A DNA stretch of 64,000 nt. Source: Flectonema sp. DT1601. Lineage: Eukaryota; Euglenozoa; Diplonemea; Diplonemida; Diplonemidae. Below are positions 1-64,000 of this stretch, piece after piece; position 1 is the first letter of the stretch, and the number at the start of each line of letters is the position of its first letter. Both the position numbers and the translations under genes were made by a program. The notes below the pieces were generated by a model that worked only from the letters and a program-made list of their open reading frames with translations, had not been told where the DNA came from and ran no database searches. Location of the stretch: assembly GCA_964019425.1 (NCBI GenBank), contig OZ025826.1:248001-312000 (forward strand). Reading direction: 5' to 3'.

Positions 1-2080
1 ACTGCGAGTCTCCCTTCACCGTCATCCCGGCCACGTCGATCACCGCAACCGAGATGTTGAACTTGTTCCCCGGAGGCATCGGGTTCTGGAACTGAGTCGG
101 CAGCCCGCACACCCCGTTCGGGCAAGCCTGGCTCGACGGCAGAGGCGGCAGCGACGACGGCGACGCCGCCACAGGCGGAGGCAGCGCCATCCCGATCCCG
201 TCGATCCTCTGCATGTTCACCTCCACCAAGAAGCTCGCATCCTTCCTCGCTCCCGGATCCACGCTCTCCCCCTTCCGGTCGAACCCAACCGTCGTGAAAA
301 GCACCCGTTTCAAACCGTCTCCCGCACCGTCGAACACGATCTTGCTGAACCCGTACATTCCCCCCGACAGTTGGAACTCCAGGTTGTTGCTCGTCGTCTT
401 CCCGTCGATCAGCCATCCAGAGGTGTCGCAGTTTGCGAGCCCCGACATCTCCGTGTGCTTGCACCCCCCGCCCGAGATGCAAGTGTCGTACACCCAAGGC
501 TTCCCCGACCTCGTAGTCGAAATCAACTTGTCGAGGTTCAGACACGGGATCGCCACCGGAGACATCAGCACCATCGCGTTGCTTCCCAAGTCCTCTTGGT
601 GCCACACCTTCTTCCCAGTCACGTCCAGCGCCATCACGTTCATCTTGAAAGGGAATCCGTGTACCCAGTTCGCCACTCGCCTTCCTTCCTTCATTCCCAT
701 AGGCTGTTCCCATCCGTACCCGCCGCTGTTTCCACCCTGTGCCGGTCCGACTGGTGCATTGATGCTCGAGTTCTTCCCCCCTGATCCTGATCCAGACCCC
801 GGAGGTGGCGCACCACCGAACCCGCCCACCACGTGCAGCGTCACTCCCTTCCTCACCACGTACAGTGGACCCACTTCCGCCACAGTTCCGAACACCGTGT
901 CCACGATCGACTTGTCCGCCTGCACCACCGGTGCCGTCGCCTGAACCGTGAAGTACCAAGGCGAGTGCTCGCAGATTCCGATCACCCCGCTCGCCGTCTC
1001 ACACGACGGCAGTCGGGTGGTCTCCGTCGGATCCAGCTTGAACGTCACCACTCCCGCCTTCGCAATCGAAACCTGCTCTCCCCATACCGTCTTGAACGAC
1101 GGAAACGAGCTCGAGTTTCCTCCACCACCACCACTGCCTCCAGGTCCCACCCGAGACCCCGTCAGCTTCACCGACATGTGGTAGTCTCCGGAGATCAACG
1201 ACCCGCTCGTTGCGTCCACCAACTTGAAAGACAGCGCCGATCCCATCCCGACCACCGCCGCGTCCTTCCCGTTGATCGTCCTCCCCATCAGACGCGTGAA
1301 GTTGCTCGCCGCCGCCAGGTTCGCCCCCGTCGTCGGGTTCACCTCGATCGCCAACGGTGACTCCACCGTCACGTCCAACTTCGAAGTCGGGTTCACCTCG
1401 CTCGTCGTCCCGGCCGCGTCCACGATCGGAAGCCCCCCGATCGCGGTCTTCGGAATCGCGCATTTCCCGTCGGTCGTGAAGTACCCTGCGAGAGTCGCCG
1501 TGTCTCCCCCGCTTCCCACCGTCACCGAGCACGCCGCACCCGAAGTCCCCGCCGGCGACATGCACGTGAAGCAGTTCGGAGGCGTCATCGAAGCCCCCGT
1601 CACCGTCACCTGCGCCGCCGTCCACGCCGTCGCCATCTGTCCGTATCCGCTGAACGTCTTGCTCGAGTCCCACGCCCTCAGCCCCAGCAGCACCGTACGG
1701 TTCGACACCGAGTACGCCGTCGCCGTCCCCGACGACACCCCCGCCGAAAACGTCGACGTCGCGTCCCACTCCCACAGAGTCATCAGGCTGTTCACCTTGT
1801 ACTTCAAACTGAAAGTCTGCTCCGTGGCGTTCGCCAATCCCTCCACCACCGCCGTCGGCGGGCTCACCGTCACCGCACACGTGCACGCTTCGCCAATCGC
1901 GACCGCCTCCACCGAGAATTTCGCCACTCCCCCCTTGAAGAACGCCGACTGCGTCACCGCCACGTCGCACTTCGTCGAAGCCGCCCCAGTCGCCGTCGAG
2001 GTGCACGCCACCGCCGCCGTCGCCGGTTCCGCCACCCGTGACATCGACAGGTACCAACTCTTGTCCGTCGAAGTCGCTCC
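1..2080. repeat. Long direct repeat, left copy
   Basis: Positions 1-2080 match 57349-59428 with a constant offset of 57348. I found no mismatch in any stretch compared, and the six-frame translations agree throughout. Divergence is abrupt after 2080 (59428). The left end is cut by the window, so the true repeat may be longer. Confidence 0.93.
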
Positions 2081-2724
2081 GACGTCGACAACCCGAACCC
2101 CTTCCTCGTCTGCAGCGCCGTCGCTCCCTGCACGTACCCACCGCAGTTGTCGTCGTACGTCGACGACCAAGCGAAGATCTTCACAGTCATCGCCGTATCG
2201 TCCGACACGTTGAAGTGCTTCACCGAAACCTGGTCGATCACCGAAATCGTTTTGATCTGCACCCGAACCTCCTGCCCCTCCGAGAACGTCGATGGCGCGA
2301 TGTTCAGTGTGTAGTTGTGTCTCCTCACCGTCGGCGACAGGGTCAGCGACGCCGTTCCCGTTGGAAGCGAAAGCGACTGCGTGAACGTCTGCGTCCCCGT
2401 CGGCAGCGACATGCTCACCGTCGCCGTCGGCAGAGACAGCGACACCGTCTGCGACGCCGTCCCCGTTGGCAGCGACTGCGACGTCGTGATCGTCGAGCTC
2501 GCCGACAGGGAACCCGACAACGAAAGGGAATCTGAACCACTCAAGCTCGCACTCATCGAACTCGACGCACTGCCGGTTGGAAGTGACAGCGATACCGTCA
2601 ATGAATCCGAAAACGTCGACGACAGAGAAAACGTTGCCGTCCTCGTCGCCCCGCTTACCGGCTCTACCATCGTCATCATCATCCACATCGCCGTCGTAAT
2701 AAGAAGCTTCAACTTCATCCTCAT
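1..2724 (-). pseudogene. Giant Ser/Thr-rich surface protein gene, copy 1, frame-broken and running off the left edge
   Basis: The gene reads leftward from an ATG at 2724. The first residues form a signal peptide (a basic start, then a hydrophobic Leu/Ile/Met stretch ending near VSG). About 100 residues of SLSLPTGTAS-type mucin-like repeats follow, then a beta-type segment containing NYTLNIAPSTF. From 2080 leftward the DNA is the same as the second copy at 57349-59428, but the frame used there (DKSWYLSMSR...) is one register off the frame carrying the signal peptide. The N-terminal part therefore does not read into the body. No convincing splice pair sits at the join. Compared with the second copy, at least the 1,500 residues upstream of this point are missing. 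It could be a recombined pseudogene or an assembly join. A possible splice acceptor (gccctcactacag) lies about 50 nt upstream of the ATG. Its GC-rich codons contrast with the AT-rich neighbours. Confidence 0.6.
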
Positions 2725-3480
2725 CTTCGGGCAGCTCGAACTCTTCTCTTTAAGACTTTCTTAGGTTGTTGTCTGTAGTGAGGGCACGACTTCTCACTTT
2801 CCAATATTTTCTCTCTTTTTTTTGTTTTTTTTTGTGTGTTGTCTTTGTGTTTTTTCAACCACAAATTACCTTTTGCAGGTAAGTAAGCTGTGAGGGTGGA
2901 GGGTGGAAAGAAGATTATGCTTAGATTTTCAACAAACATTAAAAGAAGAAACTCAACTCAACTTAACTCAACTCAACTCAACTTAATTTCAATCCCTCCT
3001 TCAACCTCTTCCTCCCTCCTGCCTTCTGGTAGCTTCCATTCCAAGATGTCTTCAGCGTGAAAGAATATAAAATTACCATTTGGTCTGTACCTCTATTTTG
3101 CGACTTTTGCCTATCTTGAGGAAAAGAGTTATTTGTTAAAAAATTAAGTAACGCGATGAAATTAAAGTATAAAAGAATTTTTCTATCTAGTCAACATTAG
3201 CTGCTGGAGTGTTACTGACCCAAAAAAAGTGAGTCTCTGCGATGCGGATGTTTTTTTTTTTTTTTTTCTCTCTCTCAAAAAAAGAAAAAAGGAATGGCTG
3301 ACAGGTATTAAATAGAAATAACGAAAATCTTCAAAATAAAAAAAATAAAAAAAAATAATATGGTATAAAAAATTCCAATCCCATAGAAGTGTTCATCTGA
3401 GCATTGTCGATTTTTATATTTTTTTTCCCAAACCTCTCTCAGCTAATTACAGTAATCCTAAAGTAGTATCAGTTTGGTAA
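2725..3480. other. Intergenic spacer with a pentamer repeat and homopolymer tracts
   Basis: This is the 5' flank of the surface-protein copy and the 3' flank of the next minus-strand gene. It holds poly(T) near 3250-3267, A-rich stretches near 3336-3356 and the ACTCA-type repeat at 2951-2985. No supported coding region is seen. Confidence 0.6.
2951..2985. repeat. ACTCA/ACTTA pentamer microsatellite
   Basis: Seven tandem pentamers of ACTCA with two ACTTA variants, seen directly in the sequence. Confidence 0.85.
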
Positions 3481-6400
3481 TTACAGTTTTGGAACCCACT
3501 TTGCTGCCCATATGGAATCATTGAATAAAAGAACAGTGCTGTTTGTGTAATGGTTGAAAAGTAAAGTTTTGATGAAGTGGAAAAAAAAAAAAAAAAAAAA
3601 AAAAGAACATACCTTCCCGCAAGGACAATGCAAACTAATATACGAATAGCTTCCGTCCATGATAAGAAAAAGAACACAACCAGAGCAATAATCGAGTATG
3701 GTTTACCTGTTCTCCCACTTTGTCTACGAGTCGTCGGATCCTCAAACAAATCCAAAGCAATACCGCAAGCAATAGAGATTGTAATAGCACAGATTGATCC
3801 TTGAATTGAGAAAGTCATGACTGACCTGTTCAATAACTGAGGTAGTTCATCCATACAAATCGGATATAATATTGAGAGGATCGATGCAACGAAAGGTGTG
3901 AAATAACGAATCGGATGCTCTGGATTATTCAAACCAACGAAAATAAAACCATCATCACTCATCAACAAGAACAAAGGTGACATTAAAACAGGTAAAACCT
4001 TGTCGTGAACTCCAAAATCAACTTTTAATACCAAAAGAGTAATGAACACCTGAATGATCGCAACGTTGCTTAATAATCCAAAATGTGTTCCGCTGTGAAG
4101 TTTTTCTCTCATACTTTGAACTCTTTCAACACTTTTTGGTATCAACACTGGAGACTCTACCAGTTTTAATTTAAGCAATCCAGCAGTTAAAAGATTAACT
4201 CCAACACTTAGAACAAGAACAGCGTCTTGACGTTGCATTATTATTTCATAGTGTAAGAACGCATCAAATTCCTCTGGAATGAAATACTGCGCGCTGACAA
4301 GAGTGACAAGCATAGAGACAAGTGCGCAGGTGTAGGCTCCCCAGACAGAGTTGCTATCTTCGTCTTGTGCGGATAGATTGTAGTGAACAAGATCAACACC
4401 GAGTGCTACAAGTGAAAACACTGCTGTCACTGATATAAAAACTAACAAAGTAGGATAAGGATAAAATAATCCACAGTAAGACATTGAACAAGACAGTGAA
4501 ACAACTCCCCACCAAAGCATCCTAACTGGACCAGAATCTGGAAGAGCTGAAAACCCTCCCAGAAGAGTTATCGCCCAAGCGATGATTGCTAGGATACCAA
4601 TATAAATAGCCCAAAACGGTGGAGTGTACACACCAACTTCTAAAGAACTATCTTCTGTTGTACTCGGATCGAGAAATGCTATCACAGCTCCAACAAATAA
4701 AATCCCAGCAGTGACGCGTCTAAATACACTTCCAGAAGGAACCAAAGCACTCATTGGAAGGCTTAAGATTCCCGCATACATCAGCGATAAGCCTATTAAC
4801 CTTCCACTACTAACTTCACCATCTTGGGTTAATAATTCCAACAACGCCAACACAATTGAATTTCTCGATAGCATTGCAACAGCCACTGCGCATATCATAT
4901 AAACAAATCCAGCAGGTCCAGTTTTGGTTCTTCGTTTTTTTTGAAGTCTCTCGTAGTACAACTGCATTACGATTGAACACATGACTGCACACATCATGTG
5001 AGTTACCATTAGAGAGTACTCAGTGTTGTCGTGATCGTATAGTTCACTTTCCTTATCAGGTAGCGTCGTAACCATCGCAAATAAATAAAATTTTCCCAAA
5101 TAAAGTCCAGCAAGTGTCTGTGTTGTTAAATTTTTGAAGTTTTTCAGTTTTTTTTTTTTTTTTTTTTTTTTTCCCGTCTACAAAGGAAAATAATAACATA
5201 CCGCAGCTTCACCCTTACCCAGTTTGTTATTGTGCCAAAGCGTTTTTGTGAAGTAAGCACCCCACAGTGAAGTTGCCATCACACAGTAGGATGGGTAAAC
5301 ACTTTCTGGTTGACTGTAGAGGATGTGCTCAATAACTGAGAGAAACAGAACCTTTTTTTTTTTTTTTTTTTTTAATTATTTTTGTTGTTAGTTTTCAAGA
5401 ATAAAATAAAGAACAACATAAACAAACCTGTTGGATCAAAAGCAGAAACAGAGTAGAAGACTTGTGAGCGTAATTCCTTCTCGCAACCGGAAATATCACA
5501 CACTGCAGAATGAATAAAAAATAAATGTGAAACGATAGCCTGTTTTTTTTTTTTTTTTTTCTTTTTTCCCCCCATCATGCCAGAGCGCACGACAGGAAGC
5601 AGGTAACACTTTTAAAGATCCACTAGTTGTTTAAGAAAACATACGTTTGTAGGGAGATGACCTTAGCTCCGTCGTAGACTTTGAAGTCGACTTGAAGAAA
5701 TGAAAATGATCTGTGCATCCAAACAATTAGAAACAAAGACGCCGTTACCGCAAACAAAAAATAATCCGCCATCCTCGACTGATCCACACAGTAACATATC
5801 AAAGCAGATGACGCACACGTCGCTTGGAGTATACCAAACCCACCGACACCAAGAGCATACGTAAACGATACCGATGCCATCAAACTACACAAAAACATAA
5901 CGTACCACAACGAAGATGTCTTTCCAGTACCACTACTGGCTAGTCTAATTGCTAAGAACAATGTTATCGATCCGCAATAAGCAGCTAAACAGATAAATAT
6001 CGCAGCCTGAGTTGTTCCGTGAGTCGTAAACAAGTAAGCAAACCTTCCAAACAGAAGTCGATAAATAATCCAATGTAGACCTACGAAATATGATCCTCCG
6101 ACGATTACGATTCTCATTTCAGTCAAGTTGAGAACATCATCAGCGATGACGTCTCTGTTTTCAGGTTCAACAAATGGATTTGAATGAAGAAACCAAAGAC
6201 TACGAGGAGGGTCTAGAAATAGGTAGAAAATAGGAATCGAAATCAAAGTAAACAATCCCAAAATATGAGGACCCGAGAATGCATCTTTTGGATGACTAAC
6301 GCTATGCAACATCATCGGCAGAATAACAATAATCAACGTAAAAGTAAAAACTTCTGCCCTTCCGTTAATAAATTCTTCCTTCCTAGCCGCAGGGTGTAAC

Positions 6401-7062
6401 GCTGTTTTTAAAGCACTTTTTCTCAACGTATAAAATGTTCGATGAAGAGCACAGCATACTATTGAAAATAAAAAAGCCCCTACCTGAGAACCAATCAGCA
6501 TTAGGATTGTCGAATATAAAAGAGGAAGGCAAATAATTGGAGTCAATCCCAGCAGTAGTCTCTCACAGATTAGAGCGAACTCTGGCACTTCGACTTGTAG
6601 TGTAGTGAATTGAACAGTCGCGAATAACCCGACGAGGAATAATAAAAAACAAGAATTTAAAATAACGAACGCCGACAACCACGATTGTGATATTCCATTT
6701 ATGTTTGAGAACACCAATCCAACAACAACAGAGGAGGTTGTCATCCAAACAGCTGCGAGGGTCATCTTTCTTGAGTTCGTATAGTCGAATATATAAGCCA
6801 TTACTACTCCGCAAAGTAAAGTAGTCAATACTCCCTTCCCAGCTATTGATAAAACTGGTAAGAGACAGGATAAAAATAATATCGTAAGCTCAGGTATGCA
6901 GTTAAGATATCCAGGAGTGAATTCTATTTTGTAACCTCGTTCTCGTCTACTTCCTGAAACATCTGTTTGATCATCTCCCTGAACTTGTCTTCTCCGAGTG
7001 GAGACATTATCGTACGGGTCGGTAGACAATGCGGCGTGCACCGGGTAGTCCGGTGCCGACAT
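3481..7062 (-). CDS. Large polytopic membrane protein, five exons, function unknown
   Basis: Starts at ATG 7062 with MSAPDYPVHAALS. Inferred exons are 7062-5645, 5502-5428, 5335-5202, 5117-3613 and 3538-3481. Donors are GTATG or GTTTG, and acceptors are pyrimidine-rich CAG. Exons 2 to 5 join in one frame and give a natural end, IWAAKWVPKL followed by TAA at 3481. Without splicing, the last intron would read as poly-Phe. The junction between exons 1 and 2 is one base out of phase as I place it, so that boundary is uncertain. The product is about 1,060 residues: a charged cytosolic N-terminus of about 50 residues, then many hydrophobic helices in both large exons. The short exons 2 and 3 encode a small Cys-containing loop (CDISGCEKEL). 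I recognise no family. A GTAAGT at about 7366-7371 (minus) could be the donor of a 5' UTR intron. Confidence 0.7.
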
Positions 7063-7733
7063 TGTACTCTTTTCTTTGGGGTGGTGAAGAAAGAAAAATG
7101 ATGACTAATCGACCTTTAACTTAAACAGGACCTGCTACAATGAAACATGATTCGGTTTTCATGTAAAGAAAAGACCAACAGTTGGCTGCCGGGGAATGTT
7201 TTATATCATTTTGGTAGAACTGTTGAAGAAATCAATGTTTTAATCTAAAAAAATCTGGAAAAAAAATGAAAAAAAAAAAAAAAAGGAAAAAAAAAACTGA
7301 AAAACATAACTAGCAACAGCAGGCAAAACGAAGACACCAGGCAAAGCCAGCCAGTCTCCTAATCAACTTACGTGAGCGTTTCGTTTTTGGCACTCGTTAG
7401 GTTAAGTTTTTTCTTTTTTTCTCCATCTCATTTATCCTCATTTTGTTTTTTTATTTATTCATTGTCGGTACTTTTGGTTTTTATTTTAATTTTTTTTTTC
7501 TTGCGTATGTTTTGGTTTTTCCTCTTCTTTTTTTTTTTTTTTTTTTTTTTAAAGTGTTTTTTTGTTAAATCTAGATAAAAACACACACAAGAGAGTCATG
7601 GCTCACATACGAAAAATGGTGTGGTGACTTTTGCCAAATGTAAACATACTCGCTAATGAAATAGAGATTTGTAAACAATTTAATTTTGTTTTTTATTTTA
7701 TTCTGTTTGAATAAACAGAACAGACACAAAAGA
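7063..7733. other. Intergenic spacer between polytopic protein and IP3R-like gene
   Basis: AT-rich, with poly(A) near 7269-7285 and poly(T) near 7529-7550. It contains the likely 5' UTR of the gene ending at 7062 and the 3' UTR of the gene ending at 7734. Small ORFs here are homopolymer-driven and not supported. Confidence 0.55.
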
Positions 7734-10700
7734 CTAAACACCTGACAGATTTCTTTGGAAACAACCTCTAGCACTCGATGTGTTCAAGTCTCTAAAAGAA
7801 CTGCTTCTCGTACGTCTGGCATGTGGGCTGTCATCCACTTGGGGAAGCTGTCGTTGCAATGCACTAACAGCTCCAATAACATCTCTGAACCTGCTCTCTA
7901 GTTTTCTATTTTGAATCTTTTGTTCCGACCACAGGTCGTTAATCTTCTTCTCAAGTGCGATCTCATGTCTGGTCGCCTGCTGTCTTCCACTTTTCTTTAC
8001 ATCTGGTTCGTCAGCTCCAGCAACATTCTTATTTTGTAGACATATCGCTCGGTTTGCAGGGAAAAAAGACAAGTCCAGAGCCTTCATCAGGTTCCATACG
8101 TATGATTCTTGTCCAGTAAACTCTGATTCTTCTTTCGTGCGAAGATGGTGAATGAAATAAATATAACACCACATGTTGTGATCTCTTTTGATGTGGCAAT
8201 CGAATCCAGTTGCATGTCGATCGAACTCTGTTGACTCAATTCCTGTGTTGAGTTACTAACTGCTAAGCAGACTGGAGGCTTAGTAACTGAAAAAGACATT
8301 TAGTCAAAAAACTATTTTCAGTAATCAAACCATAAATGATAAAAACAATTAAAGAAGCATACCACAAATAAAACAACGAGTCCTAATCTCTTCCTCAACT
8401 TTCTGTTTCTCCGCTCTGAGTTCAGCGAACGTATCAATAATAATACCAAATATGATGTTTAATAAAATGACGACGACGATCACAAAAAATGAAAAGTCGA
8501 AAGCCATCCTCAAACCATACATAGTGTCAATATGACCATCGCCATCAACATCAAAGCTGGGAGGGTCCTGTGTGTGATGTGTTTTCGTATTGGGTAAAAG
8601 AAAAACAAATGAGAATTAATAATAAAAAACCAACAACCATACCATTAAATCTGAAATACCTCCGAGTGCAATCCCATTGAAGAAAGTGTGAACAAAAGTT
8701 CTAAAAAGAGTGACAGCAGCCTCATCATGATTTTGATAACTCTCTCGAAAAAATGAATGCCCAGCAACCGCAAAATGAAAAACAATAATAACGGCAAGAA
8801 GACCAGTCAGTAGTAACGATCTTCCGTTCTTTGTAATGGACCTGATAACAGATTGTAATATCGGAGAGTTCGTTACAATAGAAAACAACTGTCCCGTGAA
8901 GAATAATGGAGAGACAGCCAATCCCAACAATGAACACAAAACCATAAAACAATGACCGTTAAACTGAGGATCCTTTACAAGGCATTGCATCACAGTTATA
9001 ATCTCCGTGTCTCTGGTTGCGACGGCATTTAAATCTTCGGCAGACTCACCTCCAGTTGCGGTTGAGAAATTTGCTTTAAACTTCTTAACAGTTGGTGACA
9101 AGGTAGGACTTGGTTTCTTTAAGGGTGAGGAGTTCGGATTTCCGAATTTATATGGTTTTAATCCTGGTGAGAACTTAAAGGTTCTGGTTGCGCATAAGTC
9201 TCGTTCATCTCCAAAGAGAGGAGAGACAACATTTGGTGATGACGGAGCTTCACTTGATGAAGGGTCAAATGATGTTATCGCGTTGAGATTTTCAAATTTC
9301 AGCGACGGAACTCTAACTGAAACACTTTTATGAGTTCCTGCAGATGCTCCAGATGCTCCCGACGTAGCAATATCAGGAGAAGACAAAGCACTGATAGGAG
9401 TCGCTGATATTGGTGGCGGTCTCAACTCACCTGATCGTCTTCTCCAAGGATTTGGAGTGACACCTGGTGATCCTTTATTACCGGATCCTGGATTCGATTC
9501 ATTCATATCATCGTCTTCATCATCAGACCAGGTCCTCGCTTTACTTCTTGGTTTAGTTGATAAGAAGAATTGACCAGCAGTATGAGACTCACCAGCAGCA
9601 CTACTTTGTGATCCTCCATTATTTAATTGTAATGATGTTCTACGAAGACCGCTGATACTCGCTCCTAATTTAGATTCGTTTACTCCGAGTGACATTGGTC
9701 CACCACTCGACATAGCACCACCACCACTCATAGAACTTCCAATAGAATGACGTGCCTTAGGAACATGAATTGGAGTCATATCGTCAGTAGTCTGTAGTCC
9801 TGCGAGAATACCAGCATCAGAGACGCTACCAAGACAGGGACTAGATCTCTGACGACCTCTGTTGTTCATTGCAGCGAGTGATGGAGATGGTGATTCTGCG
9901 AAAACAGATTTTCTTCTTGGAGACCGTTTCGGTCTTGGAGAATAACAAGTAGTGGTGTAAACAGAATTAGATATTCTATCTGTATCAGCCTGGACATCTT
10001 GAGCTCTTCTGAGAGCTAACAGTCCTTCTGGTCCTACTTCGCTATTAAGTCGATTCCATGTTCCTTTTTGTTCATCCTTTTGTTGAGTGTGAGCGAGGAT
10101 TGGACCTTGAGATGCAGCTCTGTGAACCAATGACACTACCGTCAATACTAACTGAAAGAATCCAACAACAGGTATGGTTATTAACGATCCTATTTCCAAC
10201 GCATTTAGAATAGCTATCAAGACTGACAGCCACACTGTTGAGTTATGAACTTCAACTGAACGACGTTGAATCCAAACAGCAGTAATCTTCATAAGACCTG
10301 CGACGTAATTATTTTCAGACAGATCTTGTTTTCCTTGATGGAGAGTTTTACTGCTGAAGTACTTGTCGTTGAACCACATTTCGTACAAGGCGTCATCAGC
10401 TTTTGAGAAGAAGGACGAGATACGAGATCCACTTGTTTCTCTGTCGACGTTCCATAAGATGCTGTCACGAGATGCTTTGCTCAAATTTAAACAGAGTTCA
10501 GGTATCCTAAAGTAGACCCTTTGAAGCCTTCCTTCTCGGGCTGCTATTTCTATCCGGCCAGTCATCGCGTGAAAGTATGTGTAGCCATTCTCATTGCGCA
10601 TGAAATGTCTATTTTCAAGAAGTATGTTGTGCTGATCAAAAGAAGACAGCGTCTCCATGAATATAAAAAGATTAAATCCAAGTTCAAGTGCCGTGTCTTG

Positions 10701-13700
10701 CTGATCGTCATCAGTTGGTCCTCTTTTTCTATTTCTCCAACACATGTCTAATGCGGTTCCTATTTGTTCTAAATCAACAGTTTGAAGTAACACGTTTGGT
10801 ACTTTCGCATCTTCGCATCCTTCAAGAAGAGACAACAGAGTGATCGTCGCAGCATTTTGAACTTCATCAGTCTGCTCTCTGCTGATTCTTCCTTCAGTGG
10901 CACGCTCGTATTCTAAATTTAGAATATTGCTTACCTCTCTTGCAAGATGAGCATTCACTAACGATTCTTGATTCTCTTGACAAGGTCCTTGACAGTACTC
11001 TGTTAGGGAATTGAAACATTGCAGCAGTAATTCAAACAACACTGATCCATAACACGCTGGAGGGACTGATATGAGTGCTTTTAATACCATTAATGATTCT
11101 TTTACTAAATCAACGCTGTGGAGATTATCAGGTTGAGAATGAATATAACATTGAAGTTCTAAATTATGACCTTCACAGAACAGTTGAAGTAGACGAAGTG
11201 TTCTGGTAACATTTGATAATTTACTTTCTTGGTGAACTCTTTCTGGACTTATCTGAAATCGTAATGAGTTGACGCCCAGGTCAGCTAATCCTCTTCTCTT
11301 TTCCTTTACTTCCAATTCCTTCAGTTCTGCTATCGCTTTGTGAAGTTTATTTCTAATACACTGAAAGAAAGCTTCGTCACTAAGAGAATCGAAATATGAC
11401 ATGAGCTGGGTTTGAACTTGGAGGTTTCCTTCTTCCAGAAGAGCAATTCCAAATATGAGAGCTTGTTCAACGACGTCTTCTTTTGGAGCCTCAATAAGTG
11501 ATGTCATTAAAAGAGTACATCCAAGTCTATCGAGGTGGCATTGCATTGATTTCATTGCAGCTTCTCCACCAGATTCTTTCTCTGACCTGATTAGGTATGT
11601 GAATACTCTCAATACAAAACAAACAGAGAACGTGTCGTCGAAATTGTTAGCAAAATGATGTACAAAGTGTGTTACTAGAACCCCATCTCTTGGGATCTGA
11701 CCAGGACTAGGTCTAACAGCAGTGTTTGTAACGTCTTGTTTTATGATCGAGGCTAAGGCGATGACTGCTGAATTTTCAGCCAATCCGTGTCCATCAAACT
11801 TATTAGTGAGAATATCATCATAATCATCTGCTAGACAATTACACAGCAGTGAGAATGCTGTTTCGAATAGCTCATCGTTTCCTCTGTACATTGTGACCTC
11901 TAGTAGAACCTTTGCAAGTCCACGATTTCCTTTTAAACAACCTTTTCCTTGAATGTTAACCATCAGATTATCAACCCAGTCAGACATCTTTATTCCGTAT
12001 TGCTGAGTTGCTTTTAGTAGTTGACAGGCTACTAATTTAACATCCATCACTTTCTTATTTTGATCGGTGGCTTGGAATTTTGTGTCTTCAGAACCTTTTC
12101 TAGGAAGGGCGTCAACGATTGCTTTTTGCCACATTAATGAACCAACGTCTTTCTGCAAGAAGTGTCCAATGAGGCATGCTGCTCCACTTGTTAAAGTATC
12201 AAGATGGATCTCGTTAACGGCATCAGTTGAGGCATCCAGTAGCTGACATAAAACTGGTGCCAAGTTTTGAAGTTCTTCAGGGGCAAATCTGCCGCTTTCA
12301 ACGAGTAGGAGGAGGCATTTTAAAGTTTCACAGACTTGTTCATTTCGACTGGTCTTTGGGATGCATAAAGTGGTGTTGCGAGCAACGTCTTCACACAGAA
12401 GTCGTTTCCATCTCTGCATCAATTTCACGGATGATATTTTTGACGGAATTAAATATAGAACTCTCGCCAGTGCGAGGAAACAAGTCCGAACCGCATCACC
12501 TAACATCGCATCACTGCCGTGACCTTTTTCAAGTGCAGTGAGAATGTGATCTCTGGGGATCAGTTCAGCTACTCGTTTACTACATTCTGGATTTTCAGCA
12601 CACAAAGCCGCGAGTAGATTTAATTGTCTTTCAAAGTACTTAACGGCGTTGTATGTTCCTGAGCTTATGAATTCTTGAAGAGGAACCCATTGACGTCCTT
12701 CAAAGAACATTGGTTCAGTTTTATCTAAATCACCTGTAGTTGGAGTCACTAGACCATGAGCGAGTATCATGGAACTGTCTCCTTGTTCTGCTGCTGATTC
12801 ACTTTCTATTCTGAGAAGTTCGATTTCTAATTGTCCAGTCTGAGTGTGAATTCTTGTTCTGTGAAGTAGACTTCTTTCAGTATCCTGAAGTAGTAATACT
12901 TCATTACAAACAAGACTCTGAGTTCTAGTGATACCCTTACCACAACAAACACACAGAGCTGATAGAAGATTTAAGTAAGATGGAGACCTTCCGTAGTTCG
13001 GTACAAATCTAACAAAGTGTTCAATAGTTTCATCTTTTAGTGAAGCCAACACGTTGGGATGATTGTGAACGATGGCGTGAATAGTGTCACTCGCATTCAA
13101 ACGATATCCACTTTGTCTTTCAAAAAATGATATATACTGAGACACTTCTTCACTTACCTTGTCACAACCAGCGACCATCTGCATTATTAAACGATGACCT
13201 AGTCTTAGTATTACACTCAGAGCTTCATATTGTTTAGGACTCGATAATGATATTCCTCCTTCTTTAAAAGGAGCTGAGAGTAGTTTGTAGACGATGTGGT
13301 GAATGCCTTGTTCGTATAAAAGGATTTGCCTTCTCTTTATCGGTGCCAACTTACAAATGAAAACAACTTTAGCTGAGGACACCGCACGTGCTAAGGATAT
13401 CGGGAGATTCGGTCTTTTGTACGTTTCAGTGATTGGAACCTGTGCCAGGAATGCAATTAAATCTGCTAAGGCTGTGGTGGTGCTGGCAATAAGTCTGTTG
13501 AGCGAGGCTTTCCAGGAGGCTTTCGTAAGCTGATCAATTTTTTCTTTCAATTCAGGACCAGCGCTGACGCATGCCTTCGCGATTCCCTGTTTTGAGAACA
13601 CATCACTCGACAGTAAGCCAGACCTCTTTAAGTATTTTCCATTCATATACCAAAGCGGAGCCTGACTTGGCCGAGGTGGAATATGAGCACTCGAGTTTCT

Positions 13701-15680
13701 CCGCGTCGCCGGAGCAGACGCAGCATACGCACTACCAAGTCTAGGCCCTTTAATATCAAAGGCTGGGACTGGTATTGACATTGAAGCTCCAAGATTAGAA
13801 ATAGACGCATTGAAGTCCTCCGTGTAGTCAGGTGCGACAACTGTTATTCTCGGTGTTGTCATATCTTCCATAGAATTAGAACCGTTTACAGGAAGTGATA
13901 GAGAGAGTGGTTCAGATGAACTAAAGACTGCAATAACCTGAATTGCAATACAACAAGCAACAGCTGCTGCTGCACATTCATCTGAAACCTCCTCATCCGA
14001 ATCATTAAAGTGTTGTGAGGATGCTGACGAGTGAGGGCTGTCAATTATTTTATCACCACCACCTCCATTATCAATTGATAACGGTAATAACATCTTAGTT
14101 CTACTTTTAGGGAAATCTGGACTGTCGTCAAGTCCGTCTCTCGTTGGAGTAATTAACACCTGCATTGCAGCTAACAGCTCATTTCCCTCCGCTCCATCAG
14201 GCAGTGTAATCTCGTCATTGTCGGAAGCTGCATCTTCGACAGCTAATCGTTGTTGGTCTTGTCTGGTCATTTCATCCCAAGTAACGTATGTTTCTGGTTT
14301 TGAAAATATCTGAGCAGCACTTTTCAACAATGGAATGATTGACATTACCCTAGCAAGAGCTGGAGCAATATGAAAGTCAGCAGTGTGAACGGCAAACAGA
14401 TCCTCGTATATAAGTCTTGGAGCAGCACCAGCAACAAGTCGATTAGTAGAATTCCCATTAGCATCAGTAATAGCATCAGAGGTACAGTGTAACCAAGTTC
14501 CACCTGAAGCTAGTTCAATACGCGCATACCCTCCAGCCTTGACTGTTTCATCAAGTGCGTCTAAAGGATGAAATGTTGCGAGAGTGTCATCAATGAAGTC
14601 CTCATTCTCATTCTTTACGAGTGAAGAAACTAATGATAATCTGTGTCTTTGACTGGCACTTCCAAACCTACTCCTTGCAGATTGAGGTGAGTTTCCTCCT
14701 TCCTTAGGACTATGACAACATAAATACATTCCAGTTGCAACATGTCGAAGTCTATAAGCACTTTGAAATCCTGAAGTAGTCACGGCACCACCAGTAACGA
14801 TGCTGTTGCTTTCAACCATCCAAACGGCACCACTCGGATGTTCCAAATCCCTGACACTGTAGGTTGCCTTTGGTGGTTTTACTCTTGAAAACACGACGCT
14901 GTTCTCGGCATCAGAGTCACCTATTCCTTCTAAGAAAGCTTCTTTTTCTTTGTGAAAAAGTACGATTGCCTCTCCGACTCGGAGTACTGTTCCGGGAGCA
15001 GGAAGATCTGGTTCGTTACATTGAAGGTCAAATGCTTCCACACTCCAGACAGCATCGAGTGAATGTGTTTCGGAAAGTTCTACGGACCTACCTTGTGGGG
15101 AACACGCTCCCTCTGGAAGAGATGAGAAAAATGGTTTTGAAAACAGCGGACCCACACAAAGATATCCGGGAGTGTCACTTGCAGCGCTTTCAATTAGAAT
15201 TTGTTCTCCAACTCGAACAACTTCTCCTTCTTCTCTTACCCTTCCTCTGGGTAGGATTCTGAAGGTTTCTTCAAGGGTTGGAATTCCTCCATCAACCTTT
15301 GGAGCAAAGTAAAAAGATGCCTGTTGTTGATTCTCTTCTTCTTCTTCTTCTGGGATATTAACTTTAAGAAGATGCCCAGTAAGGTGAACACCAAGTCGTA
15401 TTGACGCTCCATACATAACATTTGGAACACCACCTCCATCAATTGATTCTTCAGTAGGTCGGAGTATCGTAAAAACACAACGTTCGAATTCCATTGGAAG
15501 CCCGACTTGCATTCCGTCAACTTTCCGAAGAGGATGGATAGCAACCGTCGGAAAACATCTTCCGTTTACGAAACCTGCTGCTAAGTGTCCCTCAGTCAAA
15601 ACAGGACTTAAACTAATCTGATCTCCATATTGGATTTCTGAGGACTGCGCCATCCTTCCTATCGACATGGTTCTGTCCAT
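7734..15680 (-). CDS. Inositol 1,4,5-trisphosphate receptor-like calcium release channel
   Basis: Three exons, 15680-8643, 8567-8363 and 8242-7734, splice to exactly 2,583 codons plus stop. An upstream in-frame Met near 15767 would need a poly-Lys run from a poly(A) tract, so ATG 15680 (MDRTMSIG) is preferred. Visible parts: an N-terminal ligand-binding/MIR-type region, RIH blocks, an RIH-associated block with LTEYCQGPCQENQ (near identical to animal IP3Rs), membrane helices, a pore with LGGISD in the place of the GGGxGD filter, then an S6 helix (VVILLNIIFGIIIDTF). The C-terminal zinc-binding signature CFICG...HIKRDHNMWCY and GQESYVWN complete the family pattern. Introns are 75 and 120 nt. A Ser/Gly-rich linker of over 300 residues splits the membrane domain. 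An AG at 15756 could be the acceptor for the leader. It would release calcium from an internal store. Confidence 0.93.
8243..8362 (-). other. Intron 2 of the IP3R-like gene
   Basis: Donor GTATGC and acceptor actcaacacag. Splicing completes the Gly codon of CFICG and continues into IESTEFDRH...HIKRDHNMW, restoring the family zinc-finger motif. This is the strongest proof of cis-splicing in the window. Confidence 0.9.
8568..8642 (-). other. Intron 1 of the IP3R-like gene
   Basis: Donor GTATGG follows the codon for Met in GGISDLM. Acceptor cacacacag precedes GACCCTCCC (Asp-Pro-Pro). It removes 75 nt and links the pore to DPPSFDVDGDGHIDT in frame. Confidence 0.85.
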
Positions 15681-15925
15681 CTGGTTTGTTGTTGTTGTTT
15701 TTAATATTTCATTGATGTCGTCTTTTTTTTTTTTTTTTTTTTTTGTGTACACAACCTGAGAATTCAAATATAATTTTAATTATCGACCATCGTTTTTGTA
15801 ATAAAGTGATATACTGATATCTAGTTACCCATTGTTAGACCTGAAACAGAAGGCTTCCGAGTAAACGAGAATATACATATTATGGATGACGTGTAAAACA
15901 AACTAATTAATTTTGTTGGAAAATG

Positions 15926-15956
<31 letters not shown>

Positions 15957-16737
15957 CCTCCAAATGAGAAAAAGGTAACTAAAACACCGAAATACAGAAA
16001 ACGAAACAGACGGAGAGAGAAAAACAAATAAAAAAAATATAAATAATATAATCGTCTGTGTTGCAACTCCTCTCACCAACAAAGGTAGAAATAATAAATA
16101 AAAGAACATCACCATGTTTTGTGTGGCCGACAAACGCTTGAGATTACCAGAAGGTTATTCTTTTTAAAAAAAAAAACGTCATAATGTCAGTTTGTAGGGT
16201 TGCCTAGGCAGTCTCGGACTTCTTTTTGGTTTTTTTTTTTTTTTTTTTTTTTAAATCTTTGTCAATAAGAGGTTACGAGCTGCAGATGCACCCAAAAATT
16301 TTGAATACCAACAAAAAAAGACCAACAGGGAGGGTGAAACAAAATAAAAAATACTAAAAAAAAAAAAAACCATTCAGATAAAGCCTTATACTTGTTGATC
16401 GCAGACAGTTACACTGACAGTTCAGGGAAAATAAATATAGCATTTGATATATAAATAATCGGCTCTTAATCTAAACAGTTTCTTCTTCGACTTCGCCGAT
16501 GCAACAAAAAAACAAAACAGAACATAAACACAACAACAGACCGTAGTCTCTATGACAACGAGTCCAATAAAAAATAACAAAAAAAAAAAAAAAAAGAATA
16601 CTTACCGTCATCCGATAAACGTTGTTTTGGGACGAGTCAATAGCACCTCATTTGATATAATAAAATAAATACGTACAAAAAAAAAAGAAAAAAAAAGAAA
16701 AAAAAATCAAATCAAATCAAATACAGAAAAATAAATA
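15681..16737. other. Intergenic spacer with homopolymers and one copy of a dispersed element
   Basis: Contains the leader of the IP3R-like gene (poly(T) at 15723-15744), poly(T) tracts near 15928-15956 and 16230-16252, and A-rich DNA near 16676-16705. A segment at 16374-16480 is repeated at 19192-19325. No protein gene is supported. Confidence 0.55.
16374..16480. repeat. Dispersed intergenic element, copy 1
   Basis: Shares an ordered series of blocks with 19192-19325: cagataaagccttata, ttgatc-cagacagt, actgaca, aaataaat, and cttaatct followed by a T-rich block. It lies about 260 nt beyond the stop of the receptor kinase gene. It could be a conserved 3' element, a small ncRNA or an old short transposon. 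No known RNA family is recognised. Confidence 0.5.
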
Positions 16738-18807
16738 TTAATTAGAATCAGCAGTTCTCAAACTATCAGTGACAGCATTCGGATGACTGCCTTCTGTTGC
16801 AAACAGAGATCCCGGTGCTGGCAGTCCAGTTGCAGTCACGTTAATAGAAGCTACCCATTCATGACTTAGAAGTGTTGAAACAATCGGTCTTTGTTTTGGA
16901 TCCTTAACAAGACAAGCAACCATAAATGAATGTGACAACGGAGAACATTTTTTAGGTAAATTAGTCGGTAGACCCTCAGCACCACCAATGTTAAAAATAG
17001 CCGCCCACATTGAAGGGAATATCGGCCATGGGGGCTCTCCTCTGTTCAACATTTCTGAAACAGTACAACCAACTGACCAAACGTCACTCGCAAATCCGTA
17101 GACTTGTCCTTCTTTAACACTAATGACCTCAGGTGCCATCCAATAGGGTGTTCCAACCATGGTTTCACATCCACGTGTCTTCATGGCCACTGATTGCATT
17201 TGTTTTGAGCATCCGAAATCTGCTAATTTGACCACCCCGTCATTCCTAACCAATACATTCTCACCTTTGATATCTCTGTGAATGGTGTGGCATTCCTCGT
17301 GAAGGTATTTAAGTCCTTCTAGAATCTGCTTAGTGTATCTAGCAGCAAGCGTGTCGTCAAGTTGTGTTGGTAGTTTCTTAACTAAAGTACTTAGAGATCC
17401 CCCGTCGACAAACTCCATAAATATATTTAATTTTAACAGTTCTGGATCGAAACCGGCATCCAAATACTGCGTTATGTTTTTATGTTTAAATGTTTTCATG
17501 AGTTGAACTTCTTTTAGAAGATTAGCAACCTCAGATGTCTCTAAATTCTTTCCCAAATCAACAACTTTAACAGCCACAAAGTAACCAGAAGTTAGAATCC
17601 CAAGATACACTTCTCCAAAAGATCCTTTTCCAACCAAATCAGCTTTATGCCATTTCGACAACATATTGCTGTTTAAATCTCCCAGATCGAATTTTGATTG
17701 CCGAGAACTGCAATTTTGTGATGATTGAGGGGGAATCGAACTTGTCACTGACTCAAGCATACTACCTTCAAAAGGATTTGATACGACACTCTCAAGAATA
17801 GATCCCATGACAGGTATCCCACCTTCCGGTTGCGGAGGTGGAACACTTGTGATTGTGGAGGCAATGTTTATTGAGACCTTTGAAGGAGCAACAGAATGAA
17901 CTGATGGATAAGATTTATCAACAGGAATAGGAATACTCTCCGTCATCACTATTGAGGTGGTCGATTCAACAATACTGTCGACTGTTTGAATTAATGGTTT
18001 CGTACTTCCAATTCCAAGAACTTCATTCTGTTGAGTTCCATGTTCAGGTGATGTTGTTGGAGTTGGTATCTTATCACTGATTACTGAAGTAGTCTTCTCA
18101 TCTTTATCAACAGAAATAGTTTTAACGTGACTTCTATTCCAAGACCTTACAATAACAAACACTACGGCTATCAACACTAAGAATGTCGATCCGCTGATAG
18201 CGAGGGCGACTATAACCCAGGTGGCTATTCCTTTGCTGCCTTCATCTGTAGGTGAATCCGCTAAAATGAGTTCACATATTTCTAAAGTATTATCACAATG
18301 GATAAATAAAGGATCCGTCTTACAGCTATCAATTGTTCTGTGAGTTCCACATGCGTGAGTTTGTTGACATTTTTTATAGACTTCAGCATGGCATGTCGGA
18401 GAACATGTTTTTACTCCACTAGGTTCTGATAAAACACAATCTTGTACGAGCATGCAGTTGACTGTCAGGTCAAACTGATGAACAGTACAACTCCATGCGT
18501 GGCACTTATCATATTCTACAGAACAAGATGCTTTGTTCGATGTACCTGTGATGGTGTCTGCGCAGAGTGGCTCAGTTCCGAGATCACATTCTGGATTACT
18601 CATATTAATTGCTCTGATGCAACCAACATAGTCACACCATGTTTCAGATGCGTGTCTTACCCTTCCTCCAGCCATTATTTTATCGTATTTTAAAGTCGCC
18701 TCTGCGCATGTTACTGATGAATCGTTACCAGTGCAGGTGTTTATGCAATTATTGATCTTATCACCGCAGGAAGATGATATTATTATCGCAACTAAGAGTG
18801 GAATCAT
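16738..18807 (-). CDS. Single-pass receptor-like Ser/Thr protein kinase
   Basis: ATG at 18807 opens with the signal peptide MIPLLVAIIISSSCG. The frame is open further upstream only through a TTG. The 689-residue product has a Cys-rich ectodomain (about 16-190), one membrane helix (about 194-222), a Ser/Thr/Pro-rich cytosolic linker, and a complete kinase domain (about 386-650). Kinase motifs seen are the glycine loop GKGSFGEV, VAVK, the catalytic loop HRDIKGEN, DFG, GTPYWMAPEV and DVWS. HRDIKGEN and GTPYWMAPEV resemble STE/MAP3K-type kinases, so Ser/Thr specificity is expected. A long pyrimidine tract ending in AG at 18851 sits 43 nt upstream of the ATG. A role in sensing an external signal is inferred from architecture. 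The ligand is unknown and the ectodomain matches no family I know. Confidence 0.9.
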   Translation of the reverse strand: MIPLLVAIIISSSCGDKINNCINTCTGNDSSVTCAEATLKYDKIMAGGRVRHASETWCDYVGCIRAINMSNPECDLGTEPLCADTITGTSNKASCSVEYDKCHAWSCTVHQFDLTVNCMLVQDCVLSEPSGVKTCSPTCHAEVYKKCQQTHACGTHRTIDSCKTDPLFIHCDNTLEICELILADSPTDEGSKGIATWVIVALAISGSTFLVLIAVVFVIVRSWNRSHVKTISVDKDEKTTSVISDKIPTPTTSPEHGTQQNEVLGIGSTKPLIQTVDSIVESTTSIVMTESIPIPVDKSYPSVHSVAPSKVSINIASTITSVPPPQPEGGIPVMGSILESVVSNPFEGSMLESVTSSIPPQSSQNCSSRQSKFDLGDLNSNMLSKWHKADLVGKGSFGEVYLGILTSGYFVAVKVVDLGKNLETSEVANLLKEVQLMKTFKHKNITQYLDAGFDPELLKLNIFMEFVDGGSLSTLVKKLPTQLDDTLAARYTKQILEGLKYLHEECHTIHRDIKGENVLVRNDGVVKLADFGCSKQMQSVAMKTRGCETMVGTPYWMAPEVISVKEGQVYGFASDVWSVGCTVSEMLNRGEPPWPIFPSMWAAIFNIGGAEGLPTNLPKKCSPLSHSFMVACLVKDPKQRPIVSTLLSHEWVASINVTATGLPAPGSLFATEGSHPNAVTDSLRTADSN

Positions 18808-19469
18808 TTTAATTGGATGGGTTGCGGACCACCCTGTTTGGTTGATTTCACTGGTTGTTAATAAAATTAAAAACAAGAAAAAAAAAGAGAGAAAAAAAAC
18901 AGCTACAGCTCTACTGAACTATATCTAAATAATATGTGTTGTGACCTGAAAAATAAAATAAAATAAAAAGACGGTGTTTTTTTTTTTCTTTTTTTTTCCC
19001 ATCAAAAAAAAACAAATCAAAACTAAACAAAATAGAATCTTTGAATACCCAGGTCAGGTATATCAAAAGAAAAATCAGGTGGTCCTTCGGGACCCTCAAA
19101 ACTACGATGGCACACCACACTTCATTATTATTCATCAGAAATCCCTCATTACCAAAACAACACACGGAACACCTCAAATATAAAAAGGGTTAGTTCAGAT
19201 AAAAAGCCTTATAGTTGATCACAGACAGTATTACTGACAAGCAAAAGGGAAAACTTTTTTTTTAAAATAAATGTAACATTTTTGAAACATAATAAATAAA
19301 ACGATTCTTAATCTGAATTGTTTTCTCACATCCCACGACAGAGAGAACTTGTCTTCCTTGAGACGTATATAAGAAACTAATGTAGGTTTTTTATTTATTT
19401 TTTTTTTGTTTTTTGTTTTGTTTTTTTCCACCCAAGGAAGGTTTTAGCAACAACAACTCGTGTGGATTA
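18808..19469. other. Intergenic spacer with second copy of the dispersed element
   Basis: AT-rich. Holds a short hairpin with a TTCG loop (ggtccttcgggacc, 19081-19094) and the repeat element at 19192-19325. No supported gene. Confidence 0.5.
19192..19325. repeat. Dispersed intergenic element, copy 2
   Basis: Partner of 16374-16480 with the same block order, extended by an inserted T/A-rich run. It sits about 145 nt beyond the stop of the polyQ membrane protein gene, so both copies occupy the 3' side of a minus-strand gene. Confidence 0.5.
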
Positions 19470-20201
19470 TTAAAAAATCATTTTCATTAGCATCGGAAAC
19501 AGAGTCATACTTGCGAAAGGAATACAAAAATAAAATCCTCCACCTGAGTAGCTGACATCGCCAGGAAGAAATGCAAAGAACGATAATCCGCCTTGTTGTC
19601 GTCCATGGCGGGGATATGACTGGGATGATGAAGGAAATAATAGTTTACACACGAGGATGGTAAATATTAACGACCACACTATAATAATAGGACGACGATA
19701 GGATGGAAGAATACCCCAATTACCCAACGTCTGAGAGAGACGATCGAAGATTGAGTTCGGTGCCGGAGACTGTCTCATGTTCTCTTGGTGTCGCTGTTGT
19801 TGTTGTTGTTGCTGTTGTTGTTGTTGCTGTTGTCGTTGTTGTTGTTGTTGTTGCTGTTGTTGTTGTTGCTGTTGTCGTTGTTGTTGTTGTTGTTGTTGTT
19901 GCTGTTGTTGTTGTTGTTGTTGCTGTTGTCGTTGTTGCTGTCGTTGTTGTTGATGACGTTCTCTCACCACCTGATCTTCATCATAATTGCGACTCACTCT
20001 CGGTGCCCTCCCACTCTCAATCTCCTTCTCAAAGGCCTCCAACAAGACTTTAGCTCTCACCCCAACTCGCCCTTCCTTTGATAAACTCATCGCCTTCTTA
20101 CAAAACTTAACCGCCTTGTCCATCTGCAGCTGCCTACCTGCAGCGATAGCTATGTCGAGACATTTCTCGGCTTCGGCTTCGTTGGCGAAGCTGAGATCCA
20201 T
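19470..20201 (-). CDS. DNAJB12/14-like polyQ membrane protein lacking a J domain
   Basis: ATG at 20201 gives 243 residues. Residues 5-65 (EAEKCLDIAIAAGRQLQMDK...) resemble the N-terminal helical pair of DNAJB12/DNAJB14, which begins DEAERCISIA. Next come a Gln/Arg tract of about 60 residues and one clear membrane helix (IIIVWSLIFTILVCKLLFP). A Gly/aromatic hydrophobic tail ends the protein, possibly a second membrane segment. The HPD-containing J domain, expected after the N-terminal region in this family, is absent and its place is taken by polyQ. A pyrimidine-rich AG (cttcatctcag, ending at 20216) lies 14 nt before the ATG. It could be an ER membrane co-factor or an unrelated protein with a chance match. 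Confidence 0.7.
   Translation of the reverse strand: MDLSFANEAEAEKCLDIAIAAGRQLQMDKAVKFCKKAMSLSKEGRVGVRAKVLLEAFEKEIESGRAPRVSRNYDEDQVVRERHQQQRQQQRQQQQQQQQQQQQQQQQQRQQQQQQQQQQQQQRQQQQQQQQQQQQQRHQENMRQSPAPNSIFDRLSQTLGNWGILPSYRRPIIIVWSLIFTILVCKLLFPSSSQSYPRHGRQQGGLSFFAFLPGDVSYSGGGFYFCIPFASMTLFPMLMKMIF
19797..19960. repeat. CAA/CAG trinucleotide tract encoding polyQ
   Basis: Tandem trinucleotides read on minus as CAA/CAG with scattered CGA (Arg) interruptions, inside the gene at 19470-20201. Segments of the form (CAA)nCAGCAACGA recur, which suggests unit expansion. Confidence 0.9.
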
Positions 20202-20960
20202 TTCGAGAACCAGTTCTGAGATGAAGTTAAGAAAGTATCAGAGGAAGTCTCTGCAGTCATCCTATTGACACACGACAGAATACCATCCACAACCCCCACC
20301 TGTAAACAATGAGACTACACAACAAGATCGATGTTCTGGTTGACGAGACGAAAGACTTTAGAACACTAAATAGGAAGTTGTATTTCCCTTTAATAATTGG
20401 ATAATAAATAAACTAAAAGAAGAAAAAAAATGTTCTGAAGCCTCTGAGAAAACAATAAGTTAGGTCGCTCGTCTTGTGATCGCAGTTGTTGAACATGGCT
20501 ATGACTACCGTGGGCTTTTATTAAAAAGAAGAGGGGGAAAAAAAAACGTTTTTTGGTTTTGCTGCTTTTTTTTTTTTTTTTTTTTTTTTTCCCCCTCGAC
20601 TTATACTAGAAGTTTACGTGTGCTTCAGAAAAGCCACACACCGCAGCTGTCATTCCTATCGTTAGATAAGGACAGAAAAGAATCTCATTTGTCCTCGTTA
20701 TGCTTAAGAGAGTAGTAGTTACTCTCGTCGCTTGACCTGATCTCTTGGAGTTGACAATTCAGGTCACTGGCTGTGGTTTAATTAACCAGTTGAAGTCTTC
20801 CTGTATGTGATGTGCAACTTGTTGAAATAGTTGCGATAATAATTATTGTCTTCACCACCACACCAATGCTCTGGGTGTGCGGGAAATCGGGAAAGGAAAA
20901 AATAAATATAAAAAATTAAAGTAAAGTAAACTTACCGCAAATCGAGCAGATTTCCAACTT

Positions 20961-20997
<37 letters not shown>

Positions 20998-21074
20998 CCT
21001 CCACCTGCTCAGAGTCACGTGCTCTGGGGAAATTTAAAAAAAAAAAATTATAATCAATATTTTAACCAACTAAA
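20202..21074. other. Intergenic spacer with long homopolymers
   Basis: Poly(T) at about 20566-20590 and poly(A) of 36 nt at 20961-20996. Otherwise AT-rich. I see no gene or RNA I can support. Confidence 0.55.
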
Positions 21075-22292
21075 TCAGTTCTGGTGTTGGTGTTGTTGCT
21101 GAGGCGGCAATGGCTGCTGTTGCTGCTTTCGCTTCTCAGCATATTCGATGTGAGGGTTTTTAACTGCGAATTCATTAGCAGATTTAGTTTGAGGCTCACC
21201 AGTCTTTCTAGCAGCGAAGAAGACGCAATTATAAAGAGTCCACTTCATAGAGCAGGCATTAGCAGTGTAGCTACTGCCAACACGACGCTCTTCGTCTATA
21301 GTAAATCCATACTTAGTAATCACATTACGGAGCTCATCATATGATAAGTCGATACTCATTTCTTCAGGAGTATCTGAGAAGTGATATAGAAGAGGTCCAA
21401 TGTTTATCCAAATACCACCTGGTTCTAAGAGTCTATGAATCGTTTCTATGTATTCAAAAATATTATGCGCAGTGTCAATAAAGAAACAGGTCACTACAGC
21501 AGTCCAAACTCCTTTTTCAGAAGGTTTATTGTACACTTCTAGAAAGTCACCAGCAACCATTGAGAAATCACCTTGTTCAAGACCTTGTTCTTCTAAGGCT
21601 TGGACAGCTTCAGCTGGGCAGAGGTCAGGAATATGAATTGGTCGCATCTGATCTGCTCTGTTGAAAACGTTTACAGACTGATCAGCAAAAGGATAAATAG
21701 TAAGCTGATGTCTATGTTGCACGTGATTAAGTAGAAAGTGACCTGCGATCAACATGTGATGTGAGAACTCATTTCCTTGAGTCTGAAATCCTTTCAGAGA
21801 AAGCTCAAATGCCAATCTACTTAAACCAGACCCCGGTACTAATACTTTTGAGTTATGTCTTCTGCTTCTGTCGGGGATGTATTTCTCAAGAGAATCGTAT
21901 ATTGGTTGGTAGGTTAGTCGTCGTTCTTCGTATCCTTCTTCACCCCAATCTCTAACAAATTGTTTTAAAGTAGAAATGACTTTATCCATGTCAAGTGCTG
22001 TGGGAGTCTCGTATAAAGGTTTGACCATTCCTCTAGGCCAATAACATTCAAATAAGAACATTGAAGCCTTGCTGATAGATTCTAAGAATTCCGCGTTAGC
22101 TTCCAAACATGATTTCCAATTTTGAAACATTAAACTGTGATCTCCTAACAACTCTTTGTATTTAATGTGTAGGTTATCGAAGTCTCTTTTTCTCTGTGCC
22201 ATTACACCGATGCTGCTGGTTCGGTATCTTCGAAGTGCTTCTGAAATTCGAAGATAAGATTGTTGCTCAGTCTCAACATCGTCTTGATCCAT
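21075..22292 (-). CDS. Carnosine N-methyltransferase (N2227/CARNMT1 family)
   Basis: 405 residues from ATG 22292. The family signature is clear. YQPIYDSLEKYIP precedes the SAM-binding loop VLVPGSGLSRLAFE (about 150-164), then QGNEFSHHMLIAGHFLLN. VVTCFFIDTAHNIFEYIETI and LLEPGGIWINIGPLLYHF match animal and yeast CARNMT1 closely. C-terminal LSYDELRNVITKYGF and SYTANACSMKWTLYNCVFFAARKT also fit. Known members methylate the imidazole ring of carnosine or related His-containing substrates using SAM. The natural substrate in a protist is not known. A short Gln/Pro-rich tail is added. An acceptor-like ctttcccccag ends at 22360, 67 nt upstream, and a (CAA)n leader lies between it and the ATG. Confidence 0.93.
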   Translation of the reverse strand: MDQDDVETEQQSYLRISEALRRYRTSSIGVMAQRKRDFDNLHIKYKELLGDHSLMFQNWKSCLEANAEFLESISKASMFLFECYWPRGMVKPLYETPTALDMDKVISTLKQFVRDWGEEGYEERRLTYQPIYDSLEKYIPDRSRRHNSKVLVPGSGLSRLAFELSLKGFQTQGNEFSHHMLIAGHFLLNHVQHRHQLTIYPFADQSVNVFNRADQMRPIHIPDLCPAEAVQALEEQGLEQGDFSMVAGDFLEVYNKPSEKGVWTAVVTCFFIDTAHNIFEYIETIHRLLEPGGIWINIGPLLYHFSDTPEEMSIDLSYDELRNVITKYGFTIDEERRVGSSYTANACSMKWTLYNCVFFAARKTGEPQTKSANEFAVKNPHIEYAEKRKQQQQPLPPQQQHQHQN

Positions 22293-22306
22293 TTTTATGA
22301 TTTCTT

Positions 22307-22307
22307 T

Positions 22308-22337
<30 letters not shown>
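22307..22337. repeat. TTG trinucleotide repeat in the leader of the methyltransferase gene
   Basis: About ten TTG units on plus, read as CAA in the transcript, directly 5' of the methyltransferase ATG. It gives an unstructured leader of the CAA type. Confidence 0.85.
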
Positions 22338-22340
<3 letters not shown>

Positions 22341-22437
22341 TTTTTGTTATTACTAACTCCTGGGGGAAAGAGAACAAAATATGGTTGACTTCCAGTGTAT
22401 CAAAAAAAAAAAAAAAAACAAAGAAACCCTCCCTTCC

Positions 22438-23649
22438 CTAAAATCTGTTCTTCAACTTTTCAATAACCTTATCAGCAGGTGCTCCATTAATACTTTGAAC
22501 TACTCCAAAGACGCTGTTCGATTTGAAAACTGAATCAACATCATACCTACTAAATGATCCCCAAGAGAATCCAGAAGTGTCGTACATCCGAAGTCCACTT
22601 GGAGATGATCTGTGATATGTTTCTGATAAAGAATGTTTACAAGAATACATCCAATAAAGCGTGTATTCCGTCCAGTCTGACATTCCTGGTTTAGATAAAT
22701 ACGTCATAAGTGAAACATCGAATGGTTTTTTAGTAGTTTGACTTACCTCTTCGAGAGAGCATCTTGCTAATGCCGTTGACATCAATGCTGGTGTGATTCC
22801 TATGTACTCTGATCCCTTACAGTTTGGAGCTGAGTAGATGTTTTTGCTGCTATCCCACCATGATTTTCGGTGTTGGCCGTCATCCTTTCCCTGAATTAAT
22901 CCTTTTCCATCCGGGATTAGGTCATTATAAGTTACCAATCTTTTTAAAAAGACATCGTTGTCCAGACTAATATACCATTTTGTTTCAATTAACTTCGCCG
23001 CAGCTAATTTTAAAATCATCGAAAGGCGGTATCCTGTTCCTCGACCACCGTTTGAGCTCCGTTCTCTGGAGGGTGTCGATTCACGTAATTCATCCATTGA
23101 AGTTTCTAAGAGAATCTCTTCATTAATCACTCTTGTTGGAAGGCTGGAGTACGATACTTTTTCCAAAACTTTTTCAACATCAGCGACTTCTTCTGCTCGA
23201 GTTACCAACAGCAACTCGTGCATCCATGAGCTGTGAAATTTCTTAAACGATTTTAACATGAGTCCTATTCTCGGATATCCATTCGCATCACTCTTCGTTG
23301 TCGTTAGTAAGAGTGTTATTTTATTTTCTTTGTTATATTCGATCGAACGAGATTCTCGGATGTGGCAGTCTTCCGATGGTGTTTCTGCTTTTATCTCTTC
23401 TGTTCTCTGATGGTCATCACTGTTTGTGTTGATTTCCGAATCAGATACCAGCGGGTCAGGTATTTGCGTCTCTGGTCTCGGTGTTGACTTTGCGACAACT
23501 ATTTTCTTAGGTAAAGCTGAAACACTCAACTCCTCATGAGAATGTGAAACTTGCGACTCCCATTCCGCATTTAATACCGTCAAAAACGTAACAAATGCCA
23601 ACGTGGCAACACAAACCAACACCAGCCTCTGTTGAGTACCCGACTTCAT
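22438..23649 (-). CDS. Type II membrane glycosyltransferase-like protein (DUF6492-like)
   Basis: 403 residues from ATG 23649. A short basic cytosolic end (MKSGTQQR) and one membrane anchor (LVLVCVATLAFVTFLTVLN) give type II topology, as in Golgi enzymes. A stem of about 75 residues follows. The catalytic part carries ITLLLTTTKSDANGYPRIGLMLKSF, then TKWYISLDNDVFLKR, where DND at about 230-232 would be the DxD metal/nucleotide-sugar site. This pattern matches GT-A proteins grouped as DUF6492 to my recollection. The sugar and acceptor are unknown. A pyrimidine-rich acceptor (tttttttttcaaaacag, ending at 23665) lies 15 nt upstream. A tiny upstream ATG-AAT-CGA-TGA ORF overlaps the start and could damp translation. 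Confidence 0.8.
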   Translation of the reverse strand: MKSGTQQRLVLVCVATLAFVTFLTVLNAEWESQVSHSHEELSVSALPKKIVVAKSTPRPETQIPDPLVSDSEINTNSDDHQRTEEIKAETPSEDCHIRESRSIEYNKENKITLLLTTTKSDANGYPRIGLMLKSFKKFHSSWMHELLLVTRAEEVADVEKVLEKVSYSSLPTRVINEEILLETSMDELRESTPSRERSSNGGRGTGYRLSMILKLAAAKLIETKWYISLDNDVFLKRLVTYNDLIPDGKGLIQGKDDGQHRKSWWDSSKNIYSAPNCKGSEYIGITPALMSTALARCSLEEVSQTTKKPFDVSLMTYLSKPGMSDWTEYTLYWMYSCKHSLSETYHRSSPSGLRMYDTSGFSWGSFSRYDVDSVFKSNSVFGVVQSINGAPADKVIEKLKNRF

Positions 23650-23872
23650 CGATTCATTTAATTACTGTTTTGAAAAAAAAAAATAACTGATGCATGGGTT
23701 CGATTCTCTCCATATACAAGATTATATCACAAATCCCAGGATCATAAAGCAATTTACTGTTTTAAAACAAAAACGGCATAAGGCAAGATTGGTAGGTTCT
23801 ATTTTTTTTTTTTTTTTTTTTAAACTAGGGTAAAACTACAAAAAGTAACAATTATTACAAACAAACCAAACC

Positions 23873-23903
<31 letters not shown>

Positions 23904-23913
23904 TGTTTACAGA

Positions 23914-24648
23914 CTAAGAGTTCGCGACTATATTGGTCGTCCTTCTCCTTGTTGTAGATTTTTTTGGTGAGGATTTTTTTATTATTATTTTTTTTTTTTT
24001 CGAAATTTTTTCAGGAGGGTAATATGTATCATCCACATCGAACTCTGGTTCAGAAATTGAGCAGTCCCACTCCTTTCTGTTTCTAATACAAGACGAAGGC
24101 CGCTGAGGATTTGATGGCTGATGTTTTAAAAGCCAAAGTCGATAGGCCTCTTTCGATTTTTCCACCCTGAGTGTCGCTATAGGACCCTCTTGTTGTTCTT
24201 CTACAACAGGATTTCTTTTGTCTTGGTTTCTTCTTTTTCTTGCTTCTTCTTGCAGCCATTCAGATCTCTCAGCCCGAAAGTGTAATTCTTTTTTCTTCAT
24301 AAGCGTGTTTAAGTTTTTAGTTATAGTTTCACGACAATGGTCAGCGTCTTCCTGGTCTTTTTTCTGCTTCAACCACTTCGAGAACATCTCATTGGAACTT
24401 TCCCTTCTAATTAAATATCTAATCCTCTGTTCAAGATTAATCTTAGAACCAGCTACGGGTTCACTTCTTTCAACATTTTTTGCAATGTCTCCAACGCTAA
24501 GAAGTCCATCTTTTTTCCATTGATTCAAAAGGTGTCCCTTGGCGAGAATCTTTTCTTGTTCTGAGAATCCAACAGATACAACCGCGTCAGCGAATTCATC
24601 TAAAGAAGAACTCCCTAAGTTTACCTTGTAGTCACATTTCATGTACAT
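23914..24648 (-). CDS. Charged helical protein, CCDC34-like at most, function unknown
   Basis: ATG at 24648 (MYMKCDYKVNLG), about 244 residues. Earlier in-frame Mets lie behind a poly-Lys run from poly(A) and across a perfect-looking acceptor (ctctcatccaacag, ending at 24655), so they are rejected. The first 90 residues form a small globular or helical module. The rest is Lys/Glu/Arg-rich helix (WLKQKKDQEDADHCRETI..., KSKEAYRLWLLKHQ), ending in a Lys/Ser/Arg tail. The helical section recalls CCDC34-type ciliary proteins, but the match is weak. Upstream lies a coiled-coil gene on the same strand. Nothing catalytic is seen. Confidence 0.72.
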   Translation of the reverse strand: MYMKCDYKVNLGSSSLDEFADAVVSVGFSEQEKILAKGHLLNQWKKDGLLSVGDIAKNVERSEPVAGSKINLEQRIRYLIRRESSNEMFSKWLKQKKDQEDADHCRETITKNLNTLMKKKELHFRAERSEWLQEEARKRRNQDKRNPVVEEQQEGPIATLRVEKSKEAYRLWLLKHQPSNPQRPSSCIRNRKEWDCSISEPEFDVDDTYYPPEKISKKKKIIIKKSSPKKSTTRRRTTNIVANS

Positions 24649-24878
24649 CGGAACCTGTTGGATGAGAGTACAAATAAATAACACATCAGTTTGAATGAAT
24701 GAAAACCAACAAGAAGAAAACTCTACTTTTTTTTTTTTTTTTTTCCTTCTCAAAACAGAATTGAAAACCCTTATCATAACAAAAAAAACTTAGAAACATA
24801 AAAAAAATTCTAAAAAATAACTCTAACTGTGAGGGGCGAATACATCCGATTGAAGAACAAAGTAAACCCAGAGGAGTG

Positions 24879-26270
24879 TTACTGTCTCTGTGGTGATAGG
24901 GTAGCATCCAACTCTTCTCCAATGTGATCAGATTGGTATAGTGCTCTTCCTCTAATTCTTCCTTCATTAAAAAGTTTATCAAATGCTGATCGTTCACTTG
25001 CTGTTGTGAAAATAGAACTCTCTGAGGGAGACGATCCCCTCCATTTTGGAAAACTATTTTGAGATACATCCGGAGAGGTTGATTGTAAAGGAGCTCGAAG
25101 TTTCCTCGGAGCAAAAGATTTTATATAAGAACGAAGCTCTTTAAGAGATGTACGAGATCCGAACCTGCTGCTCATCCAAGAAACTAAGTCAAGCCACTCA
25201 GAGTCAAGTACACCTTCTGATTCTAAGTCTTCGTTCATAACTAAACTAGTGTCTGCTGGATCTTTATCAGGATCATTGTATTGATGGGGCTTTCTAGAAT
25301 GTAGCTCACGATCAACGTCCTTTTTTAAAGAAGTAAAATGTCTTATTCGGGACTCGTACTGTTCTCCCAATGAAATCACTTCCTCCTCTCCAAGATCAAA
25401 GAGGTCAGAAGTTGCTATAATATTATGATCAGGTTCTCTTATTGGTTGAATAGCGTCTGTTGTCTCATCCATTGATAGCTCTCTACACATTCGTAGCTCA
25501 GCAAGTTCAGTTCTGAGAGTGAGAAGATCACAGTCGAGTATCTCACGCTCTGCTTCGAATGATTGGAGTCTGACTTCCATCTCTTTCATTTTATCATCTT
25601 TGTCTTCACTAACTTCTTGACTTAGTTTATTATTTTGAATCTCTAACGTTGCTATCTTACTCGCTAGTTGGGAAACCTTTTGCTGATGTAATAATTCCTT
25701 CTCTTCCATAATCTTTAAGAACTTTTGATGATCAACTTCAGTTGTTTGTCTCCTCTGCGCAACCTGTAAACTATTAACCTGCTCAGTCAATGCTTCTATG
25801 TGTTGCCTTGATGTCTCTGATAAGTCAGAAAGTTGTCTCTGATGCTGTAAATCTTTGTCTTGCATAACTTTAACAAGCTGTTGTTCGTTGAATATTTGGT
25901 TTGAGTTTTTTGCATCACCGAGTAGGACGGTCAGAGAAGCTATTTCACTTTTTAAATTACTAATAACGTCACTTGAGGTGTGTAATTTTTCTGAGTACGA
26001 TTCATGTATTTCAGTGAGTTGATTCTCCAAGTCGTGAATAACTATTTCAGATTCCTCTAATTGACGTTCAGCAGCCGTATTTATTGCGATTGGTGATTCT
26101 CTCTCTTCGCTTCGATGCCTTGATAGCTTGTCTTCTAATAAAATAATACGTTCCCTTTCAGCTACCAACTCGTCATCATAATCTTCAAGTTGTATTTCCA
26201 TTTCCTCTCTCTCACGTTCCATAACTGCGACGAGGGAACGCAGCTCTTTCGCTTCTGCCCGGGCATTCAT
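24879..26270 (-). CDS. Coiled-coil protein
   Basis: 463 residues from ATG 26270 (MNARAEAKELRSL). The 17 bases before the ATG are all A, so the poly-Lys and hydrophobic extension upstream is not taken as coding. Residues from about 5 to 280 are continuous heptad coiled coil rich in Glu, Leu, Lys and Gln (VMEREREEMEIQLEDYDDELVAERE and onward). Two internal units share HQ-QLSDL / HQQKVSQL spacing and look like a duplication. The last 150 residues are less helical, with a WLDLVSWMSSRFGSRTSLKEL segment. A structural role, for example cytoskeletal, is a guess. Confidence 0.8.
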   Translation of the reverse strand: MNARAEAKELRSLVAVMEREREEMEIQLEDYDDELVAERERIILLEDKLSRHRSEERESPIAINTAAERQLEESEIVIHDLENQLTEIHESYSEKLHTSSDVISNLKSEIASLTVLLGDAKNSNQIFNEQQLVKVMQDKDLQHQRQLSDLSETSRQHIEALTEQVNSLQVAQRRQTTEVDHQKFLKIMEEKELLHQQKVSQLASKIATLEIQNNKLSQEVSEDKDDKMKEMEVRLQSFEAEREILDCDLLTLRTELAELRMCRELSMDETTDAIQPIREPDHNIIATSDLFDLGEEEVISLGEQYESRIRHFTSLKKDVDRELHSRKPHQYNDPDKDPADTSLVMNEDLESEGVLDSEWLDLVSWMSSRFGSRTSLKELRSYIKSFAPRKLRAPLQSTSPDVSQNSFPKWRGSSPSESSIFTTASERSAFDKLFNEGRIRGRALYQSDHIGEELDATLSPQRQ

Positions 26271-26411
26271 TTTTTTTTTTTTTTTCCCCCTCTCTCGCCC
26301 CCTTTTGTACGAAAGTACACGTACTATATAATCGAAGTAGGGGAGAAGAAAAAAAAATATAACAAAGCTGAATCTACTATTCGTGAACATAAACTTTGCC
26401 TACACACACGC

Positions 26412-28160
26412 TCAACAGTGAGCCGTGAAGCTATAAGGATCTCTTTGTTGATTTAAAAAATCCATAACAATAAACGGTAACGATTCAGGACAACTAATTA
26501 AAAGATGATCAACAATGTGATCTAAACTTAAATTAAGATCACTCACACTTGCGAGTACGTCAGCTGATGGTTTTGAAAGTAGAGCAGTAATTCCCCATTC
26601 TGGAAAACTGAAAGACGTATTACGTAATAAACCTTTTATAACACAATCCGGTAGAATCACTCCAGTGACATCAGAAACAGCAAGACACAACAATGCCTGG
26701 TCACTATTTGATAGTAATAATTTATTATACAAAAACGGCTCTATAAACACAGGCTCACTAACACAATAAACCAAACCCAACACAAGATGAATAGAAGGCG
26801 ACATTGACGACATCATTTCCTTAACAACATATTCAGGACAGTCTCTACCACTTAATAGGAGTCGACAAACAAGTATATTTTGTTGCTCGTTAAAATCGTC
26901 TTTGTATGTCTGAATGGCTCTACTAAGATCAACTGGAAGCATAAAGTGATTACTTTCCATTCTATACAAAGCCCATGCTGCGTGTGCTGTCATAACTGCA
27001 CTCGTGTAGTAGGAGGTAATCGCATTTTTTGAATAGAACATCTCTTCAGCAACTGATAACCTGAGCTTTGCAACAACTGAAAGAACCAAAGACAGAGAAT
27101 GTGAAAATAAATCATTCTGCCGAACATCATAAGTATTCATGTATCCTTGTATATACTTAACAAGAACAACTCCAAACACTTGAATATCATAACGAGTATC
27201 CTCATACACATCTCCAATAATACCAACCAGTCTACACAAGATGTTAGTTCTTCTGACAGCATTGGTTTTTGAAACTTTTTCATTAAAGCAGAATACTCTG
27301 AATCTGAGAATACCAATAATACAGTCAATGATGTGTTCACTACTGTTAGGGAACAGGTCAGATGTCAATGTCTGAACTCCATGAACTAATAACAGAAGTT
27401 CATCAGCAGAAAAGAACGTTTCTGATGACGATGAATATCGTGCATTACAATGAGAACTTATCCTTGTTATCGCACTTCGGATTAAATCACTTGGAAGCTT
27501 TTCAATCGAAAAATGAATTGCAAACAAGCGGAGAACAGCTACAAGAGATTTTAACCTACCCGGTAACTTTCTTCTTGTCAAGTGGTCAACAAGCATTTTT
27601 TCATGACGTTGACTGAGGTATTTGATTTCTTTTGTGTAATTATCAAACATGTGTTCCAACAACCTACACAATTCCTTATCAGGAAGTCGGATCTTACTCG
27701 ACGTCAACACCGTTTCCCATGTCGACAGAATCAACAGTTTTTCTACTTCTCTATTGGAACAGCAGAACGTTATCGTGTATTTCAATAACTTCCCTTCTAT
27801 GTCATGATTTACATTTTGTGTAAGCAATCGATGCATTAGCGGTTGGTTTGTAGCTAGTTTCCTCTGCATCAAAACTAGTACTATTTCTCTAATGTAATCT
27901 ATCTCTCCGGATAGTTTTACGGCGTTGCTTAAATTTCTTATCCCATTTTGAATTTCTTCAAGAGTCGTAAGATGATTTGACTTGTTGTATTGTACGATTG
28001 CTTTCCCAAGTTTCTCAATCGTAGATGTCTGCAATGAATTATTCCATTTCTTCTTTGGTGAAACTTTTATTATCGTTTCTCGTTTTTTATCTATTACAAT
28101 GTGGACATCGTTTCGTGCTCTTCCAACTTTCCATTTCAGGTTCCACGTTTTCTTAAACAT
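26412..28160 (-). CDS. Helical protein of unknown function
   Basis: 582 residues from ATG 28160. A basic start (MFKKTWNLKWKVGRARND) precedes a helix-rich body with recurring Leu/Ile helices of about 35 residues, suggestive of an alpha-solenoid such as HEAT, PPR or FASTK-type repeats. No family motif is recognised. The basic N-terminus could be an organelle-targeting signal, but this is not demonstrated. The 5' flank carries a duplicated 29-bp segment, and the transposon nest begins about 100 bp upstream, so this is the last gene of the left host cluster. Confidence 0.75.
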   Translation of the reverse strand: MFKKTWNLKWKVGRARNDVHIVIDKKRETIIKVSPKKKWNNSLQTSTIEKLGKAIVQYNKSNHLTTLEEIQNGIRNLSNAVKLSGEIDYIREIVLVLMQRKLATNQPLMHRLLTQNVNHDIEGKLLKYTITFCCSNREVEKLLILSTWETVLTSSKIRLPDKELCRLLEHMFDNYTKEIKYLSQRHEKMLVDHLTRRKLPGRLKSLVAVLRLFAIHFSIEKLPSDLIRSAITRISSHCNARYSSSSETFFSADELLLLVHGVQTLTSDLFPNSSEHIIDCIIGILRFRVFCFNEKVSKTNAVRRTNILCRLVGIIGDVYEDTRYDIQVFGVVLVKYIQGYMNTYDVRQNDLFSHSLSLVLSVVAKLRLSVAEEMFYSKNAITSYYTSAVMTAHAAWALYRMESNHFMLPVDLSRAIQTYKDDFNEQQNILVCRLLLSGRDCPEYVVKEMMSSMSPSIHLVLGLVYCVSEPVFIEPFLYNKLLLSNSDQALLCLAVSDVTGVILPDCVIKGLLRNTSFSFPEWGITALLSKPSADVLASVSDLNLSLDHIVDHLLISCPESLPFIVMDFLNQQRDPYSFTAHC

Positions 28161-28162
28161 CC

Positions 28163-28191
28163 GAGAGAATGCACAACCATTGAGATATTGT
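28163..28191. repeat. 29-bp direct repeat, left copy
   Basis: The block starting gagaatgcacaaccattgag recurs at 28245-28273. Between them lie GA-rich DNA and an A/T spacer. It may be a target-site duplication of a small insert or a local tandem duplication in the leader of the gene at 26412-28160. Confidence 0.8.
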
Positions 28192-28244
28192 TTTTTATAC
28201 CTTTTTTTTGAGAGAGAGAGAGTAGAATATTACTTGTTATTACC

Positions 28245-28273
28245 GGAGAATGCACAACCATTGAGATATTGTT
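28245..28273. repeat. 29-bp direct repeat, right copy
   Basis: Same 29-bp block as 28163-28191, 82 bp apart. Confidence 0.8.
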
Positions 28274-28384
28274 TATATTGAGAAATATATGAGAGTTCGT
28301 GAGTCAAATTTACTGCGTGACTGGGTTGCACGCTCTTCTCAGCGAAGTCTTTCAAAAATAAAAACATTCGGAATAACTTTAAGT

Positions 28385-28563
28385 TTAAAGTTATTAAAAG
28401 ACAAACATAGAAGTGAAAAGAACAAAAAAACAAAGGGTCTGGTAGCGGCAACGGAAAAAATAAATGGTCATGCGTCCACACACGTCCGTGCTCTTCCGCC
28501 TGAGGACGTCAGAAGAGCACGTCAGAAGAGCACAGACGAGTGTAACCAAAAAGGAAAAAAAAA
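28385..28563 (+). mobile_element. Short relict carrying the LINE-A family 3' tail, plus orientation
   Basis: The stretch agaagtgaaaagaacaaa...caaagggtctgg and the end cacagacgagtgtaacc followed by A-rich DNA match the last bases of the 3' UTRs of LINE-A, -B and -C in sense. Between them a block (ggcaacggaaaaaataaatgg) matches the same UTR in the opposite sense, and gacgtcagaagagcac is doubled. This is a rearranged fragment or a SINE-like short element that borrows the LINE 3' tail. No coding remains. Confidence 0.6.
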
Positions 28564-28928
28564 TTGGGCTATACAGGCCCTCTCACCAAATAATAATTTT
28601 GGCATTTTTTCTTGTACCTCTCCAAAAAAAATCGGGCCTCTTTTTTTTTTTTTTTGTGTGCACCACGACCCGTGAGTCTGTGATGCTGATTGCGCTGTTA
28701 GGCGCGGTTGTTCTTTTTCTTTCTTTCTTTCTTACTTTCTTTGTTTTGGGGGTTGGGGGTGGGGATCCCGTAGGCTTCGTATCTCCTTTCTTTGTTTTGA
28801 TAACTTAAAACTAATACTACAGAGTAAATTGTCCACTTGGACGTCTTCGGATGTGTTGCTAAATTGCCATCAGTACTTCCTAGTCTTGTAGGCTGCGGTC
28901 TTGATCTTGACATTTGTCGATTATAAGA

Positions 28929-31900
28929 TTACCTTCCTGTTAGTACTGCTAGTTCGTCCAAGGCAGTGACAAAGTTTAACATCTTTCGTTGGTTATTCGG
29001 TAAGTAACAGTCTTCTAGAGAACATGGTTCTTCTCCTTCTTCGTTTATCATAGGATCGATGTACTTGTCTCTTAAGAATTCCACGCACCAGTGTTCACAT
29101 AATAAGGCCACATGATGTGGTGTTGCCCTTGCATCTTTACAGAAAATGCATTTCTCATTTTGTCCCTTGAGTTTCAAGGATCTGCAGTGTCCCACTCTAA
29201 AGCGTGACATGATCACTTCTTCCGGTCTGGTGAGCTCATCAATGTATGGAGGGTGCCTTACCTCTCCTGGCCCTAACCAGTTCTCCCGTTTTCTCCGCTT
29301 GTGGAAGGTCATCATCGTTCCCATATCAAGTTGAGCGGGTAGTTGTTTAATAATTACATCCTTATAAGGTGGATCATCCTTCAGGCCTGCTGCATACTTC
29401 GCAAGCTGGTCTGCTACTTCATTGTATCGTACATTTCTGTGCGCTGGCACATACTGTACGTTAATTTGAACACCCTTCCTCTCTAGCTTCATAGCTAACT
29501 TCCAGATGTCTTTATTCATTGGGGACCTTTGTTTGTATGGTCCTTGTTCCAATGCCTGCATGACTGACATCGAATCAGTCAACAGGTGCGTCGTTGCTGT
29601 TGGACATTCTCGTTCCTCCTTCGCTGCTTGAACAAGATTCTCCATCGCCAATTTTACAGCGATCTGTTCTGTCCTGTAGGAGGAACCCGCCACCGGTATT
29701 TTGTATCCAAGTAGACACGTCTTGCCTTTGTCTACTATAACCACAGCAGCAGCTGCATTCGTCATGTAGGTCTTAGACTTGTGTCTTATCGACCCATCCG
29801 TGTAAACTCTCGTGTCTTGAGCAGGTAAGTCTGCTTCACTCCGTTTCGCCTCGTCTTTGTCACCTGGGTAAGTGAACTTCATCGCATTAGTTTCTTTCCA
29901 CGGTGGTAGCGTGTAGTGCTCCGGATTTACTTCTTGGCTTATGATACTTCTGTTTATGTCAAGACCAGGGATCCCAGATATATAGTAATTCCAGACAGTC
30001 CATCCCCATATCGTTTTTGGTGGGTTCTCTTCCATTCTTTTTGTTTTTGTCAGTTCATGTGCTGGTAGGTGTGGACTGAGCTTGAATCGTTCATATGTTC
30101 TGCACATCTTGTATTGGATGTGTTCCTTTAGTCGTGGAGTGTCTGCCTCTTCGTACAGTCTTGTTAATTCTGTGCTCCGCAGGCATCCAGTGACCAGCCT
30201 CACTGTTCTGTTTATAATTAATTCCAGTTGCTGGAGAAAGTTGCTTGTTAGTACCCAAGCAAAGCTCTCAACACCATAAAGGATCCTTGCTAGGACCACC
30301 GTCACTAGGATGCTAATCAGCGTTCTCTTCCTACAGCCTATCCGGGTAAGTCTAGTCAGCAAGCCAAGACCTCTAGATGCAGCTATCATCATTTTCCCCA
30401 TCTGTGACTCGAATGTCAGGTTCTCGTCATAGTGTACTCCCAGGTATCTTACAACTTTCGACTTATGTACTTTCCGTCCAGTTGCAAGTGCGAATCCGTG
30501 AAGTCCTGGCCCCACTGTTTCCAACATCTTATCTATTTCCCCCCGATTGTGAACTTTCTTTAGTTGGGGGAAGCGCTGAGCATTCATCTTTAGTGTTTTT
30601 ATTACTGTTGGTTTGTTCGGCAGCTTTGTCTTTATTCTATGTGGCGGCACCACGTACAAGTGAGTGACAGCATAGTCTTCCTTCTTTTCTACTGTTGTTG
30701 TGCCATCGTCTTTCACAAGGTTTCTTATCTGTTCTGCTGTGGCCACAACATATTTAAAAGTATGCTCTTCAGAGTACACCACAACTGGGGACTTGTCCTG
30801 CGTTCTGTTCGGCTTCACATGAATGTATTCAGTTTTGCCAGGGTTCTTATTAATTTTTATTTGGGAGTCTAATGCCCATTCCTCAAAGATTCGTACCGCT
30901 TCATTGACTCGATCCTCCAGACGGTTGATGGTATCGGATGCGATAACTATCCCAACATCGTCAGCAAAGACGGTTGGCTCAAACTTCTCCATTTTCTCTA
31001 TTAAATCGTTTATAAATATCGAAAAGAGCTGGGGGCCCAGCACGCTTCCTTGTGGTACACCCACTTGTATGTTTTGGAAATTACCTTTTGTTCCGTTCAC
31101 CCTCGTTGTGATTTTTCTTCCGGTCAGATAGTTTTGTACCCACCTCAGATACCTTGTTGGTAACCCTGCGGTCATCATCTTGTCCATAAGAGTTTTTGGC
31201 TGTACCGCGTCAAATGCCTTTTGTAGATCAAAGGTGATTAGTATTGCTTCCTTTCCCCTGTCCCTAGCACTGAGAAGCCGGTCAGTTACGATGCATAGGT
31301 TTTCTGTAGCATCTCGTCCGCGTTTGTAGGCCGCCTGTCTTGGGTTCATCGTCTTATTTAATAAATGATGCATGCGTTCAACGATCATCCTCTCAAAGAG
31401 CTTCGCAATAGAAGAGGTGAGTGTTATCGGTCTATAAGAGAGAACTTGCTTTTTGTCCTTATCTGGTTTTAATATGGGTATGACCATACCGCTTTTCCAG
31501 CACCTTGGTACAGCTGATCGTTGCCATGACAGGTTAAACAGTCGCAACAGTTGTTTGAGAAAGGCTTCCGGCAGTTGTTTGATCATAGAATTCCATATCT
31601 TGTCGGGTCCCGGTGCTTTCTTTTCCTTCGTTTTTGTGAGCTGTCTCACCAGTTCCGACATCCCAAATTCCTCATCATTTTCATCCGGTCGTTCCGAAAT
31701 TGTCTCCATTTCCCCATCTTTCGGGAATTGGTTTGCGTACGTTTCAGTAAAAGCATTTGCTATTTCCTGTGAATCAGTTAATTCCCTCCCTTTGTGTGTT
31801 ATGTTACTGATCGCATGATCGATCGTTCTACCTTCTAGCTGTTTGACTTTCCGAAAGGCCCACCGATAATCTTTTCCCGACATATCACATTCGATAATGT

Positions 31901-32849
31901 TCTGTTTTACCTTTCGGATTCCTTCTGCTATAGCATCCGTAGTTGTTTTATCCGGATCCGTCTCAGTCATTAACTCCTCAAGTTCAGGGTCCCTCACTGT
32001 GAAGGCACCACCTACTTCTTTGTTATATCCTGGTATGGCCCTTCCCGCTGCCTTTAATATTTCATTGTTTATTCTTGCTCCCAGTTTTTGGACTGTTTTT
32101 ATATGTTCCAGCTTGGGTGCTGCAGCTTGCAATATTCTTCTGTAGTATTCCCAGTCGGCACAGTGCCATTTCCATTTCCAATTGTAAGTTTTCTGATGTT
32201 GCTCTTGAGTCTTTATTTCTTCGATGATTATTTTGAGTGGCTGATGGTCGCTACCCCACCCTCTCATAATTTTAACTTCTGCTTCCATCGTGTTGTCCAA
32301 GGCTACAATGTCTGGGGATGTCAGGCTTAGCGGTCTCGTGTGTTGTTGAGGGTTGTTAATAACTTTCATTGCAGCTTCCAGTGACCAATTATAGAAGCTT
32401 ATACCAGTAGTGTTCTTATTTCCATTAGACCATGTCGGATGGTGTCCATTTATATCACCTGCAATTAATGTGCCGAGTTCTGATTTAATCTTCCAGGTTG
32501 TTGCCTTGATTTCAGGCGGGTGGTAAACATTATGTATTATAAGAGGTGGATTAGACTGTAATTCTACTGATAGTATCTCAGTTTGGTCAAATGAGATGTC
32601 GTTGAGTTTAGTAATCGCATTTTTAAGATCATTCCTTACCAATGTAATGAGCCCACGATGTCCCATCTTGGTGGTGCTGTCTCTTCTGTAAGTTTTGTAC
32701 CCGTCAACAGAGAAGGGCTTGTCATCGGTTAACCATGTTTCTTGTAGTAGTATTATTTCAGGTTTTTCTTCTTTGAGAGCCCAATTCAGTTTGAAGTAGT
32801 TTTCTGGTTTCAGAACTGAGCGAATGTTATTTGACCAAATCACAATCAT
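28929..32849 (-). CDS. LINE-1 ORF2: endonuclease, reverse transcriptase, RNase H
   Basis: 1,306 residues, start MIVIWSNNIRS. The AP-type endonuclease shows LQETWL, AGDINGHHPTW and GSDHQPL. The reverse transcriptase shows APGPDKIWNSMIK, SYRPITLTSSIAKLFER, FDLQKAFDAVQP, GVPQGSVLGP and the catalytic FADD. The RNase H domain has VYTDGS, a Glu in SSYRTEQIA, LLTDS and PAHRNVRYNEVADQLA. A CxxC...H...C knuckle (CIFCKDARATPHHVALLC) ends it. This order defines I/ingi-group LINEs. The ATG overlaps the ORF1 stop as ATGA (32846-32849), implying termination-reinitiation. No stop breaks the frame and all catalytic motifs are present. Confidence 0.95.
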   Translation of the reverse strand: MIVIWSNNIRSVLKPENYFKLNWALKEEKPEIILLQETWLTDDKPFSVDGYKTYRRDSTTKMGHRGLITLVRNDLKNAITKLNDISFDQTEILSVELQSNPPLIIHNVYHPPEIKATTWKIKSELGTLIAGDINGHHPTWSNGNKNTTGISFYNWSLEAAMKVINNPQQHTRPLSLTSPDIVALDNTMEAEVKIMRGWGSDHQPLKIIIEEIKTQEQHQKTYNWKWKWHCADWEYYRRILQAAAPKLEHIKTVQKLGARINNEILKAAGRAIPGYNKEVGGAFTVRDPELEELMTETDPDKTTTDAIAEGIRKVKQNIIECDMSGKDYRWAFRKVKQLEGRTIDHAISNITHKGRELTDSQEIANAFTETYANQFPKDGEMETISERPDENDEEFGMSELVRQLTKTKEKKAPGPDKIWNSMIKQLPEAFLKQLLRLFNLSWQRSAVPRCWKSGMVIPILKPDKDKKQVLSYRPITLTSSIAKLFERMIVERMHHLLNKTMNPRQAAYKRGRDATENLCIVTDRLLSARDRGKEAILITFDLQKAFDAVQPKTLMDKMMTAGLPTRYLRWVQNYLTGRKITTRVNGTKGNFQNIQVGVPQGSVLGPQLFSIFINDLIEKMEKFEPTVFADDVGIVIASDTINRLEDRVNEAVRIFEEWALDSQIKINKNPGKTEYIHVKPNRTQDKSPVVVYSEEHTFKYVVATAEQIRNLVKDDGTTTVEKKEDYAVTHLYVVPPHRIKTKLPNKPTVIKTLKMNAQRFPQLKKVHNRGEIDKMLETVGPGLHGFALATGRKVHKSKVVRYLGVHYDENLTFESQMGKMMIAASRGLGLLTRLTRIGCRKRTLISILVTVVLARILYGVESFAWVLTSNFLQQLELIINRTVRLVTGCLRSTELTRLYEEADTPRLKEHIQYKMCRTYERFKLSPHLPAHELTKTKRMEENPPKTIWGWTVWNYYISGIPGLDINRSIISQEVNPEHYTLPPWKETNAMKFTYPGDKDEAKRSEADLPAQDTRVYTDGSIRHKSKTYMTNAAAAVVIVDKGKTCLLGYKIPVAGSSYRTEQIAVKLAMENLVQAAKEERECPTATTHLLTDSMSVMQALEQGPYKQRSPMNKDIWKLAMKLERKGVQINVQYVPAHRNVRYNEVADQLAKYAAGLKDDPPYKDVIIKQLPAQLDMGTMMTFHKRRKRENWLGPGEVRHPPYIDELTRPEEVIMSRFRVGHCRSLKLKGQNEKCIFCKDARATPHHVALLCEHWCVEFLRDKYIDPMINEEGEEPCSLEDCYLPNNQRKMLNFVTALDELAVLTGR

Positions 32850-33817
32850 GATTGGCCAGTGTTGTTGTTTTTATTCGTACTTGTTGTTCGACCGAGACCA
32901 ATAGTGGCTTCCATCCGCTTCACCGATTCTACCAGACTTGTGATGGCTATGGCCATGTTGTTATAGTTCTTTTCGTTTTTATTAGCGGCCTCCGTCAGGG
33001 TTGCGACCACCTTCGTTAGATTGTAGAGTCCCTCCTCTAATCTTTTCTGCAGATCTGTAACATCATTCTTAAGTTGTGCCATCATGTTGTCAGTCTTTTC
33101 TCTGAGTTCCTTAACACTGCTCTCAGAGTTTTGTACTTCAGTTGTTGGATTTTTCGGAGTCGGTAACGTCTTTTTGACTGCGGCTGCATACGAAGTCTTG
33201 GCCTCGCGGTATTTCACAACGACGGGTTTCTTCACTTCCACTTCCACACTTTCTAATTTTTCAATTAGGATGACTACCTCACCACATTGGACAAGTTTCG
33301 TTTCCGGCTTCTTGTCCAACGCGATGATGAAGTCACCCCGATCCATCCTTACAAATTTAGACCTCAGTCCCAACTGCGATAGAATATTCTGGAGCCTGTT
33401 GCCCCAGCTGTAAGGCGCTCCGCTGAGACGGTGTAGCCCTTCGCCGTATACAGTGCTGGCGTACTTCCCAGCTCCCTTCCTTACTTTGTCGACGTCCTTT
33501 GTTTTAATCACTCTCAACCCTATTTTGCCGTGGCTGATGGTGAGTCCGTAACAGAGGTCTTGTTGGGCTTTCAGAATGCCAACTGCCTCATCATTCGTCG
33601 TCTTGCGGTCCAGCCACACGGTACTGTACTTGGTTGCTGACTGTCCCAGCGTTTGTTTGATTCGGAAGTAGACCTTGTCTGTTCCCGAGTTCTTCAGTAA
33701 CTTTACTGCTGAGTCTACATCCGTTGGCAGGATTGTTAACTCCGCAAAGTCTCCCTCTACTGATCTGTACGATCTTTGATCCACCCTTCCGTGTTGTGCA
33801 ACAACCGCTTTTATCAT
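32846..33817 (-). CDS. LINE-1 ORF1: RNA-binding type protein
   Basis: About 323 residues from ATG 33817 (MIKAVVAQHGR); the frame extends further upstream but into flanking AT-rich DNA. The body has CYGLTISHGKIGLRV, a pattern that recurs in LINE-A ORF1 as CYGLRVHPDCNTEVRI, so the two ORF1 proteins look related. A coiled-coil region follows (about residues 225-300, KELREKTDNMMAQLKNDV), then a Thr/Asn-rich tail. No CCHC zinc knuckle is visible. By analogy to other LINE ORF1 proteins it would bind element RNA. Confidence 0.85.
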   Translation of the reverse strand: MIKAVVAQHGRVDQRSYRSVEGDFAELTILPTDVDSAVKLLKNSGTDKVYFRIKQTLGQSATKYSTVWLDRKTTNDEAVGILKAQQDLCYGLTISHGKIGLRVIKTKDVDKVRKGAGKYASTVYGEGLHRLSGAPYSWGNRLQNILSQLGLRSKFVRMDRGDFIIALDKKPETKLVQCGEVVILIEKLESVEVEVKKPVVVKYREAKTSYAAAVKKTLPTPKNPTTEVQNSESSVKELREKTDNMMAQLKNDVTDLQKRLEEGLYNLTKVVATLTEAANKNEKNYNNMAIAITSLVESVKRMEATIGLGRTTSTNKNNNTGQS

Positions 33818-33894
33818 GGCTGTTACTGCTGAGGGCCTCTTGCCAAAATAAAAGTTTTTTACCCAATAAATAATATTTTTATACAATAATAAAA

Positions 33895-36534
33895 GTTTTT
33901 TCAGAAGGGGTAGGAATACTTGCGAGCAAATCTCACTGCTGGTCAATGCGCTTCATGGTGCGAGAAAAGGTGGTAAGAGTTCGATACTGCTCTCTTTCGA
34001 CTTCACTGAGGCATTTGATAGGATAAATCATGTTAAACTGATTGCTAAAATGGTGGCGATGGGGATTCCTTCACCATTCATCGGATGGGTCGCTAACTTT
34101 CTGACGCGAAGGAAGGCAAAGGTTAGTGTCAATGGCAATCTGAGCGCATACAGAACTGTGACGAAAGGTGTTCCGCAAGGGTCGATTGTTGGACCTCTCC
34201 TTTATCTGATATATGTCGACGACCTGGCTAAGAAACTTGAGAAGACTGGATGTGTTTCAGCACTCTACGCAGACGACACAGCTTGTGTGGTCTCGAATAA
34301 GGATTTTAAAGTAACTTACCGAATGGCGCAATTAGTCCTTGGGTTAGTAGATCGTTGGTGCAAAGATAATGACATGGCACTGTCGGTTTCGAAGACCTGC
34401 GGGATGCCGGTGGACTGTCCTAGGAATATGTATTGGAGGCTGGGATTCCCCAGAACGTCAGGAGAGAACTTCTTTCGGATCAGTAGGGAGGAACTGGCTG
34501 GGATGATTCGGTCAAATGAAGAAGGTAGGCCTTTACTTGGAAATGGGGCGATGATCCTCAAGCTGGGTGATACGGAGGTTACGAAGGCAAGTGAACTTCT
34601 AGAAATGATGCCAGTGGGACCGGATCCGACCTGGGTGAAGTTGCTGACTGCCGTACTCATGCCGATGGTGGATAGTGTAAAGTACTTGGGTGTCCATATT
34701 GACGATGACCTGAAATATGGTACACAAGTGGATAAACTACTGGATGAGACGAGAAAGGGACTTGTTCTGCTTCGAAAGTTAGAGCTATTCAACTTTGATT
34801 TCAAAACGCTGAACATGATCAAGAACTTATACATCCTCTCAAGGATTCTGTATGGGCTTGAGAGCTATGGACCTTTCTTGACAGATGAACAGCTAAAACC
34901 TATTGACCTGAATCTGAGGAAGATAGCAAGAAAGATCACCGGCTGCGGCTTCAACACAAGGTCCCTTCCGTTACTGTGGGAGGCGAACATACTCCCGATG
35001 AGACTGCAGATTGAGAAGCAGGCCAGGATAGCTTTGTTCAGGTATCGATCACTGGATTGGGTTCCTTCTACGAAGGGGATCGCTAGTGGAACTTGGAGTT
35101 CAACATTACCGGCTGAGGACCGTAATATGGAGATCCAAGGGATTGTCATGCCTGACAGCATCGAGCCATGGATAGATGTTCCGAACCTGGAGATATCTTG
35201 CGGATATGGACATTCGAAGACTGGTGTTGCTGAAGTGGACAAGGCTAAGTTCGAGGAGTACTGCAGCGAACTTAGGCCATGTACCTCGTCAATTTTTGTT
35301 GACGGATCCCACGACCCTGTCAACTACACGGCAGGCGCAGCAGCAGTGCAGATCACGCCGTGTGAACGGACCATGGCATCGAGACTAGTTGCAACGGAAA
35401 GTAGTTATAAAGCTGAACAGGTAACTCTGAAGCTGTTAATAAGTGAATTTGGAAAAGCAACCTCTGTCTTGGGTCCCAGATTTGGAATCACGAGAGTCTT
35501 CAGTGATTCTAAATCCAATCTGGATGAGCTGCGTGGTGGAATTGCGGCTCAGAGGAAGCTGAACTCTCTCTCGATACTAGAAGGGATAAGAAAATTAGAC
35601 TCATTCGTACACCTTCAATTCATCCCAGCTCACGTGGGAATTGAACCGCATGACAAGGCAGATGAACTGGCGAAAAAGATCTCAAAAGATGTTAAGAGCA
35701 AGCCGGTGTCAACGACTATGGACTTCTTCGCACATAAGTCAAGGATAGCGAGGGAAGCTAACAGAAAGCTGTTTGGTAAGATTATGGAGGGTTCAACAAG
35801 GGCGAAACCACCGATCAAACGGGTGATGCTTAGGCAGTATCTTGATGCTACCGGAGGCCTGAGAGCGGCTCGATACCCCAAGGACATGCTGAGAGAATCA
35901 GAGATAAGGATAGCCAGGTTCAGAACGGGCTCTCACCCCCTGCTCAGGGTAAATGAACTACCGATAAAGTGCCCCTTCTGCAAAAGAACAGACTCTTCTG
36001 CCCGACATCTAATATTTGATTGCGAGGATGGTGACGTGGTCCGCATTAGAGAAGGAACAATTAGATCAAACATTCAGGAAGCGAGAATCTCCGAGACCAA
36101 ACTAAATCTTTCAATAATGTTTGCGACGAGAAATCTTCATGCCCTAGCCGGCTACTTATGGCATTTGGAACAACGAACAGGCTTATCAAACTGTTAACTG
36201 ATTGGTAGTTGCTAATTCATTAGTATCATTCTCCCTTATCACACTCCTTAATCATCTCCTAATTTCTCTGAGGACATCCGCAGAGCTTCATGGCTCGTAG
36301 GTAACCCAGTGGTCTTTGGCCACCGTCCCTGTACTGATCCTTCGCTTTATATTAACTGTGTCTTGAGATTCCTATCCGGGGAAGTCCTCCAACGGACTCA
36401 AGACAGTTGCGCTTGTTTTTACTTATATACTTTATCAAAAAATAAGAAGGGCAAGAATGCTCAGAATGAAGAAAAATAAAGTGGAAAGACAGGGGGGATG
36501 TGACTAAATAAATAAATAAAAAAGTTTTTTTGGC
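33895..36534 (+). mobile_element. LINE-D: 5'-truncated LINE inserted 16 bp upstream of tRNA-Arg
   Basis: The plus-strand element starts abruptly inside the reverse transcriptase (FRRGRNTCEQ, 33900). It continues through RT and RNase H to the stop at 36197, a 3' UTR of about 305 nt, and a TAAA-type tail at 36505-36523. An aaagtttttt block stands on both sides (33892-33901 and 36521-36530), consistent with a target duplication of about 10 bp. The tail ends 16 bp before the tRNA-Arg gene, same strand. The 5' end abuts LINE-1 head to head across about 50 bp of AT-rich DNA. Confidence 0.88.
33900..36197 (+). CDS. LINE-D ORF2 fragment: reverse transcriptase and RNase H
   Basis: The open frame enters at 33900 with no start codon of its own. 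Visible are LLSFDFTEAFDRINH, GVPQGSIVGPLLYLIYVDDL and the catalytic YADD. A long thumb/connection region follows (DSVKYLGVHIDDDLKYG). RNase H shows IFVDGSHD, SSYKAEQ, FSDSKSN and PAHVGIEPHDKADELA, then CPFCKRTDSSARHLIFDC. The RT resembles that of LINE-A but is clearly a different subfamily. The endonuclease and ORF1 are missing, so this copy cannot move on its own. Confidence 0.92.
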   Translation, partial: FRRGRNTCEQISLLVNALHGARKGGKSSILLSFDFTEAFDRINHVKLIAKMVAMGIPSPFIGWVANFLTRRKAKVSVNGNLSAYRTVTKGVPQGSIVGPLLYLIYVDDLAKKLEKTGCVSALYADDTACVVSNKDFKVTYRMAQLVLGLVDRWCKDNDMALSVSKTCGMPVDCPRNMYWRLGFPRTSGENFFRISREELAGMIRSNEEGRPLLGNGAMILKLGDTEVTKASELLEMMPVGPDPTWVKLLTAVLMPMVDSVKYLGVHIDDDLKYGTQVDKLLDETRKGLVLLRKLELFNFDFKTLNMIKNLYILSRILYGLESYGPFLTDEQLKPIDLNLRKIARKITGCGFNTRSLPLLWEANILPMRLQIEKQARIALFRYRSLDWVPSTKGIASGTWSSTLPAEDRNMEIQGIVMPDSIEPWIDVPNLEISCGYGHSKTGVAEVDKAKFEEYCSELRPCTSSIFVDGSHDPVNYTAGAAAVQITPCERTMASRLVATESSYKAEQVTLKLLISEFGKATSVLGPRFGITRVFSDSKSNLDELRGGIAAQRKLNSLSILEGIRKLDSFVHLQFIPAHVGIEPHDKADELAKKISKDVKSKPVSTTMDFFAHKSRIAREANRKLFGKIMEGSTRAKPPIKRVMLRQYLDATGGLRAARYPKDMLRESEIRIARFRTGSHPLLRVNELPIKCPFCKRTDSSARHLIFDCEDGDVVRIREGTIRSNIQEARISETKLNLSIMFATRNLHALAGYLWHLEQRTGLSNC

Positions 36535-36539
36535 GAGAA

Positions 36540-36612
36540 GCCCGTGTAGCCCAATGGATAAGGCGTTTGCTTCCTAAGCAAAAGATTGTGGGTTCGATCC
36601 CCACCATGGGTA
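36540..36612 (+). tRNA. tRNA-Arg (anticodon CCT)
   Basis: 73 nt without an intron. Acceptor strands GCCCGTG and CATGGGT pair (with G-U), discriminator A. The D-arm is around AGCCCAATGGATAAGGC. The anticodon stem-loop is TTTGC-TTCCTAA-GCAAA with anticodon CCT. The T-arm is GTGGG-TTCGATC-CCCAC. All arms fold well, so it looks functional. Confidence 0.95.
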
Positions 36613-36663
36613 TTTAATTTTGATGTGTAACTGGTAAATGGTGCTAGTGTGTAAAATTAAAAA
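36613..36663. other. Spacer between two convergent tRNA genes
   Basis: 51 bp between the facing 3' ends of tRNA-Arg and tRNA-Asp, with short T or A runs that can end Pol III transcripts on either strand. Confidence 0.6.
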
Positions 36664-36735
36664 TTCCCCGGCCGGGAATTGAACCCGGGTCTTCCGCGTG
36701 ACAGGCGGAAATACTGACCTCTATACTACCGAGGA
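36664..36735 (-). tRNA. tRNA-Asp (anticodon GTC)
   Basis: 72 nt read on minus. Acceptor TCCTCGG pairs with CCGGGGA, discriminator A. The anticodon stem-loop is TCCGC-CTGTCAC-GCGGA with GTC. The T-arm is CCGGG-TTCAATT-CCCGG. Its first 18 nt plus 10 nt of upstream flank recur at 44390-44417 as an insertion footprint. Confidence 0.96.
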
Positions 36736-36740
36736 TCTAA

Positions 36741-36798
<58 letters not shown>

Positions 36799-37526
36799 CG
36801 GGAAGATAAAATGGAAACTACTTTCTTTGTCCTTTCTCATTTTACAGCAAATTTGTAAAATCTTTCTACTGACTCTGATCGTTGTCTCGACATACAGCGA
36901 CAGGGAAAACCCGCGAGCTGGGGACGACAGTCTTCTTTAGCATTTAAGCATTTTTCGACTTGAAAAGACATGACCCTTCAATTTAATGAGTTCTCATGTT
37001 TCTGGGTTTGGGATGGGGAATGTGCACTTCTTCTCTTGATCCTTTGTTCTCATGGACCCCTTGTCTCTGTGCACAAAAGATAATTCGTCGTCTACCCAGC
37101 TTTACATTTGTCGCTGTACCAGTAAATAAAATGGGGCGAAAGAAGGGGGTGTGAGTCGTCCGTCCTTTGATCTCTGGGGCGTACGGACGTCAAGTTTTTT
37201 CGCTTGAAAGTTTTTCATCCTTTTCTTGGGTTGGGGGGCGGCCTTTGATTTTTATAATATGTGTGCGGCCTTTGGCTCCACTGGTCGGTGTTTCCTGGGG
37301 GGGGTGAAAAGCATGTTTTGGTCCGAGTTTGCCTCGTTGACCGGGGTTTTTTTTTTTGGGGGGGTCTGGTTGCAGGTTGTGTCTCCTGCTTCGCGGGGGC
37401 TTTGGTCACGTTTCTAACCTCGCTCCCGCTCTTGTTCTCCCTCGTCCTCTACCATGTGTTTTGGGTTGGCTCTGGGGTCTTGGCTCTGTCTTTTCCTCGA
37501 CTCTTGAGACCTCCTTCGTGGAGTCC
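36799..37526 (-). other. 3' UTR of the USP-encoding element
   Basis: Non-coding stretch between the stop at 37527 and the A-tail. It is G-rich on plus near 37225-37375. It shows no similarity I can see to the LINE-A/B/C 3' UTR, so a different 3' recognition module would be needed if this is an independent element. Confidence 0.6.
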
Positions 37527-40500
37527 CTAGCGCCTTCCCCCTTTCGACGAGAAGTCCAGGACCCTTCGCGTTGGATCCCCTTCTCTCTCCCTCATCTCTC
37601 CTTGGGTGCTTTTCTCACTCTGTGACGACGACCTTGTGACCAACTCTACTCCTGCCACACCTTGTCCGTCTCGCTCCGCCGGCTCCGGGCGTACGCCCGC
37701 GTCCGTGAACGAGGTCAGGGAGCCCGGGGGCCCGTGTGCGTACCCCATTGTGTCGGGTGTGTCTCCCTTACCTACCCGACGCAGTGTGGGTTTCCTGTTG
37801 TAACTCCGCGGCGCCTGTTCCCTCGTGGTGCCCTCCACTGGCTCCGGTTCCTTCTGCTTGCGTCTCTTCCTCTTCGCTTTCCTGCTCGGGTCTGGGGAGA
37901 GAACCTCTATCCTCTCCCTCTCTTCTCCCTTCCTGTACCTCCTCCTCGCCTGCCGTTCACCTGAGCTCGGGGTGGACTCTCCCATTTCCGCCTGCAACAC
38001 CTGCGGACTTGGGTCCTCCTTTCCGGCCCCCTTTGCCCTCGTCTTTGCCTTCCGGCCTCTCGTGCGTCCCCTTCCCGTATTTGTCTTCGGCGACACACAC
38101 TCCTCCCTCTCCTCCTCCATTCCCTTTCTGTACTTCGTCCTCCCTCTCGTGCTCGGTGTCGACACCGTGCCCGGCGATCTCTCTGCGTCTTCCCCGCTCC
38201 CGTCACTACCCACTGCGCGTGGTCCCATCTTCGCCCCCAAACTGGATCTCTCGGCCATTGGTTTTGATTCGCCTGAGTTCACCAGCTTTGAAAGGGGCTC
38301 CGATTGGCCCTCCCGTCGTGTTTCCGCGTTCCCTCCTTCTGGGTGTAGTCCCAGCATCCAGGCCATCTGACCTGCGTTCCCCTCGGGCGCCGCTCCCTCT
38401 TCCCATTCCTGTTCATCGACCGTCATGGTCATTTGGGAGTCTGACGATCCCTCCTCCTCTGTGTCCGACTCTGCCACCTGGACCACGTCCTCTGACGTCT
38501 CCTCGACGTACTGGACTACTGACCCTTCCGTCACATTTTCTCCGTCAACTTCCATCTCCGACTGTGAGTCTTCCAGGTCCTCCAACCCCTCCACTCCGTC
38601 CATGCCGTCTGACGACGGTGGCTCTCCTGAGTGGTGGGACGTCTCGTCCAGCTCGTCCCCCTTCTCGGCTTGCAGGTCCTCGGCCAGGTGATGGTTTTCG
38701 CCTGAGGTCTCTGCTGCCGACGGGTCTACTGACTGGTCCCTTTCGTCCGTCTGTTCTTCTGCTTCCATGTCCGACGTCCCTGGACTCCCCAAGGAGCCCC
38801 CCGACATGGAACCGTTCCCTTCGTCCTGCCCTGTCGCTGGGGAGGATGATCTATCGTCATCTCCCTCCGACCCTTCCGAGCTCAACTCCAGGACTCCCGC
38901 CTCTACCCTTTGCACGGCCCCCTTCGGGGTTGGGACCGGGCTCTGCTCGTCTCGGCCCTCTACCCTCGCGTCTTCTCCTTCCACCGACTCTCGGCCGCCT
39001 GACGATCCCGTCCCCTCTTCTGTGTACTGGGGTTCCAGACGCAGTTGTCTTCCCTCCCACCGCACCGTGAAGGGACCCGTCTGTGTCCCGTGTCCCAGGC
39101 AGTTCTTTGCCCCCTCTGTGAAAACCTTCATCACGGCTTCCGTCACTGAGGTCGAGCCCTCCTTCGCCGCTTTTTCAGCCTCCTCCGTCGCGTGTGTTCT
39201 CATCCTCTCTGGCATCTCCACCAGCGTCGTACGCCTCCCCATCAACTCCGCCTCCTCCAGCACCTCTCTCTGGCCCGTCGACCAGTGTGTCGTGCTTCCT
39301 CGCAGCAGCAGGGATGCCTCCGCTGGGACGAGGCCTCCACACGCCTTGGCCGCTACCAGCCCCACCAGGGCTGCGAAGTATCGCCCCCAGTGTGTGTCTC
39401 CCGCTGGCAGGCCAGCTGACCATGTGCCCAACACCTCGAAACGGTGTGTGTCCAACCAGCTCGCCGCCGCCCCCAGACGGCCCGTTACCGGGTCTTCCTC
39501 GCATGCGTACACCAAGGTGTACCTCGTCCCTACTTCGCCAACCACCTCCCCCAGCAGGTGGGTTCGGAGGTATCCCTCCGCCTCCCCCTTGCTTGCGAAA
39601 CTCTTGTGTCTCGCCGCCGCGTAGCCTGACACCATCGAGTTCGCCTCGTTCCAGCATTGGAACAGGCCTACCGCCCTGCCCCTCGCCACTGCGTACCACT
39701 TACGTGGGCTGACTCCCTCCGTGGCCCGGGTCGGTTCCCTGGTCTCCGGCTGCCACCTCTCTACGAACCTGTCCGCCTCCTTCCTGGAGGAGAAACTCTG
39801 GTGTGTCGCATTCGAGCACCCTTCCGTCTGTGCCTTCGCCTCCTCCCACGATGCATACACTCCCGGTTTCCATCCCACCGCCACCGCATACAGCTTCTCC
39901 TCCTTCGACGGGGGGTCGGGGGATGGGGGCTCTTTTTCCTCGGGTTGTCCCACTTCCTGTGCTGGCTCGTCTCTCAGCCCTACTGCTTCCGCTCCTTGTG
40001 CTTCCGTCGTCTGCGCTTCCACCTGGGCTGGCGCTTCGGCTCGTGGTCTGTCTTCGCCTGATGCCGTCGACCCTCCTGGGAGCGACTGGGATTCATCCGG
40101 TTCCACCGCCTTTCCCCTCAATTGGGACAGCCCCAGATTCATCTCCAGCTCGATCACCAAGTAGTCGAGCCCGTCCTCCGAGAGTTCCACCGGCTCGTCC
40201 CATGCCGCCGATTCCGCTTCCCAGAGGGCCAGGTTCTCCACCCCTCGTGAGCTTTCCGTCACCTGGTGTTCTATCACCGACGGGAGCGCTACCAACTTCA
40301 GCGCCTCCTGCTGCTCGGCTCCCCACCCCTGCTGCGGTGTGACCACCTCGATCTGTGTCTCACCCCCCAGCAGTTGCGATCTCTCCCTGATCGCGTTGAG
40401 CCCTAGCAGCGCTGCCACGTACTCCGCAGTCGCTTCGTCCCATGTCGGTAGGCAGCCCGACCACGTGAACCTCCTGTCGAGCGTTCCCATGTGTATCAGG

Positions 40501-41720
40501 CATGCCGCCGCCCCCAGCTTCTCCATCTCCGCGTTCCAGACGCTCGATACCAGTAAGAGCAGCTTGCGCTGCGTCTGCCCCCCTACTACTCGCGTCCGGA
40601 GGACACACTCCGCCTCTTCCCTGGACGTGTACCCCGCGGTGTCCTCCTCCGACGACGGTGCCTCGCGTACCTCCATCCGGTCCTTGTTCGCCACCGGAAT
40701 CCATCTCACCGGCACCCCGACGTCCTCTTGGGTCGATCCCTCCACCCTCGAGTAGACCACTACTACTGGTTTCGTCCCGTGGATCTCCTCTGTCGACACT
40801 TGGCTTATTGCCTTGTCGTCTTGCTTCTGCCAGCCTACTCCGTCCCACGTGTATGACACGTAATGCCCCGCGTTGTCACTCCCGAGGTGTGCGATCGCTC
40901 CCGTTTGCTGGTACGTCATCACCCTCTCCCCGACCTGCACCTGGAAGCGCTCTTCCCATCCCAAGGACCCTTGCGTGTCCTGCTTGTCTCTCTGGAAGAT
41001 CAAGGAGCTTGGGAGCGAGGCGAAACTCTCTTCCAGCGTGGCCTCATTGCTGCCGCACAGCTTCTCGCAGGACCGCTCGACTCTCTCCTTCGTCGGCTGA
41101 AGCCTCACTTGTGGTGTACGGCCACACAGTGGGATCAGCGTCAACTCATCCGTCGATCCGGAGGCGTCCGCACATCCCGTGCAGACCAGCTGTTTCAGCT
41201 GTACTGCCGAGAACAACGGTTCGCACACCTCTTTCTTCTCCTCCAACAGGGCGTCTACTATGGACGTCAGGGTTCCTACTACCTCCCCCTGCCGCCTGTC
41301 TTGTAGCGGGTCGAACATCTCGGACAGCTTCTCCAGGCACTCCCCACTCCCTTTGACCACTCCACTCAGGAGGCCCGACATCCCCACTTCCTCCTTCCCC
41401 GTCAGCACTTGTGTCAGTGCCGTGCCCTTCAGCAGGCACTGTACGGACGCGTTGAGGTAGCAGGAGTTCCCGATGTTCGGCAAACCCCTCATCGTCGGGG
41501 GCGGTCCTGCCGACTGTCGCATTACTTCCGGCTGCTGGATCTCTTCCGTTTCCGCTCTCGGTCTTGGTTCTCTCTCTTGTGATGTCGGCTTCTCCGTCAT
41601 CTCGGGCGGCGGTTTCGTCCTTGGCAATGGGTTCACTGAGTCCATCGCCACCGACGCCTCCCTCGCTCTCAGTGCTTCCGCCGTCGCCACTACCACCGAT
41701 GTCGAGATCCTCCTCGCCAT
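37527..41720 (-). CDS. Ubiquitin-specific protease fused to two RNase H1 hybrid-binding domains
   Basis: The first ATG is at 41720; the frame is open to the LINE-C tail, so the native N-terminus may be lost. Numbered from the open-frame codon at 41777 (1,416 codons): a USP domain at about 97-343 with Cys box GLPNIGNSCYLNASVQCL (Cys106), two Cys pairs (199/202, 237/241) and His box NAGHYVSYTW (His305). An RNase-H-fold-like region follows at about 405-500, lacking the acidic residues. Two hybrid-binding modules lie at about 629-675 (KLYAVAVGWKPGVYASWEEAKAQ) and 693-742 (KWYAVARGRAVGLFQCWNEAN). A second RNase-H-like region is at about 752-855. Then come an acidic Ser-rich stretch and a Lys/Arg tail with repeated YRKG-EERE units, a likely nuclear signal. 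The protease residues look intact. It would remove ubiquitin and bind RNA-DNA hybrids; both are inferred. Confidence 0.85.
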   Translation of the reverse strand: MARRISTSVVVATAEALRAREASVAMDSVNPLPRTKPPPEMTEKPTSQEREPRPRAETEEIQQPEVMRQSAGPPPTMRGLPNIGNSCYLNASVQCLLKGTALTQVLTGKEEVGMSGLLSGVVKGSGECLEKLSEMFDPLQDRRQGEVVGTLTSIVDALLEEKKEVCEPLFSAVQLKQLVCTGCADASGSTDELTLIPLCGRTPQVRLQPTKERVERSCEKLCGSNEATLEESFASLPSSLIFQRDKQDTQGSLGWEERFQVQVGERVMTYQQTGAIAHLGSDNAGHYVSYTWDGVGWQKQDDKAISQVSTEEIHGTKPVVVVYSRVEGSTQEDVGVPVRWIPVANKDRMEVREAPSSEEDTAGYTSREEAECVLRTRVVGGQTQRKLLLLVSSVWNAEMEKLGAAACLIHMGTLDRRFTWSGCLPTWDEATAEYVAALLGLNAIRERSQLLGGETQIEVVTPQQGWGAEQQEALKLVALPSVIEHQVTESSRGVENLALWEAESAAWDEPVELSEDGLDYLVIELEMNLGLSQLRGKAVEPDESQSLPGGSTASGEDRPRAEAPAQVEAQTTEAQGAEAVGLRDEPAQEVGQPEEKEPPSPDPPSKEEKLYAVAVGWKPGVYASWEEAKAQTEGCSNATHQSFSSRKEADRFVERWQPETREPTRATEGVSPRKWYAVARGRAVGLFQCWNEANSMVSGYAAARHKSFASKGEAEGYLRTHLLGEVVGEVGTRYTLVYACEEDPVTGRLGAAASWLDTHRFEVLGTWSAGLPAGDTHWGRYFAALVGLVAAKACGGLVPAEASLLLRGSTTHWSTGQREVLEEAELMGRRTTLVEMPERMRTHATEEAEKAAKEGSTSVTEAVMKVFTEGAKNCLGHGTQTGPFTVRWEGRQLRLEPQYTEEGTGSSGGRESVEGEDARVEGRDEQSPVPTPKGAVQRVEAGVLELSSEGSEGDDDRSSSPATGQDEGNGSMSGGSLGSPGTSDMEAEEQTDERDQSVDPSAAETSGENHHLAEDLQAEKGDELDETSHHSGEPPSSDGMDGVEGLEDLEDSQSEMEVDGENVTEGSVVQYVEETSEDVVQVAESDTEEEGSSDSQMTMTVDEQEWEEGAAPEGNAGQMAWMLGLHPEGGNAETRREGQSEPLSKLVNSGESKPMAERSSLGAKMGPRAVGSDGSGEDAERSPGTVSTPSTRGRTKYRKGMEEEREECVSPKTNTGRGRTRGRKAKTRAKGAGKEDPSPQVLQAEMGESTPSSGERQARRRYRKGEERERIEVLSPDPSRKAKRKRRKQKEPEPVEGTTREQAPRSYNRKPTLRRVGKGDTPDTMGYAHGPPGSLTSFTDAGVRPEPAERDGQGVAGVELVTRSSSQSEKSTQGEMREREGDPTRRVLDFSSKGGRR

Positions 41721-41800
41721 CTCCCCCGCGATCTCCCGGTGTGGCACCGTCGAGTTCGTTGCGCAGATCTGCACCAACTTCCGGAATTTCGGATATTTTC

Positions 41801-42772
41801 TTTTTTTTGGTTACACTCGTCTGTGCTTCCAGACTCTTTGTTTTTGTTCTTTTCACTTCTTTGTTTTGTCTTTCTTTTATACTTTCTTTTGGTTTAAGTC
41901 TGACAAATTGGAAAACACGGGAAACATAGGTAGGCTCCGCCTGAGGACGTAAGAAGAGCGGCAACGGAAAAATAGATGGTCACGCGTCCTTGAAATTGGA
42001 CACATGAAGCTAATTCGGTTACCATTCCTACCATCGATAAGGAAAAACAAAGAATCGAGCATATAACTAGAGCGGTGGTCAAAGACCACTTGAACAGCCC
42101 GAAGGCCTGCCCTCAAGAGAAATTTATAAGGAGAATAGGAGAAGAAGGAGAAAGGAGTATTGGAAGGGACACTGAGACAACACCGAAGGTGATGTGCAGT
42201 TACCCAACCAGGAGATGATTGATAATGATGAAAATACCAAATATTGATAAAACACTTAAATGGCGACTACGTGTCACCTACACAATTCCAAAGTCTCAGG
42301 TTGGATGCTTGTTCCATCCACCTGATCAACATCGCTACTGAAGGAAGCCAGCTGGTGGCAAAGATTGAGCCAAGACTGGCAGGAATGCCGTTGATGAGGA
42401 TTAGATCACTTGATCGGTCCCATTTGCCTGTCAATGTAGAAAAGCCAAGGATTTCATATCTGGCTGCATCGAGTTTCTGTGATGGACAGCCTACGAGTAG
42501 GTGGAGTTGGTTGGATGGAGCGCTATGGCAGAATGGACATATGATGGCTTTCCGCCAGTTTTGCATCAGTGGATGACACCCCGTTCTAAAATTCGCAATT
42601 CTGATTTCATCGCTCCTTTTCATGTCGGGAGGATATTTTATCGCGGCACCTTTGACGGTGTTTTTATAGCAAGTGTAACCAATTCTGTTCCAAATGTCCT
42701 TCGTGATCCCCCTCCTCACTCGGGATTTGTGATAGAAGAAGGATCCTCGGATTGGGATTTGAGGGCTAAAAT
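41801..42772 (-). mobile_element. LINE-C: 5'-truncated LINE of a divergent subfamily
   Basis: Only the C-terminal end of ORF2 (stop at 42267), a 3' UTR of about 450 nt and a short A-tail (41801-41808) remain. The coding part differs clearly from LINE-A/B, yet the 3' UTR is almost identical to theirs over some 400 bp. The 5' end meets the A-tail of LINE-B directly. The 3' end meets the USP element. Confidence 0.85.
42267..42764 (-). CDS. LINE-C ORF2 C-terminal fragment
   Basis: The open frame covers IPIRGSFFYHKSRVRRGITKD and onward, ending QASNLRLWNCVGDT. It aligns with the last ~160 residues of LINE-A ORF2 (RIANFRTGCHPL, CPFC...HLL-GC knuckle, ILGFSTLTGKWDR) at about 60% by eye. No RT is left. 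There is no native start codon. Confidence 0.8.
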   Translation of the reverse strand, partial: PQIPIRGSFFYHKSRVRRGITKDIWNRIGYTCYKNTVKGAAIKYPPDMKRSDEIRIANFRTGCHPLMQNWRKAIICPFCHSAPSNQLHLLVGCPSQKLDAARYEILGFSTLTGKWDRSSDLILINGIPASLGSIFATSWLPSVAMLIRWMEQASNLRLWNCVGDT

Positions 42773-44391
42773 TTTTTTTTTTTTTTTTTTTTTGGTTACA
42801 CTCGTTTGTGCTACCAAACTCTTTGTTTTTGTTCTTTTCACTTCTATGTTTTGTCTTTCTTTTATACTTTCTTTTTGACTTAAGTCTGACAAATTGGAAA
42901 ACACGGGAAACATAGGTAGGCTCCGCCTGAGGACGTAAGAAGAGCGGCAACGGAAAAAATAAATGGTCACGCGTCCTTGAAATTGGACACACGAAGCTAA
43001 TTCGGTTACCATTCCTACCATCGATAAGGAAAACAAAGAGTCGAGCATATAACTAGAGCGGTGGTCAAAGACCACTTGAACAGCCCGAAGGCCTGCCCTC
43101 AAGAGAAATTTATAAGGAGAATAGGAGAAGAAGGAGACAGGAGTGTTGGAAGAGACACTGCGACAACACCGAAGGTGATGTGCAGTTACCCAACCAGGAG
43201 ATGATTGATAATGATGAAAATACTAAAATAATAACAAATTGATATTGGCGACTACATGTCACCTACTTTACTTCCAAAGTCTAAGGTTAGATGTCTGTTC
43301 CATCCACCTTATGATCAACGCGAGTGATGGAAGCCACGCCAAAGTGAAGAGAGCTTCAAGGTTAGGAATTTCGTTGGCAATAATAAGTTCTCGATCGCGA
43401 TCCCACTTGCCGGTCAGTGTTGAGAAGCCCAGGATTTTGAACCTGGCCGAGTCGAGTTTGGGAGATTGACATCCCTGCAGCAGGTGAACCTGTGAGGACG
43501 GTTCGCCACAAAATGGGCAGTCGATCGTCTTGCGCCAGTTCTGAATTAGCGGGTGACATCCTGTCCGGAAGTTCGCTATCCGTATCTCGTCGGCTCTTTC
43601 CATCCCAGGAGGGTATTTAACGGAACGGCCTCTGATGAGGTGTTTGTAGCAGGTGTAACCACTCACGTTAAGCAGATCCTTTTTGATGCAGCGCTTAACA
43701 TGTGATGATCGCGAGAAGTAAGTGCCTTTGACTAGCACAGGTCGGATGTTCTTGTTGTGCGCTGCTTCCTTTGCAAGCGCGTCAACTTCATCGTGAAACT
43801 CGATTCCAATGTGCGAGGGGATGAATTGCAAATGCACTTTCATTTCACACATGCGCAGGTATTCCAGTATCTTCAAGGACTCAGTATTCTTCTGTCTGCA
43901 CCTTCCACCCAGCAGTTCATCCAGAAGGGATTTTGAGTCCGTGAATATCCTCACAGATTTCATTGAAGTATCTTTGCTAAACACCGTTTTCAGATGTCTA
44001 GCCGCGTTCTTCAGAGCATGTTGTTCAGTCCTATAGCTGCAGTCAGCTTGATAAAGCCTAGACGCGTATGCAGATCGAAGGCCGCTACGTGACTTGGCAA
44101 TATGAGCCGCACCGGCCGCGCCGGAAGCAGAGTAAGAACCATCGCAGTTGATTACCATGTCGACAGGAGGTAACGTTCCAATGTACGACATGAATTTTTC
44201 TTTGTCCACCGCAGGGTTCGCGGACTTCGGAAATCCGCAGCTGTTGCTAATCCTAAGGTTCGTCGGAGATATCCAGGGTTCCATCGAGTCAGGCTGCACT
44301 AAGCACTGGCTTTCACGCTGACTATCAGTGCCAGGGATTAGGCCAGCCCAGTAGCTTTGTGTTGAGGCGAGTCTGTTTGTATTAGGTATCC
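42773..44391 (-). mobile_element. LINE-B: 5'-truncated copy of LINE-A
   Basis: Begins at 44390/44391, where LINE sequence (aggtatcc) switches to a piece of tRNA-Asp, and ends in a 21-nt A-tail (T at 42773-42793). Coding and 3' UTR parts are nearly identical to LINE-A, so the two insertions are from the same young subfamily. Confidence 0.9.
43268..44389 (-). CDS. LINE-B ORF2 fragment: RNase H and C-terminal knuckle
   Basis: The frame enters without a start at the truncation point (about IPNTNRLASTQSYW) and runs to the stop at 43268. It covers RNase H (VINCDGSYSASGAAGAAH, CSYRTEQHALK, RIFTDSKSLLDE, QFIPSHIGIEFHDEVDALAKE) and CPFCGEPSSQVHLLQGC. It differs from LINE-A by few residues. It cannot act alone since the RT is absent. 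Confidence 0.88.
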   Translation of the reverse strand: MPNTNRLASTQSYWAGLIPGTDSQRESQCLVQPDSMEPWISPTNLRISNSCGFPKSANPAVDKEKFMSYIGTLPPVDMVINCDGSYSASGAAGAAHIAKSRSGLRSAYASRLYQADCSYRTEQHALKNAARHLKTVFSKDTSMKSVRIFTDSKSLLDELLGGRCRQKNTESLKILEYLRMCEMKVHLQFIPSHIGIEFHDEVDALAKEAAHNKNIRPVLVKGTYFSRSSHVKRCIKKDLLNVSGYTCYKHLIRGRSVKYPPGMERADEIRIANFRTGCHPLIQNWRKTIDCPFCGEPSSQVHLLQGCQSPKLDSARFKILGFSTLTGKWDRDRELIIANEIPNLEALFTLAWLPSLALIIRWMEQTSNLRLWK

Positions 44392-44416
44392 TCTATACTA
44401 CCGAGGATCTAAAAAC

Positions 44417-44417
<1 letters not shown>
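44390..44417 (-). repeat. 28-nt footprint of the tRNA-Asp 5' end
   Basis: Identical over 28 nt to 36718-36745: the first 18 nt of tRNA-Asp plus 10 nt of its upstream flank. It stands between the A-tail of LINE-A and the 5' end of LINE-B, as expected if LINE-B entered inside the tRNA gene next to LINE-A and the target duplication rebuilt the tRNA on its other side. Confidence 0.9.
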
Positions 44418-44452
<35 letters not shown>

Positions 44453-44924
44453 GTTACACTCGTCTGTGCTTCCAGACTCTTTGTTTTTGTTCTTTTCACT
44501 TCTTTGTTTTGTCTTTCTTTTATACTTTCTTTTGGTTTAAGTCTGACAAATTGGAAAACACGGGAAACATAGGTAGGCTCCGCCTGAGGACGTAAGAAGA
44601 GCGGCAACGGAAAAATAAATGGTCACGCGTCCTTGAAATTGGACACATGAAGCTAATTCGGTTACCATTCCTACCATCGATAAGGAAAAACAAAGAATCG
44701 AGCATATAACTAGAGCGGTGGTCAAAGACCACTTGAACAGCCCGAAGGCCTGCCCTCAAGAGAAATTTATAAGGAGAATAGGAGAAGAAGGAGACAGGAG
44801 TGTTGGAAGAGACACTGCGACAACACCGAAGGTGATGTGCAGTTACCCAACCAGGAGATGATTGATAATGATGAAAATACTAAAATAATAACAAATTGAT
44901 ATTGGCGACTACATGTCACCTACT

Positions 44925-47900
44925 TTATTTCCAAAGTCTAAGGTTAGATGTTTGTTCCATCCACCTTATGATCAACGCGAGTGATGGAAGCCACGCCAAA
45001 GTGAAGAGAGCTTCAAGGTTAGGAATTTCGTTGGCAATAATAAGTTCTCGATCGCGATCCCACTTGCCGGTCAGTGTTGAGAAGCCCAGGATTTTGAACC
45101 TGGCAGAGTCGAGTTTGGGAGATTGACATCCCTGCAGCAGGTGAACCTGTGAGGACGGTTCGCCACAAAATGGGCAGTCGATTTTCTTGCGCCAGTTCTG
45201 AATTAGCGGGTGACATCCTGTCCGGAAGTTCGCTATCCGTATCTCGTCGGCTCTTTCCATCCCAGGAGGGTATTTAACGGAACGGCCTCCGATGAGGTGT
45301 TTGTAGCAGGTGTAACCACTCACGTTAAGCAGATCCTTTTTGATGCAGCGCTTAACATGTGATGATCGCGAGAAGTAAGTGCCTTTGACTAGCACAGGTC
45401 GGATGTTCTTGTTGTGCGCTGCTTCCTTTGCAAGCGCGTCAACTTCATCGTGAAACTCGATTCCAATGTGTGAGGGGATGAATTGCAAATGCACTTTCAT
45501 TTCACACATGCGCAGGTATTCTAGTATCTTGAGGGACTCAGTATTCCTCTGTCTGCACCTTCCACCCAGCAGTTCATCCAGAAGGGATTTTGAGTCCGTG
45601 AATAGCCTTACAGATCTCATTGAAGGATCTTTGCTAAACACTGTTCTCAGATGTCTAGCCGCGTTCTTCAGAGCATGTTGTTCAGCCCTGTAGCTGCAGT
45701 CAGCTTGATAAAGCCTAGACGCGTAAGCAGATCGAAGGCCGCTACGTGACTTGGCAATATGAGCCGCACCGGCCGCGCCGGAAGCAGAGTAGGAGCCATC
45801 GCAGTTGATTACCATGTCGACAGGAGGCAACGTTCCAATGTACGACATGAATTTTTCTTTGTCCACCGCAGGGTTCGCGGACTTCGGAAATCCGCAGCCG
45901 TTGCTAATCCTAAGGTTTGTCGGAGATACCCAGGGTTCCATCGAGTCAGGCTGTACAAGGCACTGGCTTTCACGCTGGCTGTCAATGCCAGGAAGGAGGC
46001 CAGCCCAGTAGCTTTGGGTTGAGGCGAGTCTGTTGGTACTAGGTATCCAAGTCATGGCTTTATACCTGTAGTACGCTATCTTGGTTTGCTTTTCAATCTG
46101 ACGTTTAAAAGGAAGCATGTCCGCTTCCCACAGTAGAAGTTCTCTCGGTGTGCACCTGCTGCATCCAGTAACCAGCCTGGCAACCTTCCTCAGTTCGAAA
46201 TCAATACTATCAACGCTGTTGCTTATCAACCAACCAAAGCTATCGAGCGCATAAGAGATTCTCGCAGTTACGTAAAGGTTCTTGACCATATTTAGCGTTT
46301 TGTAGTCAAGATCATACGGTTGAAGGCATTGAAGCAGAGATATTCCCTTTTTCAGTTCTTCATGAATCTTAGCCACCTGTTTGTGGAAAGTGAGTCTGTC
46401 GTCGATGTGAACTCCGAGGTATTTCACTGAGTCCACGATTGGCAACAGAAATGCGGTTTTAAATCTGGCTTTCACCACCATCACGTTGTCTTCGAGAACA
46501 ATATTCCGCAACATCACGTTGTCAAGTTCGTCTTGCGTTTTGATCGGAGTTCCATCAACCTCGAGAATAGTTTCGCCGCTTTGAAGCGTGGGTCTAGAAG
46601 AGTTTAAGTTGATACTCTTTTCAATGTCACTATAGTCCATTTTGATAACGTTTTCCACAACAGATCTGGAAAATAGTAATTCGCGATTGCAGGTGTCGTT
46701 GAGAATCGTATCCTTCGTACGGACTTTCATCTTAAGAGCACAGGTCTTTGAGACCGACAGGGCCATGTCGTTGTCAGAACACCATTGATCCACTTTATCA
46801 AGTATTATTTGAGCATTTGAAAGAGCTTCTTCCATGTTATGTCCAGATACTACACATGCTGTATCATCCGCATACAGAGCAGACGTCGTTGTTTCTTTCT
46901 CCAGTTCCAAAATCTTGCAGAGGTCATCAACGTAGATAAGATAGAGAAGAGGACCCAGGATCGATCCCTGTGGAACCCCCTTAGCCAGAGTACGGAATTC
47001 GCTAAGATAACCATTCGCTTCAACTCTAACCTTCCTGTTTGTAAGAAAGTCTGTGATCCATCTGATAATAACATTCGGAACACCCATCTTTACCAATTTT
47101 AATAAAAGTATCTTATGGTTGATCCTGTCAAACGCAGCAGTAAAATCAAACGATAAGAACACCGATCTCTTTCTCTTCATGTGCATCCTTACGACGGCAT
47201 CTACCAAAACGGTGATCTGTTCGCAGGTATTTCTCCCCCTTCTGAATCCAGCCTGTAGTGGGCTGAGTGACGAATGTTTAGTGAGCCAGTGCATGAGTCG
47301 GTCATACACGAGCCTCTCCGCAAGTTTCCCAACAACCGATGTGAGCGTAATGGGTCTGAAACTCTTCAGTTCATTTCGAGGTTTTCCAGCCTTGAACATA
47401 GGCTTGATTAAACCTTGTTTCCACTGGTACGGTACTTTTGAAGTCTTCCAGGAAGTGTTAATAATTCTCAAGAGATATTCCACTGTTGCCGGAGTGAAGT
47501 TTTTGATCATCTCATTGTGAACTCCATCAGGTCCTGCAGCCTTGCGGGTCTTCAGGTTCTTAATCGCAGCTTTAATTTCAGCCATTGTGAAATCACAGCA
47601 AATATCCATTTCATTATCACCTTCTGAGAGTGCGGGGGCCTCTAGCGATAATATTTCCGATTTCGAGACAAACAGGTCCAAGAATGCTGATGGGAGATCG
47701 CAGTCAGAGATGTTGTTGACACTGATATCTTTACCAGCATCTTGCTGCAGTTCTTTGATCTTCTTAAACGCAAAGGCAAAGTTGTTACCCTTGTCAAGTT
47801 GATCACGTAGGTGGACACCCTTCGATTTGGTGGAATCTGGAGTTGACGTCTTCCACTTTCGTCTCCGTTTCCCTTTGAAAAGGACACGTCGACGAATGAA

Positions 47901-48836
47901 TTTAGCCGCTACTTCATGCAGTATGTTGTTAAAGAGCTTAGCATTCGCAGTTGCATCGTTGGAGAGTTTCGATTTTCTAATTCTCTTATCGAGCATATTT
48001 CCAAAGCAGTTCCAGTCCGTAGACTTGAAGTCCCACACTACGCGTTTCTTAGAACCTATCGTGGCACGTGTAAGTTGACACATGGGATCCAGTACGGTGT
48101 AGAGAGGTCGGTGATCAGATCCATGTTTATTATCTTCTCTAATTACAGAGAATTCTTCCAGAATCATCGAGTTTTGAAAAAATACTACGTCCGGCGAGGT
48201 ACCGCCCCCCGGGATATTAGGAAAAGGCCTTGTGATTGACCCCATCTTGTTGGCTACCAGTAGATCATTGTGTGCTGCCCATTCATGTAGAGTAGAACCT
48301 GCTGGCGTCGATTTTGATGACCACACCGGATGATGGGCATTAAAGTCACCCGCGACGATTGCTTTCGTTGAGACTGGAAGATCTGACTTTCTGATCTTGC
48401 ATCCCGGGGGAGCATAAATATTTAAGATGTCAATCTTTCCACCTATGTTGACCTTTACAACTTCAACATCATTTAAGTGAGGCGGAAGTACGATATCAGA
48501 ACGCTGCTGAGTGTGGCATTTCTTCACCATAGTAATAACCCCACCACCCCGTGTTGCCCTATCATTCCGATAGGTAAAATAATCCGTGTGTGAGACTACA
48601 TCTTTTGTCCAAGTTTCTTGCAGGCACAGTACGTCAGGCGCATAGGCATTGAGCAGCTTGTGTATGTAGGCACCTTTGTTCCCCATTGATCGACAGTTCC
48701 AGCTTAGTAGTGATATGAGGGAGTCGTCAGGGCCAGGGTTGCGTTCGACATCGCCTGCCTGAAGCAGCAGTTCACGAGCCGTATTCTTTTCTGTGAGTGA
48801 GTTGGTCGGATTTAAATCATCGTCATCTTCATCTAG
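44925..48836 (-). CDS. LINE-A ORF2: 2A leader, endonuclease, reverse transcriptase, RNase H
   Basis: The frame is open directly from the ORF1 stop. It has an acidic leader (LDEDDDDLNPTNSL), the 2A motif (48729-48755), then SLLSWNCRSMGNKGAY. The first in-frame ATG is at 48686. The endonuclease shows LQETWT, AGDFNAHHPVW and GSDHRPL. The RT shows AGPDGVHNEMIKNF, FRPITLTSVVGKLAERL, FLSFDFTAAFDRINH, GVPQGSILGPLLYLIYVDDL and YADD. RNase H shows VINCDGSYS, CSYRAEQ, LFTDSKS and PSHIGIEFHDEVDALA. The CPFC...H...C knuckle is near the end. After 2A cleavage the enzyme would begin with Pro-Asp-Asp-Ser. All catalytic motifs are present. Confidence 0.95.
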   Translation of the reverse strand, partial: LDEDDDDLNPTNSLTEKNTARELLLQAGDVERNPGPDDSLISLLSWNCRSMGNKGAYIHKLLNAYAPDVLCLQETWTKDVVSHTDYFTYRNDRATRGGGVITMVKKCHTQQRSDIVLPPHLNDVEVVKVNIGGKIDILNIYAPPGCKIRKSDLPVSTKAIVAGDFNAHHPVWSSKSTPAGSTLHEWAAHNDLLVANKMGSITRPFPNIPGGGTSPDVVFFQNSMILEEFSVIREDNKHGSDHRPLYTVLDPMCQLTRATIGSKKRVVWDFKSTDWNCFGNMLDKRIRKSKLSNDATANAKLFNNILHEVAAKFIRRRVLFKGKRRRKWKTSTPDSTKSKGVHLRDQLDKGNNFAFAFKKIKELQQDAGKDISVNNISDCDLPSAFLDLFVSKSEILSLEAPALSEGDNEMDICCDFTMAEIKAAIKNLKTRKAAGPDGVHNEMIKNFTPATVEYLLRIINTSWKTSKVPYQWKQGLIKPMFKAGKPRNELKSFRPITLTSVVGKLAERLVYDRLMHWLTKHSSLSPLQAGFRRGRNTCEQITVLVDAVVRMHMKRKRSVFLSFDFTAAFDRINHKILLLKLVKMGVPNVIIRWITDFLTNRKVRVEANGYLSEFRTLAKGVPQGSILGPLLYLIYVDDLCKILELEKETTTSALYADDTACVVSGHNMEEALSNAQIILDKVDQWCSDNDMALSVSKTCALKMKVRTKDTILNDTCNRELLFSRSVVENVIKMDYSDIEKSINLNSSRPTLQSGETILEVDGTPIKTQDELDNVMLRNIVLEDNVMVVKARFKTAFLLPIVDSVKYLGVHIDDRLTFHKQVAKIHEELKKGISLLQCLQPYDLDYKTLNMVKNLYVTARISYALDSFGWLISNSVDSIDFELRKVARLVTGCSRCTPRELLLWEADMLPFKRQIEKQTKIAYYRYKAMTWIPSTNRLASTQSYWAGLLPGIDSQRESQCLVQPDSMEPWVSPTNLRISNGCGFPKSANPAVDKEKFMSYIGTLPPVDMVINCDGSYSASGAAGAAHIAKSRSGLRSAYASRLYQADCSYRAEQHALKNAARHLRTVFSKDPSMRSVRLFTDSKSLLDELLGGRCRQRNTESLKILEYLRMCEMKVHLQFIPSHIGIEFHDEVDALAKEAAHNKNIRPVLVKGTYFSRSSHVKRCIKKDLLNVSGYTCYKHLIGGRSVKYPPGMERADEIRIANFRTGCHPLIQNWRKKIDCPFCGEPSSQVHLLQGCQSPKLDSARFKILGFSTLTGKWDRDRELIIANEIPNLEALFTLAWLPSLALIIRWMEQTSNLRLWK
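48729..48755 (-). other. 2A ribosome-skipping motif in LINE-A
   Basis: The codons read GDVERNPGP, preceded by ELLLQA. This satisfies the DxExNPG|P consensus and the usual upstream Leu-rich context of viral and retrotransposon 2A peptides. Skipping would separate ORF1 plus leader from the endonuclease-RT. Confidence 0.93.
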
Positions 48837-48839
48837 TCA
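48833..48839 (-). promoter_or_regulatory. Single in-frame UGA in a read-through context (UGACUAG)
   Basis: The ORF1 stop TGA (48839-48837) is followed by CTAG. UGA-CUAG is the best-documented stop read-through context in eukaryotic genes. ORF1 and ORF2 share the frame on either side. A point mutation of a sense codon is the alternative. Confidence 0.75.
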
Positions 48840-50486
48840 GTTGAGGTCAAAATCCGAGTCATCATCTTCCATTTCAACATCGCCGTTCTTATCACCTTCT
48901 TGTTTAACAGCAGATTCAGTGGGTGGTGGAGCTGATGCTGGTGTGGGTGCTGGCGCTGGTGTCGGTGCTGCTGCCGTCTGATGTGGTAGCTGAGTTGGTT
49001 GTTGTGGTTGAGGAGCTGTCTTCTGTCTCTTCAGGGTTCCTGTCAGTTTTTGAGCCGCGTCGCCTGGGTTGTAGGTTGGGCCTAGCGGTTTTCTGTCACT
49101 TTTCTTAACTTCCTTGTTTATCACAAGGTACTCATTGGTGCCTATGCTCACGAAGTTGGGAGGCTGCGTGTTTGAAATCGCCACAATCGTAGTGCTTCCA
49201 CCTTTGTTAAACGATGCGACCACTGTGTGCTCCCAGTTGTGAGAGGACTTCATAAAGTCGCTGATCTGCGCTGTTGAGAATTTCCGTATCGCCATTGATT
49301 TTATAATGTACCTGTCACCGGAAGGCAGTGCAGGTTTGAGTGACGCGCTTAACTTAATACGCACTTCAGTGTTGCAGTCGGGATGAACTCGGAGTCCATA
49401 ACAGGTTTTGAACTTACACAGGTAGAATTTACCTTCGAAACCTTCCAGTATTGATGTCTTGGACTTTGCTGCCAAGAATCCAAGATCGTTATTGAATTGA
49501 AGAGTTGGCCAGACATCGCTTCCATTTGACCAGCTCGGGTTTCTGACAAATACATTCTTAGGTTTGTCGGTCTCCGGGTCGTTATTGTTAAACTCCAGAA
49601 TCTTGTGTACTTGGTTTCTGGGAATTCTAATAGCCATTGAGGAATGTGAATCATTTCGTTTGTAACTGAAAGGGGCTGCATTAATCTTTTTCTTTTTTAG
49701 CAGTTCCTTTGTTTTGATCGTTAGATCTTTTTCACTTGATTTGCCCCAATCCTGAACAAACAAGACGGGGTCGGGTGTCGGATGTTGAATTTCGGATGTG
49801 GCTTTGGAAAAATCTTCACCACAGATATGCGTGTAGAAGACTCGTCTGATTTCGCAGACACCACCCTTTTTGATCACCGGTATGGCGACAGGCACCGTGC
49901 TTTTGGTTAGCGGTACTTTGCTGATTGCAGCCCATCGACCACTCTTCTTTGTCTGACGGAGAGCTTCCCAGTCCTGTTTAGAGCGTACTAAAACAAGACC
50001 CGATGCGAGATTGTTGGTAGCATTCGCTGCTACGTCGTAGTTGATTGTAGACACAGTGCCCGCCCACGCGCCGTGTACATGCCATTCCGGGTAGCTTGCT
50101 TTAGCATTTCCCTTTGTGGTTTGTTTAGTCGATGTTGATGATGGTACAGGCAGCGGAAACGAAAAGGTTGATTGTTTAGGTGCCGATGTTGTCTGTTGAT
50201 TAGAAGCTGTAGACGCCTCTGTTGTCGGTTGATTGCTGCCTGCGGTTGGGGCCGTCGCTTCGGTTGCCGTCGCGGTCGCATCCGTCCCACCACCCACTTC
50301 GGGAGTGTCCGGTCTTCTTCTTTTCATCTCAGGGTTCCCACCTTCCGACCCCGTCACGAACTGGATAACCTCCATCAGGAGATTCGCCACTCTTTTCTCT
50401 TTCTCATACTCGGGGATCCCATCATCTCCCACCATCTTCAGGAGGTTCATAGCCTCCGATACTAACCTCCTCAGGTTGTCTCTCAT
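48837..50486 (-). CDS. LINE-A ORF1: putative RNA-binding protein
   Basis: 549 residues from ATG 50486 (MRDNLRRLVSEAMNLL); an upstream in-frame TTG at 50546 is not used here. Parts: a short helical N-terminus, a Thr/Ala/Gln-rich linker, a globular centre including KFYLCKFKTCYGLRVHPD (related to LINE-1 ORF1), a Pro/Ala/Gln stretch, and an acidic end (EMEDDDSDFDLN) before the UGA. No CCHC knuckle is visible. Expected role: binding the LINE RNA. It shares the frame with ORF2. Confidence 0.85.
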   Translation of the reverse strand: MRDNLRRLVSEAMNLLKMVGDDGIPEYEKEKRVANLLMEVIQFVTGSEGGNPEMKRRRPDTPEVGGGTDATATATEATAPTAGSNQPTTEASTASNQQTTSAPKQSTFSFPLPVPSSTSTKQTTKGNAKASYPEWHVHGAWAGTVSTINYDVAANATNNLASGLVLVRSKQDWEALRQTKKSGRWAAISKVPLTKSTVPVAIPVIKKGGVCEIRRVFYTHICGEDFSKATSEIQHPTPDPVLFVQDWGKSSEKDLTIKTKELLKKKKINAAPFSYKRNDSHSSMAIRIPRNQVHKILEFNNNDPETDKPKNVFVRNPSWSNGSDVWPTLQFNNDLGFLAAKSKTSILEGFEGKFYLCKFKTCYGLRVHPDCNTEVRIKLSASLKPALPSGDRYIIKSMAIRKFSTAQISDFMKSSHNWEHTVVASFNKGGSTTIVAISNTQPPNFVSIGTNEYLVINKEVKKSDRKPLGPTYNPGDAAQKLTGTLKRQKTAPQPQQPTQLPHQTAAAPTPAPAPTPASAPPPTESAVKQEGDKNGDVEMEDDDSDFDLN

Positions 50487-50549
50487 AATTGCTTTTCCTG
50501 TGAAACGTACCCACTGATTCTTACCAATATTTGGTTGCGAAATCAATAA

Positions 50550-50584
50550 AGTACAGAAAGTACAGAAGTACAGAAGTACAGAAA
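50550..50584. repeat. AGTACAGA tandem repeat
   Basis: Four units of 8-9 bp (agtacaga) just upstream of LINE-A ORF1. It could mark the 5' end of the element or be a promoter repeat. Confidence 0.8.
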
Positions 50585-50600
50585 ATTTTTTTTATTTATT

Positions 50601-51752
50601 GGGCACCGTCTTCTTTTGTTCATTGTTGTTTTCACTTCAATATTGAATTTTTTTGGTTGCCAAAGAGAAACATGTGTTTGTCTTGTGACTGGATGATATA
50701 GGGATATGATATCATGTTAGTCCCCTCACCACTCTATAGCATGATCATGGAGATCATTTGTGCCACAGCTGAGCCTTGGGAACTCAGAATGGGGTTTAGA
50801 CTAGTCTTCATGTCCAGTTGTTTTATTAGTAACTACCTTTAGATTTTAACTATCATTCAATTGCCACAAGTTATCCCTGTCCTCTGACTAACATGAAGCG
50901 AGACCAAAGGATGCTTTCACACCGTAGATCGGTAGTGAAGATCTGTTTCGAGCAAGCTTTTACCCTTATGCGTGAGATTTCTGTTCTCACTGAGCTTGCC
51001 TTAGGACATCTGTCCCCTAACAAACATCAGGTCAAATAACAAATCCTGATGATGATTTTTATCACTCCATCTCTTCCGATTGAACACTTCTCAATGTAAT
51101 TAGTTTTACTTTAAAGTACCGAATTGGTTAAGATTATGTCACATTCAAGTTATCTAATTTTCCTGCTTTAAAAAAAAAAAAAATCGTCTCTGGATGGGAA
51201 AAAGCTGACGCACTAAGTCGAGTTGATGGATTGATAGCAGCCTGCACATTTATGTATGTTCTGTTCAGCAAAAATGACCATAACCAATCGAAGAGAATCA
51301 TCAAGTGAGTAACAAAAGCTATGAAAAAAAGGGGGAAAGAAAAAAAAAAAGAAGCAAAGGGGGAAAAAAAAAAAAAAGCACGGAATAGAACCTGATAAGA
51401 AATATACGCGAAACACGATTAAAGTCCACACACAGAACACCGAGACGATGTCTTAGTATAACACAGAAAGTCTTGCGAGATATGGCAACCCTCCATGATT
51501 AGTAGAAATTCTTATCACGTTGGGTGGGGATGACATCACGATGTTTGTGTTGCAGGTGTCAGAAAGGTACTCCGACTTGCAATTAAAGCACTTTTTACAA
51601 AAGCTGTCTGTCCACACTGGTTTATTGAAGATCTGAAGGTACTTCAGCATACTTTGCAATAAAACCTTCTTTCTGTCTGTCTGTCATACACCGGCTACAA
51701 AAAATAAAAAATACAAATAATTTAGTAACCCCTTTGTCACAAACTACAAGTC
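50601..51752. other. Non-coding region between LINE-A and the 7TM-like gene
   Basis: About 50690-51070 has even base composition without homopolymers, unlike host spacers, and could be LINE-A 5' UTR or another transposon relict. I could not match it to any element here. From 51168 onward it is A-rich host spacer with several poly(A) runs. No gene is supported. Confidence 0.5.
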
Positions 51753-52814
51753 TCAATCCCACTCTCCAGTTCGAACCTCTGTGCGATTACAATTTTGAAG
51801 ACATTCGTAATACTCCATCTCGTGAACTCTTTTAAACTCATATTTCAAGAACACAATAAAACAACAAAGAGCAAATGCGTGAAGCAAAACTATGATATCC
51901 AACCACGAGAAGATGGACAACGGACACGGTGACCATTTTATTGCGTCCTTGAGAATGTATTTTGCCCAAGTGTGAAAAGGTATACTAGCAGGCAAGTCAC
52001 AAATACAACCAGTCAACAATGTCATACGAGACAGTAACGACGGAGAGCTACTTGGAGATGCATCAGTTGCTCGTGGAAAGCAAACAACGATCATAAGAAC
52101 AAGCAGAGGTACTCTTTGAAGTCCTATAGACACCATTAAAACCCAATATGAATCAGCATACACACTCCCATCTGGAATATTTGGAGTTGCCCACCAAGCA
52201 GTAATGATGTGAATAATTGCAAGTACTGCCAAACCTACTTCAGCAGTAAACAGAGCACTACAACACGTATGTCGTCTACTTGCAGTGCTAGAACCCTCTG
52301 ACACAGCTGTATTCCTACGAGAACCCGATCTGTAGTAATATTGATATAGCAGTGCGAGTGTCAGAAACATAACATAAATACTGTCAACTGTCCAGGATAC
52401 GAACTGAAGTATTGCAACAGCGTGAACCTTGTCATGAATTGCAGGAAATCCAAACAAAACAGACTCAACAACACCTCTAACACCACATCCAATAAAATAT
52501 AAAACCCAATAAGAATTACTAATAGAGGCAGTGTGTAGTGATCCGCTTTCGTCTCTGTTTCTTTTGAATAGTGAGGAGATTCCCCACTTCACAGCAGCTC
52601 CAATTGACGAGTTCTCTCCCAACCACCAGAGCATAAAATTATACCTTACAACCACCACCATGGCAACTACGAACGCCAAAACGGAAAAAACCGAACACAA
52701 CAATGTCGTTGAGGGGAAATCCAAGCTAATGGAAGTAGACTCCGGGCATTTTGTTAAGCCAATATTGTTCGTCAGCACATTTAACGAACCAGTTGGGGAC
52801 GGGGTATAGGGCAT
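51753..52814 (-). CDS. Seven-helix-type membrane protein, function unknown
   Basis: 353 residues from ATG 52814 (MPYTPSPTGSLNV). The N-terminus of about 35 residues is polar, and roughly seven hydrophobic helices follow (TTLLCSVFSVLAFVVAMVVV, NSYWVLYFIGCGVRGVVESV, DSIYVMFLTLALLYQYYY, AEVGLAVLAIIHIITAWW, SYWVLMVSIGLQRVPLLVLM, a helix near CICDLPASIPFHTW, LDIIVLLHAFALCCFIVFL). The C-terminus is charged and cytosolic-looking. The layout resembles GPCR-like or THH/TOM-type proteins, but no family motif is clear. A strong acceptor (cttttccccctcaccag, ending at 52831) sits 16 nt upstream. Confidence 0.8.
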   Translation of the reverse strand: MPYTPSPTGSLNVLTNNIGLTKCPESTSISLDFPSTTLLCSVFSVLAFVVAMVVVVRYNFMLWWLGENSSIGAAVKWGISSLFKRNRDESGSLHTASISNSYWVLYFIGCGVRGVVESVLFGFPAIHDKVHAVAILQFVSWTVDSIYVMFLTLALLYQYYYRSGSRRNTAVSEGSSTASRRHTCCSALFTAEVGLAVLAIIHIITAWWATPNIPDGSVYADSYWVLMVSIGLQRVPLLVLMIVVCFPRATDASPSSSPSLLSRMTLLTGCICDLPASIPFHTWAKYILKDAIKWSPCPLSIFSWLDIIVLLHAFALCCFIVFLKYEFKRVHEMEYYECLQNCNRTEVRTGEWD

Positions 52815-52831
52815 CTCCGACCTACGGGTTC

Positions 52832-53324
52832 TGGTGAGGGGGAAAAGTTATTACACGGTTAGTACTTTACGCTTTCAAACGAAAAGCTATATAAAAAAAA
52901 GAGACATGCAGTCATTCTCAAAATTACCGAGAGGAGCCGCAAGGCATACTAACTGGTCATTGGTCGGCTCCTCCCCTAGAAGTAATAGGTAGAGTCAAGC
53001 ATCCACTACAGCGAGTGGGTGAAAGGACAGCTGTAGTTGCTCAAAAAATAAAATTAATAAAAATTAATAATCTCCAGAGAGGTCATACCCGAAAGGGCCG
53101 AGCAGTCTCCTTGGTTCTTCACGGACCGTCTCGATTCAAGACGAAATTGCCTCGCTCGACTGCAAACCCCTCTCTTTTCAGTTCGATTCCCTGTCACGCT
53201 TTTTTTTTTCTTCTTGGAGGTGAGAGGCATTTTTTTTGCCCTGCATAAATAGAAAAACATAACTCGTGAACAACTGCAACGCATTACGAAAAGGTTTATA
53301 TAAATTTAGTCACCTGGCTTGTGG
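52832..53324. other. Intergenic spacer
   Basis: Contains the likely 3' UTR of the SGNH hydrolase gene and upstream DNA of the 7TM-like gene. A GTTCGATTC string near 53180 does not fold into a tRNA. Nothing else is supported. Confidence 0.55.
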
Positions 53325-54272
53325 TTAGCTGTCCCACAACTGCTTCTCCTTTAAGTGAGGTATCAAACAGTTTGCCCACATTTTTTCGAAACCTTCCAAT
53401 CCTGGATGAAGAGAGTCTCCCATCAAGTGACTTGCAATCCCATCACCTGCTGAGTTAATAAACACCTCACTGCAGTCAAGATAGATACCATTGGGACACA
53501 CTCTGGGAAGTTGTAGAGCAATTTGGCTATTGACCGCAAGAACAGCAGTGTTTTTGCGGTTTGGAATCCTATGCTTTACACAAGTAGTTGGTTCTCCTTT
53601 GCAATCTCCACGAGGAAGTATCGCCATTGTTAGAATTTTTGCTTTCGGAAATTTGGCACAAAGAATCCTCACAACAGAAATAACACCTTCAGTAACATTC
53701 TCAACAGAGTGCCCCCACTTTACATTGTTTGTCCCGATGAGGACGATTATTGTTTTCGGTTCCATACCATCAAGTTCACCGTTGACGATTCTGTATAGAA
53801 CGTGTTCAGTTCGATCCCCTCCGATGCCAAGGGCCACACTGTTGTCACCAAAGTGTTTTGGAAAAGCATCAGGAAATCCCTTACAAAAATTTTCTTTACA
53901 GCGATTACCAATCATCGTACCTCGAAGTGTTTCTGTTATACTATCCCCAAGGAATAGAAAAGTTGGTTTTGGGTGAGCGGCAGCAAATTTTTTCGCATGT
54001 TTTCTCAACCTTTTCATGGCCTTCCACCAAGTTACGTCGTTCGGTTTAACTTGAGGATGAACACTCTCAGGTAAGTCTTTGCATTGCTTTGATTGACTAC
54101 AATTCACGTCAACTTCAGAGCACCATATGCCAGGTCCATAGGAGCAAATATTTGGTTCAGTTTTCACGCGATCTTTTACTTCAGTTGTAGTCATCATTTG
54201 CATCTGAATCCGCAGCAGCAGGACTGCTATGATGGCGACTGCACCGATGGTGACCTGACGGGCCAGTGCCAT
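53325..54272 (-). CDS. Membrane-anchored SGNH/GDSL hydrolase
   Basis: 315 residues from ATG 54272. An N-terminal anchor or signal (VTIGAVAIIAVLLLRI) leads to a Cys-containing lumenal or outside domain. The four SGNH blocks are visible: FLFLGDSIT (nucleophile Ser111), GIGGDRTEHVLYRI, VLIGTNN (180-183), and GDSLHPGLEGF with the Asp/His pair. The GGDRTEHVLYR and GTNN blocks resemble the PAF-acetylhydrolase IB catalytic subunit subgroup. It is expected to cleave an ester, perhaps a lipid or an acetylated sugar. A CAG acceptor (gttaattttgcag, ending at 54289) lies 16 nt upstream of the ATG. Confidence 0.92.
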   Translation of the reverse strand: MALARQVTIGAVAIIAVLLLRIQMQMMTTTEVKDRVKTEPNICSYGPGIWCSEVDVNCSQSKQCKDLPESVHPQVKPNDVTWWKAMKRLRKHAKKFAAAHPKPTFLFLGDSITETLRGTMIGNRCKENFCKGFPDAFPKHFGDNSVALGIGGDRTEHVLYRIVNGELDGMEPKTIIVLIGTNNVKWGHSVENVTEGVISVVRILCAKFPKAKILTMAILPRGDCKGEPTTCVKHRIPNRKNTAVLAVNSQIALQLPRVCPNGIYLDCSEVFINSAGDGIASHLMGDSLHPGLEGFEKMWANCLIPHLKEKQLWDS

Positions 54273-54289
54273 TGTGTAAAAAAAATAGC

Positions 54290-56143
54290 TGCAAAATTAA
54301 CTTTTTTTTTTTTAAATTATTCTTCTCTCACAAAAAAGAAAAATTGAGTGGCGACTCAGATTACTTATATTTGTATGTAAACGATGTCAAAAAAAAGAGC
54401 TCCTCCCTCAATAATGTTAAGGCCTATCACATGTCGAAAGAACCTGGTTAAGAACATAAATTATAACAAAACAAACAGAAAAAAAAAAAACATTTCATTG
54501 TTCACTTTTTAGAGTAACGGAGGATTTTTATTTTATTACTTTTTTTATTTTTCGTGTACAATTTAGACCTCTTTGCTGAAAAACAGCGTGAGGGGTAAAT
54601 TGATACGTTTTTTTTTTTTTTCTTATGTCTTAGAAGAGGAAGGGGTAGTTTTTTTTTTTTTGTGTAGAATAGATCAGTATAGGGGGAGAGGAAAAGGAAA
54701 CTTTAAAAAAAAAAAAAAAGCCGATCGGTAGAACAAGAGAACCCACCCCCACTAATCAAGATTTCGTGGGGTGTTGTTGTTGGAAAGATTTTTGTTTTTT
54801 TCTCCGTCAACAACGAAAGTCCAACTCTTTCATGAATTGAGCGGAGAAAGAAAAGAAGAAAAAAAAACTCCAACTTGTCAAATGGACATCTCCGTTTGCA
54901 ATCGCTTTATTTCAGTTATTAAATAAGGGGAGAGAGAGAAAAAGTTTTTTTTTTTTACTTCTCTTCCCTCTCCCCAAAAAAAAGGGTAATTGATTTTTTT
55001 TTTTTTTCACAGGGGAAAGGAAGGTTAAAAAAGTGTTGTTGTAAATAATTGCAACGACCTCAGAATCACTCCCCAATCTCTGAACACTTTCAACCGCCTC
55101 ATTAGTTATTTTCAGTCTCCCACGTGTAGTGTAATACGAAAAAAAAAAAAAAAAACAGATATCCTTTTTTTCTTTTTTCAAATTAAAAGGCGTCTTGGAG
55201 ACAAATGCAAAACCGACACCAATTTTTTTTCTTTTTCTTAATAATGTAAAGAGAGGAAAAAACAGCTGCACAGCATGCAACATTTTTTTTTTTTTTTATG
55301 TTAAATTTTTTTAAAAAACAACAAGAGAGGAAGAGACATGGCTAACCTCAACAACGAAATCCCTCACAAATGCGACGAATATTCCTTGTGCAGGTAACCG
55401 TAGCGTTTTTTTTTTTTTTTTTTCTGCTTCTTAAAAAAAAAACGAGATACAAGTTTGCTGCCTTCTATGATGTCAACAAACCCAACACACATTATTAGAT
55501 ATGAATGTGATATATTTAATTTTTTTTACTTTTTTGCAGAAAAAGACGAGCAATAACAAGACAGCTTCATCCAGCAAAAATAAAATAAATTAGAGTAACT
55601 GGGGGAGTGATGTGGATAGAGGCTGTGGATATTGGGAACTGTTACGGATAATTAAATAATTTTTTTAAAAAAAAATAAAAAGGTACAGAACAATGGATTA
55701 AAACACCTTTCATTCTGGACCATTGACTACCCTCACAAAGAAGCTCCTCGAAGTCCGAAATCGGACTACAATAAAATAGCAAACCATCAAAAGATAGAAA
55801 AAAAGAAAAAAAAATAATTATTTGATGTGGAAAATTAAATTTATAATTTGTAATATTCATCATGGTTAACAACAGCAACACCACCTCACACCTTGTCTCC
55901 AAGGGATTGGTGCTGCATGACACAGATAATGTAAAAAAAAATAAAAAGAAAAAGAAAAGAGGGAGAGAATCATGCGGCAGACAAGATGAAAACGAGCTAT
56001 CCGCCAAAACCTTCAGAGAGTTGAGGAAAAAAAATTTTTCTCGATTTTTTTTTCGGTTTGGCGCAGTGCGCCAGGGTCTTCATAATTTTGGATGAGCAGT
56101 CTAAAGAACGGAACCATCAAGAAGAGAGGAATTACAGAAGTTA
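54290..56143. other. Intergenic spacer rich in A and T homopolymers
   Basis: About 1.85 kb between the SGNH hydrolase gene and the end of the giant gene. It is packed with A- or T-runs of 8 to 20 nt (for example near 54650, 54705, 54945, 55140, 55405). Short ORFs here are runs of Lys or Phe. No gene or RNA is recognised. Confidence 0.55.
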
Positions 56144-59100
56144 TTACATTCCCAACACTACAACAAACAGCAACGAACAAGCCAGCGTTCCGAACAGACT
56201 CGGAGACAACATCCACGAACTAGAAGGCGGGTTCACTGGAGTGATCGTTGGCCTGTCTGTCGCCGGAGGCGCAGGCGTTGGCGGTGGTGGCTGTGGTGTT
56301 GGTGGAGCCGGAGTAGTCGGAGGACTCGGTGTTGGCACCGCGGTCGGCACAGCAGTCGGAACCGCTGTAGGCACTGCCGTTGGAGGTGGCGTCACTGTTG
56401 GCGCAGCTGTTTTTTTGTTTTTTGTTTTTTTATATTTATATTTATATTTATATTATGAAAACGACGACAACAACAACAACAACAATAAAAACAACAACAA
56501 CATACCTGTAAGTCCACTCGCATTTGCATTCGCAAAGACGGCACTGGATCCCTGAACCAAAACCGAATTACCCGGATCAGCCAAATCATTAGTGATGGTG
56601 GACTTCACAAGGTCGGCCATCTGAGAAGTGTTTCCGGCAACCGTCGCCTGCACTTCGAACTCGGCCTTGGCAACAAGCTGCGCCGTCGCCAGGACCCCAA
56701 ACATCCTGTACATCACCTCCTGGCTCGCCGTCTGGTTCCCGGCAGTGCAGTTCGGATCGATCGACGAGTTGCACGCAGGTGCCACAACTGTCGGGGCAGG
56801 GGTCGGCGGATAGAAGTCCTTGCACACAGAGGAGTTCGACCGGTCTTCGGGCGTGATTGCCTGGACCGCCCTGTCCGAAGCGATCGAGCACACGTACTTC
56901 AACTTCACATCCTTCAGGGTCTGCAGGGTCTTTCCGAGAAGCTTCTTCATGTTGTCCTCGAAGTCCGCCCTCTTGATCTTTCCGAGGAAGTTCTGGAAGT
57001 CCGCAGGCGTCCCGAAGTTCCCCAACGGAAGCGCCGCCTTCACCGGAACCGGCTCCACCACCGGAGGCCGCGTTCCGTTCGTATCCGTCCAGTTCACGTT
57101 GAACACCTCGGTCACGAACTCCTTGTTCAGGCAATCCTTGTTCTTGTCGCTCGGACCGTTGATGCAACGGAACGTCAGCGTCATCTCCGGACACGCATCG
57201 CTGATCTCCAAATTCTCGAACCGGGCCACCCCGTCCACCACCTTCGCCTGGATCGGGGTCAGCACGTCGATGAATCCCCCGTTCATCTTCCCGACGTACC
57301 CAAACGGCGACGTCGTCGAGTTGCACTGGCTCGTCACCATGATCTTCGACTGCGAGTCTCCCTTCACCGTCATCCCGGCCACGTCGATCACCGCAACCGA
57401 GATGTTGAACTTGTTCCCCGGAGGCATCGGGTTCTGGAACTGAGTCGGCAGCCCGCACACCCCGTTCGGGCAAGCCTGGCTCGACGGCAGAGGCGGCAGC
57501 GACGACGGCGACGCCGCCACAGGCGGAGGCAGCGCCATCCCGATCCCGTCGATCCTCTGCATGTTCACCTCCACCAAGAAGCTCGCATCCTTCCTCGCTC
57601 CCGGATCCACGCTCTCCCCCTTCCGGTCGAACCCAACCGTCGTGAAAAGCACCCGTTTCAAACCGTCTCCCGCACCGTCGAACACGATCTTGCTGAACCC
57701 GTACATTCCCCCCGACAGTTGGAACTCCAGGTTGTTGCTCGTCGTCTTCCCGTCGATCAGCCATCCAGAGGTGTCGCAGTTTGCGAGCCCCGACATCTCC
57801 GTGTGCTTGCACCCCCCGCCCGAGATGCAAGTGTCGTACACCCAAGGCTTCCCCGACCTCGTAGTCGAAATCAACTTGTCGAGGTTCAGACACGGGATCG
57901 CCACCGGAGACATCAGCACCATCGCGTTGCTTCCCAAGTCCTCTTGGTGCCACACCTTCTTCCCAGTCACGTCCAGCGCCATCACGTTCATCTTGAAAGG
58001 GAATCCGTGTACCCAGTTCGCCACTCGCCTTCCTTCCTTCATTCCCATAGGCTGTTCCCATCCGTACCCGCCGCTGTTTCCACCCTGTGCCGGTCCGACT
58101 GGTGCATTGATGCTCGAGTTCTTCCCCCCTGATCCTGATCCAGACCCCGGAGGTGGCGCACCACCGAACCCGCCCACCACGTGCAGCGTCACTCCCTTCC
58201 TCACCACGTACAGTGGACCCACTTCCGCCACAGTTCCGAACACCGTGTCCACGATCGACTTGTCCGCCTGCACCACCGGTGCCGTCGCCTGAACCGTGAA
58301 GTACCAAGGCGAGTGCTCGCAGATTCCGATCACCCCGCTCGCCGTCTCACACGACGGCAGTCGGGTGGTCTCCGTCGGATCCAGCTTGAACGTCACCACT
58401 CCCGCCTTCGCAATCGAAACCTGCTCTCCCCATACCGTCTTGAACGACGGAAACGAGCTCGAGTTTCCTCCACCACCACCACTGCCTCCAGGTCCCACCC
58501 GAGACCCCGTCAGCTTCACCGACATGTGGTAGTCTCCGGAGATCAACGACCCGCTCGTTGCGTCCACCAACTTGAAAGACAGCGCCGATCCCATCCCGAC
58601 CACCGCCGCGTCCTTCCCGTTGATCGTCCTCCCCATCAGACGCGTGAAGTTGCTCGCCGCCGCCAGGTTCGCCCCCGTCGTCGGGTTCACCTCGATCGCC
58701 AACGGTGACTCCACCGTCACGTCCAACTTCGAAGTCGGGTTCACCTCGCTCGTCGTCCCGGCCGCGTCCACGATCGGAAGCCCCCCGATCGCGGTCTTCG
58801 GAATCGCGCATTTCCCGTCGGTCGTGAAGTACCCTGCGAGAGTCGCCGTGTCTCCCCCGCTTCCCACCGTCACCGAGCACGCCGCACCCGAAGTCCCCGC
58901 CGGCGACATGCACGTGAAGCAGTTCGGAGGCGTCATCGAAGCCCCCGTCACCGTCACCTGCGCCGCCGTCCACGCCGTCGCCATCTGTCCGTATCCGCTG
59001 AACGTCTTGCTCGAGTCCCACGCCCTCAGCCCCAGCAGCACCGTACGGTTCGACACCGAGTACGCCGTCGCCGTCCCCGACGACACCCCCGCCGAAAACG

Positions 59101-62100
59101 TCGACGTCGCGTCCCACTCCCACAGAGTCATCAGGCTGTTCACCTTGTACTTCAAACTGAAAGTCTGCTCCGTGGCGTTCGCCAATCCCTCCACCACCGC
59201 CGTCGGCGGGCTCACCGTCACCGCACACGTGCACGCTTCGCCAATCGCGACCGCCTCCACCGAGAATTTCGCCACTCCCCCCTTGAAGAACGCCGACTGC
59301 GTCACCGCCACGTCGCACTTCGTCGAAGCCGCCCCAGTCGCCGTCGAGGTGCACGCCACCGCCGCCGTCGCCGGTTCCGCCACCCGTGACATCGACAGGT
59401 ACCAACTCTTGTCCGTCGAAGTCGCTCCCGGCTTCTGCCCAACCGCGTAAGCTGAGAACCAACACGAGCTCTGCGCGAGCATCTCCGTCTTGTCAGAGCA
59501 TCCACTCGTCGCCTTCGCCGGGTTGTCCACCGCCATGTGCGTCGCCGCAGTCGAGAAGTGCACCTTCGGCGCCGCCTTGTCTCCGAAGTAACGAGTCGGC
59601 ACCGAAGTCGCCCCCGGAGAGATCTGGAACCCGACCGCGTACCACACCCCCGGCGTGTCAGCCAGCGACAGCATCGTCGTTCCCGTCGCCCCCATCGAGT
59701 TCACTTCGGGGATCGGGATCCCGTTGAACACCGCCGTCCCGTTCGTCAGCGCCGCCGTCGGAGACCCGGTCGAAAGCGTTCCGAACGACGGAGATCCCGC
59801 CGCCACCGACATCATCGCCTCGAACGACTGCGAACTCCCGCTCGCCAACCCCAGCTTCGCCTGCCCCACCGCGTGGTTCCCGTACACCGGCTGGAACGCG
59901 AACGGCGTCGGCCCCGCAACCGTGTACGAACGGTCCCCCAGGTCGTCCGCCGCGTAAACCTCAAACTGCCACTTCCCCACGTCCCCCGCGGCCTTGTACC
60001 ACTGAACCATTTTCGTCCGCGACCCCGGAATCGCCACGATCTGCGACGCGTCCGTCAGCACCGTCATCCAGTGCGGCACCGAGTCCAACGTCACCTTGCA
60101 TCGGAAACACGCCCGCATGAAGAAAGCCCTCACCGTCGCCGTCCCTTCCACCGGCGTCGTTCGTCCCCCGGACGCCGTCGGCGACGTCACCACCACCCGC
60201 GTTCCTCCCCCGTTTCCGGAGCTCTCCGCTCCCGACAGCGACAGCGAAACCTCCGACGCCGACGCGTCCCAGTCCGGAACGTTGTGTCGGTCCACGTTCC
60301 ACGCCGTCAGCGAGAACGGCTTCCTCCTCCTCACCGCCACCGGAGGCCGCCCAGCCAAGATCCACCCCGCTCCGCAGGTCACCACCTTGTACGCCAGAAC
60401 CGATCCCACTACCGGGATCTCCGAAGAAGAAGCAGAAGCAGAACTCGTCGTCGTGTAGCTCCTCAGCGGGAACTTCCCCGTCTTCGGCTTCATCCCCGTC
60501 TTCGTCAGCTTGTAGTTCAACCACACAGAACACTGGCTGCACGGCCTCGCAAAGTAGAACACCACTCCCTCCGAAGACTCTACCAGCGTCGGCTCGTAGC
60601 TCGCCGACGCGAACTCCTCCGCCGTCACCGCCGAGCACAGGTCCGTCGCCGTGCTAAGCACCTTGTTTTCACCGTCCACCATGAACCCTCCATTTCCGTA
60701 CCGCATCCTGCTCGCGTCCCCCGTCAGCGTGTCCACCCACTGCGACGACACCGAAACCGTTCGGCTCCAACGGCTGTGCACCGATTCCTGCATCGCCCAT
60801 TTCGTTCCCATCACCTGGATGTTCTCCAAGTGAACCTTGAACAGGTCCCCGACCTTGATCGTCCACCCTTGGCTGCTGCTTCCGCTCGCACTCGGAACAG
60901 TCTGCGAAGACACCGCCACCAAGTCAGTCTCCCCTTCCTTCACGCTGAAGGTCTTCGTCACCCTCGTACGTCCGTACAGAAGCGGCGTCGCGTCCGAAGG
61001 ATCCGTCGATCCCGCCCCGAGTCCCTGCAGGCACTCCGTAGCCGCTTTCCCGATGTAGCACAAGTCCATCTGCAGCGTGCACGCCTCGCAAGGAAGCGCG
61101 AACACCGGCCAAGGGGTCCCCACTCCCATCAACGTCGACACCGCCGAGTCGCTTCGCTCCTTGAACGACGACAGGCTCCCCGCCCGGACCACCTTCCCGT
61201 CGCTCACCAGCGAAGGGTTCAGCTCGTACACCTTCAGGATCCCGCCGTTGTTGCATTTAGACCAGCTCTTCTTCGTCACCCTCACCAGCGTGTCCGTGTA
61301 CGTCCAAGCCCTCACCGTCGACGTCGTCGTCACCATGGTTTCGATCGGGAACGGAATCCCCGACACCACCCCCAACCCGTAATCCCATCCCTCACCGGGA
61401 ACCGCCGAGTACTGTCGGTAGTTGTTCTCCACCGTCTGCAGGTGTCTCTTCGACGGGCACTCGTCGTCCGTCGTCACCCCGCTTCCCGCGATGTTCCACC
61501 TCGCGAACGTCTCCGTCGGATCCGTCCAGTAGTACGTGTTGGTCGTCGTCGTTCCCGAAACCGACGCCTGCGTCGACGTCAGCGAGCTCGCCGTCAGCTG
61601 GATCGCCTGCTGCGCCCCCTCCGTCGCCGCCTTGTCCCGCACGTAGAACGAAAACCCCACCTTCAACGCCGTCGATGAAAAAATGTGCGTCAGCTGCGGG
61701 TTCGGATTCGCCGTGCTCGCCACCGTCGACGGCACCACGTTCGCCGCAGCCAGCGTCTTGTTCGTCACCGTTTCCCCCGCCACCACCAGGTACGCCGAAT
61801 CGAACGAGATCTTGTACTCGATCCGTTGGTCGTAAACGTAGAATCGGGTGTTCGCAATCGTCGAGATCGTGTAGTACGCGAACGCCGTCAGGCTCGAAAG
61901 GTCCGGGCTCAGACCGCACGCCGTGCTCGATCCGCGGATCTTCTTCCCCGCCGTCGGCTCCGTCTGGATGATCGTCGCCATCGTCGCCTCCGGCGCCGTC
62001 ACCCACAAACTGATCGTCACGCACACCGACAGGTCCGTCACCTCCGCGTCCGACGTCGAATCCCACGACGACGAGCAGATCCGGAAAGTCGCCTGCCGCA

Positions 62101-64000
62101 CCGGCGATTTCGCCGGCGTCCCCGCAGCGTTTCCGTACTGGATCGACACCGCCCCCGCCCCCGACGCGATGTTCGACGTCCCCCCGTTCAGCGAACGCCG
62201 CGCCTGCACCTCCAGTGCCCCGAACGTGTACTCGTTCGTCCCGATCTTCTCGAGCGACGCCCCGTTCATCACAGAGTGGATCGTGATGTCCGAGCTCACC
62301 AGGTCCCCGCTCACCGCGTCCGTCGTCCACGTCGGCGCCGTTCCCTTCGGACTCGTCTGCGGTCCCCCCTCCGGCACGATCGTCGCGTTCCGCGAAGAGG
62401 TCGAGTCGATCACGTCACCGGACACCGAGCTCACGTTGTGGAACACCACGTCCACGCTGAACCCGGTCGCGTCGAAGCTCGTCAGGTCCATCGAGTACTT
62501 CGTGCATCCAGACCCCGCAGCCACTTCCGTCGGAGAACACAACGACACCGCCGTGCTCGTCACCCCGGCCACCTGCACGTACTGCCTCGGCGCCTGCGCG
62601 TCCAGCCTCTCCAACGTGATCGCCGCCACGCAGCTGTACGCCTTCGTCGACGTCGGCCTCGATCCCGATCCCCCCGTCGACGAGTACACGAACCCGCTCG
62701 CGTGGTACGTGATCTGCATGTCCTCCGGTACCCCCGTCGACGGAACGTTCCCTTCGAAGTACAACTTCGTGAACACCGCTCCCGCCGACGACATCCTCGC
62801 CGACAGGATCGTCAACGAAGACGAAGACGGCGACGACGATGACAATCCCGAATCCGATTTCAACACGTACGTGTTGGTCCCCGAAGTAGTCTTTCGAGAC
62901 ACATCCTTCTCGGTGTCCGTGAACACCCACCACCGAGGGTACATCACAGGAGTCGTCGTCCCCTTCGCATGCGCCTCCACCGTCACGTCGAACAGGTACG
63001 ACTTCGTGCTCCCGCTTTCGAAGCTCACCGCCAGCGGCGAAGTCACTCCCGGGGTGCACGTCATGTCGATGCTTTCGTACGCCCACGTCAGCGTCGCCAC
63101 CCCTCCAGAAGCTGCCCCGCTCGTCAGGTACGACTCAGGTCCCGCTCCCCAGGTCGTGTGGAACGTGAACTCGCAAGAGTAGCATGGCTTGTTCGGCCGC
63201 ATCGTCCACTGCGCTCCCCACTGCGTCCCCGACGACAGCGTCTTCGGCACGTACTTCGTCACCGCGCATCCCCCACTCGTCGACGTCGGGTCCGGGTACG
63301 CGCACTTCTTCGAAGCCGAAGCCGACACGCTCCCGTCCTTCCACATCACCACCTGGTCCCGGTTCGTTGCCCCGTTCGCCGGCGCCGGTCCGTTCAGCAG
63401 CGCGAAAAACTCTCCGTAGTGGAACTCGTCCTCCACGAACGTTCCCCCGATCTTCGTTCCCGCCACCGCCGTCACCACGATCCCGTCCTTCACCACCGAC
63501 GAAGTCTTGTCGAACGTCACCGACACCGTCGTCGCCGCAACCCGAACCGGCGTCACAACCGAAGCCTTGATGTCGGTGATCGCCGTCGACGTGTGCGCGA
63601 ACGTGAACAGCAGGCTGCATCCCCCACCCGTCACGTAACGCGAGCACTTGTTGTCCGACGCGTACACCCGGAAGTCCACCAACCACGACGCCCCATCCTG
63701 CTGCGGCGAGCTCACGATCAGCGTCTTCACCGCCGCCGGAGTCCCCTGCAAGTTGTCCGAGCTCGGGCTGCTGATCACCCCGAGCACCTTGCTCGACGTC
63801 CCCGACGAGTCCACCTTTGCCGACAACGACCACCCGGACATCGCCAAGTTCTTCAGGTCGATCGGCGACCCCTGCGAGTCCAACGGAGCGAACCGGAGAC
63901 GGTACGGCACCAGCGCCTCCAGGTACGAGCTCGCGTTCGCCTTGAACGTGTTCGCACTCGACGCATCCCCGATGAACGCAGGCGCCGGCACCCGGTTCGC
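56144..64000 (-). CDS. Giant secreted, probably GPI-anchored surface protein, copy 2 (5' end outside window)
   Basis: Over 2,580 residues are visible and the frame is still open at the right edge. The protein is Ser/Thr/Gly/Ala-rich and beta-like, with recurring CxxC sites (PCYSC, PCEAC, PCSQC, ACFRC, ACTC, NCFTC), suggesting repeated extracellular modules. A 99-nt intron (56505-56407; GTATGT...aaacag) joins ANASGLT to AAPTVTPPP in frame; without splicing the frame runs into poly-Leu. The last exon encodes a PTAV repeat, a Pro/Thr stalk and a hydrophobic end (SWMLSPSLFGTLACSLLFVVVLGM), a likely GPI signal or membrane anchor. By analogy with copy 1 it would start with a signal peptide and mucin-like repeats. 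Codons are strongly G/C-ending, unlike the other host genes. The family is not recognised; an adhesin or coat protein is a guess. Confidence 0.85.
56407..56505 (-). other. Intron in the giant surface protein gene, copy 2
   Basis: Donor GTATGT after CTTACAG, acceptor aaaaaacag before CTGCGCC, 99 nt. The intron is AT-rich inside a GC-rich gene, and both exons keep one frame across it. Confidence 0.85.
57349..59428. repeat. Long direct repeat, right copy
   Basis: Identical by eye to positions 1-2080. Similarity ends sharply at 59428/59429, in the middle of the coding frame. Confidence 0.93.

Follow-up and report, generated by a model that had tools for sequence, protein, structure and literature searches.

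In-frame UGA-C stop codons followed by a 2A peptide between ORF1 and ORF2 of diplonemid LINEs suggest polymerase expression by read-through and StopGo

2A peptides are known in LINEs of trypanosomes and sea urchins (PMC4981915; PMC5972666), as an earlier sequence-only reading of the present locus had noted for L1Tc, and the 2A of L1Tc from Trypanosoma cruzi is stated to be active both in vitro and in vivo (PMC4748587). The LINEs described here resemble these elements in having APE endonuclease, reverse transcriptase and probably RNase H, with the 2A in frame with the enzymes, but differ from them in their separate ORF1, which is closed by an in-frame UGA ahead of the 2A. With SART1 and L1 they share the order of ORF1 and ORF2 on a single RNA and, presumably, a low output of ORF2, whereas the stop and start of SART1 and L1 overlap or are separated by a spacer (PMC5972666), and here no start precedes the 2A and both ORFs lie in one frame. 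Gag-stop-pol elements of the MuLV type and, as a doubtful case, Tca2 likewise carry an in-frame stop between a structural ORF and the polymerase, as a means of ratio control (PMC2194720); the present elements differ in being APE LINEs with no common pseudoknot or stem found 3' of the stop and with a proposed separation by 2A instead of a protease. In a yeast reporter, no read-through was obtained at the gag-UGA-pol junction of Candida Tca2 (PMC2194720); a UGA in frame ahead of pol is thus not necessarily read through when assayed in a heterologous system. The vertebrate genes OPRL1, OPRK1, AQP4 and MAPK10 carry UGA-CUAG (PMC4132726), as do two of our LINE families (A and D), while the product here would be a polymerase and not a short extension, and the other LINE families have CTTG, CTCG, CATG or CGGC after the stop. 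Separately, both the 2A of LINEs and the read-through of retroelements are already known; in the open-access literature on recoding in LINEs, neither this combination nor read-through was reported for a LINE among the matches listed.

The window, that is, the whole stretch of 64,000 nucleotides that was analysed, carries on its minus strand a whole LINE copy of family A (44422..50581, all coordinates of this element being on the minus strand), which runs from CTGTACTT repeats at an approximate 5' limit to a poly(A) end. ORF1 (48840..50486) starts with ATG and encodes 549 aa (MRDNL...DFDLN). As the sequence-only reading had stated, ORF1 and ORF2 share one frame and are separated by exactly one TGA (48837..48839), the proposed read-through site, with CTAG directly 3' of it (48833..48836), its first C alone being common to all families read. 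The minus strand reads CTC AAC TGA CTA GAT..., followed by ELLLQAGDVERNPGP at 48773-48729. An in-frame spacer of 21 codons without an in-frame ATG (48774..48836) leads to the 2A/StopGo peptide ELLLQAGDVERNPG/P (48729..48773), whose last P codon (48731-48729) ends where the motif had been proposed to end. The earlier count of 27 codons, with the first 2A residue at 48755, holds for the G of GDVE (codon 28) and not for the start of the motif, the E of codon 22 (48773). The predicted NPG/P skip site follows residue 35 past the stop. The ORF2 frame (44925..48836) has 1303 codons and then TAA at 44927-44925, and contains an APE-type endonuclease domain (48111..48707; PF03372/PF14529) and a reverse transcriptase domain (46716..47378; PF00078); the first endonuclease motif, SWNCRS, comes after the 2A, nine residues past the predicted N-terminal proline. 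The two Pfam domains, together with the poly(A) 3' end and the occurrence of 5'-truncated copies, identify the element as an APE-type LINE. The C-terminal RNase H, a mark of the I/Ingi-like LINE group, gave no Pfam match (PF00075) on the window ORF2 and was matched in its homologs P0005 and P0006.

Searched at the DNA level with the family-A element, the genome (89.5 Mb, 92 contigs) yielded at least 40 scored matches, of which 39 belong to family A and one, at 70% identity, to family B. By identity, the family-A matches fall at 99-100% (19), 89-90% (3) and 85-86% (17), copies of the main subfamily being 99-100% identical across their longest match. TGA-CTAG was kept in all 39 family-A junctions found, and of 30 copies read by letter across the junction 29 have an intact NPGP, so that the conservation which the earlier reading had put forward as a check is borne out; the exception, L025, has NLGP and two internal TGA. 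In a set of 21 copies with long flanks (the window copy and 20 others), 12 have an ORF1 of 549-553 aa together with an ORF2 of 1303 codons, one has an ORF2 of 1218 codons, and for eight no start of ORF1 was found in the open frame, six of them being matches that begin within ORF1. Because full-length ORF1 and ORF2 persist in 12 of the 21 and copies are near-identical, elements of this layout have been copied recently.

Several observations on family A stand beside these counts. The copy number of the CTGTACTT repeats varies at the 5' ends (e.g., window 50520-50581 and L040), and head-to-tail arrays occur in L041-L043. Subfamily A2, represented by L021, has an ORF1 near A3 (L026; dS 0.29) and an ORF2 start near A1 (dS 0.048), and looks recombinant in this calculation, made on L021 out of L020, L021 and L022. 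Two relatives of family A lie within very long open frames (G000:C12:1506958-1508127, 4061 aa; C8:1585991-1586782, 3385 aa) and are possibly fused or under long selection; the C12 relative is 97% alike in protein against 86% in DNA. Directly past the poly(A), many copies meet a similarly oriented tRNA or tRNA-like gene (L034, L035, L036, L038, L039, L040, L043, L044, L045, L047, L048 and window 44422). A B-box match lies 53-88 nt past 13 of 27 distinct 3' ends, compared with a background of 1.2-1.8% of random stretches at 50-90 nt, and L039 (tRNA-Pro) adds one neighbour that the pattern missed. ARAGORN confirms three neighbours as tRNAs (Gln, Arg and Pro); an A-box pattern was left out, as it matched almost nothing, the ARAGORN-confirmed tRNAs included. 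The remaining 13 ends are without a tRNA-like neighbour, three of them running into another LINE copy. These positions suggest that family A is a LINE targeted to tRNA genes, in the manner of Dictyostelium elements (PMC5006619). Just upstream of the window LINE lies a 28S rRNA fragment (50911-51003, minus strand; Rfam RF02543, 58 bits); in Diplonema papillatum, about 3600 scattered 28S pieces have been described (PMC10161547).

The ORF1 protein has no Pfam family above the cut-off, and its protein search gave at least four homologs at E <= 0.001 among the matches listed, two of which fit A1 and A3 of the same genome while the other two are EukProt transcripts at 48-50% identity. One of these transcripts comes from Trinity gene DN1157_c0_g1, to which the ORF2 homolog P0005 also belongs, so that both ORFs seem to lie in one transcribed gene in a relative from another data set as well. 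The AlphaFold model of ORF1, built on an input of four sequences, has a mean pLDDT of 43.7 and its fold gave no PDB match at E <= 0.001. Within the model, residues ~240-300 have a beta-alpha-beta-beta-alpha order at a block pLDDT of 75-88 and could form an RRM-like domain. Between A1 and A3, ORF1 has a dS of 1.27 and a dN/dS of 0.09, values that indicate strong purifying selection, and the stop and the frame are nonetheless unchanged.

The same junction layout was found in other LINE groups of the genome. A protein search with the 2A-plus-endonuclease region as query returned at least 106 scored matches, 95 of which start at query residue 1 (37 in A, 24 in B, 29 in C/E/E2 and 5 in D). Identity to A in this region is 41-63% overall, with 56-63% for B, 43-45% for C/E/E2 and 41% for D, and at the junction C, E and E2 clearly group close together. 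Nine junctions were read by letter, as was the 2A of B, C, D, E and E2, and each group read (A, B, C, D, E, E2) shows ORF1, TGA, C, the same frame and then the 2A: AAC-TGA-CTTGAC in B (CTC in L053), AAG-TGA-CTTGA in C, AAC-TGA-CTAGAA in D, AAG-TGA-CATGAT in E and AAA-TGA-CGGCAC in E2. TGA was present at all 104 junctions examined (39 in A, 27 in B, 30 in C and E, 7 in D and 1 in E2), and the sense codon in other copies that would have spoken against a functional stop was encountered in none of them. For B, C, D and E, the counts are mostly inferred from paired patterns with NNN or TGA at the stop, which gave identical places and mismatch numbers (B 27/27, C and E 30/30, D 7/7), and the C after the stop was read by letter only in the fetched pieces. 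Since the patterns allowed up to three flank mismatches (two for A), strongly decayed copies would be missed; the 95 residue-1 matches were covered at the junction except for C6:441534, and the 104 junctions are not independent events because the groups are related by descent, C, E and E2 especially closely. Stop and skip site are 35 codons apart in A, 55 in B, 25 in C, 24 in D, 25 in E and 27 in E2. In spite of these differences in length and sequence, ORF1 and ORF2 lie in one frame in every family read, a point on which the sequence-only reading could have failed. Between the stop and NPGP, the ORF2 frame is open in all eight representatives, while 15 of 16 alternative-frame readings hold one to seven stops. 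A single in-frame stop with a conserved 2A and endonuclease beyond it is the anatomy expected of a read-through site, and the persistence of 2A and open frame at 41-63% identity lends support to the proposed interpretation of read-through followed by a 2A skip. As a separate observation, one copy of a distant LINE (L032, 8130-8430) has a degenerate 2A-like GDIHPNPGP with an in-frame stop about 20 codons upstream.

Each group has a canonical 2A, (Q/K/L/S/I)AGDVE(R/T)NPGP, with the hexapeptides LLLQAG, LLLLAG, LLISAG or LLLIAG ahead of its core. The 2A motif is defined as (D/G/C/N)(V/I)ExNPGP with a suitable upstream hexapeptide, and viral StopGo sites include an LLLLSG-like class of hexapeptides before the core (PMC12846837), which those of the LINEs resemble. 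Both motif and hexapeptide being present, separation of the products is predicted from the sequence. In the 21-codon spacer, dN/dS is 0.22 for A1-A2, 0.68 for A1-A3 and 0.10 for A2-A3, with too few sites to decide on selection.

The earlier reading had placed the read-through signal in UGA-CUAG, which holds for families A and D but not for the letters after the TGA in B (CTTG or CTCG), C (CTTG), E (CATG) and E2 (CGGC). As CTAG, the strongest context in the literature, is confined to A and D, the shared signal narrows to UGA-C, present in all eight representatives; on sequence comparison, what is common to all groups is a UGA-C in frame with the 2A. Stops are weak when the next base is C, and read-through at UGA-CUA by itself amounted to 1.5% in HEK-293T cells (PMC4132726). 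The eight representatives (60 shuffles each) have no common RNA structure 3' of the stop; seven of them have z values from -1.3 to +1.9, with E2 alone reaching -3.4, at 90 nt. Apart from two sub-threshold snoRNA matches, no other Rfam family was found near the element.

Based on this anatomy, we consider it likely that ORF2 is expressed by read-through of UGA and subsequent StopGo at NPG/P, which would free the ORF2 protein. Most ribosomes would terminate at UGA and yield the ORF1 protein, while a minority would insert an amino acid at the UGA, presumably leaky in its UGA-C setting, and would continue into the spacer and the 2A; the read-through, its rate and the residue inserted are presumed here. 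If the 2A works in this host, as we suppose, the skip would release an ORF1-spacer-2A protein and translation would proceed to a free ORF2 protein beginning with the proline encoded at 48731-48729. The outcome would be a high ratio of ORF1 to ORF2 protein, which presumably matters to the element, and an ORF2 protein that is not fused to ORF1.

The main competing explanation, termination at UGA with a restart just downstream for ORF2, is described for SART1 and proposed for L1 (PMC5972666). A contrast LINE in the same window (28929-33946, minus strand) has an overlapping ATGA between its ORF1 and ORF2 (32846..32849, minus strand) and no NPGP in its ORF2, so that both arrangements occur in one genome. 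There are also ATGs near the stop in A, C and E, yet these lie out of frame, and none of the eight representatives has an in-frame ATG between stop and NPGP or an overlapping or adjacent in-frame ORF2 start as in SART1; an in-frame ATG does occur in the spacer of one further copy, L052 of family B. The lack of such an ATG means that the 2A would be translatable only by a ribosome arriving in frame from upstream. Moreover, a 2A acts only within a nascent chain, so ribosomes would have to reach it from ORF1 without leaving the frame. Codon 51, inside SWNCRSM, is the first in-frame ATG of family A, and a start there would lose the endonuclease motif SWNCRS; a 2A kept in all groups read would be useless if the start came after it, and sharing a frame with ORF1 would be unneeded. 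Another start route is open in the EukProt relative P0006, which has a predicted start Met 28 residues ahead of its NPGP, and restart at a non-AUG codon is compatible with the data. Overall, we regard reinitiation as unlikely, and read-through followed by StopGo remains our preferred reading.

Bypass of the UGA at the RNA level, by a small intron, by editing or by a separate trans-spliced ORF2 mRNA, would fit the trans-splicing expected in Euglenozoa, and splicing has been raised for Tca2 (PMC2194720). However, a trans-spliced ORF2 mRNA would offer no in-frame ATG ahead of the 2A, inspection by eye showed no GT...AG pair on either side of the TGA that the families have in common, and the genomic copies, which are made from RNA, keep the UGA, so RNA that had lost it is not usually reverse transcribed; this makes such a bypass quite improbable. 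That UGA is not a stop at all, through reassignment (e.g., to Trp), a genome-wide suppressor tRNA or selenocysteine, would be in line with the altered codes of some euglenozoan lineages and with the UGA lying at one fixed place. Against this, TGA ends five of the 19 long ORFs checked in the window, alongside TAA and TAG, namely the ORF1s of two LINEs (family A and the contrast element) and three others. One of these three is a carnosine N-methyltransferase gene with an 86% identical homolog of the same length (405 aa); its closest matches are EukProt transcripts, one labelled 'Rhum', which we take to be Rhynchopus humris, and lower matches that bear a name come at first mainly from kinetoplastids, a single Rotaria record ranking above these, which makes a diplonemid or closely related euglenozoan host probable. 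All 19 ORFs use TGG, conserved host proteins in this small sample lack an internal UGA, neither ORF1 nor ORF2 of the window LINE has a further in-frame TGA, and no SECIS match was found at E <= 1 in 44400-51800, so that a non-stop UGA appears very improbable. Finally, elements are most often inactivated by a single stop, and a late stop mutation in a once-fused ORF could leave such a junction by chance or decay. With TGA at 104 of 104 junctions in A-E2, near-identical full-length copies that carry it and an ORF1 under strong purifying selection, the copies refute this explanation, to which we give practically no weight.

How LINEs make little ORF2 protein from a two-ORF RNA is partly understood, with reinitiation as the usual answer. 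If read-through and StopGo operate as proposed, further implications, which we put forward tentatively and with some doubt, are that UGA-C alone may be leaky enough to serve as a LINE-wide polymerase switch without RNA structure in a diplonemid host, that read-through with StopGo may be the ancestral way of expression in a whole euglenozoan LINE clade, and that some LINEs elsewhere, recorded as single-ORF elements with a 2A at the N-terminus, may possess an in-frame ORF1 that has gone unnoticed ahead of a leaky stop. In LINEs, the 2A is said, in work of 2014 attributed to Luke, to accompany the absence of ORF1, and the layout of leaky stop and 2A bears on the reported idea that LINE 2As replace ORF1. 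A leaky stop combined with a 2A would be a simple and portable alternative to reinitiation, uniting in these LINEs two recoding events that are known separately in viruses.
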